Of a DNA stretch of 64,000 bases, positions 1 to 64,000 are shown in pieces (position 1 is the first letter of the stretch; every line of letters begins with the position of its first letter). Origin of the DNA: Bolinopsis microptera (lineage: Eukaryota; Ctenophora; Tentaculata; Lobata; Bolinopsidae); NCBI RefSeq assembly GCF_026151205.1, contig NC_087078.1, forward strand, positions 9,998,675 to 10,062,674, read 5' to 3'. The notes under the pieces were generated by a model. The model was not told the origin of the DNA, ran no database searches, and saw nothing but the letters and a program-made list of their open reading frames with translations. The translations under genes and the position numbers were made by a program.

Positions 1-628
1 ATAAGAACCATTGTGATTATCTGAAACATGACGGGTCAATCATAGAAATCTTTTACTGAGTAAAATATGGCGATTAGAATACCAATAACGAAAAAAATAT
101 TAAATAATGGTCGTGATTTATGTGTCATAATGGATCCTGAGTCCCGACTTATATTTGATTAGCTAATATTTTGACAGATTACGTTAACTAGCAGGAACCC
201 GTCTAACCCTAAAGTGGTGTCAAGACTCAAGAGACTAAAATAATTATTACCTATTTAATTCGTGTTTTTGACACCACTTGGGGGTCCAAATTTTGGGCTC
301 TAAAACTCCTATTTCTTGGCCAATTTTTTATTTTTTCATGCTGATTTGAATGCCATTAAAGCATTTGACCCAGTCAAAAAAGTTTCAGTTGTATATCTTT
401 TACGGTTTTTGCGGAAAGTCGTGTTAAAGTTGATGCCGTGGTGTCAGTAAAATGGCACGGATAAATAAATATATATATATCGTCTCGCTTTATATATAGT
501 AAGATGTAATAAGAAGTGTTGTGAAACACTTTCAGATATCGAATTGAAAGTGTTTGGTGTTAATTTTAGAAACAGGACAAGGAAGACTTGGAGTGGTCGA
601 TCATAAGAATAACTAACTAGATAAATTG

Positions 629-683
629 TATATTTAGTAACACTGATAACAATTTGAAATTGTTATCAGTGTTACTAAATATA
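629..683. repeat. Perfect 27-bp-arm hairpin
   Basis: Arms 629-655 and 657-683 are exact reverse complements around a single G at 656. The arm contains TTAGTAACACTGATAAC. It lies inside the long-TIR element and has no T-run or coding context, so it is most likely a small foldback insertion rather than a terminator. Confidence 0.8.
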
Positions 684-2710
684 CCAATGAACATGTATCT
701 TAAGTCAGGGCTTATGTGACAATTTCAGATAAGTCTGAGCTTCTGTGTTAAAAGCAAATCTTACTGGAATCACGAACTTTCCTTGTATCAATTAGGCTCA
801 TCAAAAAGTATCGATCAGAGGTCACAGCGTATCACGTATGAGCCATTTTCAGCAGAAATCCCGAACTAGACAAATGGCAATTAGCCCTATCAAAAACATC
901 TATCGAAGGTCAGGTCTTTTGACTCATCCGACCCCCGGTCAGCACCCGACCGGGAGTCAGATCCTGGGTGGCGCTGGGGATTTTACTTTTCTATTCAAAA
1001 GTGTGTATGTAAATTTGTTGGTCCGGGTCGTGGCTGGCTCCAGACGGTCTCTGCTTATATTTGGGAACCCAAAAGTGCGACTAAACACCAATATATCTTA
1101 TCTTTAAGTGTCAACCCACTAATATATGGGTTCGTAGTATAAACGCAGATTGATGACTCAGGTTGGTCTAAAATCATAAGAGTAGTAATTAGTATGAAGG
1201 TATCTGGTATTGGCACCTTGCCAATGTTGGCACCTTGCCAATGGCTAATTGATACACGGTCTTCTTTTGTGGACGGTGGTGGCCAGATAAGTTTATAGAT
1301 TCCAATAAAATTGAGGGTGAATTCTGCATTATTTCTGTGAGAAAGGTTGCGGGACGAACGACCTAAAGACAGCTACATACCAGAGAGTTCACTCTGGCCA
1401 CTTACTTGGGAGTTCATCTTGACGTGCTAACATTCCTGTGCTAAATTTCCTTACTTTACGATTACAAAAACACGCAAAACAAAATCCTTGGTGTATCACT
1501 TAAATATTTCCAGTACCCCCTCCAGTTTCCTAATTGATTGCGTGAAGTCCGTACTTCATAGCAACTTCTTGGCGCTATATTTGGAAAGATTTGTAAATTT
1601 GAAAGTTGCTCAGTCTTTGCTAGTGCGAAAAGATAAAACTAACACTGCTATTAAATCAACAAATCTGAAACCAAACTCGCATCTTCTAAAACTAATTCTT
1701 TGTGCATTCCACAACGCGAACTTGCCTTATGGCTTATTCTGCGCGGTCAATTTTGTTTGTCATGTTATTGTGCCACCTGATTGTGGTATGCAAGTTTAAA
1801 CTAAAGAAGATTGTAATCTAAGAATCCATCTAACAAGTCCGCACCGTGGATTGAACTTACTGATCTGTACCGAGACACATTTTATTATGTAAATATGACT
1901 CAGTACGTTTATACGACTGTTTATTGAAACTAACAGGTTATTTGGAAATTAACTGCAAAAAACGTGTTATAACAATATGTAAATACCGATGGCATATTCT
2001 ATATTGTGAATATTATGTGCATATTATGCTGTTACTTTATTATAGTAAATTAGTAATTACCCTGTCTTGATAAGCTGTCTAGGTTTCTTTTGCTTGTATT
2101 AACACAATTTATTGTCGCATAAAAGTAGGTGGGGAGCATAAACTAACAGAATTTTAAGCGGATAGTTATATAAAGTGTTACGTTATTTAAAGTGTTAAGT
2201 TGTAAAGTGTTAAGTACAGACTTAGAATGATTCTCTACCCTAGCCTTACGGCAAACTTATAAAACTTATAAGCTTCTCATAAAATTCAATTCAAAATTAA
2301 AACCTAGACACATTACTGTCCTTCCCGTTTCTGTCTGACAGTTTCAGGACTTCTCGCAATTTTAACTGAGACTAATTTTAGGGAGAGTAATTATTCTATT
2401 TAGGGCTATGCATTTGTCTTATCGATGAATCCTTTTTGATCTTTGTCGTATAAATTGGATTCCTGAATTTTTTAGTTTATAGTGCCGATAAAAATATCAT
2501 TTCACCGACTTACCGAATATCGTGAATCGGAATTGTTCGGAAATCTAAGGCAAATAACTATAAGAACCTACAAATTGGAATGTTCCGAACAATAGTAGAA
2601 ATAGAATCCTAAATGATTTTATCTCGAATCTGAACTCTAGCCACGATTTCAAGATAAATGTGGAAACTACCGTGTAATTCCGCAGAGACTCCAATTGGTT
2701 TCTTTCTAGA

Positions 2711-2743
2711 TTCTAATGAGATTCTAATGAGATTCTAATGAGC
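2711..2743. repeat. 11-bp tandem repeat x3
   Basis: Three exact copies of GATTCTAATGA stand head to tail in otherwise unannotated AT-rich sequence inside the long-TIR element. Confidence 0.85.
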
Positions 2744-4253
2744 GTTTAGTTTGATAGATTGTAATTCTGGAATGAAATAATTATGATTATTGAGGTTATA
2801 GCAACGAATAGCATAATCATGTTATTTTAATTATGAAATAGCATTTGTCGCTGGTATTTCTGCTGCTGTAATCGTTGAAATGTACGAAAAACATCCAAAT
2901 CAATGCTAGCATATTAACAAAACTCTTGACTTGAACCTAATCTTGAAGTTAATTACTTACCAACAATAAATGTCGATGGGAAATACTTAACAATTCTTAA
3001 CAATTCTTAAGGCTAAGAGTAAACGGCTGACAAAGTTAACTTAGATTTTAGATAATAAGCTTTATTAGGAAAGAATATTGTCGTAGATATTTAAATAGTA
3101 AAATCAACCGAATAAACTCTCATTATATTGCAACCAATAACAAAGCAGGCTGTAAATTGGTCTTTGAAGCTTTCAATGTTATACCAAATCCCTACCATAA
3201 TGACATAGCATTAGATCGAATACTATAGCACAGTTTCTCACGGCCTCGTCCGGATCAACAAAAAAACTGTAACAGTAAAATTTTGCAACTTAACTTTTAA
3301 TCAACAAAAAAAACTGTAACAGTAAACATTTGGTAAAGATATGCAACTTGTCTTCTTTTATCTTATCTGGTATCGCGCCGACAGCCATATTGCACTAATC
3401 ATTTCAGCTGGAAATCCGGCTTTCGACCAGACTTGAAACACGAGCTATAAGTCTTAAAAATACGGTTTAAAAATTAAGAATACACCATTTCTCTGGAGAT
3501 TTGGTATAATAAGACTAAGCGTCGTATCTCATATGTTCGGAGCTACTTTGTCGTAAAGCTCCCTCATGCTCAGTGGTTCCTTATATACTAAGATAAGGCG
3601 TTTCCGAGAATCTTGATGATAATTTATCTTTTAAAAATGATCTAATAGTTAATAGAGAAATTATTGATAAAAGGCTTTTCTGTAGAAGATGCTTAGCTTA
3701 GTAGTCAAGCTAACTCACTATCTCTAATAATGAAACTAAAATTCATCTTATCTTCCTCATGATCGTTAGATTTATCCTCCATTTTAATTATATTATGATA
3801 TAATTATATGAAGTTAATATTAGAAGATAATATAATCATAATAATATAATACAATCATAATATATTTTATATAATGATAATAATACATTTTATAATCATA
3901 ATTCAAATATATAATTACATATCAGATAAAGTTATATCTTACTATATATAGAGCGAGAAGATATATATCTATCCGTACCATTTTACTGACACCACGGCAT
4001 CAACTTTAACACGACTTTCCGCAAAAGCCGTAAAAGATATGAAACTTAAACTTTTTTGACTGGTTCAAATGCTTTAATGGTCTTCAGATCAGCATGAAAT
4101 AATAAAAAATAGGCCAAGGAATAAGAATTTTTGGGCCAAAAATTTGGATCCCCAGGTGGTGTAAAAAAACCGAATTAAATAGGTAATAATCATTTTAGTC
4201 TCTTGAGTCTTGACACCACTTAAGGGTTAGACGGGTTCCTGCTAGTTAGTTCT

Positions 4254-5495
4254 AATAATATCTTAACTCTAATAACAACTTAAAGTGAACACCTCTAAGA
4301 GACCTGGTCCCCATACCATTGGAACCATGGCCCCGGCCCTTAAAGCTTTAAATGGCTTCGCAGTCAAGATATATCTACTCATCCTGATTTATGAAGCCCA
4401 GCTGAATCTGGCTTCACTTAAACTCTTATAGCTTAATAGTTGTTGAAAGTTGCAAGGTATCAATTCCCAGGGCACTGCACAAAAATTACCCAAAAAAGGT
4501 CCGAATTAAAATAAAAAAGCCTCAAAGTTAAAATGACCAGAAAAACCATGACCAGAAAAACTTCCATGACGTTTTACCAATCATCACCTCCAACATTTAA
4601 ACTCTACTGCTAGTGCTGACACCCTATCACTGGAACTGTGTATTCTGCTAATTACTGATGATCTGAGCTTGAGGTGTAGTCCAGTGCGCGTCTTTGGAGC
4701 GCGACTGAATACTATTAGTATTGGAGCTGTCAACAGATCAACAGATCATGATAATTATATTTGTATGTTGATATGTAAATAATAATGATATGGTGATAAC
4801 ATTTGGATTTAAATAATATTCAGTGATAAATGGTAATATTTAAAATATGTATAATATTGATGATTTATGAATAATGACAATATTTGGATTCAAAAGTGAG
4901 ACTAATAGTGTCACAGTGAATGGCTGTTAACGTTTCTATTGCCAGTGTCAAAAAGTTTAATTTATACGAACATCACATTTTCTTATTTTGATTCGATGAT
5001 AATTAAAAATTCAGTGATGATTTTAAAAGATTCCAGGAAACATAATTTCATATAATACCAAAATATTTAAATAAAAGACACAAACCCAAAATGATAGAAC
5101 ATATCTTTTGAAATTAACAGCATCCAGGGTCCCAGACACGATAAAAAACCAGTTTCTGCTAATTTAACCTAATACAACGGTAGCCAACTGTCAAAAACAA
5201 AGCCGAAATAACGGAATATGCTCCAATAACCGCATACATATCCCATATCCCCAATTACAGCATCCGAAAGGACATATTATATTTAAAACATAAAAGACAT
5301 ACTAATTATGATCGTTTATAAAACATTTATCTATAAACTTAAATTTGTGACGTCAAGGTAACATTTTGTTGGGAGCATCACGGTTCCCAAAAACTTACAG
5401 TATTTATCCATTTAACGGCTAACTAAGGACATGGTAACTTCCTAAGACCCAACTATCCTCAACTTGTGCTTCTGTGTTTACATCTTATAACTTAG
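4254..5495. other. AT-rich intergenic stretch, nothing recognised
   Basis: No frame longer than about 60 codons, no clear inverted ends and no RNA gene were seen. The sequence is AT-rich with several ATAAT runs. Confidence 0.5.
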
Positions 5496-5499
5496 TAAC

Positions 5500-5598
5500 T
5501 GGTAACTATAGTAACTATAGTAACTATAGTAACTATAGTAACTATAGTAACTATAGTAACTATAGTAACTATAGTAACTATAGTAACTATAGTAACTT
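5500..5598. repeat. 9-bp minisatellite (GTAACTATA)n
   Basis: About ten near-perfect copies of GTAACTATA. It is one of several short minisatellites in the window built on a GTAAC core (compare 8.46, 12.35, 27.06 and 28.24 kb). Confidence 0.9.
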
Positions 5599-5921
5599 CC
5601 TAGATACTATAGTAACTAACTAGTAACTACTATAGCACTATAAGTTTACTGGTTTGGTGCCCAATTAAAGGTAGCTTGCTATTTATCTTATTAACCTCCC
5701 AACTCACAAGGGTACATTACATTATATAATTATATTCATAAGACCAATTATTGTTATTAGTTAATATAGCCGGTCATTACTGACAATTAGCATGAAACAA
5801 CCATTATCTTACTATACGTCTTTCAGATAATAGCATTTATCATATTATAGAGACCGAAGGAACCATTCAAATGATACCGCGGAATGTAACGCTTAGGACA
5901 ACTTTTAATCATGCCACTTGC

Positions 5922-6124
5922 CAGTGGCGTAACGTTGCCTGTTGGCGCCCCCGCCGAAAAAGCACCCCCCCCCCCTGTTGGCGCCCCCCTCCATTTTGGC
6001 ACCCCTCCCTAAAATCGAACAAATAACTGATTTGAAATCAGATGATTTTAGAGGATACGCCGGTAAAATCTTGCAGCCCCCCCCCCCCCCCCCCCCCCGG
6101 TCAGCGGGCCCTTCGTTACGCCAA
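5922..6124. mobile_element. hAT-like MITE remnant with poly-C tract
   Basis: The left end CAGTGGCGTAACG mirrors CGTTACGCCA at the right end, an end sequence common in hAT-family miniature elements. The interior is C-rich (GGCGCCCCC and a long C run), so the short proline-rich frame across it is low complexity and not a gene. A clear 8-bp target duplication is not visible. Confidence 0.5.
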
Positions 6125-6129
6125 GCACA

Positions 6130-6960
6130 GGTAAATGAACCTGTTTCAGTTCAGTGCAGAGATGAACTGTTTCAGCTCTTGATGCGGAACAGTGAAAAAA
6201 TGCAGAGAATTCAGTGATTCACAGAGGAGTGATCACCGATCGGAAATCTTTTGTATTGACTTTACAAGCCTCAATTTGTAACACATAAGTGTTACAGACT
6301 ACAGTTGCTCGGCAACTTTCTGGCTATAAACGATTAATAGATAGTAAATATTGCCTGTAAATGTGTGTTATACTAAGATTGTGGAGTCGGTGTAATTCTC
6401 AGTCAAGCTGAGAACCTGTCCTGAAACAAAAGAAAATAGAATAATGAGATGTAATGGTACGTTTTTAATTTCCCTGAAGGAAGTCAGACGGAACAAAATA
6501 TGTTGGTAGAATTGATCACATTTAAAAATTACCAACTTTTTATAAACAATATTTTTGAAAGAAAACATGTTACTTATTAAGTTATTGTGATTTAAAAACA
6601 GTCAAATGCCGGACAATAAATAGGCAAATCTTCCTGTAGCACCACAGGGTAATATCTATTAAATCTTATCATGTAGTGATATTAATGTACCACAAATTAG
6701 CGATAACGCGTGAAACTAACGGTAGTTACCCTACTTAAATGAGAGATAGTGAGAAACCTGGCTAGACACTGTCAATATCACACCAAAAATAACTCATTTT
6801 TAGAATTTGCCTCAAATCTACGTCAAATTTACCAAGATCATGATTAAAATTGTGATAAGACCATGATTTTAACGCTAGTTGAATACATCAGTGGCTATAT
6901 CCCTTTCAATAATGTCAGGCAGAGTCGCAGACCCGGGGTTCTGGTTTCAGCTGACCAATA
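6130..6960. other. Intergenic stretch, nothing recognised
   Basis: Short frames only (under 70 codons). A weak duplicated phrase around TGAACTGTTTCAG occurs at 6130-6180. No RNA or transposon ends were seen. Confidence 0.4.
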
Positions 6961-6968
6961 ATATTGCA

Positions 6969-7060
6969 ATGCTCGCGCTGCATGTGCTTGCGCTGCACGT
7001 GCTTGCGCTGCACGTGCTTGCGCTGCACGTGCTCGCGCGGCACGTGCTACACGTGCTACA
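6969..7060. repeat. 15-bp minisatellite (GCGCTGCACGTGCTT)n
   Basis: About five copies of a 15-bp unit, decaying at the right into GCACGTGCTAC. Because 15 is a multiple of three it reads as an open repeat of about five residues, but the flanks are not coding. Each unit contains the E-box-like hexamer CACGTG. Confidence 0.85.
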
Positions 7061-8459
7061 GTTGCTATGGAGTTACATGTTCACCCAATAAAAGTCGTCT
7101 TAAAAAATACTGCTGAACATGATCTTGACTCTGGACCATAAAGAGTACGTAACTAAAGGATCAGCGACATCTGTGTGTTCTGTACAGGTATAATACGCTA
7201 CGTTCTGGTACAGTGCTGTTGAGGATATGTGAATTATGTGCTAAACTATTGACTGAGATCACAAAATAGTTATCATATTTGGGTTCCATATTATCATGTT
7301 ATTATGGGAGGCATTTTAATTCACATAAAATAGAGGTGTTATCCGGTATTATGCCAACAGGTTGACTGTATCCTCTGTCGTAATAAGAAGCACCTGTTCA
7401 AAGACTTTCTGGTCGAATGATCCCTTTGTGAGCTCGCGCTTACTTTTCATCCTCGCATAATCTCCCATTAAGAACATTCATTTGAAGATTTTTCGTTCAG
7501 AGGAAGTCAGTAAAGTAAAAGAGGGAAAATGAATTAAGAAATTGTAACCACAAGTCTGCTCGCCCCACCCTTTTATAGCAACTGCATTCCCACTGCATGC
7601 ACTATTTTTCTTAAAAATTTCAACAATTTCCAAGAAAACTGTGCAGTGAGACAATAACGTAGAACAGCTGCGAGAGAGCCATTAAAAATTGTTTACGACT
7701 TGTCTCTAACCCTAAAAGCCTAAATTACTTGAAAACACTTAAGAAAATATCATGGTAACCAAAAACGTAAACTGGAGCCCTTTTATTGAAGATCCATTCA
7801 TTTTTTATTTATAGATTCACTTATGCCCCTTAAACTTTAATGTTTGGGGTTTGAAAAACTTGGGATACATGCGTCACGCAAGCATAGCACTTGCTCTTAT
7901 AAAAGAATTTCTCAGAAAATTGAATATTCTTCAATGATCGGTTGGTTACGAACACGTCACAGTAGAGCGTCTTTAAGTGGCCACGTACAATACTTTTAAT
8001 GGAAAATAACTAAAAATACAAGCTGGACCATCCCACCCATTGTGCATGGGTAAGTAACTTTTATAAGGTGTGTCAACCGTGTGCTAAGCCTGTGTGATAA
8101 GAATGATAATAATGATGTAAAAATATAGCACGATATACCAATCTGTTGATACACGTTGTAAACCCAGATTGTGACCAGATTGTGACTACGGGAGAACTTA
8201 AGTTCCAATACTAATAACTACAAGCTGGACCAATATCCCGCCCTACAACTTTAATGAACCACATGTGCAAAGTACTCTTTTAACTGTGTTAAGTATCCGT
8301 TGATAGACTACCAAATTGCCGAGCAAACTGACGTACCAACCTTGCTGTAACCCTACGTACCTCAGTACCTCTATATTAATATCCTAATCTGGTAATATTG
8401 AGAATTTATTGTATCATTAGAAAATCGGACAATATCGATAGCATTAACTGGACTGTCGC

Positions 8460-8562
8460 AGTAACCACGTACAGTAACCACATTAACCACAGTAACCACG
8501 TACAGTAACCACGTACAGTAACCACAGTAACCACAGTAACCACAGTAACCACGTACGTATTT
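8460..8562. repeat. GTAACCAC minisatellite
   Basis: Alternating AGTAACCAC and GTAACCACGTAC units, about nine copies with variable spacing. The minus-strand frame across it is simply the repeat read as Y-C-G-Y and is not treated as a gene. Confidence 0.85.
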
Positions 8563-8947
8563 ATTTTGCAAACCGGGACGGTGCCCTGGTTTTAATCAAG
8601 ACTAATAAACTGAAAAACGAATAAAAACAATCCCTCGTTAGGGCACTGCACTGTGTAGATCAACGCGTTACAACAGAGATAAACCTCATCTGAAAAATAT
8701 TGCAAAGATTTTTTGTGTGCTCCAATGGCCAGATAACATAACTCAACATATCACTTGAGCACAATGAGACAAGTCTCCATCCTCTTCAAATATTTATGTC
8801 CCTAATACTCTAATAGCAAAATATGAAATTGTGAAACCGCACTCATTTCACTGCTTTGTCTTCGGTATAAATTGTCCCTCATTTGATGTAGTAGTGCTTG
8901 TCTGGCTCAGTATTCTTCTTCTTGTAGGTTCTCAACAAGAAGTCTAT

Positions 8948-9072
8948 CTTTAACTCTATCCTCCATTGCAATGAGCGGTCTAGACTAACAAAGACTGAGC
9001 TAAACTTCTTCTTAACTCTATCCTCCATTGCAATGAGCGGTCTAGACTAAAAAAGACTGAGCTAAACTTCTT
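8948..9072. repeat. 62-bp tandem duplication
   Basis: Two near-identical copies at a 62-bp period. Both contain AACTCTATCCTCCATTGCAA and TAGACTAA-AAAGACTGAGC. Confidence 0.85.
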
Positions 9073-9108
9073 CGACTGTCTTCGTTAAAAAAATCCTCGC
9101 TAGTTTCT

Positions 9109-9360
9109 TCAGGCAAGCCAAAAACCATGCTGTTCTTGCTTTGATCCCCTCCCTGCAATGTCTCCGGGGTAACTAGAGTCTGGACTTTCAGGTTGACGGA
9201 CAATTACGTTTTCCTGGACCGTGTCGCTGTACGATTGTATCTGATTCTCAACTGTGTCCTTTACAGCAGTATGCACTGCCTGTAACTGTTTCTCCTTGCA
9301 TTCGATTATTGTTTCCTGTATTTTTGAAACTGAAAGATTACATTGGCCTTTCGACAACAT
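9109..9360 (-). pseudogene. Possible retroelement ORF1-like remnant
   Basis: The minus strand encodes about 83 residues from an ATG near 9360. A Lys/Gln/Glu-rich, probably coiled-coil segment is followed by a SYSDTVQENV phrase that reminds me of the end of non-LTR retrotransposon ORF1 proteins. Its last residues (HGFWL) and the DNA beneath them match the edge of the ~2-kb repeat at 40.15 kb, so it abuts another repeat. Similarity to ORF1 is an impression only; it could be non-coding. Confidence 0.2.
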
Positions 9361-10549
9361 CAAAGCTGGTAGCCATCAATTAGTACTTGAAGAACTTCTA
9401 GATAAAAACAATGAATATTACAAGCAAGACGATCCCCCGCCTTTTGCGTTAATGGACCGCACGTGCATGAGGTATGCCAGCTGTTAACCGTGTGTTAACT
9501 ATAAGTACGTGTGTCAATCGACTACCAAATTGCTCACGTACCTGGATGTTAATATCTCTAATATATTATTCCAAATATCACTAATATATTCCCAATTATC
9601 AGTAAATATTTAGGATACCGTGCATATCATTACCATCAGAACTTTAGAACTAGAAGGTCTGACGCGCTCGGCCTATCTCTTTGCCATATCTGCATGCTTA
9701 TAATACTATAATACCTCCGCTTCTGAGTGCCCAGCGCGAAAGCGGCCGCATTTCTTGTCTGCAAAAAAGTCTCAACAATTTCCGAGAAAACTGCAGCAAG
9801 ACATTGAAGCAACCAAATACATATATTAATCTACTGGTTACCCTCATTACCCTTATCTACTGTATCAAAGTCAACATAGTCTCCACCTCAGAAGTCTCAG
9901 AGCTGTTAGAATAAGACATGCCGGCTTCTTCAAGACAATTAATGAAACGTACAGACGAGAGGAGATGTTATGAAGGACCCCCCCCCCCCCCCCATATTAT
10001 TGATTAGTTAGTGACTAAAAATCCTGACAGAACAACGTTGAGTGTGTTATTTAAAAATAGGTTTTTAACAGAATGAAGACTGGCAGTTATTGATGATGCG
10101 TCTAATGTTTTTATCTAGAGGCATGCACGCCTTAAAAAATTCCCCTTCGGCTTCTAATATAAACGCTTGCCTTCGTTATCCGATATATTTGGATTGAAAT
10201 GTAGCCAAAACGTTTCTTATAAACGACATTATTTTTGGAAAATATTTACCGGCCACTTTAACCGATAGCACGGATTGCACGGTTGTGTGGATGCTGGGTA
10301 CTTAAGTGAACAAGGTTGTAAGCTGGATAGTCCCACCCTATAAGCTGGATAATCCCGCCCAGAACCGATCAGCCCACCATCTGATATCGTTTAACGCCCA
10401 TTGTGTTAATGGATCCATGTAATATATGGGGAATATCATGTGTTAAGTATCCTTTTAACGGTGATCGCGTTTGTAAACTATTGAATTGTCCCGACTGTAC
10501 CTAGCTAGATTCCCAATTAGTGGCCACAAACTCTGCTATTAATAACACC

Positions 10550-10951
10550 CTTAGTGGGTCAATACGTCAAAAAAGCTGACTTGGGTACGCGTACCACCAC
10601 AATTTCAGTCGGTACGCGCAAATACGGCAAAATACGCGCACCCGTACCCAGTGCAGATACGGGTACGCCAAAATTAAAAAGCAAACGAATTCACTTATCT
10701 CAGAGACAAAATAAAATACAATAGTAAATATTAAAAATGGAATTGAACAATTACACATCCGCAAAGATAACACAGTTCATCAAACAGTGTCATCAAAAGT
10801 AATTATAAAGTAAATTTAAATTTGAAAAATTCAAATTCACTTTTGAGTTTTCTGGTGCGGGTGCGTGTACGCACGTACCGCTATCGGGGCCAGAACTCGG
10901 TACGCGCGTACCCGTACCGCCGTACCGGCGAATACGTATTGACCAACTAAG
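10550..10951. mobile_element. 402-bp hAT-type MITE, 8-bp TSD ATAACACC
   Basis: The left end CTTAGTGGGTCAATACGT matches the reverse complement of the right end (CTTAGTTGGTCAATACGT). The element is flanked exactly by ATAACACC at 10542-10549 and 10952-10959, the 8-bp duplication expected of hAT transposition. The interior repeats GGTACGCG and AATACG motifs near both ends, probable subterminal binding motifs. It codes for nothing. The AATACG-CAAAATACGCGC motif recurs in the larger hAT at 21857-23496, so they may share a transposase. Confidence 0.85.
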
Positions 10952-11099
10952 ATAACACCGGTATTAATATGGGTAATCGGATCAAAGGTGGGCCATTAAT
11001 CAGTGTGCAAACGGTTGGGCCTATATCATAGCCATTTTTCTGTCTGAGATTTGTAACAGATTTATTTTCTGTATCTTCAGAAGGTCGAACAACATAATA

Positions 11100-11650
11100 A
11101 GCAGATTTTAAAGGGTCAGCCGTGAACATAAGATAAAGTGATAGGCAAAATGTAAACTGTTACGAGTATCTATAATATATATTATATGGGCACGTATGCT
11201 GTTTGTTGTAAAAAAACTTGTCTCTATTTGCATTGAAATTTGATAGGAAATGTTTAGGCTGCTTATACAAAAAATTTGCATAAATATGCATAAATTTACA
11301 AAAATTTGCCAGAAAACAGACAATAAAGCAACTTCATTGCAGCAATAGCACTTTTCCACTCAACTATAAAGTGACAACTGAAGATTAAAGCAGACAGGGG
11401 ATATAGAGAGAAACTGACACAAGATACCAACAAACTGATCTAGTAAGTGTAGTGCAGTAACACTGAGTGAGATATTGGAACTGACTGCTTGCCGCCAGTT
11501 TACCAAACTAATTGCCGCAGTCAACAGAAACATTAAAGCAGACAAGGGAACAGAAATACAGAGAAAATATAGGGGGATACGAAGAAACTGATGCATTAGA
11601 GGTGTACAAAAACAGATAGGTGTAAAAAAAGCAAGCAATAGAAGAAAGAG
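11100..11650. other. Unannotated stretch before the 54-bp array
   Basis: Two short minus-strand frames (83 and 92 codons) lie here but show no known domain and have skewed composition. The phrase TTAAAGCAGACA-GGGA occurs twice (about 11386 and 11534), suggesting an older duplication that may have seeded the adjacent array. Confidence 0.35.
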
Positions 11651-11652
11651 AG

Positions 11653-12137
11653 AGAGGTACTATAAGACTATACTAAGTGCGATATTGAAACAGAGGGACT
11701 AAAATTAGAGGTACTATAAGACTATACTAAGTGCGATATTGAAACAGAGGGACTAACATTAGAGGTACTATATAAAGACTATACTAAGTGCGATATTGAA
11801 ACAGAGGGACTAACATTAGAGGTACTATAAGACTATAATACATACTAAGTGCGATATTGAAACTGAGGGACTAACATTAGAGGTACTGTAAGACTATACT
11901 AAGTGCGATATTTAAACAGAGGGACTAACATTAGAGGTACTATAAGACTATACTAAGTGCGATATTGAAACAGAGGGACTAACATTAGAGGTACTATAAG
12001 ACTATACTAAGTGCGATATTGAAACAGAGGGACTAACATTAGAGGTACTATAAGACTATACTAAGTGCGATATTGAAACTGAGGGACTAAAATTAGAGGT
12101 GTACTGTAAGACTATACTAAGTGCGATATTGAAACTG
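11653..12137. repeat. 54-bp tandem array, ~9 copies
   Basis: The period is 54 bp, starting AGAGGTACTATAAGACTATA and ending GAGGGACTAACATT. Copies differ by a few substitutions and small insertions. No coding or splice signal was recognised in the unit. Confidence 0.95.
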
Positions 12138-12275
12138 CAACTGCAGCACACTTTATACTGTACCTGTAGACAGGCTGAAAATTAAGGGCTGTAAATCTAA
12201 CAATACTAATATGTAGTTGCAGTGTCATGTCTATTCAGTTTCATGTATATTCAGCACCGCGACAATCACAATCCA

Positions 12276-12492
12276 GATCCTGGGCCAGTCTTTAAGGCGA
12301 CAAAATAATGGAACAAACAAACTTCCTCCTTGTGTGCTCTGACGTTCAACACTTGGTAACCTGGCAACCTGGTAACCTGGTAACCTGGTTACCTGTTTAC
12401 CTGGTTACCTGGTTACCTGGGCCAGTCTTTAAGGCGACAAAATAATGGAACAAACAAACTTCCTCCTTTTGTGCTCTGACGTTCAACACTTG
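12276..12492. repeat. Duplicated exon-like segment around a GTAACCTG minisatellite
   Basis: About 75 bp containing GGCGACAAAATAATGGAACA occurs at 12278-12354 and again at 12416-12491, differing by one base. Between them lies an 8-bp array that runs as GTAACCTG and then GTTACCTG. The first copy ends CACTTG followed by GTAACC, donor-like; the second ends CACTTGCAG followed by CTGACT, acceptor-like. This is the same arrangement as at WDR13 exons C and D. Confidence 0.8.
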
Positions 12493-12636
12493 CAGCTGAC
12501 TGCTGAGTACGTGATTCTTGTAGTCTCCGTAGAAATTGGGCGTTTTTGTAACGAAGAGGTCGTTAGTCCCGTCTTGTTAGCCAGTATTTCCTATTTGAAT
12601 ATAATACTTGAAGAAGCAGCTAAAATTCAAATTTGA
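12445..12636 (+). CDS. Possible small gene or last exon, weak histone-fold (CENP-S-like) resemblance
   Basis: A 63-codon frame starts at ATG 12445 and ends TGA 12636, followed 40 bp later by AATAAA (12676-12681), so it looks like a genuine 3' end. The residues are mostly helical, with EYVILVVSVEIGRFCNEE followed by a segment with S..LLASISYL and EEAAK. By eye this spacing resembles helices 1 and 2 of the CENP-S (MHF1) histone fold, but helix 3 is absent and the match is weak. The first 16 codons are duplicated at 12308-12354, so the true start may be there with the minisatellite as an intron. Decayed copies occur at 13.65 and 14.35 kb. Function is not established. Confidence 0.25.
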   Translation: MEQTNFLLLCSDVQHLQLTAEYVILVVSVEIGRFCNEEVVSPVLLASISYLNIILEEAAKIQI

Positions 12637-12675
12637 CGTGTGAAAATGTACCTGTGGAGCTTCTTTGTGTTTTAA

Positions 12676-12681
12676 AATAAA
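12676..12681 (+). promoter_or_regulatory. AATAAA polyadenylation signal candidate
   Basis: Canonical hexamer followed by a T/GT-rich tract (GTTTTTTGTTTTTGTAG), 40 bp after the stop codon of the 63-codon frame. Confidence 0.45.
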
Positions 12682-12939
12682 GTTTTTTGTTTTTGTAGTC
12701 AAGGACTCAAGTCAGGGAACTCAGGCACGAGAGGTGATAGAAGTACATACTTTCCAAATAAAGCACGGAAATCGGGGAAACATCAGTGTGTGAAATTTAG
12801 GTTCAACTGTGGACTTGTGGTTATGGATTGGACTCTTGGTTGGGGAGACGACGCCAATTTGCTTCCAAGATCCGTTTATTCTAAAGTATCTGGGATGAGG
12901 TGAAGACTATTCTTCTTACCTTTCACCTGCAGTCAAGTC

Positions 12940-13400
12940 CATATTCTTTCGAAAGAAATTTACTTAAAAGTTATTATTATATTTCCGCGAAATTCACTTA
13001 AATGTAATCGTTACTTTCCAGCGAAATTTACTTAAAGCCATTAGTATTACATCTTTCCCGCGAAATTTACCTAAATGTTGTTAATAACAATATGTTATTG
13101 CTTTATTGATAAGTGGTTATTGCTTTCTAGCGAAATTCACGTCAAAGTCATTACTCATTATTGCTCTCCAGTGAAATTTACTTAAATATATTATTGCTTT
13201 CTAGCGAAATTTTACCTAAAAACCATTACACCTTTCCCAAGAAATTATTATTATTGCTCTCTTGAAAAGATAAGTACTTATTGCTTTCTAGCGAAATTTA
13301 CTTAAACGTTATTATTTATTTTAGCGAACGAATTTTTATTCGCAGAGACAATACAAGATACCTCGTCTTAAGTTCATCCCCTTCAAGTGAAATTTACTTG
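12940..13400. repeat. Degenerate ~55-60-bp repeat with GCGAAATTTACTTAAA core
   Basis: The phrase (TTTC)YAGCGAAATTTACTTAAA followed by an ATTATT-type tract recurs roughly eight times with drift. It appears to be an old tandem array; no gene was seen. Confidence 0.7.
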
Positions 13401-13619
13401 AAATTGATTAGATATCAAACGAATTTTATCGGGAATACGACATACGTCTAACCATACTTATTTCAGATTTTTGATTAAAAAAATCGTTTATAATTATTTT
13501 AAAAACAGATAGATACAATTAAAAGGAGTTCCATACGGAGCACAGTATTGAATATTACAAGTTGAACTCGTGGTTTATATTCTCGACTCTGGAGCTATAA
13601 ACACATTGATTGGACAGCC

Positions 13620-13750
13620 ATAAAGACGGAACTAACAAACTTCTCGTTTAAACTCGTTTATTCTGATGTTTAGGCTTGAATGTGTGAGTTGTATGTGACT
13701 CTTACAAATTAAAAGCCCATACAAATTGAGCGTTGTAACAGTAACAATGT
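13620..13750 (+). pseudogene. Decayed copy of the 12.4-kb exon segment
   Basis: Around GAACTAACAAACTTCTCGTTT and the following TGAGTTGTATGTGACTCTTA and AAATTGAGCGTTGTAAC the sequence aligns with 12448-12553 (AACAAACTTCCTCC, TGAGTACGTGATTCTTG, AAATTGGGCGTTTTTGTAAC). The frame is broken. Confidence 0.45.
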
Positions 13751-14344
13751 CATCAGCAAAAAAGGAAAAAAATCACCACGTCCTACTTCTCTTATAATCC
13801 AGAATTCTTAGGAGATATTTTATATTTCCGTATCTCGGTGAATCTGTCGGTGAATCTGTCGGTGAAATTGTTAGGTTTCTGTGGAACTATTATAGTCCTT
13901 GCACGAATAAAAAATTCATGTTTTCTTAGTTAGAAGACCAAGTTTAGTTTTTAAAAACTGGAGCAGTCGGCGCGCGGGGTTGCACAGAACACGTACTTTT
14001 CATGTAGCACGGCAATTCGGGATTTGACATTTACAGTAGATATGTCCATCGTATTGTATTCGGCAATCATATGATCGATTTTTTGATCCAATTCGTAAAA
14101 TTAGTTTTTAAGAAACTTTTGAAAACGTCAATAAAAGGTGTTTACTATAATACGGCCGAGCACAATACTGAAATTTACTTCGCTGAAGGTTTGTGCTCTA
14201 AACTAAGAAACTTGTAACTTATATCTGAAAATTGAGGTCTGTAACTCATATAATTATAACAGTCAGTGTCAGCTATACTAGTTGTTCACTGGACATCACA
14301 GTCAATTTCATTACCCACTCACAGAGGAGACATTATAAAATACG

Positions 14345-14440
14345 GTAATTATCGTTAACTCTTCTGACATTTAGACTGAGAACTGTGAGTTGTATGTGAT
14401 TCTTAAAGCTCCGTTTAGATTGAGTGTTGCCATTATTCTG
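14345..14440 (+). pseudogene. Second decayed copy of the 12.4-kb exon segment
   Basis: TGTGAGTTGTATGTGATTCTT and TTAGATTGAGTGTTGCC follow the same order as at 13.65 and 12.45 kb. It is more diverged and lacks an open frame. Confidence 0.4.
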
Positions 14441-15114
14441 TAAACTCCACTGGGTTTTTTCGACAAATTTTTTTCCACGAATTGCAACAAAATCACATTT
14501 CTATATCGAATATAAGAATAATAATAATAAATTGAAATTTAATAACACCGCTATTAAGATAAAACTTATACAGTATTTTTACAGTCTTCAGTTATAGTAC
14601 TATTATAGTCGTCTCCATTATCATCATCCTTGTATCCGTACCTACCAGGGACCGGCAAAAAATCGATTCTAAAGTGTGGATTCGTTAGGTTTTTTGTGGA
14701 GCGACGGCGTGAACGAGGAACAGATTAATTTTGTGTCAAAGACCTATCAAAGTTTTGAGAAAACGAGTCGTGAACTTTCACGATGATCATAAATTATGCA
14801 CTAAAGAACCTCAAGATAAAAGCGAATTCGGTGAAGCAGATACCGAACAAAAACAACCAAAGTAACCGTCAATTATAATTGGGAAACTTATTGACTATAA
14901 CATAATCGAGCGGCTTTCTTATTAAAATTAGTAGCAATGCCAATCTTTGTAATCGGTAAAGTAACACAATAACTTTAAAGGACAAGGTACAATAGAAGAC
15001 CAGGTACTATATTAACGTGTTCAACTGTAAATGCCATAAAACTTTTTATTAATAAATTCGGATCATAGAAAATGCACGATGAACATACTGTTAATATAAA
15101 GTTTAATATTAAGT
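14441..15114. other. Intergenic stretch, nothing recognised
   Basis: AT-rich, with short frames only. No inverted ends or RNA gene were recognised. Confidence 0.4.
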
Positions 15115-16205
15115 TAAGGGGGCATACCCCAAATTTTTCCAGACCAAATGACCTCATAGGCAGTTCAGTGACCTTCTAGCGCACCGTTTCCACACCAAAA
15201 AAAATTATTTTGAGAATACCTATTTTTGTAATCGAGCATTTCCTGGTTAAGAGTGCAATTTTCGGAAAAAATTATTTTGTGGTTGAGACGCTATCAGTTA
15301 ATCATTTCTTGCGGTATCGGGTTGAAATTTTGCTCGCCGTTTATTCACATCTATGTCAAGATGTGTGTAAAATCTTGATATCGTATCTAAAAAAAGCTGG
15401 TGTTTTATGAATTTTTAAAGTCAAAAAGCTAAAATTGTCCTTTTCAGGCTTATTTTAACAAAAAGTCAGTCAGGGAAGATCGGATTATTTGATGCTTGAC
15501 ATCAAATTGTTCTCTGAATTCTGGCGCAGTTTTTGATGCCCTCAAAAATGTTTTTACTCATTCACCTTCTGATCTATTGGACCTCAAAGCCAACAACAAA
15601 TTTAGGCACATTTTTCGTTTTTAATATTTACTGATTTTTCTAAAATTTTGATAGGAATGTGCTAGTGACTTTTTGAAGGGTGCAAAATAACCGCAACTAG
15701 CACATTTATATATGAGTTATGAACAACAAAACACCCTAAAATGCTTCCCTTTGAAGTTATGGGAGAAAATGTGATTTTTTATCTGCAAAGCCAAAAAACA
15801 ATTTGATGTCAAGCATCAAATAATCCGATCTTCCCTGACTGACTTTTTGTTAAAATAAGCCTGAAAAGGACAATTTTAGCTTTTTGACTTTAAAAATTCA
15901 TAAAACACCAGCTTTTTTTAGATACGATATCAAGATTTTACACACATCTTGACATAGATGTGAATAAACGGCGAGCAAAATTTTAACCCGATACCGCAAG
16001 AAATGATTAACTTATAGCGTCTCAACCACAAAATAATTTTTTCCGAAAATTGCACTCTTAACCAGGCAATGCTCGATTACAAAAATAGGTATTCTCAAAA
16101 TAATTTTTTTTGGTGTGGAAACGGTGCGCTAGAAGGTCACTGAACTGCCTATGAGGTCATTTGGTCTGGACGGCACAAACCACTGTTTTGGGGTATGGCC
16201 CCTTA
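15115..16205. mobile_element. 1.09-kb foldback element with ~400-bp arms
   Basis: The left arm (15115 to about 15513) and right arm (about 15800-16205) are near-perfect reverse complements. They begin TAAGGGGGCATACCCC and end GGGGTATGGCCCCTTA, around a spacer of about 290 bp. The right arm has about 15 extra bases near its outer end. The 66-codon frames inside each arm are reflections of one another and are not genes. The structure would extrude as a giant hairpin. Confidence 0.85.
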
Positions 16206-16940
16206 GATATATAGTACATGTTGGTGCACTGGTTTTAATTTGAGATTTTCGCCACTGGCCCCGAAAGTTTCCATCAGTTTTAATAGATCGCTTAATACCA
16301 GCCTCTGTGATTACAACGCGCAGCTGCAATGCTGAAATGATAACATGGCCTCCTCAGAATCCCCTTAAAATTTAGTTTCCCGGCGACTCCAAAATTGCTC
16401 ATCAGAAATTTGGTTCCCGTTTCCATATTAATATATCGTTAAATACCAGCCTCTTCGATTACAATGCTCAGCTGACGAATTATTTTCTCAATTAGAGATT
16501 TTCGCACTGGGCTCGAACGTTTTACCAGGTTACTGGGTTACAGCTGTCAGGACTCATGCATGATGCACAAATGAGAAAATCCCAAGATTTATTTTCTTTG
16601 CGACTATATAACCTACAAATTGGAATGTTTCTGCACATCTCCATATTATTTTATCGTACCAGGCCCTGCAATTACAGTTAACTGCAACTCCCAAATGAGA
16701 ATATCCAAAAAAATAATTTTCCGGCGACTCCTAAACTCCTGATCCGAAGGCTTCTACCAGTTTCCATATTAAATCCTAAAAATTCATTATACCGGCGACC
16801 ATTTCACTGCAAACTCTACAGTTTCCACGAGTTTCCAAGATATTAAATAGTTCAACACCAGTCCCCGTAATTAGAGCATTCAGCTGCCCTCCACTAGTGA
16901 GAAATCCCAAAAAAACTACAACGAAGCCCAGTACTTAAAG
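16206..16940. repeat. Degenerate ~150-160-bp tandem repeat
   Basis: The phrases TTTCCATATTAA, AATACCAGCCTC-TGATTACAA-GC-CAGCTG and TTCCCGGCGACTCC recur about five times with heavy drift. It is old tandem material without coding content. Confidence 0.6.
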
Positions 16941-16944
16941 GTTG

Positions 16945-17550
16945 TCAGCTCCCACATCCAGAAACACGCCATCTTGCCAGGCAGCCTGGGAGGACATTTT
17001 TTTTTGGGAGGAAAAACGGGAGAAAAAGAGGAAATTTTTGAGAAGTAATTCCTAAATTTCGAAATATTTTTTGGAATGAAGACAAATTAATTGAGGAAAT
17101 TTTTGAAGAAAATATTTCGATTGTATAAAAATCAAAGAGGAACATCCTGTCAGTTTTGGAACACAGTGAAATATTCTGATTGGAGAATGCAGATTGCTGT
17201 TGTGAAGTTATCAAATTTACGTGAGTACTTGATTCTTTTCAATCCCAGTTTATTGCTGTCCTACAAATTTCTTTAATGCCAAATGCCGTCTAAAACACCC
17301 TTGGCTGCGCCCCCTAGCCCCCGCCAAGGGGCTTCGCCCCTGGACCCTGCTGGGGGCTGCGCCCCCAGACCCCTGCCACAGCTTGCTCGCTTCGCTCGCT
17401 GCGCAGCTGGATTGGACACGTCGACTTGCTTCGCTCGCCGACAGCCCCCTCCCCAAACTTGCGAGCGAAGCGAGCGGGCCACAGAATTTTTAAAAAAACG
17501 CATCTGGGAGGAAATATAAAACTTTCTGGATGTGGGTGTCAGCTGCACTC
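16945..17550. mobile_element. ~600-bp TIR element with GC-rich core
   Basis: The ends CAGCTCCCACATCCAGAAA and TTTCTGGATGTGGGTGTCAGCTG are inverted copies, and GGGAGG motifs lie next to both (GGGAGGACATTTT; GGGAGGAAATAT). The core at 17285-17490 is strikingly GC-rich. It has a hairpin AGGGGC-TTC-GCCCCT (17327-17341), GGGGGC-TGC-GCCCCC, and inverted pairs of GCTCGCTTCGCTCGC. Three overlapping frames across the core are composition artefacts. Confidence 0.6.
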
Positions 17551-18661
17551 TACACCTGTGTTTTCTGTAAGAGACACCCACTTAAAGTTTACCACTACAA
17601 GATAAAATACGAACCTTAGTAGTTATTTCAGATCCTTAGTCCTTCATGACCCTTAAAGTATGCTGCCGAGTAAGTTGGAATTGCAATTACGAGAGGCTAC
17701 TTAGTACTTATAATTATAGCTGGCTATAATACAAGTCCAAAGTTTTTAAAATTAAAATATCCAACAAGTAAACAGTAAGACTAAGATTGTTAAATTAAAA
17801 TAACCAACAAATAAGCACAATATAGCACCATAATTATCCTCAATACCGCACCGGCCACTATTAATCTACAGTTACACGGGGTAATCTCCTAACGCGGTAA
17901 TGCAGATTATGTTTCTTTAGATCATAAAGGAAAGTTAAAGGGTGCTCCAGATCCTTGCTCCAGATCCTAGTCCCCATATATATTATTAATCTACAGTTCA
18001 TTGACCAATGACCCCATATATATTATTCGCCAGTTATTGGCGACTAGTTTAAGTTTGGTGAATTCATGGGAGGTTGATTATAGATCGGAGGTTGATTATA
18101 GACGGCTACAAGGCAATGTCAGTGCTTGGCGGGTGCTAAGGCTAGCCCGACCCACAGTCTAGTTGTCTTTCGTCTCTGTGTGTGATCATGTACTGTATAT
18201 GTGGACAAGGAGCTACGCTTGATGCATAATGGTGTTTACCAGGCGTTGTATATAAAACAGAAAGAAAGAAAAGAACTCCAAGAGAAAATGCCCGTGAAAT
18301 ATACTAGAAAGTAAACGCTCACACGTGCACAATAACGCGCCAGTGCCCAGTACACGTGCAATAGAGTATGTAACCATGCAATTATGCACAATTTCACACA
18401 AACCTCTCCGGCAGTGTGGCACGTTGAATTCAATTTCACCCAATTTCATTTTGTCACATGGCTTTGATTATATTCGTCAATACTGTCACTTTACTGTACT
18501 GGGTATAATACTCTTTACTGTATGATATTTGGACTATAAAAATATTACTATTCGTATTTTTAGGGCCTGGTATTTTCTTTTGAATTTCATAAAAACGAAT
18601 GTTTAAACGTTTAAGAGTAAGCTCTTATAACTATATACTTCTAACTAACCCTTCACCACAG
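17551..18661 (+). other. Probable WDR13 intron end or intergenic stretch
   Basis: No upstream WDR13 exon was recognised here, although the gene must continue upstream because exon A begins within a codon. Small duplications occur at about 17940-18020 (GATCCTTGCTCCAGATCCT) and 18070-18105 (GGAGGTTGATTATAGA twice). The last bases (CTAACCCTTCACCACAG) form the acceptor of exon A. Confidence 0.4.
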
Positions 18662-18777
18662 GATCTAGGGAGCGAGTTAGCAACAGTTTGACCTGTCTAG
18701 AGTTCGGTCCTAATAGCAGTATTCTCTGGGCAAGCAACAACAAGGGTCAGATATACTCCGTCAGTGTCAACATGCTG
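18662..18777 (+). CDS. WDR13: WDR13 exon A: WD40 blade
   Basis: The exon lies between CTTCACCACAG and GTAAGTGC and encodes 38 complete codons plus two leading bases. Key residues are S-L-T-C-L-E-F-G-P and I-L-W-A-S-N-N-K-G-Q-I-Y, the d-a-b strand pattern of a WD40 blade. This corresponds to the vertebrate WDR13 region reading as hydrophobic-LWAGDDRG. WDR13 is a nuclear WD40 beta-propeller protein reported to take part in transcriptional regulation in mammals; its exact biochemical role is not settled. The exon ends in phase 0, matching exon B. The N-terminal half of the gene is not recognised and probably lies upstream. Confidence 0.85.
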
Positions 18778-20801
18778 GTAAGTGCTTTGTAATCGACATG
18801 TTTTCAAAAAGAATAGCAACAAAAATAGCATTGAACTCATGCTATTGTATTTTAAGTTTACAAAAAAAAGAAAGTCTACATGGGAACCGAAACGCGATTA
18901 TTGTGGTTCGAATTTGGTGTAAATAAGTGTAAACGTTTCGTTAAATAAAACTCTAAAGTAAACTCTCGCACAAGAGCCTTAAACAACCGATATGTTAAAC
19001 AAACAACTAATGTTAAAGAACCGTAACGCACCAATTTAGCAAGGCGATAAATAAACAATTACGCCATCCACTTTGACTATAACACGTCTTCAATGAATAA
19101 ATTCAGTAATATATAATGTTGAATTTTGTTGTTCTCGAGTTAAATTGTTCTCGAGTTAAACTTAGATTGTTCTCGAGTTAAATTGTTCTCGAGTTAAACT
19201 TAGATTGTTCTCCAGTTAAATTGTTCTCGAGTTTGGAATAAATTGGTGTAAAGAGGTTTGTTTATTGTGAGGAGGATTGTGCACGTGTATGCTATATTGG
19301 GCTTCATTAGCACTTCATTTGTATATAAGTGGTCGTGTCACACTAAGCGAAGGTAATTTAAGACCCTTGAAAATAGATTTAACTCCTGTCTACGTCGGTG
19401 GAGTCATTCCATACATTGAAATTGGTGGGGTATAATTTTGTCAGCAAATTGTGATTATGACGAGTAACGAATAGGCCTGCAGTGTTAGAATTTTGATTGA
19501 TTTGGCAGGACAAAATGTGGATACTGTGCAGATTTTTTGTCAAAAATGCGCAAAAAAATCCCATGAAATTATCACATCAGACATTTTTTACTGATTACTC
19601 TTATCTGTATAATCTTGATGATGCAAAATTGGTGGTCAATTAAATATAATATAGTTTTCACTAATTGGTAAATAAAGAACAATACAAATGTGTATAATAA
19701 TTGTTCATCAGAATAAGGGAAAGGCGGAAGTTCAATAAGCAATAAAAAAGCGAGGAGGGTGGATGTTGATTAAACGGTCTGAAAAACAACTTTAATGAGG
19801 CCGGGATTTCCCGGACACGCAATCATTAGTATTACCTGTGAATCCGGCAAGAAGCTTGCCAAATATCATCTTACAGAGTAAAGAAATCGTCGATGAAAAG
19901 AATTTCTTTTAAAATATTGGGATCTAGAAACATTTCACGTGAATGTTGGCAAATTAACCCTAACGAGCCCTGAATCGGCCAGTGAAAATATTTTAATCGT
20001 TTTTGCAGGAAACAATACAGAAGATTTTGAACGCTTATTCTTGCCAAAAATCCAAGACAAAAGATGCCATTTAATTTAAATTAGCACCTCGAAGCTGTGA
20101 AAAAAAGTCTCGACTGATAACATTATTTTGTGTTGGTAAATCGAATAATTTTCACGGCATAATTTGTGGACGATTAAAATGGCCGGGTCACATATTTGGG
20201 CCTTGTAAATTTAATACCTACCTGCTAAAATTCCATTAGAATCAGACCATATAGGTACTGAGGGTTATGATATGAAATAAAGCGGAAAAAATCTGTCAGT
20301 TCATTGGAATTTAATAGATACCACTAGAAAAGTAGTTAAATCCGTGTCTATTGTCGCTTGAAAATTGTTTAATAGCGAAAGAAATGTGTCGACTACTAAT
20401 GATAAATAACAGTTATAATAATTAATAATAATGATAAATGATCATCACGGGCGTATCAAATTAAGAGTATTATTAATTTATTAAGGGAGCCAGTCATTTG
20501 GGAAGTTAACCCAGGAACTTAACCAATTCTACTATAGCATGAGAATATTTGGAATCTAAACACTCTTTAAGATATTTTATTGTTATCATAACTTAAATCA
20601 TTTTTAATGAGCGTTAGCTGACGTTTAGTGTGAATTATACAAGTTAGTAATGATTATATTAAGCAGCAGCCGTCCTTAGATAATCCAGTGTAGAATAATG
20701 GTGATCATGTCTACAATATGATCACCATCAAACCTAATCTAAAACACTTCCCTCTTCACCATTAAACTAATACTAATTAGTTAATTAATTAATTATTTCA
20801 G
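18778..20801 (+). other. WDR13 intron A-B
   Basis: A 2.0-kb intron from GTAAGTGC to TTAATTATTTCAG. It contains a short minisatellite at about 19128-19226 built on TTGTTCTCGAGTTAAA. No gene was recognised in the remainder; frames are under 62 codons. Confidence 0.7.
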
Positions 20802-20943
20802 ACGTGTCAGCTGAAAAGGATGAAGTGTACTTCTATTCCTGGAGGAGGATCCGTAGTGAGTTTAGCAGTGAGGGCAGGACATCCTTCACCTCTACTATTA
20901 GCCTCCTCTACTTCAGACCTTATCTTCATGTTCACTATAGACA
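20802..20943 (+). CDS. WDR13: WDR13 exon B: WD40 blade
   Basis: A 142-nt exon from ATTATTTCAG to GTAAGTTG, phase 0 in and phase 1 out. It encodes T-C-Q-L-K-R-M-K-C followed by S-V-V-S-L-A-V-R and P-L-L-L-A-S-S-T-S-D-L-I-F-M-F-T-I-D. This aligns with the WDR13 segment having L..AKR, SPVTSIS and LLINACLNKLLLY. Without splicing the frame stops at TAG four codons after the donor. The last 55 nt of the exon plus the first 16 nt of the intron form the unit of the huge downstream array, so the genuine donor is followed by about 49 near-copies of itself. Confidence 0.88.
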
Positions 20944-21856
20944 GTAAGTTGTAGAGTCACCTCTACTATTAGCTTCCTCTACTTCAGACCTTATCTTCAT
21001 GTTCACTATAGACAGTAAGTTGTGGAGTCACCTCTACTATTAGCTTCCTCTACTTCAGACATTATATACATGTTCACTATAGACAGTAAGTTGTAGAGTC
21101 ACCTCTACTATTAGCTTCCTCTACTTCAGACCTTATCTTCATGTTCACTATAGACAGTAAGTTGTAGAGTCACCTCTACTATTAGCCTCCTCTACTTCAG
21201 ACCTTATCTTCATGTTCACTATAGACAGTAAGTTGTAGAGTTAGCTCTACTATTAGCTTCCTCTACTTCAGACCTTATCTTCATGTTCAATATAGACAGT
21301 AAGTTGTAGAGTTACCTCTACTATTAGCTTCCTCTACTTCAGACCTTATCTTCATGTTCAATATAGACAGTAAGTTGTAGAGTCACCTCTACTATTAGCT
21401 TCCTCTACTTCAGACCTTATCTTCATGTTCACTATAGACAGTAAGTTGTAGAGTTACCTCTACTATTAGCCTCCTCTACTTCAGACCTTATCTTCATGTT
21501 CAATATAGACAGTAAGTTGTAGAGTCACCTCTACTATTAGCTTCCTCTACTTCAGACCTTATCTTCATGTTCACTATAGACAGTAAGTTGTAGAGTCACC
21601 TCTACTATTAGCCTCATCTACTTCAGACCTTATCTTCATGTTCAATATAGACAGTAAGTTGTAGAGTCACCTCTACTATTAGCCTCATCTACTTCAGACC
21701 TTATCTTCATGTTCACTATAGACAGTAAGTTGTAGAGTCACCTCTACTATTAGCTTCCTCTACTTCAGACATTATCTTCATGTTCAGTATAGACAGTAAG
21801 TTGTAGAGTCACCTTTACTATTAGCCTCCTCTACTTCAGACCTTATCTTCATGTTC
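20889..21856. repeat. 71-bp junction array, part 1 (~13.6 units)
   Basis: Each unit is the last 55 nt of exon B (CCTCTACTATTAGCCTCC to ACTATAGACA) plus 16 intronic bases starting GTAAGTTGTAGAGTCA, so each carries a full copy of the exon B 5' splice site. Copies differ by substitutions such as CTATAG/AATATAG/GTATAG and CCTTATC/CATTATC. The array is interrupted at 21857 by a hAT element. Confidence 0.97.
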
Positions 21857-22029
21857 CATCGATGGTAAATACGTCAAAAAATCGCCTGTAAATACGCCGT
21901 ATTCAAAAATTCTAAGAAATACGTGAAATACGGCAAAATTTGGCGCTTAAATTCTTTGATGGTAAAATTTTTCAAAATACGCGCGTATCTCTATGGAAAT
22001 ACGTGATTACAGATTAGTGATATTTGCGC

Positions 22030-22900
22030 GTGCGTCGCTGGCTCAGTGGTATATACAGGGTGGGCCAAAAGTCAGTACCCATACGTTGGCCTTAATAGCC
22101 CCGCCGTGTTTTATATTTGAGAGCTGTTGCTTTGCAGATGGCATACTTTACCTACTGGTTGGAGGATTCCGTCGTCAAAATTTGAAAATTCGAATATTTT
22201 AGACCACGCCCATTCAATATTAAAACACCTATATTGTTTTCTCTGAACATGCTGAACGCCTAATTTTTTCAGAGACGGTAGATTATCAAATGTTGCATAT
22301 GATCTTCAAACATGAGGCAAAACGGATTAGAAATGACGAAGTAATCAAGCATTTTCTGTATCTCGTTAACAAAATTGACTGGGTGATTATGTGACACCGT
22401 GACACGACACCTTAATTGGGCACCCTTAACAATTCCCATAATGTTTAACGGGGTAGTTAACGGGGTCACCTTATCACGTGATTAGGTAAACCAATCACCT
22501 GATCACACGTAATGAATAAACTCGTTATGCTTCATATCTCGGTCATCTGAGAAGCTACAGTTCTAATTCTTTCAGGACAAACGTAATTCGAATGGCCAAA
22601 CACAATTCAATAACATTTAGCTTGATCCGACTATCCAAACTATCAAATAAATATGAAAATGAACCTCCATTTGAAAAAAATGAACGCGAATATTTTTCGA
22701 GTTGACAAATTCCTCGAACCAGTGGTGGTACTAAGTCATACCAGAAAGAAGTATTTAAATTGGGCACTCAGTGACTGAGCTATTAAGGCCAACGTATGGG
22801 TACTGACTTTTGGCCCACCCTGTAGCAATACTGACAGTCGTTTTGGAGACTTTACGGTGCTCGAATGAAAACGCTGCAGCGACTTGCTATTCTTATGCTG
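22030..22900 (+). mobile_element. tRNA-like SINE head split by a MITE
   Basis: Just before the nested MITE is GTCGCTGGCTCAGTGGTA, resembling a Pol III A box (TGGCTCAGTGG). Just after it are a GGTGCTCGAATG B-box-like phrase and CAGCGAC, which is complementary to GTCGCTG. Joined across the MITE this resembles a degenerate tRNA-derived SINE head. The folding is imperfect. Confidence 0.3.
22056..22822. mobile_element. 767-bp Tc1/mariner-type MITE (TA target)
   Basis: Perfect 44-bp inverted ends start CAGGGTGGGCCAAAAGTCAG and are flanked by TA on each side (22054-22055, 22823-22824). CAGGGTG ends with a TA target are typical of IS630/Tc1/mariner elements. No transposase frame is present. It is inserted into the hAT element, which in turn sits in the 71-bp array, giving three nesting levels. 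Confidence 0.9.
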
Positions 22901-23286
22901 AACCAACCAATCAGTCAGTCTGCTGCAAAGCAGAGCTTCTAAGGGTATAAAGCAGTTATGCCTCCCTCGAGGAATAGACTTTCAACCGAGACCCAGTTCC
23001 AGTGCATTTTTATCTATTACAATATTCGCAGACTAAGATCACAAGTCTCTCTTGCTTGAATTTTGAAACCGGTTACCGGATTAACACGGACTTCCCAGTG
23101 GCATACATTTAAAAAGTGACTAGGAATCCAGCCTGGAAAGAAAAAACGGCTATAATAAATTTTTAAAACGGCTATAATAATTTTTTCGGCCGGAAGACGA
23201 TTTCATTTCACCTTGCTAGTTATATTACAGAGTTATTTTTAGTTATTCATTTGTTATTCATAATTGCCAAAAGTATGGGAAAAAAT

Positions 23287-23358
23287 GATCCTATCCGAGT
23301 CTCGAACTCGCTATCTGATGATATGGAGCTAGCGTATTAACCAATTAGGCCACGATTC
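23287..23358 (-). other. tRNA-like sequence with A and B boxes
   Basis: On the minus strand GTGGCCTAATTGGTTAA gives a good A box and AGTTCGAGACTCG a good B box, with a T-run (ATTTTTT) after the 3' end. The T arm folds as CGAG-TTCGAGA-CTCG, but the acceptor and anticodon stems do not pair well. It is more likely a pseudo-tRNA or SINE promoter than a working tRNA. Confidence 0.35.
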
Positions 23359-23496
23359 CATGTACTATAATGTAATATTTATATATATATCTTCGCGCGT
23401 TACTGCAACTTAATTTGAAATACGTAATTTATCATCGGGAAATACGTATGCGTAGTATCTACGCGTAGTCTCCCCAAAACGCATTTACCATCCTTG

Positions 23497-26030
23497 TCAT
23501 GTTCAATATAGACAGTAAGTTGTAGAGTCACCTCTACTATTAGCTTCCTCTACTTCAGACCTTATCTTCATGTTCACTATAGACAGTAAGTTGTAGAGTC
23601 ACCTCTACTATTAGCCTCATCTACTTCAGACCTTATCTTCATGTTCACTATAGACAGTAAGTTGTAGAGTCACCTCTACTATTAGCTTCCTCTACTTCAG
23701 ACCTTATCTTCATGTTCACTATAGACAGTAAGTTGTAGAGTCACCTCTACTATTAGCTTCCTCTACTTCAGACCTTATCTTCATGTTCACTATAGACAGT
23801 AAGTTGTAGAGTCACCTCTACTATTAGCCTCCTCTACTTCAGACCTTATCTTCATGTTCACTATAGACAGTAAGTTGTAGAGTCACCTCTACTATTAGCT
23901 TCCTCTACTTCAGACCTTATCTTCATGTTCACTATAGACAGTAAGTTGTAGAGTCACCTCTACTATTAGCCTCCTCTACTTCAGACCTTATCTTCATGTT
24001 CACTATAGACAGTAAGTTGTAGAGTTACCTCTACTATTAGCCTCCTCTACTTCAGACCTTATCTTCATGTTCAGTATAGACAGTAAGTTGTAGAGTCACC
24101 TCTACTATTAGCCTCCTCTACTTCAGACCTTATCTTCATGTTCAATATAGACAGTAAGTTGTAGAGTCACCTCTACTATTAGCTTCCTCTACTTCAGACC
24201 TTATCTTCATGTTCACTATAGACAGTAAGTTGTAGAGTTACCTATACTATTAGCCTCCTCTACTTCAGACCTTATCTTCATGTTCACTATAGACAGTAAG
24301 TTGTAGAGTCACCTCTACTATTAGCTTCCTCTACTTCAGACATTATCTTCATGTTCAGTATAGACAGTAAGTTGTAGAGTCACCTTTACTATTAGCCTCC
24401 TCTACTTCAGACCTTATCTTCATGTTCAATATAGACAGTAAGTTGTAGAGTCACCTCTACTATTAGCTTCCTCTACTTCAGACATTATCTTCATGTTCAG
24501 TATAGACAGTAAGTTGTAGAGTCACCTCTACTATTAGCCTCATCTACTTCAGACCTTATCTTCATGTTCACTATAGACAGTAAGTTGTAGAGTCACCTCT
24601 ACTATTAGCTTCCTCTACTTCAGACCTTATCTTCATGTTCAGTATAGACAGTAAGTTGTAAAGTCACCTCTACTATTAATCTCCTCTACTTCAGACCTTA
24701 TCTTCATGTTCACTATAGACAGTAAGTTGTAGAGTCACCTCTACTATTAGCTTCCTCTACTTCAGACCTTATCTTCATGTTCACTATAGACAGTAAGTTG
24801 TAGAGTCACCTCTACTATTAGCCTCCTCTACTTCAGACATTATCTTCATGTTCAGTATAGACAGTAAGTTGTAGAGTCACCTTTACTATTAGCCTCCTCT
24901 ACTTCAGACCTTATCTTCATTCTTCATGTTCAATATAGACAGTAAGTTGTAGAGTCACCTCTACTATTAGCCTCCTCTACTTCAGACCTTATCTTCATGT
25001 TCAATATAGACAGTAAGTTGTAGATTCACCTCTACTATTAGCCTCCTCTACTTCAGACCTTATCTTCATGTTCAGTATAGACAGTAAGTTGTAGAGTTAC
25101 CTCTACTATTAGCCTCCTCTACTTCAGACCTTATCTTCATGTTCAGTATAGACAGTAAGTTGTAGAGTCACCTCTACTATTAGCCTCCTCTACTTCAGAC
25201 ATTATCTTCATGTTCACTATAGACAGTAAGTTGTAGAGTCACCTCTACTATTAGCCTCCTCTACTTCAGACCTTATCTTCATGTTCACTATAGACAGTAA
25301 GTTGTAGAGTCACCTCTACTATTAGCTTCCTCTACTTCAGACCTTATCTTCATGTTCAGTATAGACAGTAAGTTGTAGAGTCACCTCTACTATTAGCTTC
25401 CTCTACTTCAGACCTTATCTTCATGTTCACTATAGACAGTAAGTTGTAGAGTCACCTCTACTATTAGCCTCCTCTACTTCAGACCTTATCTTCATGTTCA
25501 CTATAGACAGTAAGTTGTAGAGTCACCTCTACTATTAGCTTCCTCTACTTCAGACCTTATCTTCATGTTCAGTATAGACAGTAAGTTGTAGAGTCACCTC
25601 TACTATTAGCTTCCTCTACTTCAGACCTTATCTTCATGTTCACTATAGACAGTAAGTTGTAGAGTCACCTCTACTATTAGCTTCATCTACTTCAGACCTT
25701 ATCTTCATGTTCACTATAGACAGTAAGTTGTAGATTCACCTCTACTATTAGCTTCCTCTACTTCAGACCTTATCTTCATGTTCACTATAGACAGTAAGTT
25801 GTAGAGTCACCTCTACTATTAGCTTCCTCTACTTCAGACATTATCTTCATGTTCAATATAGACAGTAAGTTGTAGAGTCACCTCTACTATTAGCCTCATC
25901 TACTTCAGACCTTATCTTCATGTTCACTATAGACAGTAAGTTGTAGAGTCACCTCTACTATTAGCTTCCTCTACTTCAGACCTTATATACATGTTCACTA
26001 TAATAGACAGTAAGTTGTAGTAGAGTTGGC
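23497..26030. repeat. 71-bp junction array, part 2 (~35.6 units)
   Basis: Continuation of the exon B junction array after the hAT insertion. Units keep the GTAAGTTG donor and the pyrimidine-rich TATTAGC-TCCTCTACTTCAG stretch. One local slip duplicates TTCTTCAT near 24920, and the final unit has ATAATAGACAG. Together with part 1 there are about 49 units. Confidence 0.97.
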
Positions 26031-27050
26031 AGACAATTAGGCACCCCTTCATTAAGTCTATTTATTTGCAATATTTGCAACTGTTATAAAATGTAAAGGG
26101 AAATGTAACAACTTTAGGCAAGATACGCTACATCTCATGGGGTCCCTCTAAGTGGACGTAGCCTTCTTACTCACAAATTCACTAAGTAACAAAAGATAAG
26201 CCACCTAACAAAATATAAGCCACCTAACAAAAGATAAGCCACCTAACAAAAGATAAGCCACCTAACAAAAGATGTCTCCTAGTGTCACTGTCAAGGTTTA
26301 AATGGGCATACAAAACAAAGCTACCAAGGTAACAAGGGTAATTAAGGCCAAGTCCCGAGCTGCTTTCTTCAGAATTTAAATATTAACGTCATAAAAGGGT
26401 TGAATGTCATTCATCACGGCAAAGTGGCTACATGACATGTCCCCCACCAGTCACCACCGTTCAATCCATAAAAAGTCATCAATTCTCCTATAATCCGAAC
26501 CGTTAATGAAACATTGATCGAAAGTGTTGCATTATTTAGTCCCTAGGCTCCGACCCCCGTTCACACCCTCGTTTTAGTCTCCGTCTTTTGAGTTAGAGAA
26601 AATGTCCACCCTTTGTGAGAAACGTATGGATATTGAAAACAATGGATATTACTGGATGAATATGCTGCTGCTTGGTTACGGACTCGTGATTTGTATTTAC
26701 AGAATGGCACATTATAACTAGGATTAACAGAATGGTTGGGCCGGGTATGAGGCCGTTACACGAGTTAAAACAAATCAATTATGGAACTTTTCAATATATT
26801 ATGACCTGCTATGTTATCTGTTCAATAACGAAGTTATGTTTCCTGTTCTATGACCAAGTTACATAACCTGCTCATGCTATGTTATCTCTATAGTTTATAA
26901 CCTGTTAAAAGAACCAATTATATTTCCTGTTCTAACACAATAATACCAAATTTTGTTTCCTGATATAAGACCAAATTCTACAAATTCTATTATCAAATTC
27001 AATAACCGAATCCCATAAGCAGCTACTAGTTCTAAAACCCAGTTCTCAAC
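26031..27050 (+). other. WDR13 intron B-C, middle part
   Basis: Non-coding. It holds a 19-bp tandem repeat (ACCTAACAAAAGATAAGCC, about four copies, 26184-26272) and, from 26800, a loose repetition of TGTTATCTGTTC / TTTCCTGTTCTA phrases. No gene was seen. Confidence 0.6.
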
Positions 27051-27678
27051 CCTTATCAGAGGACGTGTTGCTACCCAGCTACCTAGCTACCTAGTTACCT
27101 AGTTACCTAGTTACCCAGCTACCTAGTTACCTAGTTACCTAGTTACCTAGTTACCCAGCTACCTAGTTACCTAGTTACCTAGTTACCTAGTTACCTAGTT
27201 ACTTAGTTACCTAGTTACCTAGTTACTTAGTTACCTAGTTACCCAGTTACCTAGTTACCTTGTTACCTTGTTACCTAGCTACCTAGTTACCTAGTTACTT
27301 AGTTACCTAGTTACCTAGTTACCTAGTTACCTAGTTACCTAGTTACCTAGTTACCTAGTTACCTAGTTACCTAGTTACCTAGTTACCTAGTTACCTAGTT
27401 ACCTAGTTACCTAGTTACTTAGTTACTTAGTTACCTAGTTACCTAGTTACCTAGTTACCTAGTTACCTAGTTACTTAGTTACCTAGTTACTTAGTTACCT
27501 AGTTACCTAGTTACCTAGTTACCTAGTTACCAAGTTACCTAGCTACCTAGTTACCTAGTTACCTAGTTACCTAGTTACCTTGTTACCTAGCTACCTAGTT
27601 ACCTAGTTAGCTTGTTACCTAGCTACCTAGTTACCTAGTTACCTAGTTACCTAGTTACCTAACCCTCCCCCTTATCAG
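27051..27678. repeat. 8-bp minisatellite bracketed by copies of the exon C acceptor
   Basis: About 70 units of CTAGTTAC (variants CCAGCTAC, CTAGCTAC, CTTGTTAC). The array is preceded at 27051 by CCTTATCAG/AGGACGTGTTGCTAC, the same intron-exon junction that starts exon C at 27679. The first units run GTTGCTAC, CCAGCTAC, CTAGCTAC, CTAGTTAC, as if the array grew from the last eight exonic bases of the duplicated junction. Confidence 0.95.
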
Positions 27679-27770
27679 AGGACGTGTTGCTACTGGTTAG
27701 GAAATGCTCTGCTAAACTAAACGGTCTGCCGATAAGAAGTGTCTTCTGTCCTATCGCTACTGCTCAGAGG
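27679..27770 (+). CDS. WDR13: WDR13 exon C: WD40 blade
   Basis: A 92-nt exon from CCCCTTATCAG to GTACGTGA, phase 1 in and phase 0 out. With the carried A from exon B it reads K-D-V-L-L-L-V-R-K-C-S-A-K-L-N-G-L-P-I-R followed by S-V-F-C-P-I-A-T-A-Q-R. The phrase P-I-R-S-V-F-C-P corresponds to the very conserved PVRSIFCP of vertebrate WDR13 and is the strongest single identifier of the gene. An alternative acceptor (GGTTAG at 27700) would put a stop in frame, so the chosen one is supported by phase. Confidence 0.9.
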
Positions 27771-28379
27771 GTACGTGATTTTATAGATTTTACTTATGTA
27801 CCCCGTTACTTTTTACTTATTACTCTTTTAAAACTTACCACATTCATTACTGCTGCTAAGGTTTTAGTCTAAGGAAATATGTGTTATTTGTCAAATCTGC
27901 AAAAGCACTGTTGTTTCCATAAGACATCACCGTCATAAATCTTGCAAATCTAGACAATTAAATCTTTATGGACATGGTCTAAGTGAAGTCCAGCAACTAG
28001 ATGCATCATCAGCAGTAACTAGGTAACTAGGCAACTAGGTAACTAGATGCATCATAAGGTAACTAGATGCATCATAAGGCTTGAAGAATTTCTGAAGCTG
28101 TAAAAGAAACAGTCGCGTGTCTTGACTATATCACCTTCTTATCTAGTAGTGAATACAGTGTTTCGTTTCGTTTTGTACTGTCTAGATTGTCAATATTCCA
28201 GGGAGCGTTTACAGTGTCAGGTTGTGTTGACGGGTCTGTAACTAGTAACCTGGTAACCTGGTAAACTGGTAAGCTGATAACTTAGTAACCTGGTAACCTG
28301 GTAACCTGGTAACCATGGTAACCATGGTAACCTAGTAACCTAGTAACTAGCAGTGTAACTATGGTAACTAATATTCCAG
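27771..28379 (+). repeat. WDR13 intron C-D with duplicated exon D acceptor
   Basis: Contains a GGTAACTAG/ATGCATCAT short repeat at 28015-28080. At 28192-28239 is a near-exact copy (one difference) of the exon D acceptor plus its first 38 nt (AATATTCCAG/GGAGCGTTTA to GACGGGTCTGT). A GTAACCTG-type minisatellite (28240-28368) separates this copy from the real junction at 28370-28417. Confidence 0.92.
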
Positions 28380-28474
28380 GGAGCGTTTACAGTATCAGGT
28401 TGTGTTGACGGGTCTGTTCTTGTGTTTGATATGGAGAAAGGGAAAGCAGTTAACAAGCTACAAGGACATTCTTG
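28380..28474 (+). CDS. WDR13: WDR13 exon D: WD40 blade
   Basis: A 95-nt exon from AATATTCCAG to GTAAGCTC, phase 0 in and phase 2 out. It encodes G-A-F-T-V-S-G-C-V-D-G-S-V-L-V-F-D followed by M-E-K-G-K-A-V-N-K-L-Q-G-H-S. The pattern VSG..DGSVLVFD is a WD40 strand b-c turn, and AVNKLQGHS is identical to vertebrate WDR13 at this point. The first 38 nt exist a second time 178 bp upstream behind an identical acceptor. Use of that copy would read through the minisatellite to a stop. Confidence 0.92.
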
Positions 28475-28710
28475 GTAAGCTCATTTTGTCATTATATGTT
28501 TGTTTGTTTGTTTGTTTATAGAACCCGTCCCCAATCTCGTATCGGAAAATGACTAAACTCAGGTCTGAGTGTGAATACGGGTGGTACCTGCAAGAGTGTT
28601 CATTAAGCATTTAGAGTTCTGTAAAACTGTAGTTACAATTGTGCTAGAGTATTTTTAGAATTTACGATTGGTATCAGATATATATCCCTACATGCTTCCA
28701 AAATTTGTAA

Positions 28711-28877
28711 AGCCGTAGTACATACATATCACATTACACCGGAGCCTACACAGTGCAATCTCCTCCAGTCGATCTGCGCCGCGTATGTTTATATAAGCGC
28801 GCGGCGCAGACTGGAGCGGAGGAAACCACACTCTGCAAGTTCGATCCAGTGCAATGCTACATGTACGTACTACGGCT
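28711..28877. mobile_element. 167-bp foldback (MITE-like)
   Basis: Outer ends AGCCGTAGTACATAC and GTACGTACTACGGCT are inverted copies. An inner pair, CTGCGCCGCG and CGCGGCGCAG, lies around a short loop (28777-28812). Non-coding. Confidence 0.7.
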
Positions 28878-29386
28878 TCATCTCCAACTTTTTGCACAAT
28901 GTACTGGAATGTTTTGAAGGAAAAGAAAGAACAAAAAAATGTGATATATATAAATAAAATTTAATCAGCGATTTAATGTTAGCCTTAGGAGGGTAACTTT
29001 AATTCCCTGGTTTCTAAAATCAGCTTTAAAAAAAAATAATAAAGTATGTAACGTCGATACCAAACCGATAATTGAGCGATAATAACTGAGTAGTTGATTC
29101 CTGGGTTGCGGAGTCATTCAGATGTTCCAGTTTTCGAATGTGGTTCTTGTTCAGTTCTTGACCAGAAGTGTCTTACTATGAAGTAAGTCAGACAAGCAAA
29201 CTCTTCCTTAAATGCTGATATAAGTCGTCTCAATCCCAGAAATTATGAAATTGAATGATGACCCAGTGTAAAAGTGCGGAAATCGGCCGAAAATAACAAA
29301 GACTAAAAACAGTTAAAAAGAGACAGGATTCAAACACAAAGAAAATTAATAACTTAGAGCATAAGGAATATCTCCAAACGGAGTTT

Positions 29387-30040
29387 TCTGAGAGGGTGAG
29401 AGGTTCTTTAATTAGAGCTAATGATTAAATGAGACCCACTAAAGGTACTAAATTAACCGGACTGCTAGCAAGGAATCGAGAGTGGGAATAAAAATAAAAG
29501 CGGAATAAATTTTAAGATAATGAAACAGAAACTGAAAGCTAAAATATATACCGTTCTAGAATGCCTCCGCAAACTATTGCTCCTTTGTAATGCACGTGTT
29601 ACTGTAGGTAAGTGTAGTAAAAAGATAAAAATAATAAAGCTATAAAAATGAACGGAGCGGTGAAAATCTGAGAGGGTGAGACTGAGAGGTTCTTTAATTA
29701 GAGCTAATGATTAAATGAGACCCACTAAAGGTACTAAATTAACCGGACTGCTAGCAAGGAATCGAGAGTGGGAATAAAAATAAAAGCGGAATAAATTTTA
29801 AGATAATGAAACAGAAACTGAAAGCTAAAATATATACCGTTCTAGAATGCCTCCGCAAACTATTGCTCCTTTGTAATGCACGTGTTACTGTAGGTAAGTG
29901 TAGTAAAAAGATAAAAATAATAAAGCTATAAAAATGAACGGAGCGGTGAAAATCTGAGAGGGTGAGACTGAGAGGTTCTTTAATTAGAACTAATGATTAA
30001 ATGAGACCCACTAAAGGTACTAAATTAACCGGACTGCTAT
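29387..30040. repeat. 286-bp tandem duplication, ~2.3 copies
   Basis: The phrase AGGTTCTTTAATTAGA starts at 29401, 29687 and 29973, an exact 286-bp period. The second unit is nearly identical to the first; the third stops after GGACTGCTA. Confidence 0.95.
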
Positions 30041-31339
30041 ATTTCATTATATGTGCATCAATTATTATATAATGATTATTCCAAAACAGTGAAAGATATT
30101 TAATTTATTTGAGAAGTTTCTTGATTTCTTGATTTCTTGATTTCTTGCTTTCTTGATTTCTTGATTTCTTGGAGTAGATAGTGTTAATAGTGGAATGATC
30201 AATGGTCATTACGATTTCTTAAATTCAGAATTGACCACCCTAGCTACGACAGTTGGTTCCCTAGCAACCGAACTTAATAATATAATATCTCTACTATAAT
30301 TCAGAGAATTATTTCTGTATGTCTGTCTGTACGACAGCCCACGTGCAAATTAGATGAAAAATAGGAATTTGAATAGTAACCATAGTAACGAGGATTGTTA
30401 CACGCACGTGCACGTGCAATGATTGTTTAACGTCATTTTGATCGGTTTTGTTGATTTTAGTACGGGCAACATTTTAATCGGCTGCATCTTTGGTTGTGAC
30501 GGATATTTTTTGACGCGATTTAAACTTACTAACAAAAAATACTATTAGCTTCCTCCCTATGACCACGGGTTTTCTAGTTACTTATAAAGCTTTCTCTGCT
30601 TTTACCTTGAAGAAACTCAAAACGATCTGTAAAATCATTAAGTCTTCTAGGCGCCCTCAAGTATTCTCCTCTGTTATCTTTTGAATGCTTATTCTCTTAG
30701 TTTTATAATTTCATTGATACTACCTTAAGATGCATCTTAGATGTAAGGTCATTAATCAGTAAACTAAAAATTTACTTTCATGCCTTCCTCTGCTCTCTCT
30801 AATTTTTAAATGATAAGTTATTACAGACTTATTTGATAGAGAGAAGAGGAGATCTTGTATAATTTTCATACGAAGCTCTTACGCTCTTGATTCCAAAGAT
30901 CCTGATCCTCTACGAATACCGTCGTTTTATTTTTTAGATATCTTAGAGAAATTTTTTGTTTTTTCATAGGAAAATGATTGGTGTTTTAAAACTAAGAGTC
31001 ATTAATTTTTGTTAGTTTTTATGAAAGTTAAATAGCTGGTTTACCGTGATGATCTTGATACTGAACCCTCTCCCGCTGTTAGAGGGTGTGGTCACTAACT
31101 CCGCTCTAATTTACATCTTTATCTTGGACTTAGAGCCACGTTTATTGGTAGATTTTATCGGTAGATTTTATCTTATCTCTCTTTTATTCATCATATTTGG
31201 TTTAGATTAACGATCTTGATACCCTAAATCCTCTACAAATACCGCTGTCACGGTTCATTCCTCTGTTGGGTGTGGTCTCACTAAACCTCCCTCCAATCTG
31301 CATGTGTTTATAACGTTCAGCACTACAGTTACAACAGCA

Positions 31340-31476
31340 GCAGTAGTTGTAGAACTAGAGCTGTCACGTGACCAGCAGTAGTTGTAGAACTAGAGCTGTC
31401 ACGTGACCAGCAGTAGTTGTAGAACTAGAGCTGTCACGTGACCAGCAGTAGTTGTAGAACTAGAGCTGTCACGTGA
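31340..31476. repeat. 35-bp repeat x4, each with a CACGTG E-box
   Basis: Four near-exact copies of a 35-bp unit contain AGCAGTAGTTGTAGAACTAG and then AGCTGTCACGTGACC. The palindrome GTCACGTGAC is a good bHLH-zip (USF/MYC/TFE-type) site. The array lies about 0.4 kb upstream of the nested gene, so it could act as a promoter element; that role is inferred only from position. Confidence 0.9.
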
Positions 31477-31850
31477 CTCACAACAGAGAGTAGACAACAA
31501 TACTTCTCCACTCTGACGAATCTCTGGTCTGTTTACTTATCCTCGTTAACTAATTACAGAGCTCTATTTGCAGAGAATAACCCCCTCCTTCGCTGCTCGT
31601 TTATATCAGTATACTCACTGTGCGTAACCAGGATGTGGAGGAGGGTCACGTGACACACTACTTACCCTAACTCTGCCAGCTACGAATACGAGGAATCCTC
31701 AGTTTCAGCGTCTATTCCTGGGTATTTCAGCTTACTCCTCGGTTAATATTTCTAGTGATTTAACATTGCCGTATATATACACAACCCTCTTGCCTGATAG
31801 CTTAATTGAGCAACAATCAAGGAGAAAGATCACGTGGTATATCACGTGGT

Positions 31851-33590
31851 ATGTCAGGTGGTATGTCAGGTGACGAGGAGCCTGCTAGGTGCACATCGCG
31901 TGACCATGATGACATTTCTAATTTGCTGTCTGTGCAGACGCTCAGTTATAGATCTTTTATTTCTAGTTTACAGAGTTTGCTTGATTTTGATTTTGATAAT
32001 GGAGATAACAGCGGTGAGGGAGGGGGCATGAGGAGCAGTATTGCTAAGCAGATGGAGGGAATGTTTGAACCGGCGGAAGTGGTCCCGGAGGTGATTCCAG
32101 ATGTCCGGAAGGTTTATCGTCCTGAGAAGCCTAAATTGTTGGAGATGGCGGCCATGCACCATAGCATGGAGGGAAAAGGAACTCTTTCCAGCAGTCCCAA
32201 GATGACCAGACGAGTCATGTCCGAGATGAATGTATGTACTGGAGATCAGAGCAATAGCTATAGAATTAAAAACACCCCCGTCAGTGCTGAGAAAGCTGTC
32301 TCTGCTTCCAACATAGTTGCGTCCCCACCATCTCCATCCCCTTCCTCCTCTTCTGGGACAACATCTCTACCTGCAACTTCAGCTCCAGATGTCAGTGGTA
32401 GTAATACGGAGCAGCAGTCTCCACCACTGAGTCCTACAGCACCTCTAGTAACGTTCCACAAAACGCAACCTTCTGTCAGTGTCCCTGACATTGTGGAGCC
32501 ACCAAGCAACACTATCCTTGCTGCTGCCTCCTCTGTGTTTGTCCCTGTTTTACCACCAGCTCTAGGATCAGAAGTAGCTGCTACCTTCACCTCCCCCGCT
32601 CCTGCTATCTGTGTTTCTCCCCCACCAATAGTGTCCTCGCCCACTACTCTACCAACAACCCTCATCTCCCCACCTACCAGACCTGCACCCCCGTCTCCTG
32701 TTCACCATGTCTCCTTCTCGGAACCTTCCTCCTCTCCTCCTCCCTTACCTCCGGGTAACCTATCTAGAGGATCAAGTCCTATCTCCTCCCCTCAACAACT
32801 GGAGGACTATTCTCAGAGTCAGGACGAGGCCATATACCAGAAATTAGATCTGTCCCTAGACAAGGACACAGGAGAGGAGCGAGCTCTTTCCTACACAATA
32901 CCAAGAAGGCTGACCGAGTGTAACAGCAACATGCCTGAAACACCAGTAAAATTTAGTCCAGACCCTGAAATCAGGAAGACCAGCACCACCAGCTATGTAC
33001 CACTGAGTGCCATGGCAGATGCAGCAAACCATGGGCCCGAGGAGACCGTCTACGAGGTTTACAGAGACCCAACCATCGCCCAATGCACACCTCGCGGTAA
33101 ACCTCATAGTCACGTAAATGGGAACGGAACCAGCCATGTGGTCGCCGAACATCAACCAAAGGCTGCTCGAAGCCCAGCTACAGGAGTCTCTAATGGACCT
33201 CCGACCTGGTGTAGTTGCGCCTGCTGCTCCCACGCGGACCACACGGGTATGATATGTTGTGCTAGCAGTCCTGAGTTGGTGTTCCTGTTCGATAACGGTG
33301 AGGAGTGTGTGACCAACACCCTGCTCTTCAACCAGGTTGTTCTCAACAAGTTGGGCTTAAAGTACGGAGACTGGGTGGGTAAGAAGTGGTTGATGAGGAA
33401 GGAGAACGTGGATCATGGGTGTAATAGAGCGTACAGACATTTGGCGTATAACGCGTTCGTGAATCTGGTGTCGTCCCAAATAAAGAAGCAGTGGTCTCAC
33501 AAGGTCCTTCCTTCTTGTGTGATAAACGCCATCAGGAAGGTTTATCCTTCTAGAGATGGAGCGTATTCTGGAATTGTCCGATCCACTTGA
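31851..33590 (+). CDS. Protein with a P2X7-type C-terminal (ballast-like) cysteine domain, no channel part
   Basis: An intronless-looking frame of 579 residues from ATG 31851 (a second in-frame ATG is 12 bases on); a stop lies just upstream at 31803. The first ~450 residues are low complexity, rich in Ser, Pro and Thr, probably disordered, with many SP/TP sites. From about residue 450 the sequence becomes W-C-S-C-A-C-C, then M-I-C-C, E-E-C, N-R-A-Y-R-H-L-A-Y, and finally V-L-P-S-C-V-I-N-A-I-R-K-V-Y-P and D-G-A-Y-S-G. That order of cysteines and the NRxYRHxAY and PSCVxxxIRKxYPxxxGxYSG blocks match the cytoplasmic zinc-binding C-terminal domain of vertebrate P2X7 receptors. No transmembrane segment or ATP-binding ectodomain is present. 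The domain is known on its own or in other contexts in invertebrates. An upstream exon (acceptor GCCTGATAG at 31799) cannot be excluded. The gene lies in the last WDR13 intron on the same strand. Confidence 0.85.
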   Translation: MSGGMSGDEEPARCTSRDHDDISNLLSVQTLSYRSFISSLQSLLDFDFDNGDNSGEGGGMRSSIAKQMEGMFEPAEVVPEVIPDVRKVYRPEKPKLLEMAAMHHSMEGKGTLSSSPKMTRRVMSEMNVCTGDQSNSYRIKNTPVSAEKAVSASNIVASPPSPSPSSSSGTTSLPATSAPDVSGSNTEQQSPPLSPTAPLVTFHKTQPSVSVPDIVEPPSNTILAAASSVFVPVLPPALGSEVAATFTSPAPAICVSPPPIVSSPTTLPTTLISPPTRPAPPSPVHHVSFSEPSSSPPPLPPGNLSRGSSPISSPQQLEDYSQSQDEAIYQKLDLSLDKDTGEERALSYTIPRRLTECNSNMPETPVKFSPDPEIRKTSTTSYVPLSAMADAANHGPEETVYEVYRDPTIAQCTPRGKPHSHVNGNGTSHVVAEHQPKAARSPATGVSNGPPTWCSCACCSHADHTGMICCASSPELVFLFDNGEECVTNTLLFNQVVLNKLGLKYGDWVGKKWLMRKENVDHGCNRAYRHLAYNAFVNLVSSQIKKQWSHKVLPSCVINAIRKVYPSRDGAYSGIVRST

Positions 33591-34280
33591 GATGTGTTTT
33601 ACTTCAGGTACGTTTAAATGTGCTCTGCTTTATTTGGGTCTTACTTATATATTTTTTTTATTAAATACTTTTCAAATTTTACAGAGTACAGCAATAGATG
33701 AATATAAAATAGAATCGTTCAAAATATCGCCCCCATCTGTAAAATATGATGGGCACCCAAACACGGTAAACACATAGTGAACTATGTCCGCAGTAACTTG
33801 GACCCATTACATCGAATCAATTAATGTTATATTCATTGTTCAGTTACTTATTCGTGGGAGCGGCTTTTTGATAACGGAATTTAGTTTTATCATATTATGT
33901 TTATGGCATTTCACCCCTTATAGGTTCGAGTTTGTGTCAGGTGTCATGCGTACAGTTAGGCTCTAAGTTATGAAAATAACTTGAATTTAAAATCTACTGA
34001 GAAAAATGTTAACCTGAAACCCATAATACGTACATGTTTGCTTAATCTGTACCTTGCACCAAAAGTGTTGAACTGATTTTGTAGTTTTGTAGTTGTAACT
34101 GAAACTGTGAAAGGCGTCGAACGAAATATTAGTGCTACTCGAGTACCTGAAGTAGGGTTGATACTACTGCTCAAGTGTTACAATTGTTAAAACTTAATGT
34201 CTACAACAGCAAGTCTAAGTATAAGAAATGTTGTAAGTTTGATAATATTGAGTTAGGATAATGAGTTTGGAAATTTAAAT
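33591..34280 (+). other. 3' flank of the nested gene
   Basis: Contains short frames of 60-73 codons without recognisable features. No clean AATAAA was recognised shortly after the stop. It ends where the 43-bp array begins. Confidence 0.4.
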
Positions 34281-36018
34281 AACTCCTCTTATTTTCAGTC
34301 CGGTGTACGGCGTATGTCTGAGTAACTCCTCTTATTTTCAGTCCGGTGTACGGCGTATGTCTGAGTAACTCCTCTTATTTTCAGTCCGGTGTACGGCGTA
34401 TGTCTGAGTAACTCCTCTTATTTTCAGTCCGGTGTACGGCGTATGTCTGAGTAACTCCTCTTATTTTCAGTCCGGTGTACGGTGTATGTCTGAGTAACTC
34501 CTCTTATTTTCAGTCCGGTGTACGGCGTATGTCTGAGTAACTCCTCTTATTTTCAGTCCGGTGTACGGCGTATGTCTGAGTAACTCCTCTTATTTTCAGT
34601 CCGGTGTACGGCGTATGTCTGAGTAACTCCTCTTATTTTCAGTCCGGTGTACGGCGTATGTCTGAGTAACTCCTCTTATTTTCAGTCCGGTGTACGGCGT
34701 ATGTCTGAGTAACTCCTCTTATTTTTAGTCCGGTGTACGGCGTATGTCTGAGTAACTCCTCTTATTTTCAGTCCGGTGTACGGCGTATGTCTGAGTAACT
34801 CCTCTTATTTTCAGTCCGGCGTACGGCGTATGTCTGAGTAACTCCTCTTATTTTCAGTCCGGTGTACGGCGTATGTCTGAGTAACTCCTCTTATTTTCAG
34901 TCCGGCGTACGGCGTATGTCTGAGTAACTCCTCTTATTTTCAGTCCGGTGTACGGCGTATGTCTGAGTAACTCCTCTTATTTTCAGTCCGGTGTACGGCG
35001 TATGTCTGAGTAACTCCTCTTATTTTCAGTCCGGTGTACGGCGTATGTCTGAGTAACTCCTCTTATTTTCAGTCCGGTGTACGGCGTATGTCTGAGTAAC
35101 TCCTCTTATTTTTAGTCCGGTGTACGGCGTATGTCTGAGTAACTCCTCTTATTTTCAGTCCGGTGTACGGCGTATGTCTGAGTAACTCCTCTTATTTTCA
35201 GTCCGGCGTACGGCGTATGTCTGAGTAACTCCTCTTATTTTCAGTCCGGTGTACGGCGTATGTCTGAGTAACTCCTCTTATTTTCAGTCCGGTGTACGGC
35301 GTATGTCTGAGTAACTCCTCTTATTTTCAGTCCGGTGTACGGCGTATGTCTGAGTAACTCCTCTTATTTTCAGTCCGGCGTACGGCGTATGTCTGAGTAA
35401 CTCCTCTTATTTTCAGTCCGGTGTACGGCGTATGTCTGAGTAACTCCTCTTATTTTCAGTCCGGTGTACGGCGTATGTCTGAGTAACTCCTCTTATTTTC
35501 AGTCCGGTGTACGGCGTATGTCTGAGTAACTCCTCTTATTTTCAGTCCGGTGTACGGCGTATGTCTGAGTAACTCCTCTTATTTTCAGTCCGGCGTACGG
35601 CGTATGTCTGAGTAACTCCTCTTATTTTCAGTCCGGTGTACGGCGTATGTCTGAGTAACTCCTCTTATTTTCAGTCCGGTGTACGGCGTATGTCTGAGTA
35701 ACTCCTCTTATTTTCAGTCCGGTGTACGGCGTATGTCTGAGTAACTCCTCTTATTTTCAGTCCGGTGTACGGCGTATGTCTGAGTAACTCCTCTTATTTT
35801 CAGTCCGGTGTACGGCGTATGTCTGAGTAACTCCTCTTATTTTCAGTCCGGTGTACGGCGTATGTCTGAGTAACTCCTCTTATTTTCAGTCCGGTGTACG
35901 GCGTATGTCTGAGTAACTCCTCTTATTTTCAGTCCGGTGTACGGCGTATGTCTGAGTAACTCCTCTTATTTTCAGTCCGGTGTACAGCGTATGTCTGAGT
36001 AACTCCTCTTATTTTCAG
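34281..36018. repeat. 43-bp array carrying 41 copies of the exon E 3' splice site
   Basis: Each unit is 18 intronic bases (AACTCCTCTTATTTTCAG) plus the first 25 exonic bases (starting TCCGGTGTACGGCGTATGTC). The first copy of CAG/TCCGG puts the exon position at 34299 and the genuine exon starts at 36019. The distance is 1720 bp, exactly 40 periods, so 41 acceptors are present with no net indel. Variation is almost limited to TGTACGG/CGTACGG, rare TTTTTAG and one ACAGC. Confidence 0.98.
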
Positions 36019-36109
36019 TCCGGTGTACGGCGTATGTCTGAGTTACGACGAGAGCTTGCTGGTCAGTTCTGACTCTTCCGGTACTGTCATTGTATGGCAA
36101 AAACGATAA
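36019..36109 (+). CDS. WDR13: WDR13 exon E: last WD40 blade and stop
   Basis: Terminal coding exon after TTATTTTCAG, phase 2 in. With the carried TG it reads C-P-V-Y-G-V-C-L-S-Y-D-E-S-L-L-V-S-S-D-S and then S-G-T-V-I-V-W-Q-K-R-stop. D-E-S-L-L-x-S-S-D-x-S-G-x-V-I-V-W closes the beta-propeller and is the conserved WDR13 C-terminus. Splicing to any of the 40 upstream acceptor copies would join nine correct residues to intron-derived codons and reach TAA in the second unit. Correct expression therefore needs selection of the final acceptor. Confidence 0.92.
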
Positions 36110-36510
36110 TGAAAGGGAAACTGGTAATGAAAGAGAAACAGAAAGTGAATCTTCTGGTACCTATCTTCACATGCGTGTGACGCTAATTCATCTTTGCTGG
36201 CGCTGTGTACCTCTGTTTTACTTCTCAAGACAAGCGAGAAATATTTGAGCAATAGCAAGTCGAGAAATGGTAATGGTATTGGTGATGTAGTGAAAATATT
36301 GTGAAAATATTGTGAAAGATGAAAATTTAACTTTTATGGTATAATCATTGGAGATGACTAAGGGTTTTTATCTTTGATTTTAGTGACAACATAAGAATGC
36401 TTTTCAAATTAAAGATCAGAACTTCATTATCTTAAACCACCATTTTCATTTGACTCAATTCTATGATTTATTGAACGGCCCGGCCCGGCTCAATCCTTAC
36501 TTCCTTAACA
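36110..36510 (+). other. WDR13 3' UTR region
   Basis: Follows the stop; imperfect GGTAATGA/GAAAATATTGTG short repeats. No canonical AATAAA was noted in the first 300 bases. Confidence 0.4.
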
Positions 36511-36512
36511 TA

Positions 36513-36976
36513 CAGGGTGGCCCAGGAGTAACTGCCCACACGCAACCCTTCAATAACTCACGTAATTCTTCTTAGAATTGCACCGAAATTTTAGAGATTT
36601 TAGATATGGGTCAAACTTAGATTTCTTGAAAGTTTCGTCAAATTTAATTAATTACAGCTAGGAACTTCAAAGTTTCTAGACACATTTGGTTTGATAATTG
36701 AAGTGCTTTCCCAAAATTTCATGCCACAGAAAGTGTGACCTTTTTTAGAAATGATACAAAATATTATGAAGGAGAAGTTGCTAAAAACTCTTCATCACAT
36801 TGTTGTGTCACTAGGTGTCGAATTCATGCATACCAAATTTCAAGTCTCTATCAATTTTTGATTTCTCACAAATTGCTATTTTTTATGGTGCTAAATTGTT
36901 AAAAATAACCGTGAAGTTTAATTTTGTCAAAAACTATTGAAGTGGAAGAAAGTCACACTTTATGCGGTACACCCTG
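36513..36976. mobile_element. 464-bp Tc1/mariner-type MITE
   Basis: Ends CAGGGTGGCCCAGGAGTAAC and GTGTGACTTTC-type, inverted with CACCCTG at the right, flanked by TA on both sides (36511-36512, 36977-36978). No transposase. A different family from the nested MITE at 22056 because only the first seven bases agree. Confidence 0.75.
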
Positions 36977-36979
36977 TAT

Positions 36980-37750
36980 GTATATATCCTATCATATATA
37001 ATACTAATATGATTAACACTCAGAATTCTGTTTTAATCATTCTAATAATTCATTTCATTTCAATAGTGTTGATATGAATGCCCTCCTTCTGAATCTGATT
37101 TTAAAATGTTATATTAATTCCATTCTGATTTGGGATGTAATTCTTATCAATGCCATGTTGTCAAGACCAATTAATGTTATTTAATTTTACTTCTATTATA
37201 CGTGAACAACTTAATAGCAGATATTCGATTTACACATGTTCTGTTTCCATCGACCCTCATGGCTTGTCCTGGATGCGACCAAATTTGTGACATTATCAAA
37301 TTATACCAATCAATAAAATTGTCAAAACGACATCTTCATACTCCTAAGCAAGTAGAATAATGTCCTTGTATTGTCAATCTGTATTTTGTCCCACCACATC
37401 ACCAGGTAAATAAATAAAATAATACTGCATTGCAGCAGGTTCTGGTCGGAGTTTTGGAACATTGCCAGGACAGATTTGCCAGGGCCTTTAATTAATTAAC
37501 GTCGCTTAATAGGGGTAATGGGGTCACAGGAAACGCGTCTGTGTACACATTTGATTTTGCTATTTTCACTTTAAGTATAAAATAAGTTGAAGTACGTTTT
37601 GAAGGTTATTTAATTTGACATCATTAAATTAAAAAAAGATAAAACGTTGTTTGTGTTTCCAATTTACAATTGTGCAATAATAATGATTTTTGTTGTTTTG
37701 AATTTGAAATCGAATGTATTGATGCTTTTCATACAAACAAGTTAAATCAC
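36980..37750. other. Intergenic stretch, nothing recognised
   Basis: AT-rich; frames under 60 codons; no inverted ends recognised. Confidence 0.4.
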
Positions 37751-37752
37751 AG

Positions 37753-38124
37753 TGCCCCTCCAAATACACCGGACAGACCTACAGACCTTTGATTCACCGC
37801 ATGAAAGAACACGAACGATGTTACAGACTCAACAACGCCATCGACGAATCCACAGACAGAATCAAATCAGCCCCTGCACATCATGCCCTGACCACCGGCC
37901 ACACCATCTCCTGGAACAACATCGAAGTCCTCAAATCCCTCACCTCACGCTCCCAACTTGACCTCACAGAACACGCAGCTATACAAATACGACAACCAGC
38001 CATGAACAGAACAGACCGCGCACCGAAATGTAGTTCCCTCTGGGACCCCATTCTTCCTAAAATTGCCAAATCTTTAAAGTCCAGACCATCTGGCATTTCC
38101 TTCTCAACCTCAACAGAAGACTAA
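37753..38124 (+). pseudogene. Penelope-like element, GIY-YIG C-terminal remnant
   Basis: The frame from TGC 37753 to TAA 38124 encodes 123 residues starting C-P-S-K-Y-T-G-Q-T-Y-R-P-L. It is followed by R-M-K-E-H-E-R-C, H-A-L-T-T-G-H-T-I-S-W-N and then R-S-Q-L-D-L-T-E-H-A-A-I. This is the order of the second half of the GIY-YIG endonuclease in Penelope-like elements (Y-x-G-Q-T, R-x-x-E-H, catalytic E in T-E-H). The reverse transcriptase and the GIY half are absent, so this is a 5'-truncated copy. The 3' flank (38125-38330) is pyrimidine-rich and probably part of the element. Identification rests on motif order. Confidence 0.6.
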
Positions 38125-38576
38125 ATTTTTATTGACATTGTACTGTAATTTTCACTTTCCCACCCACACCTTCCCCACCCTCCATCCCTGACACCACTCA
38201 ATCACATATATAAGCATTTTCCACCCCATCACATTCAGCTGACGACGATTAACACATGTTTATTGAAAGCTTCTACAAGTTAAATCATCGTATCTCTTAT
38301 ATGTTTCTAACCCAACTCTACTAAGTTAAACCAAATTCTTTATGTCATGTATCCTGGGTTTGGACAGGATATGCCCGCTTAAAATACAAAATACTTCCAT
38401 ATAATAGCGTTACATTACATAATTCTCAATAAATGTAATAGATTTGTAGTGTTGTAATTAGTTTAAAACTAAAAACTTTTGTTAATATCGCAATTGCAAT
38501 TTAAGTTTACGACGATTGATCACGTCGTGACCCTCATCGTCATTCCATTTCGTGAAAGTGGAAAGTATCGATTCCC

Positions 38577-39352
38577 GCACTATATAATGACAACACTATA
38601 TAATGACAAGCACTTTATACTTATAGTGACTTGTCACTATATAGTCCTGTCATTATAAAGTGCGTTTTGCACACTATATAATGACATGTGAGACGGCTGC
38701 AAATTTACCTAAAAGGATGTGACCCATGCCTTCAAATGGTAAGGTCGCGTAACATCGAACGTGCCACAGATCATCACTAGCTGATCCGTCATCTCAAATA
38801 TTTTAATGCAAGCTGTGGAAAGGATGTGATCCAAGTACTCAAGTGGAAACATGAGTACTTGTTGTAGCTCGTTGGTGTCGTTGGAGCTTGTTATCATGTG
38901 GTGGTACTGGTACTCGTATATATAGGGCTCAATGAAGGACAAGCTATATCAATCATGGCTACTCCTTCTGTTGAATACGAGGAAAGGACAACGCTCTCGT
39001 GGATCGACATCGGACACTTCAACTAAACGGATCGTTGCTGAAGTTCTTTCAGGACTGGACTTCGAGTGCAGAGCTAACCTTGGATGTCGGACCAGCAGCC
39101 TCTCGAAGATGGTACGAACAGCACGAGTGGCTGCTACTTCCACTTCAAACAGGCTCTATGGAGGAACTTCGCTCGCTTCGACCTTGTTCCTAAAAGTAGA
39201 ATTAAAGAAAAGTAAGGAAAAGTCGATATAAGATAAACTTGTCACTATATAGTGTTGTCATTATATAGTGCGTTTTGCAGACTATATAATGACAAAGATC
39301 AGCTGTCATTATAAAGTGCTTGTCATTATATAGTGTTGTCATTATATAGTGT
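38577..39352. mobile_element. ~780-bp element with CACTATATAATGACA inverted ends
   Basis: Both ends consist of stacked copies of CACTATATAATGACA and AGCACTTTATA in inverted orientation. GAAAGTATCG flanks the element on both sides (about 38558-38567 and 39360-39369), suggesting a 9-10-bp target duplication as in Mutator-like elements. The interior has a GC-richer segment with frames of 64-99 codons, none recognised. It is inserted into the larger repeat described at 39353-41465. Confidence 0.65.
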
Positions 39353-41465
39353 GATTACCGAAAGTATCGGGGCGAAAGTCACGCTACAGCTCCGCGCACT
39401 CGTGCGTGGCGGGCCTACAACTCTACAATAAGACGTACAGTGGTACTCGCTACACGTTGTAAACCTCTCTCGTGTCGCGAAAAAGGGTTACAACGTGTAT
39501 AAAAGTGGTAGTGATCTAGTGCCTAGTGGTAGTGTCTAGTGATGGTACACTAATACTATTGAATGACGATGTCAATACCTTCCCAGCTTGAGTAGCTGTC
39601 TACCACCTAGTAGCGCTGTGATTCTCAACTAGCATTAAGTTTAAGTAGAACTAGAAGCTCCTACGTTCTTATCACAATTTTAATCATGATCTTGGTTAGT
39701 TTGACATTTATTTATTTAATAGTAAATGCTCTTACGGGCATTTTCTGCTCGATACGATAGGGACTCCAGTTACACGTTTTTAGACGTATTTTTGACCGTA
39801 GAATCGATTAAAAGAGGTTTTGAAATGATATGTGATAAGTGAAAGTCTGAGTTTCCCTTGTCATATGTTGTATGACCCGCCGCGCACGAAGTGCGCGGCT
39901 CCCCCTGTAGCGTCGAAGACGCTACAGTCGAAGACGCTGTAGTGAAGCGACCGTGGGGGTCACCACGTGGTACAAAGTTTCCCCGGGTAAAATCGCTTTT
40001 TGGGCCAAAAATTTGATTGACTATGTCAACCCTTCCAGATCGTTGCTCTGCAACGATCTTCTATTTGCTATTGACATTGTCGATGCGAAGCAAGAATGCT
40101 AGTAGTAGTTTGCGCGTCTGGCCGCTGGCGTCGAAGCGGCGAAGTCCTCCAAGCCAAAAACCATGTTTTTGAACTTTTGAGCAATTTAATTTCGTTTGCA
40201 TATCAGCAATATTTGCATGAAGATAGCCGCACATGAAATTAAAATAAAACAAATCCCTTAATTTTTCTCCGGGTAAAAAGGTAGTCAAAATGATCCCTTT
40301 TTTGCTTAAATTTGGAATTATTTTCTGCAGTTGTAGTAAATCAATCCAAAAATAGTTGTATCGTGTTTGCCAAAATTTTTCGTTTCCGAGAAGTACCCAC
40401 TTGATATATTTTATTGAAGTTTGAATATTGTCACTCCTTGACGGATGTTACTCGTCTAAATTTCTTCGAAGTAGCGCGCGCCGCTTTCTTCTCGAAATGT
40501 TGGCCCGACGGCACGAGCTACGAAGTAGCGCGCGCCGGGCCAGATCATTAACAATGGTCAATGTCACTCCGCAAGGGTTTTTGCCAAATTTTCGTCGCGC
40601 AAAAGCATTTAGTTGTACTTGTTATCAATGGGCACCTGCGCGTTCATCATAAATTTCAAACAGCTATATAACTCGATATTACGTCTCTTCTAGCTCAATA
40701 TATTTTCACAACAAATAGAAAACAATGTGATATTATTGCTGACAAGATATGAATATAATTAGGTAGTGCGCCATCGACAGTGAGCCGCGCGTGCCGACTG
40801 TATGATGGTTTTTTAGCGCTAATTTTGACCAGCACAATTTTCTTCAAACAAATAGATATTGAGTATCCTTCCCGACCTCTAATTGCAACAAAAATTGGTA
40901 AGCTTACTCATAGACTTACAAGGAAAGTGTCCGAAAAATTTAAAGCATATCCAACCATCAGACATTATGTTACAGCTAAAAGCAGCGTATTTTGCCCCAT
41001 TTTGATCACTATATCAACTCCGATATCCACCAAATTTTTCGGACAGTTGTAAAAGCCCTATTGGAAGGTCGTCGCCAATTTCCAGAATGATCTCATTTAA
41101 GGAACTGGAGATAAATCCGAATAATACGACAAAATTGGTCAAATTTGGACGAATTTGGTCAAATTACGCGACTTTTACAACTACTTTTGCTCCAAAAGCC
41201 GCGCACCATCAAATATGGCACCTAGGTGAAACTCACTGATCTTTCCAAAAAGGTATGACAAATTTGGTATTGTGCAAATTCTCACAGTCTCTAGAAAACA
41301 GTGGTACAAAAATTTTTAAAATCCGAGCAAGTTTATTTTTTCGTGCACCCCCTAATATAATTACTTCATTGGCCTAAGAGTTATAGACTGTCAAAGTTTA
41401 AATCGCGCATTGGTATAGGCATAGCACGTGACTAATTTGTCATACGTTGTATGACCCGCCGCGCA
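39353..41465. repeat. ~2.1-kb dispersed repeat, copy 1
   Basis: Matches 48672-50745 in the same orientation. The part 40230-41445 is almost identical to 49495-50710; the part 39370-40220 is clearly homologous but with many single-base gaps. The motif GTCATACGTTGTATGACCCG occurs near 39860 (one difference) and at 41437, and the other copy has it at 50700. It contains triloop palindromes (39879-39899, 39905-39927, 40038-40058, 40517-40529). Two frames (40428-40652, 40780-41052) have near-identical twins in copy 2 because the DNA is identical. No domain is recognisable and they are not called as genes. Confidence 0.85.
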
Positions 41466-42230
41466 CCCACTGCGAGCTGATCATTCGCGAGGTGAAAATG
41501 AGCGCTGGGGACGATCTCTCTGAAATTTTACCTGTTGGTTCAGTGGACGATTTTAGCCACAGCGCCTTAAATTTAGCACGATCGTCCATAATCACACAAA
41601 GTTACAGCTAATTTAGTGATGTAAACACTCGTCGCAATATACTGGAATTGAATCGAGCGCGTTACTATGGTTACTGCGCGTTGATATGGTTACTAGATTT
41701 AGATTAGATTCATCGTTTTAGCGCGCGTAGCATGTAGCATTATTACAATTCTATCATATTGTCATATTATTATTAGATGCACGAGTTTAGCTGCATTTTA
41801 CATTTAATTTCAGGAATCTGCAAGATTTGTAATCGATTAGATAATATTTAATTTCGTTCTTCATTCCTTGCTTGGCGGTCCTCATTTATGTATGTATTTT
41901 ACCTGGGAGCGGGAACTCCAGGCTACGCTTTTCATTAACCGGGATGTAATTTTCATAAACCGATTAGAGTTTAGTCAGTATGACATGCTGATCGCCGCCA
42001 GACAGTTGAAAATTTGTTTCATACACATAAAATTGATTGTGTCATATCTGAGTTCTTGGCTGTATTTCGAAACCTCAGTCAGTTGTGGGTTTTTACCGGC
42101 CTAAATAAAAAGTCAAGTTTACAGGACATTTCTGGGGAACCTTACTATGTGTTTTACTTAACAAGATCAAAGATGCGAAGGTGAGGAAAAGGAAGCGTAT
42201 CATTTTGTACATTATAAATATATTACCCCG
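41466..42230. other. Flank of repeat, nothing recognised
   Basis: A short GCGCGTAG/GCGCGTTAC-rich segment at 41640-41740, otherwise AT-rich. The 78-codon frame at 41868 shows no known features. Confidence 0.4.
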
Positions 42231-42238
42231 ATCTGAAG

Positions 42239-43049
42239 CAGGAGGTGACCGGGATTGGCAATTTTGAGTTATCCCGGTCCCGGTCAACCGGGTCAAGTCA
42301 CATTTTTCATCCCGGTCGCGGTCAAATGCTGATTTATGATCCCGGTCAATTCAGGATTCTTGGTCCCGGTCCCGGTCAATCACTCAAATTTGCCGGGATT
42401 TTGACCGGGATAATTTCATTCACTGTGATTTTAAGTTTTTACTTTCATTCATTGTGAATTTCATCTTAAAACAACCTCTGAGCCAAATAAAACAATGTTT
42501 AAAATTGCTAAACAAGTTTAGGTAACTAATATCGTTACATAACTCATAAGTGCAAACTAACAAACTAACAAGTTTTCAACTCGGGCTACGCCCAATTGTC
42601 AATTGGAGAATGAAACTGTTGAATAATGAGGGATCATTGACTGAGGAATGAGGGTGAACTTGAGTAATCAGTACATGAACATTATTGGTGTAGTACATTA
42701 GGCCCATGCCCCATATTGACGGGTTTTTTCTATTTTTTTCTAATTTAATATTCTAGTTATTACTTATTCAAATTGTTCAATTATAATGTAAATGAAAGTT
42801 GCAGCTTTCAATATGAGAATACCAGTTTTGGTCCCGGTCATCCCGGTAAAATCCCGGTCATCCCGAAAAAATTGTATTGTTGGTCCCGGTCCTGGTCCCG
42901 GTCCCGGTAAGATAGAAATCCCAGAAATTATTGGTCCCGGTCCCGGTCACGGTAAATTGATAATCTCAGTCCCGGTCCCGGTCAAGTCACATTTTTTATC
43001 CCGGTCCCGGTCCCGGTCAAGCCTAAAATCATGTCCCGGTCACCTCCTG
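42239..43049. mobile_element. 811-bp hAT-type element with CCCGGTC repeats, TSD ATCTGAAG
   Basis: Exact inverted ends CAGGAGGTGACCGGGA and TCCCGGTCACCTCCTG, flanked by ATCTGAAG at 42231-42238 and 43050-43057. Both terminal ~200-bp regions are packed with CCCGGTC, more than 25 copies in all, while the middle (42430-42790) lacks them. Dense subterminal short motifs are typical transposase-binding regions of hAT elements. It is non-coding; frames reading P-G-P-G are the motif translated. Confidence 0.93.
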
Positions 43050-43057
43050 ATCTGAAG

Positions 43058-43600
43058 TTTGATGACTAGAAAACAGTGAATACAATTAATGTTTATTAAT
43101 ATTATTATCGAACTTCATATTATATTGTTTATCCTAAGTAAAGATCTGATAACTCTACAACAGGGAGCGGTTAAACTATAAATGGAAACAATTTAAATAC
43201 TGAAACATAAACTAGTGTTAACATATCTATAATACGTTAACTTAAAACTTAATTACATCGACTTGCAAGATTTAAAAAATTTTCCCTATAAAATACAGAG
43301 GCAATATCAAATATGGCACAGTTCAGTCAAATGAAAAAATCTGTTTGTTGATGGCACTGAAGAATATTTTGAAAAAAGCTACGATGAAAGTTGAAGGAAC
43401 AGTTAAAGGAACACTATACCAATTTCAGAATGTAAATTTTCGTGTTTAAATATCATACTTTATAAGGTATAAAGTTTCGTATTATTAATCAAAAGTTGGT
43501 GTAATATCACACGTAACACGTTTTAGATATTAAACAGAAGAAAGTTTTTTGTCCTAGATCAAGAGCTGCTCATTTCTCACAAGCAGTGTGGTCGGGGTTC
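43058..43600. other. Intergenic stretch, nothing recognised
   Basis: AT-rich sequence without frames or inverted ends. Confidence 0.4.
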
Positions 43601-44720
43601 TGTTCTTCGATTCTTGCTGCCTTTGTCTTTCGCACGCAAGTAGGAGTACCCTGAGGATTAGAGGCAATAATAATAATAACGCTTTATTTGTATACCGCTT
43701 AGGCCGTATAATCAACCATGAATTATTAAAATTTTATAGTTCTACAATTGGAACCTGCGACTTGTTTTGCAGTGAATCACAATCCAGACGAAATGTGTAA
43801 TTTTAAAAAGTATAGGTACACACCTGTCCGTAGTTTCTCGTACATCACGCGTGACGTCCGGCTAGAAGGAGTTTCTCCCAGGTCTGCTGTCTAGGAAGAG
43901 AGAATGGGAGATGAGAGCTGTTTGAGCTTTATGACTTCACTTAACAGCCAGAGGTGCCATAAGCTAACTCGTCGTAAATTGCGAGCTCTGGCAGGTATCC
44001 TCGGGTGATTGTCAGATGAGATGGTGGTCAAAAGAAACTGCTGGGAGCCTGACAGAAAACCGTATTGCAAGCCCCGAAACGGTGTCAGGTTTGTGACTGA
44101 AGATTCTGATCAAGCTCAGGGTTGAGTCTACACAGTGTCGCCACTTGCCGATGCCAGTTGATGCGACAGGACACTGATTTAAGTGGGAAGTTGTGTCTAA
44201 GAAACAGCGTGTGGTTCGGGTGCCGGTTGAACGCATGTAATAGGGAGGGTATATCCGTATTTCGCTGCTAGGAGGTGGTCCGCAGATTGCGTGAAGATGC
44301 CTACTTTTAAACCTATCAATAGGTTCAATAGGTAGGTGCTAGTGATGCAGTCCTTGACCCGGAAGCTAAGGCTTCCCCGTTTCTCGCTCATTTGTGCTCC
44401 GATGTTCTTGTGACCTCTGCAGGGGTCAAGTGCAGGATGAGGGACATGGCCGACCAGGAGAAGGTTGTTTTAGAGAGGTATTTTTATACAGTTTAACTGT
44501 ATCATTACCCTTGGAAATCTCTCGACCCAAACGATGCCAAATTCTGCCTCCGAGCACAAGTACTTTGTAGGGGGTCAGCGAGTCATTTCATGTCTATTGT
44601 TCAATGTCGTTGAGTACAGGGGAAGTTAGCTGCTGTCTACTGCCGTTATTCTCCAATTCTTAGAGTTCGTCTTTCGCACGTGAGTAAGTTTCCTGGGGAA
44701 AATAAATAGTCAACCAAAAA
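43600..44720 (-). mobile_element. Possible LINE/SINE remnant with (AAT)n-type tail
   Basis: On the minus strand the segment 43702-43664 reads AAGCGGTATACAAATAAAGC followed by GTTATTATTATTATT. This kind of tail is common on L2/CR1-related elements of marine invertebrates. Upstream on that strand (44720-43800) are frames of 64-74 codons without recognised domains. CTTTCGCACG phrases recur at 43629 and 44671, which may mark a duplication. Confidence 0.35.
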
Positions 44721-45487
44721 TTATTAATAATAAACATAGATGGACTTCCCACAATTATAACCAGTAAATCTGACACCTGCTAGCTGGCGTAAATTTAAAA
44801 TTTAACACGCAGTGCGCGCGCCGCGCGCTAAAAATATCTCAAATTTGAAAACTGATGTGGTTTTTACCGAAAATCGAATTCGCGCAAGCCGCCATCAGAA
44901 GATGCAGTAGATGAATTCATAAATTTGGAACATGGGCACATCACAGTATTGGCCGTATTTGAGTGCTGGGAAGGCTCAGTTCGGATTTCTAAGATGGATA
45001 TAGCCGTAAGCTAGGCCTAGGAACCATAAAAAGTCGTATAAAACTACCCATGGAATGACCAGAAATGAACGAAAATGAACATTCTTCTCAAAGTGCTCAG
45101 AATGGTTTAAAATGGGTCGGAAAGTGTTTATATTAGTCCTAGGACCACTCAAACCAGTTTGAGAATCATTACATGTCTAGAACCGATGTTACCAATGTTC
45201 CAAAATGTCCCAATTTTGGCACAATAATCCTCCTGAGAATCCAGATTTTTGGAACATGGGCACATCGAAGTATTGGCTGTATTTAAGTGCTGGGAAGCCT
45301 CAATTCGGTTTTCTAAGATGGATGTAGGTAAAAACTAGGCCTAAGAGCCATCAAAACTCAAATAACATTACCCAGGTTCATGGAATGTATGGAAAATGAA
45401 CAAAAATGAAAATAGTAGTTGAGATGGTGGAAACATTTGATACAATTTTGGAAACATGCTTTTACAGCCGTATTTATGCTTGTACTG
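44721..45487. repeat. Diverged ~320-bp direct repeat, left part
   Basis: TTTGGAACATGGGCACATC followed by AGTATTGGC-GTATTT and AAGATGGAT-TAG occurs at about 44933 and 45255. The second copy continues to GTAGTTGAGATGGTGGAAAC, which recurs at 47702. The family continues beyond the inserted element (47448-48260). Confidence 0.75.
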
Positions 45488-45491
45488 ACTT

Positions 45492-47447
45492 GGACATGTT
45501 CATAAAAAGGTGGCACTAGAGATTGATTTTTCACTGCCAAAATTGTGTGAAGCATTTTAAAATACTTGTATCTCAAGGAGTATGCTATGAAAGTTAACCA
45601 AATTTTAATGTGGTCCAAAAAGATTCAAATGTCACATAATAAAGTCATTCATCTCTTTATATCTGTTAATTGTGCAGATATGAGCCAGAAATCACAAAAT
45701 ATTCATTTCTTGCACCTCTAATCATGAATTTACATTCTGTGAGTGTGTCCTGCTTCTCAATGTGATTATTGAACCTTTTTGAGATAGCTGAGTGTTAAAA
45801 GTGCAAAGAATCACCGGTTAAATGTGGAGTTACGATGCAATTATCACATACAGGGTTAATTCTGACTAAGTATTTTAGAATGATGAATGTGATATGAATA
45901 TCAACGGAATGATTGTAACAATGAACTCTATCAATGTCAATTATATCATGCTAACTAATATTTAGAGAATTTAGATGGTTAAAAGTGCCATAATGAGTCA
46001 AAAATCACATAAATGAGCATGTATTGAAATTATGCTGTATCAGGGGAATGTACACTGTCCATTTGAACACTGTCCATTAGTACTCCGATGAAGAAGCGAT
46101 GAATGTCGATTTGCCGTGATTCTAGCTTTGTGTGTTATTGTGTGATTTCAATGCACGGCAATGAAGGGACTCAGGTACCACGATCTGGCAGACAAACATG
46201 TCTGAACAGACATAGCGAGTCAGATCTGGTTCAGGAAATTTTATCGTTTAAGAGATATTCATATTTCATATGAATCAATACTCAGGTTTCTAATTTTGGA
46301 CTCGCCCGGGGTTTGATTATGATACTTTGAGGAATGACATTTGATTTATAAGTTGATTTCAAATCCCCTATGGGTACCAGAAATACTGGTTTCACAACAA
46401 CAACATCACTTTTTGGCTCTATATCAGGTTGGTATTCATAGTAAATCTGCAGTAATTTGTTGTGACACTGCACTTGTTTATGGTCATGGAGAAGTTCGTT
46501 ATTAGAGTAATAGTGGAATCAATAATCACAAAACACTGATTTTAAACTGATTAAACTAGGCAAGTACTTTTACTACTCAAGCCATGATAATTTTGTCTCC
46601 ATACTGTGACAAATGAATCAATCAGTTACGTATAATACTTAATTGAATTTTTGAAATGTGATTATCGATTCATTACCTTTCTTTTCAAAATGTCATTACA
46701 ACTTGAACATTACATATGATTCAATTGTCATACTTTAAAGAAAATTACATAGTTGGTAGCCAGATTTGTGTGATTTTTGAATCATTTAACCACCCAGATC
46801 AAAAATTATCGCTCAAAGGCCTTCAATATGGTATAAGCTTAGACATGGATTCAAAAATCACATAATAAGAACCATAGAATGGATATATGTTGTCATATTG
46901 TGCACTTAATTTAAGGCTTACTATAGTGAGACTTAATAGCGCACCAATAACGAAAATGTGATTTTTGAATCATATTAACTGGTTTTAATACTATTTAATA
47001 CTATTTTGTACCCTAACAAATGATAGAAAGCCAATAAAAACGTAAGATGATTCAATAATCACTGCTCAAAATAGGCTCATTTCCAATGTTTAAGTTGTGA
47101 TTTTTGAATCATTTTGGCACCAATAACAATTTCAGATAAGACATTTTATTCCTTACATGCATTATAGTCACCATATCAATTTTGGCGTCTTTGTGAATAG
47201 TACTTTTCAGATTATCTAGTGTTGATTCATCTTGCATTTCTAATTGTGTGATTTTTGAATCATTGGCACACAAATAACGATAACTCCTGTGATATAAGCA
47301 CTACAGACTCCGTGATTTCAGGATCATGAAATTTAATCGAATTTCTAAAGGTATAGATAGATATATCAACCAACAAAGAGCAATGACCATTTTTAAAACT
47401 CATTTAAAAAAATCAATCTCTAGTGCCACCTTTTTTTGAACGTGTCC
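45492..47447. mobile_element. 1.96-kb TIR element with GTGATTTTTGAATCAT repeats
   Basis: The left end GGACATGTTCATAAAAAGG and the right end read inward (GGACACGTTCAAAAAAAGG) continue into AGGTGGCACTAGAGATTGAT on both sides. ACTT (possibly ACTTGGA) flanks each side. The uninterrupted target can be inferred from the sibling repeat. Inside, 15-16-bp motifs around GTGATTTTTGAATCAT occur at least four times plus once inverted (46770-47270), which may be transposase-binding sites. No transposase frame was seen. Confidence 0.8.
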
Positions 47448-48300
47448 ACTTGGAATCTATCTGGTATGGTAGAAGGACACATGTACTAACATTTCCAGCC
47501 ACTTAGACTTGCAAAATACTCCCCTGGTTCATGGAATGAATGAAATGAACACAAAATGAACATTTTCCTAGAATCCCCTGAATTGGGCTAAAACCAATTG
47601 GAATCGGTCGGTATTGATACCAGGAGTGTCCCTGAGAAGTTTGGTGTGCCTAGCATGTTCAAAAAGGGCTCTGGGGCAATGTTTCTATTTTGGTTTCAGA
47701 GTAGTTGAGATGGTGGAAACAATTGACACAAATTTAGAAACATGCTTTTTAGCGGTAATTATGCCTGGACTGGCATGGAATCGATATGGTATGGTAGAGG
47801 GGCATATTGTTTACTAACATGTTCAGCAACTCAGAAGTTTTTTTCTTTGAAATTTAATACTCCACCGAAGGGATAGGGTGCGTCAAGAATCATCCAGTTT
47901 CACATCGAAAGCACTATTTTCACACATCAAATTGTGACATTTTTTGTTCAACTTTAAAAAAACCTTTTTAGTGCAAAATGATCCCCTGGTTCATGAAATG
48001 AACAAAAATGAACTTTACCCTAAAATCGCCTAAACTGAGTTGAAGGCGATCAGAATCGATTGGTATCGATACCAGGAGTGTCCTTGAAAAGTTTGGTGGC
48101 CCTAGCAGAAAAGGCTTTGTGGGCAATGTTCCATTTTGGTTTCAGAGAAGTTGGGATTCTGGAACAGAATTGAGACAAATTTGGAACAGGCTTTTTGGGC
48201 AGTAATTATGCCTTGGCTGACTTAAAATCGATCTGGTATGGTGGAGGGGTATATTAACTACATTTTTGGGTGTTTTCAAATTAAAGATTTCAAAGCCAGA
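47448..48300. repeat. Diverged direct repeat family, right part
   Basis: Two copies (about 47540-47815 and 47990-48260) share GATACCAGGAGTGTCC, AAGTTTGGTG, TTTTGGTTTCAGAG and GGTATGGT-GAGG. They are homologous to 45400-45487 on the other side of the inserted element. The origin is unknown; the frames are short. Confidence 0.7.
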
Positions 48301-48671
48301 TTTTCGGCTTAGGTTGGCTGGGACATGCCCAAATTGTATATGCTTTGATCGTGATCGGGTTTTCAAAAATAAACGATTTACCTTTCGCATATGATGGACT
48401 TTTTCCCGAAGAAGGTGGGTATTTTATCCTTGTAGTTTTCCAGAGAAGGACGTAGTCTTTTCCACATCTCTGTCATCAGTGAAGTCCTCTCGATTAAACG
48501 GTACCTTTTTAGCACTCCTGAGATATTGTACTTCTTCAACACCATATGGATTTTCCCGTTACCTTTTGTTCTAAATTAATTAAGAATATAAGGTAAATTA
48601 TACCCATACACTTGTCAAATATGTGTCAATTGTGCGTTTGCAGCTAAACCATGACAAAATCAGGTCATTAA
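48301..48671. other. Flank, nothing recognised
   Basis: No gene or inverted ends; the last 60 bases begin to resemble the TIR region at 39260-39350. Confidence 0.4.
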
Positions 48672-50745
48672 AGTCTATGTCATTATATAGTGTTTTCATT
48701 TATAGTGTGATTAACCGAGTATCGTTGCGAAAGTCACGCAACACTCCCCACTCGTGCGTGCGGGCCTACAACTCGACAATGAAGGAAGTACGTCGGTACT
48801 CGTATACGTTGTAACCTCTCTTGTCGCAAAAAGGGTTACAACTGTATAAAGGAGTACTATGCACAGTGTAGTCAGCAAGTGATGACACAATACCATTGAA
48901 TGACGATGTCAATACCTTCCGAGCTTGGATAGCTGTTACCACCGTAGCGCTGGATCTCAACTAGCAATAAGTTTAAGTGAACTAGACCCTACGTTCTTAC
49001 TCACAATTTAATCATGATCTTGGTTAGTTGACATGTATTTATTTAATATAAATGCTCTTACGAACATTTTACGCTGATAAATAGGACTCCGTACAGGTTT
49101 TATACGATATTTGACCGAGAATCGATAAAAGAGTTTGAAATTATTGTATAAGGAAAGTGAGTTTCCTTGTCATATTTGATGACCGCCCCACAAGTGGCTC
49201 ACCCTGTAGCAAAACGCTACATTTCTAAACTAGTGAACACGTGTTGGGTCCCACGTTACACAAGTTACCGTACGAAAATCGATTACTTTAGCCTCAAACA
49301 TTTAGAATTACTATTTCAATGTCAACCCTCGAATACGCTTCAACGATTTCTATTTGCTATGACATTGTCATGCAAGCAAACTATGTAGTAGTAGTTTGCG
49401 CTTGGCCCTAGCGTCGAAGCGGCGATCCAACGAAAAACATGTTGGAACTTTGCAATTTAATTTCGTTGCATCAGCTTTTGCATGAAGATAGCCGCACATG
49501 AAATTAAAATAAAACAAATCCCTTAATTTTCTCCGGGTAAAAAGGTAGTCAAAATGATCCTTTTTTGCTTAAATTTGGAATTATTTTCTGCAGTTGTAGT
49601 AAATCAATCCAAAAATAGTTGTATCGTGTTTGCCAAAATTTTTCGTTTCGAGAAGTACCCACTTGATATATTTTATTGAAGTTTGAATATTGTCACTCCT
49701 TGACGGAATGTTACTCGTCTAAATTTCTTCGAAGTAGCGCGCGCCGCTTTCTTCTCGAAATGTTGGCCCGACGGCACGAGCTACGAAGTAGCGCGCGCCG
49801 GGCCAGATCATTAACAATGGTCAATGTCACTCCGCAAGGGTTTTTGCCAAATTTTCGTCGCGCAAAAGCATTTAGTTGTACTTGTTATCAATGGGCACCT
49901 GCGCGTTCATCATAAATTTCAAACAGCTATATAACTCGATATTACGTCTCTTCTAGCTCAATATATTTTCACAACAAATAGAAAACAATGTGATATTATT
50001 GCTGACAAGATATGAATATAATTAGGTAGTGCGCCATCGACAGTGAGCCGCGCGTGCCGACTGTATGATGGTTTTTTAGCGCTAATTTTGACCAGCACAA
50101 TTTTCTTCAAACAAATAGATATTGAGTATCCTTCCCGACCTCTAATTGCAACAAAAATTGGTAAGCTTACTCATAGACTTACAAGGAAAGTGTCCGCAAA
50201 ATTTAAAGCATATCCAACCATCAGACATTATGTTACAGCTAAAAGCAGCGTATTTTGCCCCATTTTGATCACTATATCAACTCCGATATCCACCAAATTT
50301 TTCGGACAGTTGTAAAAGCCCTATTGGAAGGTCGTCGCCAATTTCCAGAATGATCTCATTTAAGGAACTGGAGATAAATCCGAATAATACGACAAAATTG
50401 GTCAAATTTGGACGAATTTGGTCAAATTACGCGACTTTTACAACTACTTTTGCTCCAAAAGCCGCGCACCATCAAATATGGCACCTAGGTGAAACTCACT
50501 GATCTTTCCAAAAAGGTATGACAAATTTGGTATTGTGCAAATTCTCACAGTCTCTAGAAAACAGTGGTACAAAAATTTTAAAATCCGAGCAAGTTTATTT
50601 TTTCGTGCACCCCCTAATATAATTACTTCATTGGCCTAAGAGTTATAGACTGTCAAAGTTTAAATCGCGCATTGGTATAGGCATAGCACGTGACTAATTT
50701 GTCATACGTTGTATGACCCGCCGCGCACGAAGTGCGCGGCTCCCC
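48672..50745. repeat. ~2.1-kb dispersed repeat, copy 2
   Basis: Same order as 39340-41465. Between 48672 and about 49480 it differs from copy 1 by very many short deletions; from about 49495 to 50710 it is almost base-identical. The change is abrupt. It contains the same hairpin GCCGCGCAC-GAA-GTGCGCGGC (50720-50740). Confidence 0.85.
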
Positions 50746-50768
50746 CTGTATCGTCAAGACGATAAACC

Positions 50769-50848
50769 TTACCTGAGGACCCCAGGCTATTATGTTCATT
50801 AACATAATAAAGATTTGGCGGAATGACAGGCTGAGCGCGGCCCAGTAA
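50769..50848. mobile_element. 80-bp miniature element, TSD GATAAACC
   Basis: Begins TTACCTGAGGACCCCAGGCT and ends CGGCCCAGTAA; outer ends TTAC-TG / CAGTAA are inverted. GATAAACC flanks both sides (50761-50768, 50849-50856). A sister copy with its own 8-bp duplication is at 57494-57564. The 8-bp duplication suggests hAT mobilisation. Confidence 0.85.
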
Positions 50849-50863
50849 GATAAACCTATTGAC

Positions 50864-51001
50864 CATTGTTAATGGTCTGGCCCGGCGCGCGCTACTTCGT
50901 AGCAGTTGCGAGAAGAAAGCACTTCTCGAGAAGAAAGCACTTCTCGAGAAAAAAGCGGCGCGAGCTACTTCGAAGAAATTTAGACGAGTAACATCCGTCA
51001 A
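50864..51001. repeat. Inverted partial copy of the 2-kb repeat
   Basis: TTGACCATTGTTAATG through GTTACTCGTCTA-type complement (ending CGAGTAACATCCGTCA) is the reverse complement of 40436-40562 and of 49690-49820. It carries a duplicated AAGCACTTCTCGAGAA insertion. The 99-codon minus-strand frame here is the same low-complexity reading. Confidence 0.75.
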
Positions 51002-51118
51002 TAAACCTAGTGAAACGACCTAATGAAACGACCGTGGGTGTCACAACGTGATACAATGACTAATAAAGTCATATTTATATTTCTTAACATATTCTTTGAC
51101 ACACGCTGCAACCCCTTT

Positions 51119-51182
51119 TGTCAAAAGTTTTGATCGCGCGCGGCCGGCCAGCCGGCCGGCGTGCACGCTTCGCGTGCACGAG
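51119..51182. repeat. GC-rich nested palindromes
   Basis: CGGCCGGCCAGCCGGCCG is followed by the perfect hairpin GTGCACGC-TTC-GCGTGCAC (51161-51179). It is an isolated GC-rich patch in AT-rich sequence. Confidence 0.75.
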
Positions 51183-51819
51183 AGGTATACAACGTGTAGC
51201 AACATATTCTTGATCCTTACACATCATACTATTGTGTCCAATTAATGGTTAGGTCTCCAAACTCATAGCAGAAAAAACATCTTTTTGCCCGTAATTAGCC
51301 TTTACTATTAGTATTAATCTCAAAATTGGAACTTCTAGGTTTATAACCTACCAGGACGCGCGCCGAGTTGAAACAAATATTTTACGAGTATCACCCGTTA
51401 AGATTGGAGCATGATATCTTGCCAATTAAAAACCAGACGTATCCTATTCTATAAGACATCCATCAGAAATTTCATATGGTTCCTTGTGCGAAAATATTTA
51501 TTTTGAATTGTGATTATCACATACAATTAGTAAACATTTGTTAAGATTGGTGATCAATTACTGTGTAGAATCCGGCCAAACTCTGGCTTACGTAATATAT
51601 GAACGTCGGACTTACAAACAAAAATATAATGTTTCTCTTGAGGACTGAGGTACCCCTTTTATAATTCTGATTCCTCTAATAACTTAATAATATAACTTAA
51701 TAGTTATATGAAAGTAAAGTTACTTTAGAAATTAAAATATGGAATTTAGCTAAAGTAAAGTAAAGTAAAATTTATGAATTTGTCAAAGCATTGCGCTATC
51801 ACAGTAACCATCTAACGTA
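51183..51819. other. Intergenic stretch, nothing recognised
   Basis: AT-rich; a small AAGTA repeat at 51755-51770. No frames worth reporting. Confidence 0.4.
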
Positions 51820-51822
51820 TTA

Positions 51823-51904
51823 GGGGTCGTTCACATATAAAGTTATCAATATTTTAGCAGTTTTTACCCCCCCTCGGCTGATTACGTAATATGTGAACGA
51901 CCCC
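51823..51904. mobile_element. 82-bp PIF/Harbinger-like MITE, TTA target
   Basis: Ends GGGGTCGTTCACATAT and ATGTGAACGACCCC, flanked by TTA on each side (51820-51822, 51905-51907). TTA/TAA targets are typical of PIF/Harbinger. The right end recurs at 63721-63739 as part of a segmental duplication. Confidence 0.75.
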
Positions 51905-52166
51905 TTATCAGGATAAGGAAATGTTCTACGTTTCAATGTAACAACATCGTATTCATGATATCAAATTATATGTAATATAGTTGAAAGTATTAAAACAGTT
52001 GTTACCATGGTTACTAATTTTTAAAACTCAAGTGAGGACGATCGTGGGGAGTCTGATCTAGTTAGTTAGTAACACAGTTTGTATTATCATTATCAGAAAT
52101 GACGAAAACATATGTCACCCCACTGTACATGAATTAAGTATATTCCCAAAAAAAACAGCAAAGAAA
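51846..52166. repeat. GPCR 3' flank, duplicated at the window end
   Basis: This segment reappears at 63669-64000 in the same orientation with few differences, e.g. GTTGTTACCATGGTTACTAA and TGTCACCCCACTGTACATG. It lies about 150 bp after the GPCR stop codon (gene on minus strand). Confidence 0.92.
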
Positions 52167-52322
52167 AATATCTACGAAACTTTTTTTCAACGCAGCTGAA
52201 CGATTTAGTATAACAAATCAATATCTTACGGACTTTTTGATTGGTCTAATAAACTTGCATCATTATGTAAGTTTGAGGAAAGTAAACTCATTTAGTAAAG
52301 TTCATTTCAGTTCTACTTCAGT

Positions 52323-55300
52323 TTATGTGGTTAATATAAAGTCGCCTTTCTTTTGAATAGTGTTCATGTTACTCATTTCAATTTCAACGACGATCCCCTT
52401 CGGTTTGGTAGATAGTTGATTAGGCAATATCCTCGGGTCCTTTCTATTTCTGGTGAAAATCCATGCCACATTTCTGCAGGATCTTCTCCACAGGCCACTG
52501 AAAAACTCACTGTATAACACAGGGTTAATTACAGAGTTGATGGGTAGAAATACTATTGATATGATAGGATAGTGGGGGGTTGCGTCAATAATAGCACCAG
52601 AATGCAGACAGCAAACTATGGTTACTGGCAACCAGCACAGCAGATTCGTGGAAATAATGACGGATATTTTCTGCTGCAACCGTCTGTTCCGTTTCCTTAC
52701 CTCTTGGCCTGTATGGGATGTATCCTGGGTAAGGACCCTGGAAGAAGCTTTAGTGATCGTGTTTATCAGAATATAACACACAGAGATTATAACAAAGCAG
52801 ATTATGTTCATTGTTAAGATAGTCCACGTGTAGATACGCTGAGGGTCATCCTCTTTAACTAGGAATTTAAAGAGGCAGACTCCTTCATTTCCGTAGAATT
52901 CAAGCTTCCTCCGGCCGAGTGTATCACCTCCGTAATCATTAGAAAACATTCCGTTCACAAGGTCATTTATAGCTGCCCACTTGAGAGAATCCCCCTTTAT
53001 ATTCCCGTAGTACCCTTGTAACACACTCAGATGGATTTCTTTTCTAGGAGCTCCAATAAACAATCTCGCTGAAGGGTCATAGGTCATACCATTGACAAAG
53101 AAGTCTTCAAACTGTTCTAGCAGCGGCGCTACAGCTATGATGACTGACATCAGAACGATGATAGATACAAGGAGGAAGATTCTGAGGATGGCTCGCTTGT
53201 TCACTCTACAACTAATCATAGACCCATTCTTTATCTCCGCCAATCTAGCTAGACCGAGATTTGTCATGGTAACCAGAGAGATCTGGTAACCAACAGTGCT
53301 GATAACACCGATCAATGAACAATGAGCACTAGTGAGCCATTCCAGTCTCTTGATACAGTAGGTACTCCCGTACACTATCGTGTCCATTACCGCTATATTC
53401 ATCAGGTAAACTCCTGTTAGCAGATCTCCTATATTTATGAGAAGTATCAGCATTTTGTTGTTTAGAGCTGCTTTTGACATTTTATCATTGAAATCAGTTG
53501 AAGTTTTGAATATTGTAGTGAGGTTGAGAACTATGGCCAGGAGAGCTAGAACCCAACATAGGACCTTGAGAAACATGTTCTGTAGGATATCCTTCCCGCA
53601 GTCAGAGTTACATTCATCAGAGAAGTCCTGACAATCTGTGTTTCCATCACACTTCTCAGTAATGGGGATGAGCTGTTCTTTAGAGTTACACTGAAACACG
53701 TTTGTGCAGTTTTCTTCATCAGAACCGTCCCCACAATCATTCACCACATTGCAGACTTGGTTATAGTTTAAGCAAATGTTATTCTCACAGCGGAAGTAAT
53801 CGTTTTTGTAATGATTACCTGATTTAGTGACGAAAGAAATGAATGAATTGTCAGCCACGGTGTATACCCTGTTAAGATATTGCTGAGGACAAGAATTGTA
53901 TTGGATCTTGTTTTTCAAGGGGCAAATAGAGTCTTCACAATACCCTGCACAACTCAGTGTCACGTAGATTTCTCCAAAGGTATGATCGCAGTTGATGATT
54001 TTTTTAGGACGGAAAATTGTTAAAACTGATTTGACTCCGAAGACCTCCATGCCTGATAGATTGACTTCACTGACAACGCATTGCCCTGCAATCTCCTGCA
54101 GGCCCTCAAGACCAGGCAAGCAATACAAGAAAACCTTCTCAATTCCCGATGCTTTATTAACAGTTAATGCGTTGTTAAATGTGGATGTGATAATATGTGA
54201 GCTCTTACAGATCCCTTCCTCGTTCCCACAGGTATCAATACCATCACAGAGATCTTTAAACTCTACGAAGGCTGTCTGGTCGTTCCTGCAAAGGAGGACC
54301 TCCTCACAGGGTTGATTAACTGACACTACATTGCGTTTAGTCCGACCAATACCACAAGTTTGCCACCCATCCTCCTCATCAATCCCGTCTAAACAGTCCT
54401 CCACCCCGTCCCCCACCCACTCAAGAGGTATTTCCAGTGCCTGCTCGTGCTTGTAGGCTCGGTGACACACCTTCTTTGTCATGGTTCGGCAGATGGCTAA
54501 TGTCTCATCAGTTCCATCAAGACAATCCTCAATTTTATCACACATCCTGTGTTTATGTATCTGACAAGTTGCAGATAATGTTTCACAGATTTGGTCTATG
54601 CCACTGTCACATAACGAGGGGACCCTCAGTTGGCCATGGCATACAAAATATTCGGATATGGTTGAGATATACCCGCCCACTTCACACGTCACTTTTGACC
54701 GGTTGGGATCTGTGCAGTTTGTCTGGTCCAGGAAGTTATTACACACTGGGATCATGTATGGATCAGCGTAAATGTCAATTCCCCAGAGGGCAGTACATCT
54801 CGTCCTGTTCAGAATGGACACCACCCAACTGGAACCAGTTTGTTCTTTAAATGAACCGGTAAACTTGTGGCATTTTTCGTGGCTTGCCAAGGACTCAAGA
54901 TCTGGACACTTTATTTCTACCTCATTTGTTAAGCACAGGTGAGAGTCCTGCCCGTTGCAGACATATTCGTACACATCACTTGGTTTAACGTAATTAAAGT
55001 TGTGACGGTGACCAACACAGTACACACCGTACAGGTAACCGCCACAGAAAGCCTCGTCTTCACATCTGTAGTGGGCATCACACTTACCATTGCATACAGT
55101 AGACTGGTACACTACCTGGCCACTCCTCAGCTGCACTGTGGTTCTTGCTTCATTCGCACCAGCACAGAACTCCTCTGGTAGATCTAGATTATAACAGCCT
55201 AGTCTAGATTTCGATTGGTCATGTTTCGATATTGACTGGTATTGCTTACATGGTTGATCAAAACAAATCCTGTCAGATGAGATCGCGCAGACGGGGAGAT

Positions 55301-56035
55301 CTCCAGTGTACCACACTTTCTCTTTCACTTTCTCTTTCACTTTTTGTTCAGTTCTACAAACATATTTGTTGCAAACTGTTGCGGAGTCCATTGCTATATC
55401 CTGTGATTTCCCAAAACCACAGGCTTGGTAGAAATGAGGGTCGTTGTCACAGACTTTATCGAAATTAGCGAAGTTGGTAGTTTGATCAAGGGTTATGTAG
55501 AGAGTGTCAGAGTAAGTGCACTGGAGTACTGTCATACCCAGATCTTCAAAGCACACTCTCTTAAGGAAGTTATTCCTCTCAACTATCGGACATGATCCGC
55601 TAAATGTACCGCAAAACAGATGTGTTGTTCGTTGTATCTGGTTGTTAATAGTGTGTTCTATCTTGTTAATGCTATACAGCGTGCTTGCATTGTTGCTAAC
55701 ATTGCGGTTAACATTGTGGCTTACATTGTGGTCCGCTGGGCAGGAGATGTTGTTGAAAGTGAACATGGAGTTACCTAGCGTAGACTTAGAGTAGTGGCTG
55801 GGTTGTGCCAGCCAGCTGATTGCGTGGTTGTATCCCATTGTTCGGCAGAGGTGGTCAGGCAAACAGTCCTCTCCGTATGCTTCAAGGCCGTTCAGAACAG
55901 GCCCCCAGCTTTGGTCCATCTGAACGATCAGCATGCCAAAACCGTTCGTTGTTTGGAGCCCCTTGCCGTTAAGCAAATAAAACTTTGCGTTGCCTGGGTG
56001 AAGAGGTTTTTGGAAATTGATTTCGTTCTCTATTT
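52323..56035 (-). CDS. Large exon of an LDLa-repeat, SRCR-like seven-transmembrane receptor (GPCR)
   Basis: One open exon of about 1,237 codons ends in TAA at 52323-52325. It opens after the acceptor TTTTTATCGAGCAG at 56036, so the start codon and signal peptide lie in exons further upstream; no ATG fits the beginning. The N-terminal part has an SRCR-like phrase (WGPVLNG...LCRTMGY). Many cysteine pairs follow, then about five LDLa-type modules with D-C-x-D-G-x-D-E cores (EDCLDGTDE, EDCLDGIDEE, NDCGDGSDEENC, TDCQDFSDEC). The last ~400 residues give seven hydrophobic helices: VLCWVLALLAIVLNL (TM1), LINIGDLLTGVYLMNI (TM2) with D, C-S-L-I-G-V at the TM3 start, LLCWLPVTIVCC (TM6, CWxP) and N-P-V-L-Y (TM7 NPxxY). 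The TM3 end reads L-G-L-A-R-L instead of DRY. The layout resembles snail GRL101 and the relaxin-receptor branch, but without leucine-rich repeats. Confidence 0.85.
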
Positions 56036-56519
56036 CTGCTCGATAAAAAGAAGGTTGGATTATTCAAATTTACTCCCGATAACATGTTAGTAGTATATTA
56101 GTAGTAAATGCATCATATACTACTCATGTTCTAACAGCAGATTGTAGGAGAGTATACGTTAGAGTAACATGCCGATGAGGGTAGGGGGGATGTCATAAAA
56201 TAGCATAAATGTCAATTTACCCAAAGGTTTTTCAATTTCTATTTTCTCCATTGAAATTTATGCCATTTAATTTGTCCCCCCTTCCATACATTTTCAAAAT
56301 TTTCAAAACATTTTGTTCTTCAAATATCATAAAATCAGTACTCATCGGTTATCGATTAGAAGCCATCTTAGGTTTGTTCTTTCTACACAACGGCTTTATG
56401 CTAAATGATATACAGATGCAGGAGGGGGAATGGAGGTCAAAACCAACTAGGGTCTGAAATGACCGAAATTTGGTATTATATGTCTACACAAATATAAAAC
56501 AATAATAAGGTATACTTAC

Positions 56520-56866
56520 TGCTGGATACAGTGGGAGAAGAGTTTAGCAGTATCAGTAGCATCCTCATCAGTAGCATCCTCATCAGTAGCATCCTCATCA
56601 GTAGCATAATTCATTAACTCTTCAGTGGGCAGAGGGAGTGCTGTCAGTTCAAATAACGTATCTTGTGATAAAAGTGTAGGTTTAAATAGTAAGCATATGC
56701 GTGCGGCTGTGACAAGAAACGAGTTAGAGGAGCTATTGTTACAGTTGGTTGCTTCTCCAGTATAAAGGCTAATAAATGGGCTGATCGCATTCATTGTGCG
56801 AGTGCGACTGCAGTAAAGTAAATTCTTGCAAAGAAGCACGTCCGAACCTGCTCCTTTATAATATTC
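56520..56866 (-). CDS. Candidate upstream exon of the GPCR gene
   Basis: On the minus strand the sequence between AATAACACAG and GTAAGTATACC is open for 115 codons. It starts E-Y-Y-K-G-A-G-S-D-V-L-L-C-K and ends K-L-F-S-H-C-I-Q. It has four cysteines, several N-x-S sites and a 12-nt repeat coding A-T-D-E three times. Both splice sites are good. The exon ends with two leftover bases while the large exon needs one, so the two do not join in frame directly. A small exon may intervene, or this may belong to something else. Hence low confidence. Confidence 0.35.
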
Positions 56867-56924
56867 CTGTGTTATTGTAAATTTATGGTTTCTTCCGTGC
56901 GATGAGATCTATCTTATGACAATG

Positions 56925-57062
56925 GGGACATTGTCCAAATGGTGGACCGCTGCCAGTGTCTCTCTTTCCCAAACATAAAGAAATGATATTTATTTGATTG
57001 ACCGTCTGCAAATACAAAATGATACCGAGAATGAAATCGGTCGCTCGCTTTTTCCATTCAAT
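56925..57062. mobile_element. Half copy of the 62.74-kb foldback element
   Basis: GCCAGTGTCTCTCTTTCCCA to CGGTCGCTCGCTTTTTCCAT matches one arm of 62739-63067 with moderate divergence. The opposite arm is missing. Confidence 0.75.
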
Positions 57063-57289
57063 TTACAATTGTAATCGATTAAGAAGACTACCCGATAGTA
57101 GAGGCTGAGCTTGCTAAATCACTTTACAGTCGATCTTCGAGATTGTTCTAAAAGGTTGTAACCAACTTCATTCGATGTATTTTCGGACGCTGATTCCACG
57201 AATCACCCCCATGACAAAGGGTTAAAATGCTCCCCTAAAATGCTCCCCTCGACGTGACAGTCGAGTGTAGAGTGATTAATCATCATCCA
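57063..57289. other. Intergenic stretch
   Basis: Short duplicated phrase AAATGCTCCCCT (57225 and 57239). Nothing else was recognised. Confidence 0.4.
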
Positions 57290-57405
57290 GTAGATTTTTG
57301 GGCCAAAATGAAAAAAACCATGTTTTTTGATATTTTGAGCAAGTTAACTTTGTTGGAAAAATGTGCATAAAGATAGCTGAAACTCAGCCGAGCAGTAGAC
57401 TCGCG
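57290..57405. repeat. Left fragment of a third copy of the 2-kb repeat
   Basis: GGGCCAAAAT, AAACCATGTTTTT, TTTTGAGCAA and CATAAAGATAGC follow the order found at 40140-40228. The copy is interrupted by the LINE and resumes at about 60268, so the retrotransposon inserted into an existing repeat. Confidence 0.75.
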
Positions 57406-57493
57406 CTACTGACACCCGGGAATGGTAATGCACGGATACAGTTAACGCCGTGTAGCAAGAGCTTCAGAGGATCCTGCCTGCTGCAGGTATGCT

Positions 57494-57564
57494 TTACCTG
57501 AGGACCCCAGGCTTTAATGTTGGTAAACAACAATAGAGATTAGGCGGAATGACAGGCCCAGTAA
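57494..57564. mobile_element. 71-bp miniature element, TSD GGTATGCT
   Basis: Begins TTACCTGAGGACCCCAGGCT and ends AGGCCCAGTAA, with GGTATGCT at 57486-57493 and 57565-57572. It is the sister of the 80-bp copy at 50769-50848; the two differ mainly in the middle. Confidence 0.85.
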
Positions 57565-57879
57565 GGTATGCTGAGTGGCAGATGCGACAAGCGCACTACT
57601 TCCAGCGGACATCAAGATGGCAGTCTGGCCATCAGAGTTATTCAGAACACTCTCCCTTTTAACTAGAAACATGTTGATGTCACAGTTTCTAGCCTACTTC
57701 TGCTGTAAGAACCTCCTCACAGCTTGATGACTTACGGTTCTGTGTACTGAGGCACAAAACCCCCCTATTTTACTCTCCCTCACTGTCTGTGTGTGGCTGC
57801 AGACCCTCAGTTCTCTTATCAGTCATTTTTGGTTGCCTCAGATCTTGGAATTGTTGCTAGTGGGCTACCAACCCCTAGC

Positions 57880-59676
57880 TTTACTCTGGTACTCGCAAAG
57901 TTTTTTGCCACGCACCCGTTTATCAACATTACAACGAACTAAACAACTACAGCACTAGGGTTTCAGCCCCTACCTCTCCTTCTGATAGTCCAGCTCATGA
58001 TGACGCTGCACCTTTAAACCCTTCGGGGAGAGAAGCAGCTGATGGTATCTGGGTTAAAAGAAGGACCATCAAAAAACCAAAAATTAACAAAAAAATCTCA
58101 GAATCCTTTTACCTTTCTACTTACAATGTAAGATCTATCACTGAAGAATGGAAGCAATGGGAACTTGTGTGCAAAGCCAAAACCTTTGACATACCTGTGA
58201 TTGCTCTTCAAGAGCATCCTCCCCCTAAAAGTAGAACACTCCTCGGACTTGGCTTTCTTCTTTCCCCTTGGGCCCAACGCTGCTACATCGACCATAACGT
58301 CTTTTCAGACAGGATAATGTCTGTTTCTTTTACCGGTGAAGTTTGCACACACTTAGTTACTTGTCATTCACCTACTAATGTATCTACAGACCTTGAAGTT
58401 GAACAGTTCTATGCAGAGTTAACTTCTTGTGTCCGATCTTTTCCACCTCATGACGTAGTAGCTATAGCTGGCGACCTGAATGCTCACCTTGGAAAAGACA
58501 CCTGCAACACCAACGCGTTTTATGAATGTACAAACCGAAACGGACAGCTTCTTCTCGATTTTGCCCAAGAAAACGCGTTCACCATCGGTGCGCTAAAGTT
58601 TAACAAAAAGCATTCTAAAAAGGTGACTTGGACAGCACTAAATGGTCAACTGCATCAGAATGACCACATCCTCATTCGCTCAAAATGGCAGAATTCACTT
58701 AAAAACTGTGAGTCATACATTAATCCCTCGGTTCAATCTGACCATCGGATTGTCACAGCGACTATCAGGCTGTCAATAAGGACCAACATCGTCCGACCTA
58801 AGGTAATCAAGTATGACTGGGAGGAGTTAAAAAGTAACACTGCAACTTCAACAGCCTTCCAACTCCAGCTCCAGAACAGGTTCACTGCCTTAATGGACGA
58901 AGAGAACGAGACTGATGACCTCGTCCAACACAACCAGCATGCATACACCAACATGATAAGTGCTATTAATGACACAGCAGAGAAAGTACTTCCCAAAAGG
59001 AAGAAGACTAGTCTAACTGCTCAGATTTCATCTAATCCTGAGTACCGGGCTGCTGTCAAGGCACGAGATGCTGCGTTGAAAGATAGTCACAAAAGAAAGA
59101 CACGAGCTGCTACTAAAGCCCTCCGTGATGCCACCCTTGAAGTCAGGAAGGTCGAAAGCAGTATACAAGAAGCGTTTGTTAATAAGACAATTGATCAAGT
59201 AGATCAGCTGTTTATTCCGAAACCCGCAAACCAACCAGGGTATGCAGCATGGCAGACGAAGTCAAACAGCTCTGGTATTGCGTGGAAGCTGATAAATGAC
59301 CTTACCAATCGTAAGCCTAAATCTATGTCTCCATTACCTGGATACAGAAACAAGGCAGATCGAGCAAAGGCGTGGACTGACCACTACAGCAAATTGCTTT
59401 ACAATCCTGCTGACAACATCAGAATGGATAGCTTTGAAGTCCAAAAGCCAGAACTCCCAATTGAAACGTCACCGTTCTCAGCAGATGAACTATCTACAGC
59501 TCTCAAGCAGACAAAGGACACGTACGGTCATGACGGAATTCCTTCTCTGCTGTACAAGTGTGTTGACTTGGACACTACTTTACTATCTCTGTTCAACAAC
59601 ATGCTAGCTACTGGTAAAGCCCCGGAAGAGCTTCTTGTCACTGCCATTCTTCCTATACCCAAAGGAGCTAAAAAGT
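57880..59676 (+). pseudogene. LINE ORF: APE-like endonuclease and start of RT
   Basis: An open frame without an in-frame ATG before 58167 runs to the deletion near 59677. It carries the EEP endonuclease landmarks in order: S-T-Y-N-V-R-S near 58110, A-L-Q-E-H at 58203 (metal-binding E), G-D-L-N-A-H-L-G at 58468 (D/N), and S-D-H-R-I-V at 58736 (catalytic D-H). A linker region follows, then D-G-I-P-S-L-L-Y and L-P-I-P-K-G-A-K, the beginning of the RT fingers. The continuing frame ends within 30 bases in a shifted stop, so the protein cannot be complete. Confidence 0.85.
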
Positions 59677-59683
59677 TTTGTAA

Positions 59684-60265
59684 GAAGTTCATGACTTTAA
59701 GTACCTAGGATCCTTTATAGCCTCAACAAGCAGAGACATCAATGTCAGGAAAGGCCTCGCATGGAAAGCTTTACAGAGTCTAGATGCTTTTTGGAAATCT
59801 AATATGTCTAGGAAGATCAAGACTAAGATTTTTCGAACTGCAGTAGAACCTGTTCTGCTGTATGGTGCAGAAACCTGGACTCTTAAAAAGGCTGATATTA
59901 GAGCACTAGACGGTGTTTATACTAGAATGCTACGAAGGGTCTTTGGTATCTCATGGAAATCACATACACCTAACTCCGTTCTTTACGGAAAGATTCCATC
60001 GGTGACAGATACTATAAAGACACGAAGACTTCGTTTTGCAGGACATGTCTACCGTCTACAGGACCAACCTGCTCAACAACTCCTTTTTTGGCAACCATCC
60101 TATGGCCAGCGTTATCGAGGACGACCACATAAGACCTTCCCGGACGTCCTACTTGAAGACACTGGAATGGAACCTGACCAGCTGCGTTTACTCATGTGTG
60201 ATAGGGATAAATGGAGAGAAGCGTTGACACGAAATTCGTTCCAGATTTCATCTGGATCGACCTAG
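59684..60265 (+). pseudogene. LINE C-terminal region after the RT deletion
   Basis: In another frame than the endonuclease: E-V-H-D-F-K-Y-L-G-S-F, then L-L-Y-G-A-E-T-W-T-L, R-R-L-R-F-A-G-H-V-Y-R, R-Y-R-G-R-P and D-R-D-K-W-R-E-A, ending TAG at 60265. These are the standard landmarks downstream of the RT domain in invertebrate LINEs of the F52C9.6-like type. The YADD-containing palm (roughly 250-300 residues) is deleted and the junction is frame-shifted, so the copy is dead. Confidence 0.85.
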
Positions 60266-60267
60266 GC

Positions 60268-60480
60268 AGGCAGCCGCACAAGATAGTATAAAAATAAAAC
60301 AAATCCCTAAATTTTTCCCCGGGTAAAAATCCAAAAAGAAGGTCAAAATGTGCCCTTTTTTGCTTAAATATGGAATAATTTTCTGCAGTTGTAGTAGATC
60401 AACCCAAAAATAGTTGTATCGTGTTTGCCTAAATTTTTCCTTTCCAAGAAGTACATACTTAATCAAAGTTTGAATGTTGG
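60268..60480. repeat. Right fragment of the third copy of the 2-kb repeat
   Basis: AATAAAACAAATCCCTAAAT, CCGGGTAAAAA, TTTTCTGCAGTTGTAGTA and AAATAGTTGTATCGTGTTTG match 40240-40430 and 49505-49690. It is the continuation of 57290-57405 beyond the LINE. Confidence 0.85.
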
Positions 60481-60484
60481 GTAA

Positions 60485-60605
60485 TCGTAGTGTAGTGCGA
60501 CACGTACTTTAGTGCGACAAGTACTCTAGTGCGGAGTCCGACAAAAAACCCTCTGTCGCACTACGATCCAGGTAGCGTACTCTAGTGCGACAAAATATCC
60601 TGTCT
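60485..60605. repeat. TAGTGCGACA inverted/direct motif cluster
   Basis: GTAGTGCGACA, TTTAGTGCGACAAGTACT and CTCTAGTGCG occur in direct order, and TGTCGCACTAC in inverse order, within 120 bp. This may be a small MITE; ends are not resolved. Confidence 0.5.
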
Positions 60606-61068
60606 TATTTCCAAGTTCAGGTCACATCCTAACCTTCTTATGGACCATTAAGTGATTCGTCGGGTCGGTTCACGCCACTTATTTCGAAGTGATCTTGCGA
60701 ACACGATTCGTCGGTTCACATCAAATTTGACCGTCATGTCACCAAATCACGAAATTTAGACTTTCGAATCTTCTTTAGCATTAAATACAAAAACACGTAT
60801 TTGTTATTTACAACAACGTCAAGTTTGATCTATAAACTACCACTTTGTCTTTATTACGTGGCCGTCCCTATACTTTAAGTTTATTAATTTCCGCAAACTA
60901 CACGTTTATTGATTTCCACAAACAACAAATGAGTTATAATTAAACTGCGTACGCCGTTCAACTACATGCATGATGGAAGCTTTATCTGCTTTGATCAGTT
61001 TATACGCTCAGGCTCAGAGTGCAATAATTACGAATAAAAATCAAAACGATTACAGCTATGTCTCTTGA
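60606..61068. other. Intergenic stretch, nothing recognised
   Basis: Short repeated phrase GATTCGTCGG (60653, 60706). No gene was seen. Confidence 0.4.
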
Positions 61069-61524
61069 ATCAAAATATTTAATGGACAAGTTTTGCTTGA
61101 ATTTGAAATAAATGAATGGCAGCGTAAAATTGAAAGTGAAACTCACGTCTTGCAGTCTTTACTTACTAATACTGATGGTAATAGTAAACAAAATTGTTAC
61201 TTATTTCCGGGAGGCATATGTTTAAAGTTTAAGTTTCGTAATACTAATTACTATCATTATACACTTAAAGTTAATTGCATTTTATCACAATGCTGGCAAG
61301 CATTACCGTCGCCCTTATATTCACAATACTATTTACCCCCTATACTATTATATCCCCTTTATTGTTTTCCAGGCATTAAAACTCTTTCGAAAGTAGTTCA
61401 GCAGGTACATTTAAGTTCAAATCATTCTAATTCAATGTTAAAGATGACAGGAATAAGAAATAGTTATATGGAGGTTTTTAAGAAATTTTCGCAAAATTCG
61501 CGCCAGCATGTTATACGAAATTAG
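61069..61524 (+). CDS. Unrecognised open frame, doubtful
   Basis: Open for about 151 codons from a TGA at 61066 to TAG 61522-61524, with no ATG until late. Residues include E-F-E-I-N-E-W-Q-R-K-I-E and a hydrophobic, Tyr/Pro-rich middle (LPPILLYPLYCFPGIK). There are no domain motifs I recognise and no splice context. It may be a chance frame or an eroded mobile-element gene. Confidence 0.15.
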   Translation: MKIFNGQVLLEFEINEWQRKIESETHVLQSLLTNTDGNSKQNCYLFPGGICLKFKFRNTNYYHYTLKVNCILSQCWQALPSPLYSQYYLPPILLYPLYCFPGIKTLSKVVQQVHLSSNHSNSMLKMTGIRNSYMEVFKKFSQNSRQHVIRN

Positions 61525-62738
61525 GTAAAAAACCCAAAATCGCCATATTCAGGTGCCTTAAAAACCATGTTAAAATTGAGTTAGAGATCTGAAACTTTGC
61601 AGGGCGTCTAGACCTTGTCCAAATCGACAGTGAAAAAAATTTCATGTTTCAGGAGTATCGGGAAGTGGGTTTTCTGGAACCCCTGTTTTACAACAGATTG
61701 TCGTGAAGATATATATATATATAATAATATGTATAGACGCTTTTTGCAGTCAATTGTAGCCTACATTTAAGTGTCCGTAGATTCAAAAGTATAAAAGATA
61801 CAGTCATTTCGAACCACAGGTTTTAAAAATAATCGTTTATACTTTAGTTTACTTTATATTGAAAAATAATTTATCATCATCATCATCACTTGATGACGTC
61901 ATCAATTTAAGTGTTTTTAAAACTTGATTTTTGACAAAATAACAACTTTTCAAATCGATTTTAAACCATTAAGGAGTAATTTTATTCAAAATCTGAGGAC
62001 ATTTTCACCTTAGATAATTGTTCAAGCATTCTGAAAATCTACCGGAAAAGTTTCCTACCTTACTCCTTCATAAAGATATTTGCTATTGAAGTTAGTGCTT
62101 TTTTGAAGAATAATTTTATAAAAACACAAAAGTTGTGAATTAGTATTCTCTAGTGTTGGGCCATCCCTTGGGTTGTGGAGCTCAATTTTGCTTCTTAAAG
62201 GTGTAAATTGTGTTATAGGCTAGTTTTAAAGTTAAAAATCGAAAAGTTGCACACGTGGGGACACGCCCAAATTGATTTAAAATAGCTAAAATCACTAAAA
62301 ATTTTGATTTTCACGATTTTTATCAACTTTGGAGTCCCGTTGTGATCCAAGTTCTTTTTGAAATCTTCTGAAACTTTGCATGCTTATCAAACTATATATT
62401 AAATACCACTATGCAAAAATTTACGGTGATTCAATATTGTATGCGCACGCAACGTCCGCTCAAAGTTTGCACGTGCGAAAGGTGAGAATTTTGCTCATTC
62501 GTGATTTCGAATATATTCTGCTTTCCACGATATTTAAATGGCATTATATATGAATTTAATGCCAACTTGAATGAGTAAAAAGTGCCATATTCAGTCGGTT
62601 ATCGACAGATATACCTAACTAAACACAAGGAAACGTTTTCAAAGGCAGAATTTCGAAATCGTCGAAATTACCTCCTTGTTAATGAAGTTTCGACTAGCTG
62701 TGTAAATTATCCTGACATTATAATCAAAAAGAGATGAT
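61525..62738. other. Intergenic AT-rich stretch, nothing recognised
   Basis: Contains a short (TA)n run at 61708-61730 and an ATCATC run at 61873-61888. Frames are under 60 codons; no inverted ends. Confidence 0.4.
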
Positions 62739-63067
62739 ATTTGACCAAAACCCATAATCATGGGTAGAGGGTACCGCTGCCAGTGTCTCTCTTTTCCAAA
62801 CAAAAGGAAATGATATAAATTTGAGGAACAGTCCGCTAATGCAAATTGATACCGAGAATGAAATCGGTCGCTCGCTTTTTCCATTCGATCACGGCTCACG
62901 AATTGTAATAAAGCTTATTGATTTGAAAAAGCGAGCGACCGATTTCATTCTCGGTATCAATTTGCATTAGCGGACTGTTCCTCAAATTTATATCATTTCC
63001 TTTTGTTTGGAAAAGAGAGACACTGGCAGCGGTACCCTCTACCCATGATTATGGGTTTTGGTCAAAT
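62739..63067. mobile_element. 329-bp foldback MITE with ~140-bp arms
   Basis: Arms 62739-62881 and 62926-63067 are essentially perfect reverse complements (outer ATTTGACCAAAACCCATAAT, inner CGGTCGCTCGCTTTTTC) around a 44-bp spacer. A half copy occurs at 56925-57062. Non-coding. Confidence 0.93.
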
Positions 63068-63668
63068 CTTCATAATACAAATTAAAATTATTCTGGTTTA
63101 GTTTTACTTTCAGCGCTACTTTTATTAGAACAATTCAATCACTACAATTCTGTTGCATTTATCAAGGAATGAATATTGAATACAATTTAGTTGTATGTTA
63201 TGTTTGTTATGAATTTCCAGCTGTCTTGATCGTCATCGGCCATCGCGTTCAAAATTTATTTACGTCTGTTTTTTACATAAAATATGCATGTTCAGTTCAT
63301 GATACAGCCTTCATTATTTTCTGGCATTGTTACCGACTATGTGATTGTTCTGGATAAAAATATCGTAAACTTTAATTTGCCTACCTAATCCAGTTCTAAG
63401 TTTCAACTGTAATATCAATATTTAAACTTAATCTAAATTAACAATGTTGATAAGTGATTTGGTAACATGACGGTCAAAGCAAGCGACCGCGCTGTTACGG
63501 GACAAGAACTGTCACTTTTTTATATCACATCTTTGACTCGTTTTATTATACTTTTATTAAGCAGCTTTGTTTAACGCAGCTGATATAAAGTAGCATTATA
63601 ATTTCAATAACTGACTTGAGGCGACGGTCCATTCTACCCAATTTATTGGGTTTTGGTTAAATTACGTA
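63068..63668. other. Intergenic stretch, nothing recognised
   Basis: AT-rich with a 62-codon frame lacking features. The phrase TTGGGTTTTGGTTAAATTACGTAA directly before 63669 resembles MITE ends. Confidence 0.4.
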
Positions 63669-64000
63669 ATCAACATTTTAGCAATTTTTACCGCCCTTCC
63701 CTCTACCCCTCGGCTGATTACGTAATATGTGAACGACCCCTTATCAGGATAAGAAAATGTTCTACGTTTCAATGTAACAACATCGTATTCATGATCTCAA
63801 ATTTTTTTAAAAACTGAATTTAGTTGAAAGTATTAAAACAGTTGTTACCATGGTTACTAATTTAAAAAACTCAAGAAAGGACGATCGTAGGGAGTCTGAT
63901 CTAGTTAGTTAGTAGCACTGTTTGTATTATCATTATCAGAAATGACGAAAACATATGTCACCCCACTGTACATGAATTAGGTATATTCCCAAAAAAAACA
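63669..64000. repeat. Second copy of the GPCR 3' flank
   Basis: Near-identical to 51846-52166 in the same orientation, cut by the window end about 160 bp before the point where the receptor stop codon lies in the first copy. It may be the downstream flank of a paralogous receptor lying beyond the window on the minus strand. Confidence 0.88.

Follow-up and report, generated by a model that had tools for sequence, protein, structure and literature searches.

Why should exon-intron junctions form the repeated unit, or the border, of several separate tandem arrays within a single gene? The question is raised by a WD40 gene in a 64,000-nucleotide stretch of Bolinopsis microptera DNA (contig NC_087078.1; hereafter the window, to which coordinates refer), in which four such arrays lie at the junctions of exons that we designate B to E. 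Our preferred answer, to which we assign a probability of roughly 60%, is that they are minisatellites of the type named mirages in amphioxus, i.e., ordinary short tandem duplications that survive at junctions, with the exon-proximal site being spliced and the rest left as intron.

Splice-junction arrays in a WD40 gene

Joining the forward-strand segments 20802-20943 (exon B), 27679-27770 (exon C), 28380-28474 (exon D) and 36019-36109 (coding part of exon E up to the stop) yielded an open frame of 139 residues ending in TAA. A nearly identical version of this frame, used as the query, gave a WD40 match with an E value of 8.6e-11. The gene is single-copy; the rest of the genome gave only distant matches (best E 2e-4). 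It is the exon-proximal junction copies that, once joined, keep the frame open, including the donor GTAAGT at 20944 directly after exon B and an exon C acceptor lying inside the second of two repeat copies. The frame is consistent with regular splicing being undisturbed at these arrays. Use of donor copies 2-6 of exon B would introduce a stop at codon 51, with exon B as the start of the count, and use of any of the 40 remaining acceptor copies of exon E, which all lie upstream, would alter the protein end.

The array at the donor of exon B (array B) occupies 20886-21856 and 23497-26020 on the forward strand, corresponding to 13.7 and 35.4 copies of a 71-bp unit according to TRF. Both parts together hold 49 donor copies with GACAGTAAGTTG intact, in agreement with the about 49 reported in an earlier note on this DNA; the unit length given there also stands, whereas its division into 55 exonic and 16 intronic nt is better read as about 58 and 13. 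Fourteen of the 71 columns vary, and 25 distinct units are present among the 46 full copies that were aligned. The two parts are separated by a DNA transposon (21857-23496), presumably hAT-like, with an 8-bp target duplication (TCATGTTC) and with terminal inverted repeats that agree in 15 of 20 positions. By eye, a second inverted-repeat element appears to be nested in this transposon, near 22055-22828.

Array E (34280-36043, forward strand) is composed of 41 copies of a 43-bp unit that carries the acceptor of exon E. Here too the reported copy number and unit length were recovered, and the division of the unit changes from 18 intronic and 25 exonic nt to 19 and 24, one T being ambiguous. Only 4 of 43 columns vary, and the unit ends share a microhomology of 1 nt. 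Core splice signals are kept in 49/49 donors of array B and in 41/41 acceptors of array E, two of which end in TAG in place of CAG. Identity among copies is 95-98% in both arrays; 41-49 copies so alike cannot be due to chance.

Exons C and D present a different anatomy, in that 8-bp GTAAC-type arrays separate the junction copies; we thus regard them as a variant rather than as plain mirages. More specifically, the acceptor of exon C lies in a 25-bp direct repeat (27050-27074 and 27669-27693, forward strand), and between both acceptor copies lies a minus-strand array at 27072-27661 comprising 73.8 copies of TACCTAGT (GTAACTAG on the minus strand). Similarly, the acceptor of exon D lies in a 48-bp direct repeat (28192-28239 and 28370-28417, forward strand, 1 mismatch), between whose copies 12.6 forward-strand copies of GTAACCTG extend from 28245 to 28347. 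The upstream exon D copy contains a potential 36-nt in-frame mini-exon (28202-28237), followed by GTAACT. A third case, at 12.3 kb (12279-12492, forward strand), consists of a 77-bp direct repeat (12279-12355 and 12416-12492) around a GGTAACC array (12356-12416). All four arrays of the WD40 gene, which the earlier note labeled WDR13, were found where that note had placed them, as was the arrangement at 12.3 kb, assigned there to a possible small gene.

Junction arrays in other genes

Across many unrelated genes of this genome, separate arrays have splice junctions as their unit or border. We read junction arrays at exons matching Pfam homeodomain, dynein, copine, Cep192, DDRGK, Kazal, sushi (a weak match), WD40, TAF2 and myosin; 11 exons at such arrays had a Pfam match. 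Unit lengths in the other genes range from 20 to 79 bp, and in the arrays that we read, the neighboring exon is whole and the additional copies are found on its intron side. Unit length was a multiple of three in 6 of the 23 junction units read, close to the one third given by chance. The arrays cluster: beside the four of the WD40 gene there are two in a Cep192-like gene and three in a sushi-like region (C1:401-434 kb), and one exon (C10:17.04 Mb; L084/L066) is arrayed on both sides, with 3 acceptor and 42 donor copies. At L037 the copies are perfectly identical, and the unit ends share a 5-nt microhomology (CCTTC); the array at L082 adjoins an acceptor and carries no exonic letters.

Several candidates were rejected on reading. 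The junction call for a duplicated acceptor at L022 was doubtful; at L018 a 48-bp duplication starts just past the first base of the donor, leaving the junction itself unrepeated; and L052 is an in-frame repeat within a coding exon and contains no junction. Arrays at L045, L051, L055, L056/57, L063/67, L069-L074, L075 and L078 lie off junctions or have no visible exon, and L061, L068 and L079 were classed neither at nor off a junction.

The composite form likewise recurs. Direct repeats of 25-77 bp flank the window arrays at 12356, 27094 and 28285 and those at L001, L003 (second array), L008, L009 and L010; an array at the DDRGK-domain exon has flanking repeats and a composite unit present 19 times, and at L050 (C1:475 kb) a shorter donor duplication surrounds a GTAAC-type array. 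Such flanking repeats were absent at the window arrays 5495, 8461 and 27993 and at L002, L003 (first array), L004, L006 and L007, and there was no second acceptor copy before the long 8-bp array at L019. We do not count 6-bp GTAACC arrays as the same phenomenon, since long flanking duplications were found in 0 of 6 called arrays. By the rule of the script there was no array at L012 (among the 6-bp GTAACC loci) or at L005 (among the 8-bp loci).

To what extent junctions are preferred can be judged from arrays that were sampled irrespective of splice motifs, of which 5 of 26 contained a junction versus 1.1-1.9 expected from chance placement (P = 0.004-0.04, or 0.02-0.12 if two arrays from one gene count once; the groups making up the 26 were pooled after the fact). 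In the random sample, 11 of 13 arrays contained no junction. The myosin and CCT genes gave 1 clear array in 164 tested junctions, and duplicated positions there amounted to 19/437 in introns and 1/264 in exon interiors, as expected if purging acts only on exons; among the larger arrays of these genes, 1 of 6 contained a junction versus 0.5 expected. The donor motif AGGTRAGT occurred in tandem 2751 times versus 200 for one reversed control motif, despite single-motif counts of 19,244 and 15,618. These counts were rejected as proof of a hotspot: they rise with array length, and other control motifs reached 1060 (AGTGRAGT) and 1517 (its reverse) in tandem. The first 100 matches listed per motif search held 5, 6, 9, 12 and 3 arrays, too few to give firm array numbers. 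Overall, junctions may be preferred three- to five-fold, and arrays may cluster within genes.

Probable tolerance at junctions and its alternatives

How might such arrays arise? Under the mirage reading, error-prone break repair or slippage would duplicate in tandem a segment of ~20-80 bp straddling a splice site; small tandem duplications at DNA breaks are an established class of mutation (PMC8355091). The duplicated segment would then expand by slippage or unequal exchange, while the spliceosome would continue to splice at the copy adjoining the unique exon, which is the first one in a donor array and the last one in an acceptor array. The remaining copies, their exonic letters included, would become intron and could multiply freely. 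A duplication at a splice site would thus do little harm, because the exon-proximal copy would stay in use and the others would be intronic. For exons C and D, the simplest view would be that the 8-bp GTAAC-type array between the duplicated ends is filler sequence or a repeat that has slipped. Tolerance of this kind, with copies falling into the intron, accounts for most of the junction-array pattern. Tolerance alone, however, does not predict the excess of junctions among the 26 sampled arrays. The tandem surplus of AGGTRAGT over its reversed control and the gathering of cases in single genes also speak against it, and the clustering of four arrays in one WD40 gene is not fully explained.

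It is these three observations that speak for a true mutational hotspot, a kind of mechanism that the earlier note had suggested. In such a case, breaks linked to germline transcription or splicing (R-loops, nicks) would start duplications at junctions throughout the genome of this lineage, with GTAAC-type repeats being added between the duplicated ends in some of them; perhaps hundreds to thousands of introns would be growing from such arrays, and germline-active genes would gather several arrays each. We consider this a tentative possibility, clearly less probable than tolerance but ahead of the other alternatives: the excess weakens when two arrays sharing a gene are treated as one and was obtained from groups pooled post hoc, the control motifs make the motif counts indecisive, and in the myosin and CCT genes junctions were hit less often than introns, with a junction in 1 of the 6 larger arrays versus 0.5 expected. 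The suggestion of a junction-preferring mechanism thus gains from the motif-neutral sample and loses from the myosin and CCT genes. For the exon C and D type, insertion is conceivable but unlikely: a GTAAC-type repeat would enter with a long target-site duplication and, in exons, only insertions duplicating a splice site would survive. The long flanking repeats, the composite DDRGK unit and the shorter duplication at L050 fit this idea, but usual target-site duplications are shorter and less variable than the flanking repeats here, which at exons C and D and at 12.3 kb measure 25, 48 and 77 bp rather than one fixed short length. Moreover, no mobile element was seen between these repeats, and many GTAAC-type arrays, including all six called 6-bp ones, have no such repeats.

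Long-read errors or haplotype joins could in principle have multiplied junction segments, copy numbers of long arrays being uncertain in any assembly and the L037 copies being identical. We hold an artefact of this kind to be very improbable, given the variant units of array B, the transposon with its clean target duplication inside that array, and the occurrence, in many genes, of independent arrays whose units differ. Least probable of all, in our judgment, is that the arrays are selected for, be it because they keep spare splice sites, delay splicing for regulatory purposes or allow alternative proteins to be made. The intact core signals of all donors and acceptors in B and E and the potential exon D mini-exon could be cited in its favor, but so few array columns vary at all that the preservation of the signals does not point to constraint, and those alternative sites of B and E that were tested break or alter the protein end. 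Selection for the outcome had also been offered in the earlier note; selection acting on splice motifs within the arrays finds no support.

Relation to known repeat systems

The earlier note knew of no named system like this; its arrays nevertheless match amphioxus mirages, minisatellite-like tandem repeats spanning exon-intron boundaries in Adh3, the globins BflGb6 and BflGb9, TnC and PGBD5 (PMC3087553, PMC3902484). The kind is thus already known, and here it is found in many unrelated genes of one genome. As in mirages, the repeats are of minisatellite size (71 bp x49 and 43 bp x41, with unit lengths overlapping the 10-72 bp of amphioxus Adh3), the units span the boundary (by the spliced frame for B and E, by reading in other genes), and both 5' and 3' boundaries are affected (donor of B, acceptor of E, both sides at L084/L066). 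In amphioxus the regular exon stays in use, and RT-PCR suggested that regular splicing is intact despite mirages (PMC3087553). The ctenophore arrays differ in belonging to another phylum, in reaching ~50 copies, whereas the two BflGb6 haplotypes have 3 and 6, and in including the composite form, in which junction copies are not directly in tandem. Our literature search found no paper on junction arrays in ctenophores, which is weak evidence of absence. With the genome being that of a ctenophore, mirage arrays occur in two phyla whose lineages separated at the root of animal phylogeny and are therefore no quirk of amphioxus. A genome with many arrays is a natural setting for testing spliceosomal choice among dozens of identical sites, intron growth or origin from tandem duplications, and junction breakage relative to other DNA. 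Iso-Seq and long genomic reads exist for Bolinopsis microptera (PMC10232365), so that such tests are within reach.

Other systems share single features with these arrays. Human IFI6 (6-16), which by the title of Turri 1995 (cited in PMC3618361 and PMC4526556) has a minisatellite with multiple splice donors, likewise supplies repeated donor sites; two downstream repeat units serve as donors (PMC4526556). It is one gene, however, whose other copies make isoforms, whereas the distal copies tested here break the frame. In the Rogers model, introns are gained when AGGT proto-splice sites are duplicated in tandem, an outcome also proposed for mirages (PMC3087553; see also PMC4974935); segments with splice signals are duplicated in both cases, but here existing introns grow and no new one was seen. 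In humans, variable internal tandem repeats located at an exon-intron boundary may form new introns; they are similar in position but concern paralogues in segmental duplications, and arrays with dozens of junction copies are not described in the available part of that report (PMC2812944). Tandem duplications at break termini resemble the likely first step, yet they are repair outcomes in cultured cells, to which array expansion and junction placement would have to be added (PMC8355091). Finally, intronic minisatellites and unexplained exon duplications are also reported in a study of earthworm metallothionein (PMC12783039).

Junction arrays of the WD40 gene

The window carries four consecutive exons (B to E) of a WD40-repeat gene on the + strand, labelled WDR13 in the earlier note. 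Joining 20802-20943, 27679-27770, 28380-28474 and 36019-36109 yields a 139-residue open frame with a final TAA, and a 140-residue version of this product, typed by eye, matched WD40 in Pfam (E 8.6e-11). When the genome (264.65 Mb, 232 contigs) was searched with the product, 10 matches were obtained, of which 7 fell within its own locus, in exons or array copies, and the remaining 3 were distant and lay elsewhere (best E 2e-4); none of the 10 represented a second copy of the gene. GC ranged from 0.31 to 0.48 across the window in 2-kb steps.

All four arrays described in the earlier note, each repeating or duplicating an exon-intron junction, were recovered. More specifically, the exon B donor is present 49 times at the start of the following intron (+ strand, unit 71 bp), with an identical twelve letters round the splice point in every copy; a DNA transposon at 21857-23496, bearing an 8-bp target duplication, splits this array, which is thus the older of the two. 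At the end of the B-C intron, two 25-bp copies of the exon C acceptor flank a 590-bp array of the 8-bp unit TACCTAGT, and at the end of the C-D intron two 48-bp copies of the exon D acceptor (one mismatch) flank an 8-bp GTAAC-type GTAACCTG array. The exon E acceptor occurs 41 times at the end of the last intron (unit 43 bp). Four other arrays of this gene (19 bp at 26187, 286 bp at 29397, 8 bp at 30117 and 35 bp at 31338) make no contact with the four junctions. The repeat of 286-301 bp at 29397-30039 resembles, when its consensus is taken on the opposite strand, a five-copy array on another chromosome (locus L101, 3060-4630), as a dispersed repeat family would. The last intron also holds, at 31806-33590 on the + strand, an intronless 594-codon open frame with a P2RX7_C domain at its end (E 3.4e-18 in Pfam); it is either a gene nested there or a copy that has decayed.

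Use of other copies is predicted to alter the product. Donor copies 2 to 6 of array B, the copies translated, would terminate the frame at codon 51 (numbered from exon B), and the 40 upstream acceptors of E would give products of 124, 133 or 142 characters including the stop, versus 140 for the regular one. The upstream D copy could create a 36-nt in-frame mini-exon if the following GTAACT were used.

The earlier note knew of no named system of this kind; however, the mirages of amphioxus are one. The original mirage paper is Canestro et al. 2002. Arrays B and E show every mirage feature that can be tested from sequence. Mirages are described as tandem repeats spanning 5' and 3' exon-intron boundaries in the Adh3 and globin genes, with globin units of 150-160 bp (6 copies in one haplotype and 3 in another), somatic instability at Adh3, and RT-PCR suggestive of regular splicing (PMC3087553); TnC and PGBD5 were added as mirage genes (PMC3902484). 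In human, IFI6 contains a minisatellite with several splice donors (PMC4526556), and a link to new introns has been drawn for tandem repeats at exon-intron boundaries (PMC2812944). The junction arrays are real, they recur across the genome and they belong to a kind that already has a name. Their novelty lies in the apparent phylum, in how many there are, in copy numbers that approach 50 and in the composite form with GTAAC-type arrays.

Junction arrays found through splice motifs

Arrays elsewhere in the genome were located through splice motifs and assigned to junctions by eye. Three tandem copies of AGGTRAGT had 2751 matches; the first 100 of these comprised five arrays, four of them at junctions (contig C1: 36.5 kb, its paralogue at 761 kb, 401 kb and 2508 kb); the fifth, at 1998 kb, was rejected on reading. 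In three of the four, the donor motif matched solely on the strand opposite the gene. Four further C1 loci from the single-motif list (428, 434, 475 and 885 kb) all had repeated donors, in two copies at 434 kb and as a short duplication flanking a GTAAC-type array at 475 kb. The exon at 885 kb (L048), which looks dynein-like in spite of having no Pfam match, also contains a duplication of >100 bp (about 240-580) upstream of the repeated donor.

Tandem CAGGTAAGT (first 100 of 451 matches) gave nine arrays, seven being junction arrays by reading (L058, L059, L060, L062, L064, L065 and L066/L084); L060, L062 and L065 adjoin a Pfam-matched exon, and the exonic share of the L058 and L062 units is a few letters only. 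L061 is probably another, and L063 was read as lying away from a junction. Tandem TTTYCAGG (first 100 of 486 matches) gave 12 arrays, 8 of which were not at junctions; L076 and L077 are acceptor arrays beside open exons lacking a Pfam match, L068 lies at an exon edge and L079 allowed either reading.

Several loci had unusual structures. Before a TAF2-like exon (L062, 492-861), a 37-bp unit GTAAGT...TTTCAG is present in ten copies by TRF; its nine borders read TTTCAG|GTAAGT, each copy there being both acceptor and donor, so the copies could act as recursive splice points. At C10:17.04 Mb (L084 560-720 and L066), one exon is preceded by 3 acceptor copies and followed by 42 donor copies. Two more long arrays that came up incidentally, L088 and L090 (units 58 and 37 bp), carry the donor-like signals CTCAG|GTCAGA and, on the - strand, CCAG|GTAAGC.

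Of 23 short proteins from array-side exons, 13 had a Pfam match with an E of at most 0.05: DDRGK (5.4e-18), Cep192 domain 5 (1.1e-15), homeodomain (2.2e-13), dynein AAA_9 (2.6e-12), myosin head (5.3e-11), Kazal_2 (1.3e-9), MoeA_N (3.3e-7), WD40 of MABP1/WDR62 (1.7e-5), copine (1.5e-4), TAF2 (2.3e-4), gelsolin (0.0011) and sushi (0.0025 and 0.023), with the copine, both sushi, MABP1/WDR62, TAF2, gelsolin and MoeA matches under the curated family cut-off. The other 10 matched no Pfam family. In 11 of the 13 matched exons the junction lies within the array unit; at the MoeA (L075) and gelsolin (L082) exons the array is near or beside it, with the junction outside the unit.

Tolerance of duplications or a mutational hotspot

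We sampled 88 of 108 listed exon matches of the CCT and myosin-head families (loci L018-L037), providing 82 usable acceptors and 82 donors. The 82 + 82 junctions included one clear array, a 40-bp unit in 22 copies at a myosin exon donor (L037), and one doubtful case. By a 24-letter test, which requires 12 letters to either side and overlooks shorter overlaps, among them a 26-bp double at another donor of the L037 myosin gene, duplicated positions numbered 1/264 in exon interiors and 19/437 in introns, so that exon interiors have nearly none, introns are rich and junctions lie between. In the same sample, a 30-bp array of 61 copies (L033, 3249-5076) is rich in CTAAC and pyrimidines and stops 19 bp upstream of the acceptor of a CCT exon; its unit thus resembles something like a repeated branch point and pyrimidine tract.

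Motif-neutral arrays came from four groups. The reversed motif TGARTGGA (first 100 of 200 matches) gave six arrays, of which five were read: one at a dynein acceptor with few exonic letters (L053/L054), one in frame inside an exon and three with no exon seen. AGTGRAGT (first 100 of 1060 matches) gave three, of which two were read, one at a Kazal donor with few exonic letters (L080) and one adjoining a gelsolin acceptor without exonic letters. Eleven 8.8-kb stretches at 6.0 Mb on contigs C1-C11, chosen beforehand, held 13 arrays (period at least 17, copies at least 2.4, score at least 140), two of them at junctions of a single Cep192-like gene (a 43-bp donor array of 47 copies, at an exon without a Pfam match, and a 69-bp acceptor array of 9.4 copies). 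Under the same cut, the myosin/CCT sample gave six arrays, one at a junction. Pooled, 5/26 lay at junctions, versus 1.05, 1.45 or 1.86 expected from random placement of a 45-bp unit with an assumed 80,000, 140,000 or 200,000 introns (P 0.004, 0.017 and 0.041; with the Cep192 pair counted once, 0.022, 0.060 and 0.119). This excess is suggestive only, because the groups were pooled after viewing and exons were sought by eye. The comparison of junctions with exon interiors and introns proposed in the earlier note, made here on samples, is divided: motif-neutral arrays show a suggestive excess at junctions, and CCT/myosin junctions fall below introns.

The leading account is tolerance. Short tandem duplications would start widely over the genome, probably as small tandem duplications at DNA breaks, a process established in cells (PMC8355091), with survival limited to those concealed by splicing. 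This account leads because of the exon, junction and intron rates, because the surplus copies lie on the intron side with the exon intact in the junction arrays read, and because unit lengths divisible by three (6/23) are as frequent as chance gives. That junctions are themselves a mutational hotspot for duplication has about one chance in four, since tolerance predicts neither an excess over introns nor the clustering of arrays: the WD40 gene has four, Cep192 has two, a sushi-like region (C1:401-434 kb) has three, and at C10:17.04 Mb a single exon has them on either side.

The GTAAC composite form

GTAAC-type 8-bp arrays are common, as GTAACCTGGTAACCTGGTAACC had 1172 genome matches versus 0 for its reversed control. 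Among ten loci taken (L001-L010), direct repeats of at least 26 bp flanked or interleaved arrays at five (L001, the second array of L003, L008, L009 and L010); the arrays called at L002, L003 (the first one), L004, L006 and L007 lacked them, and no array was called at L005. Within the window, 3/6 called GTAAC-type arrays had flanking direct repeats; called 6-bp GTAACC arrays had long direct repeats in 0/6. Because like arrays recur elsewhere, including L001, exons C and D belong to a recurrent composite form, as does the case at 12.3 kb, placed by the earlier note at a possible small gene. In our preferred reading, filler would be laid down between duplicated ends and then expand; the alternative is insertion with a long target duplication. 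At L001 and neighbouring loci, the flanking repeat consists of the end of a DDRGK-domain exon together with its donor, and the composite unit is present 19 times at a spacing of mostly 135 bp.
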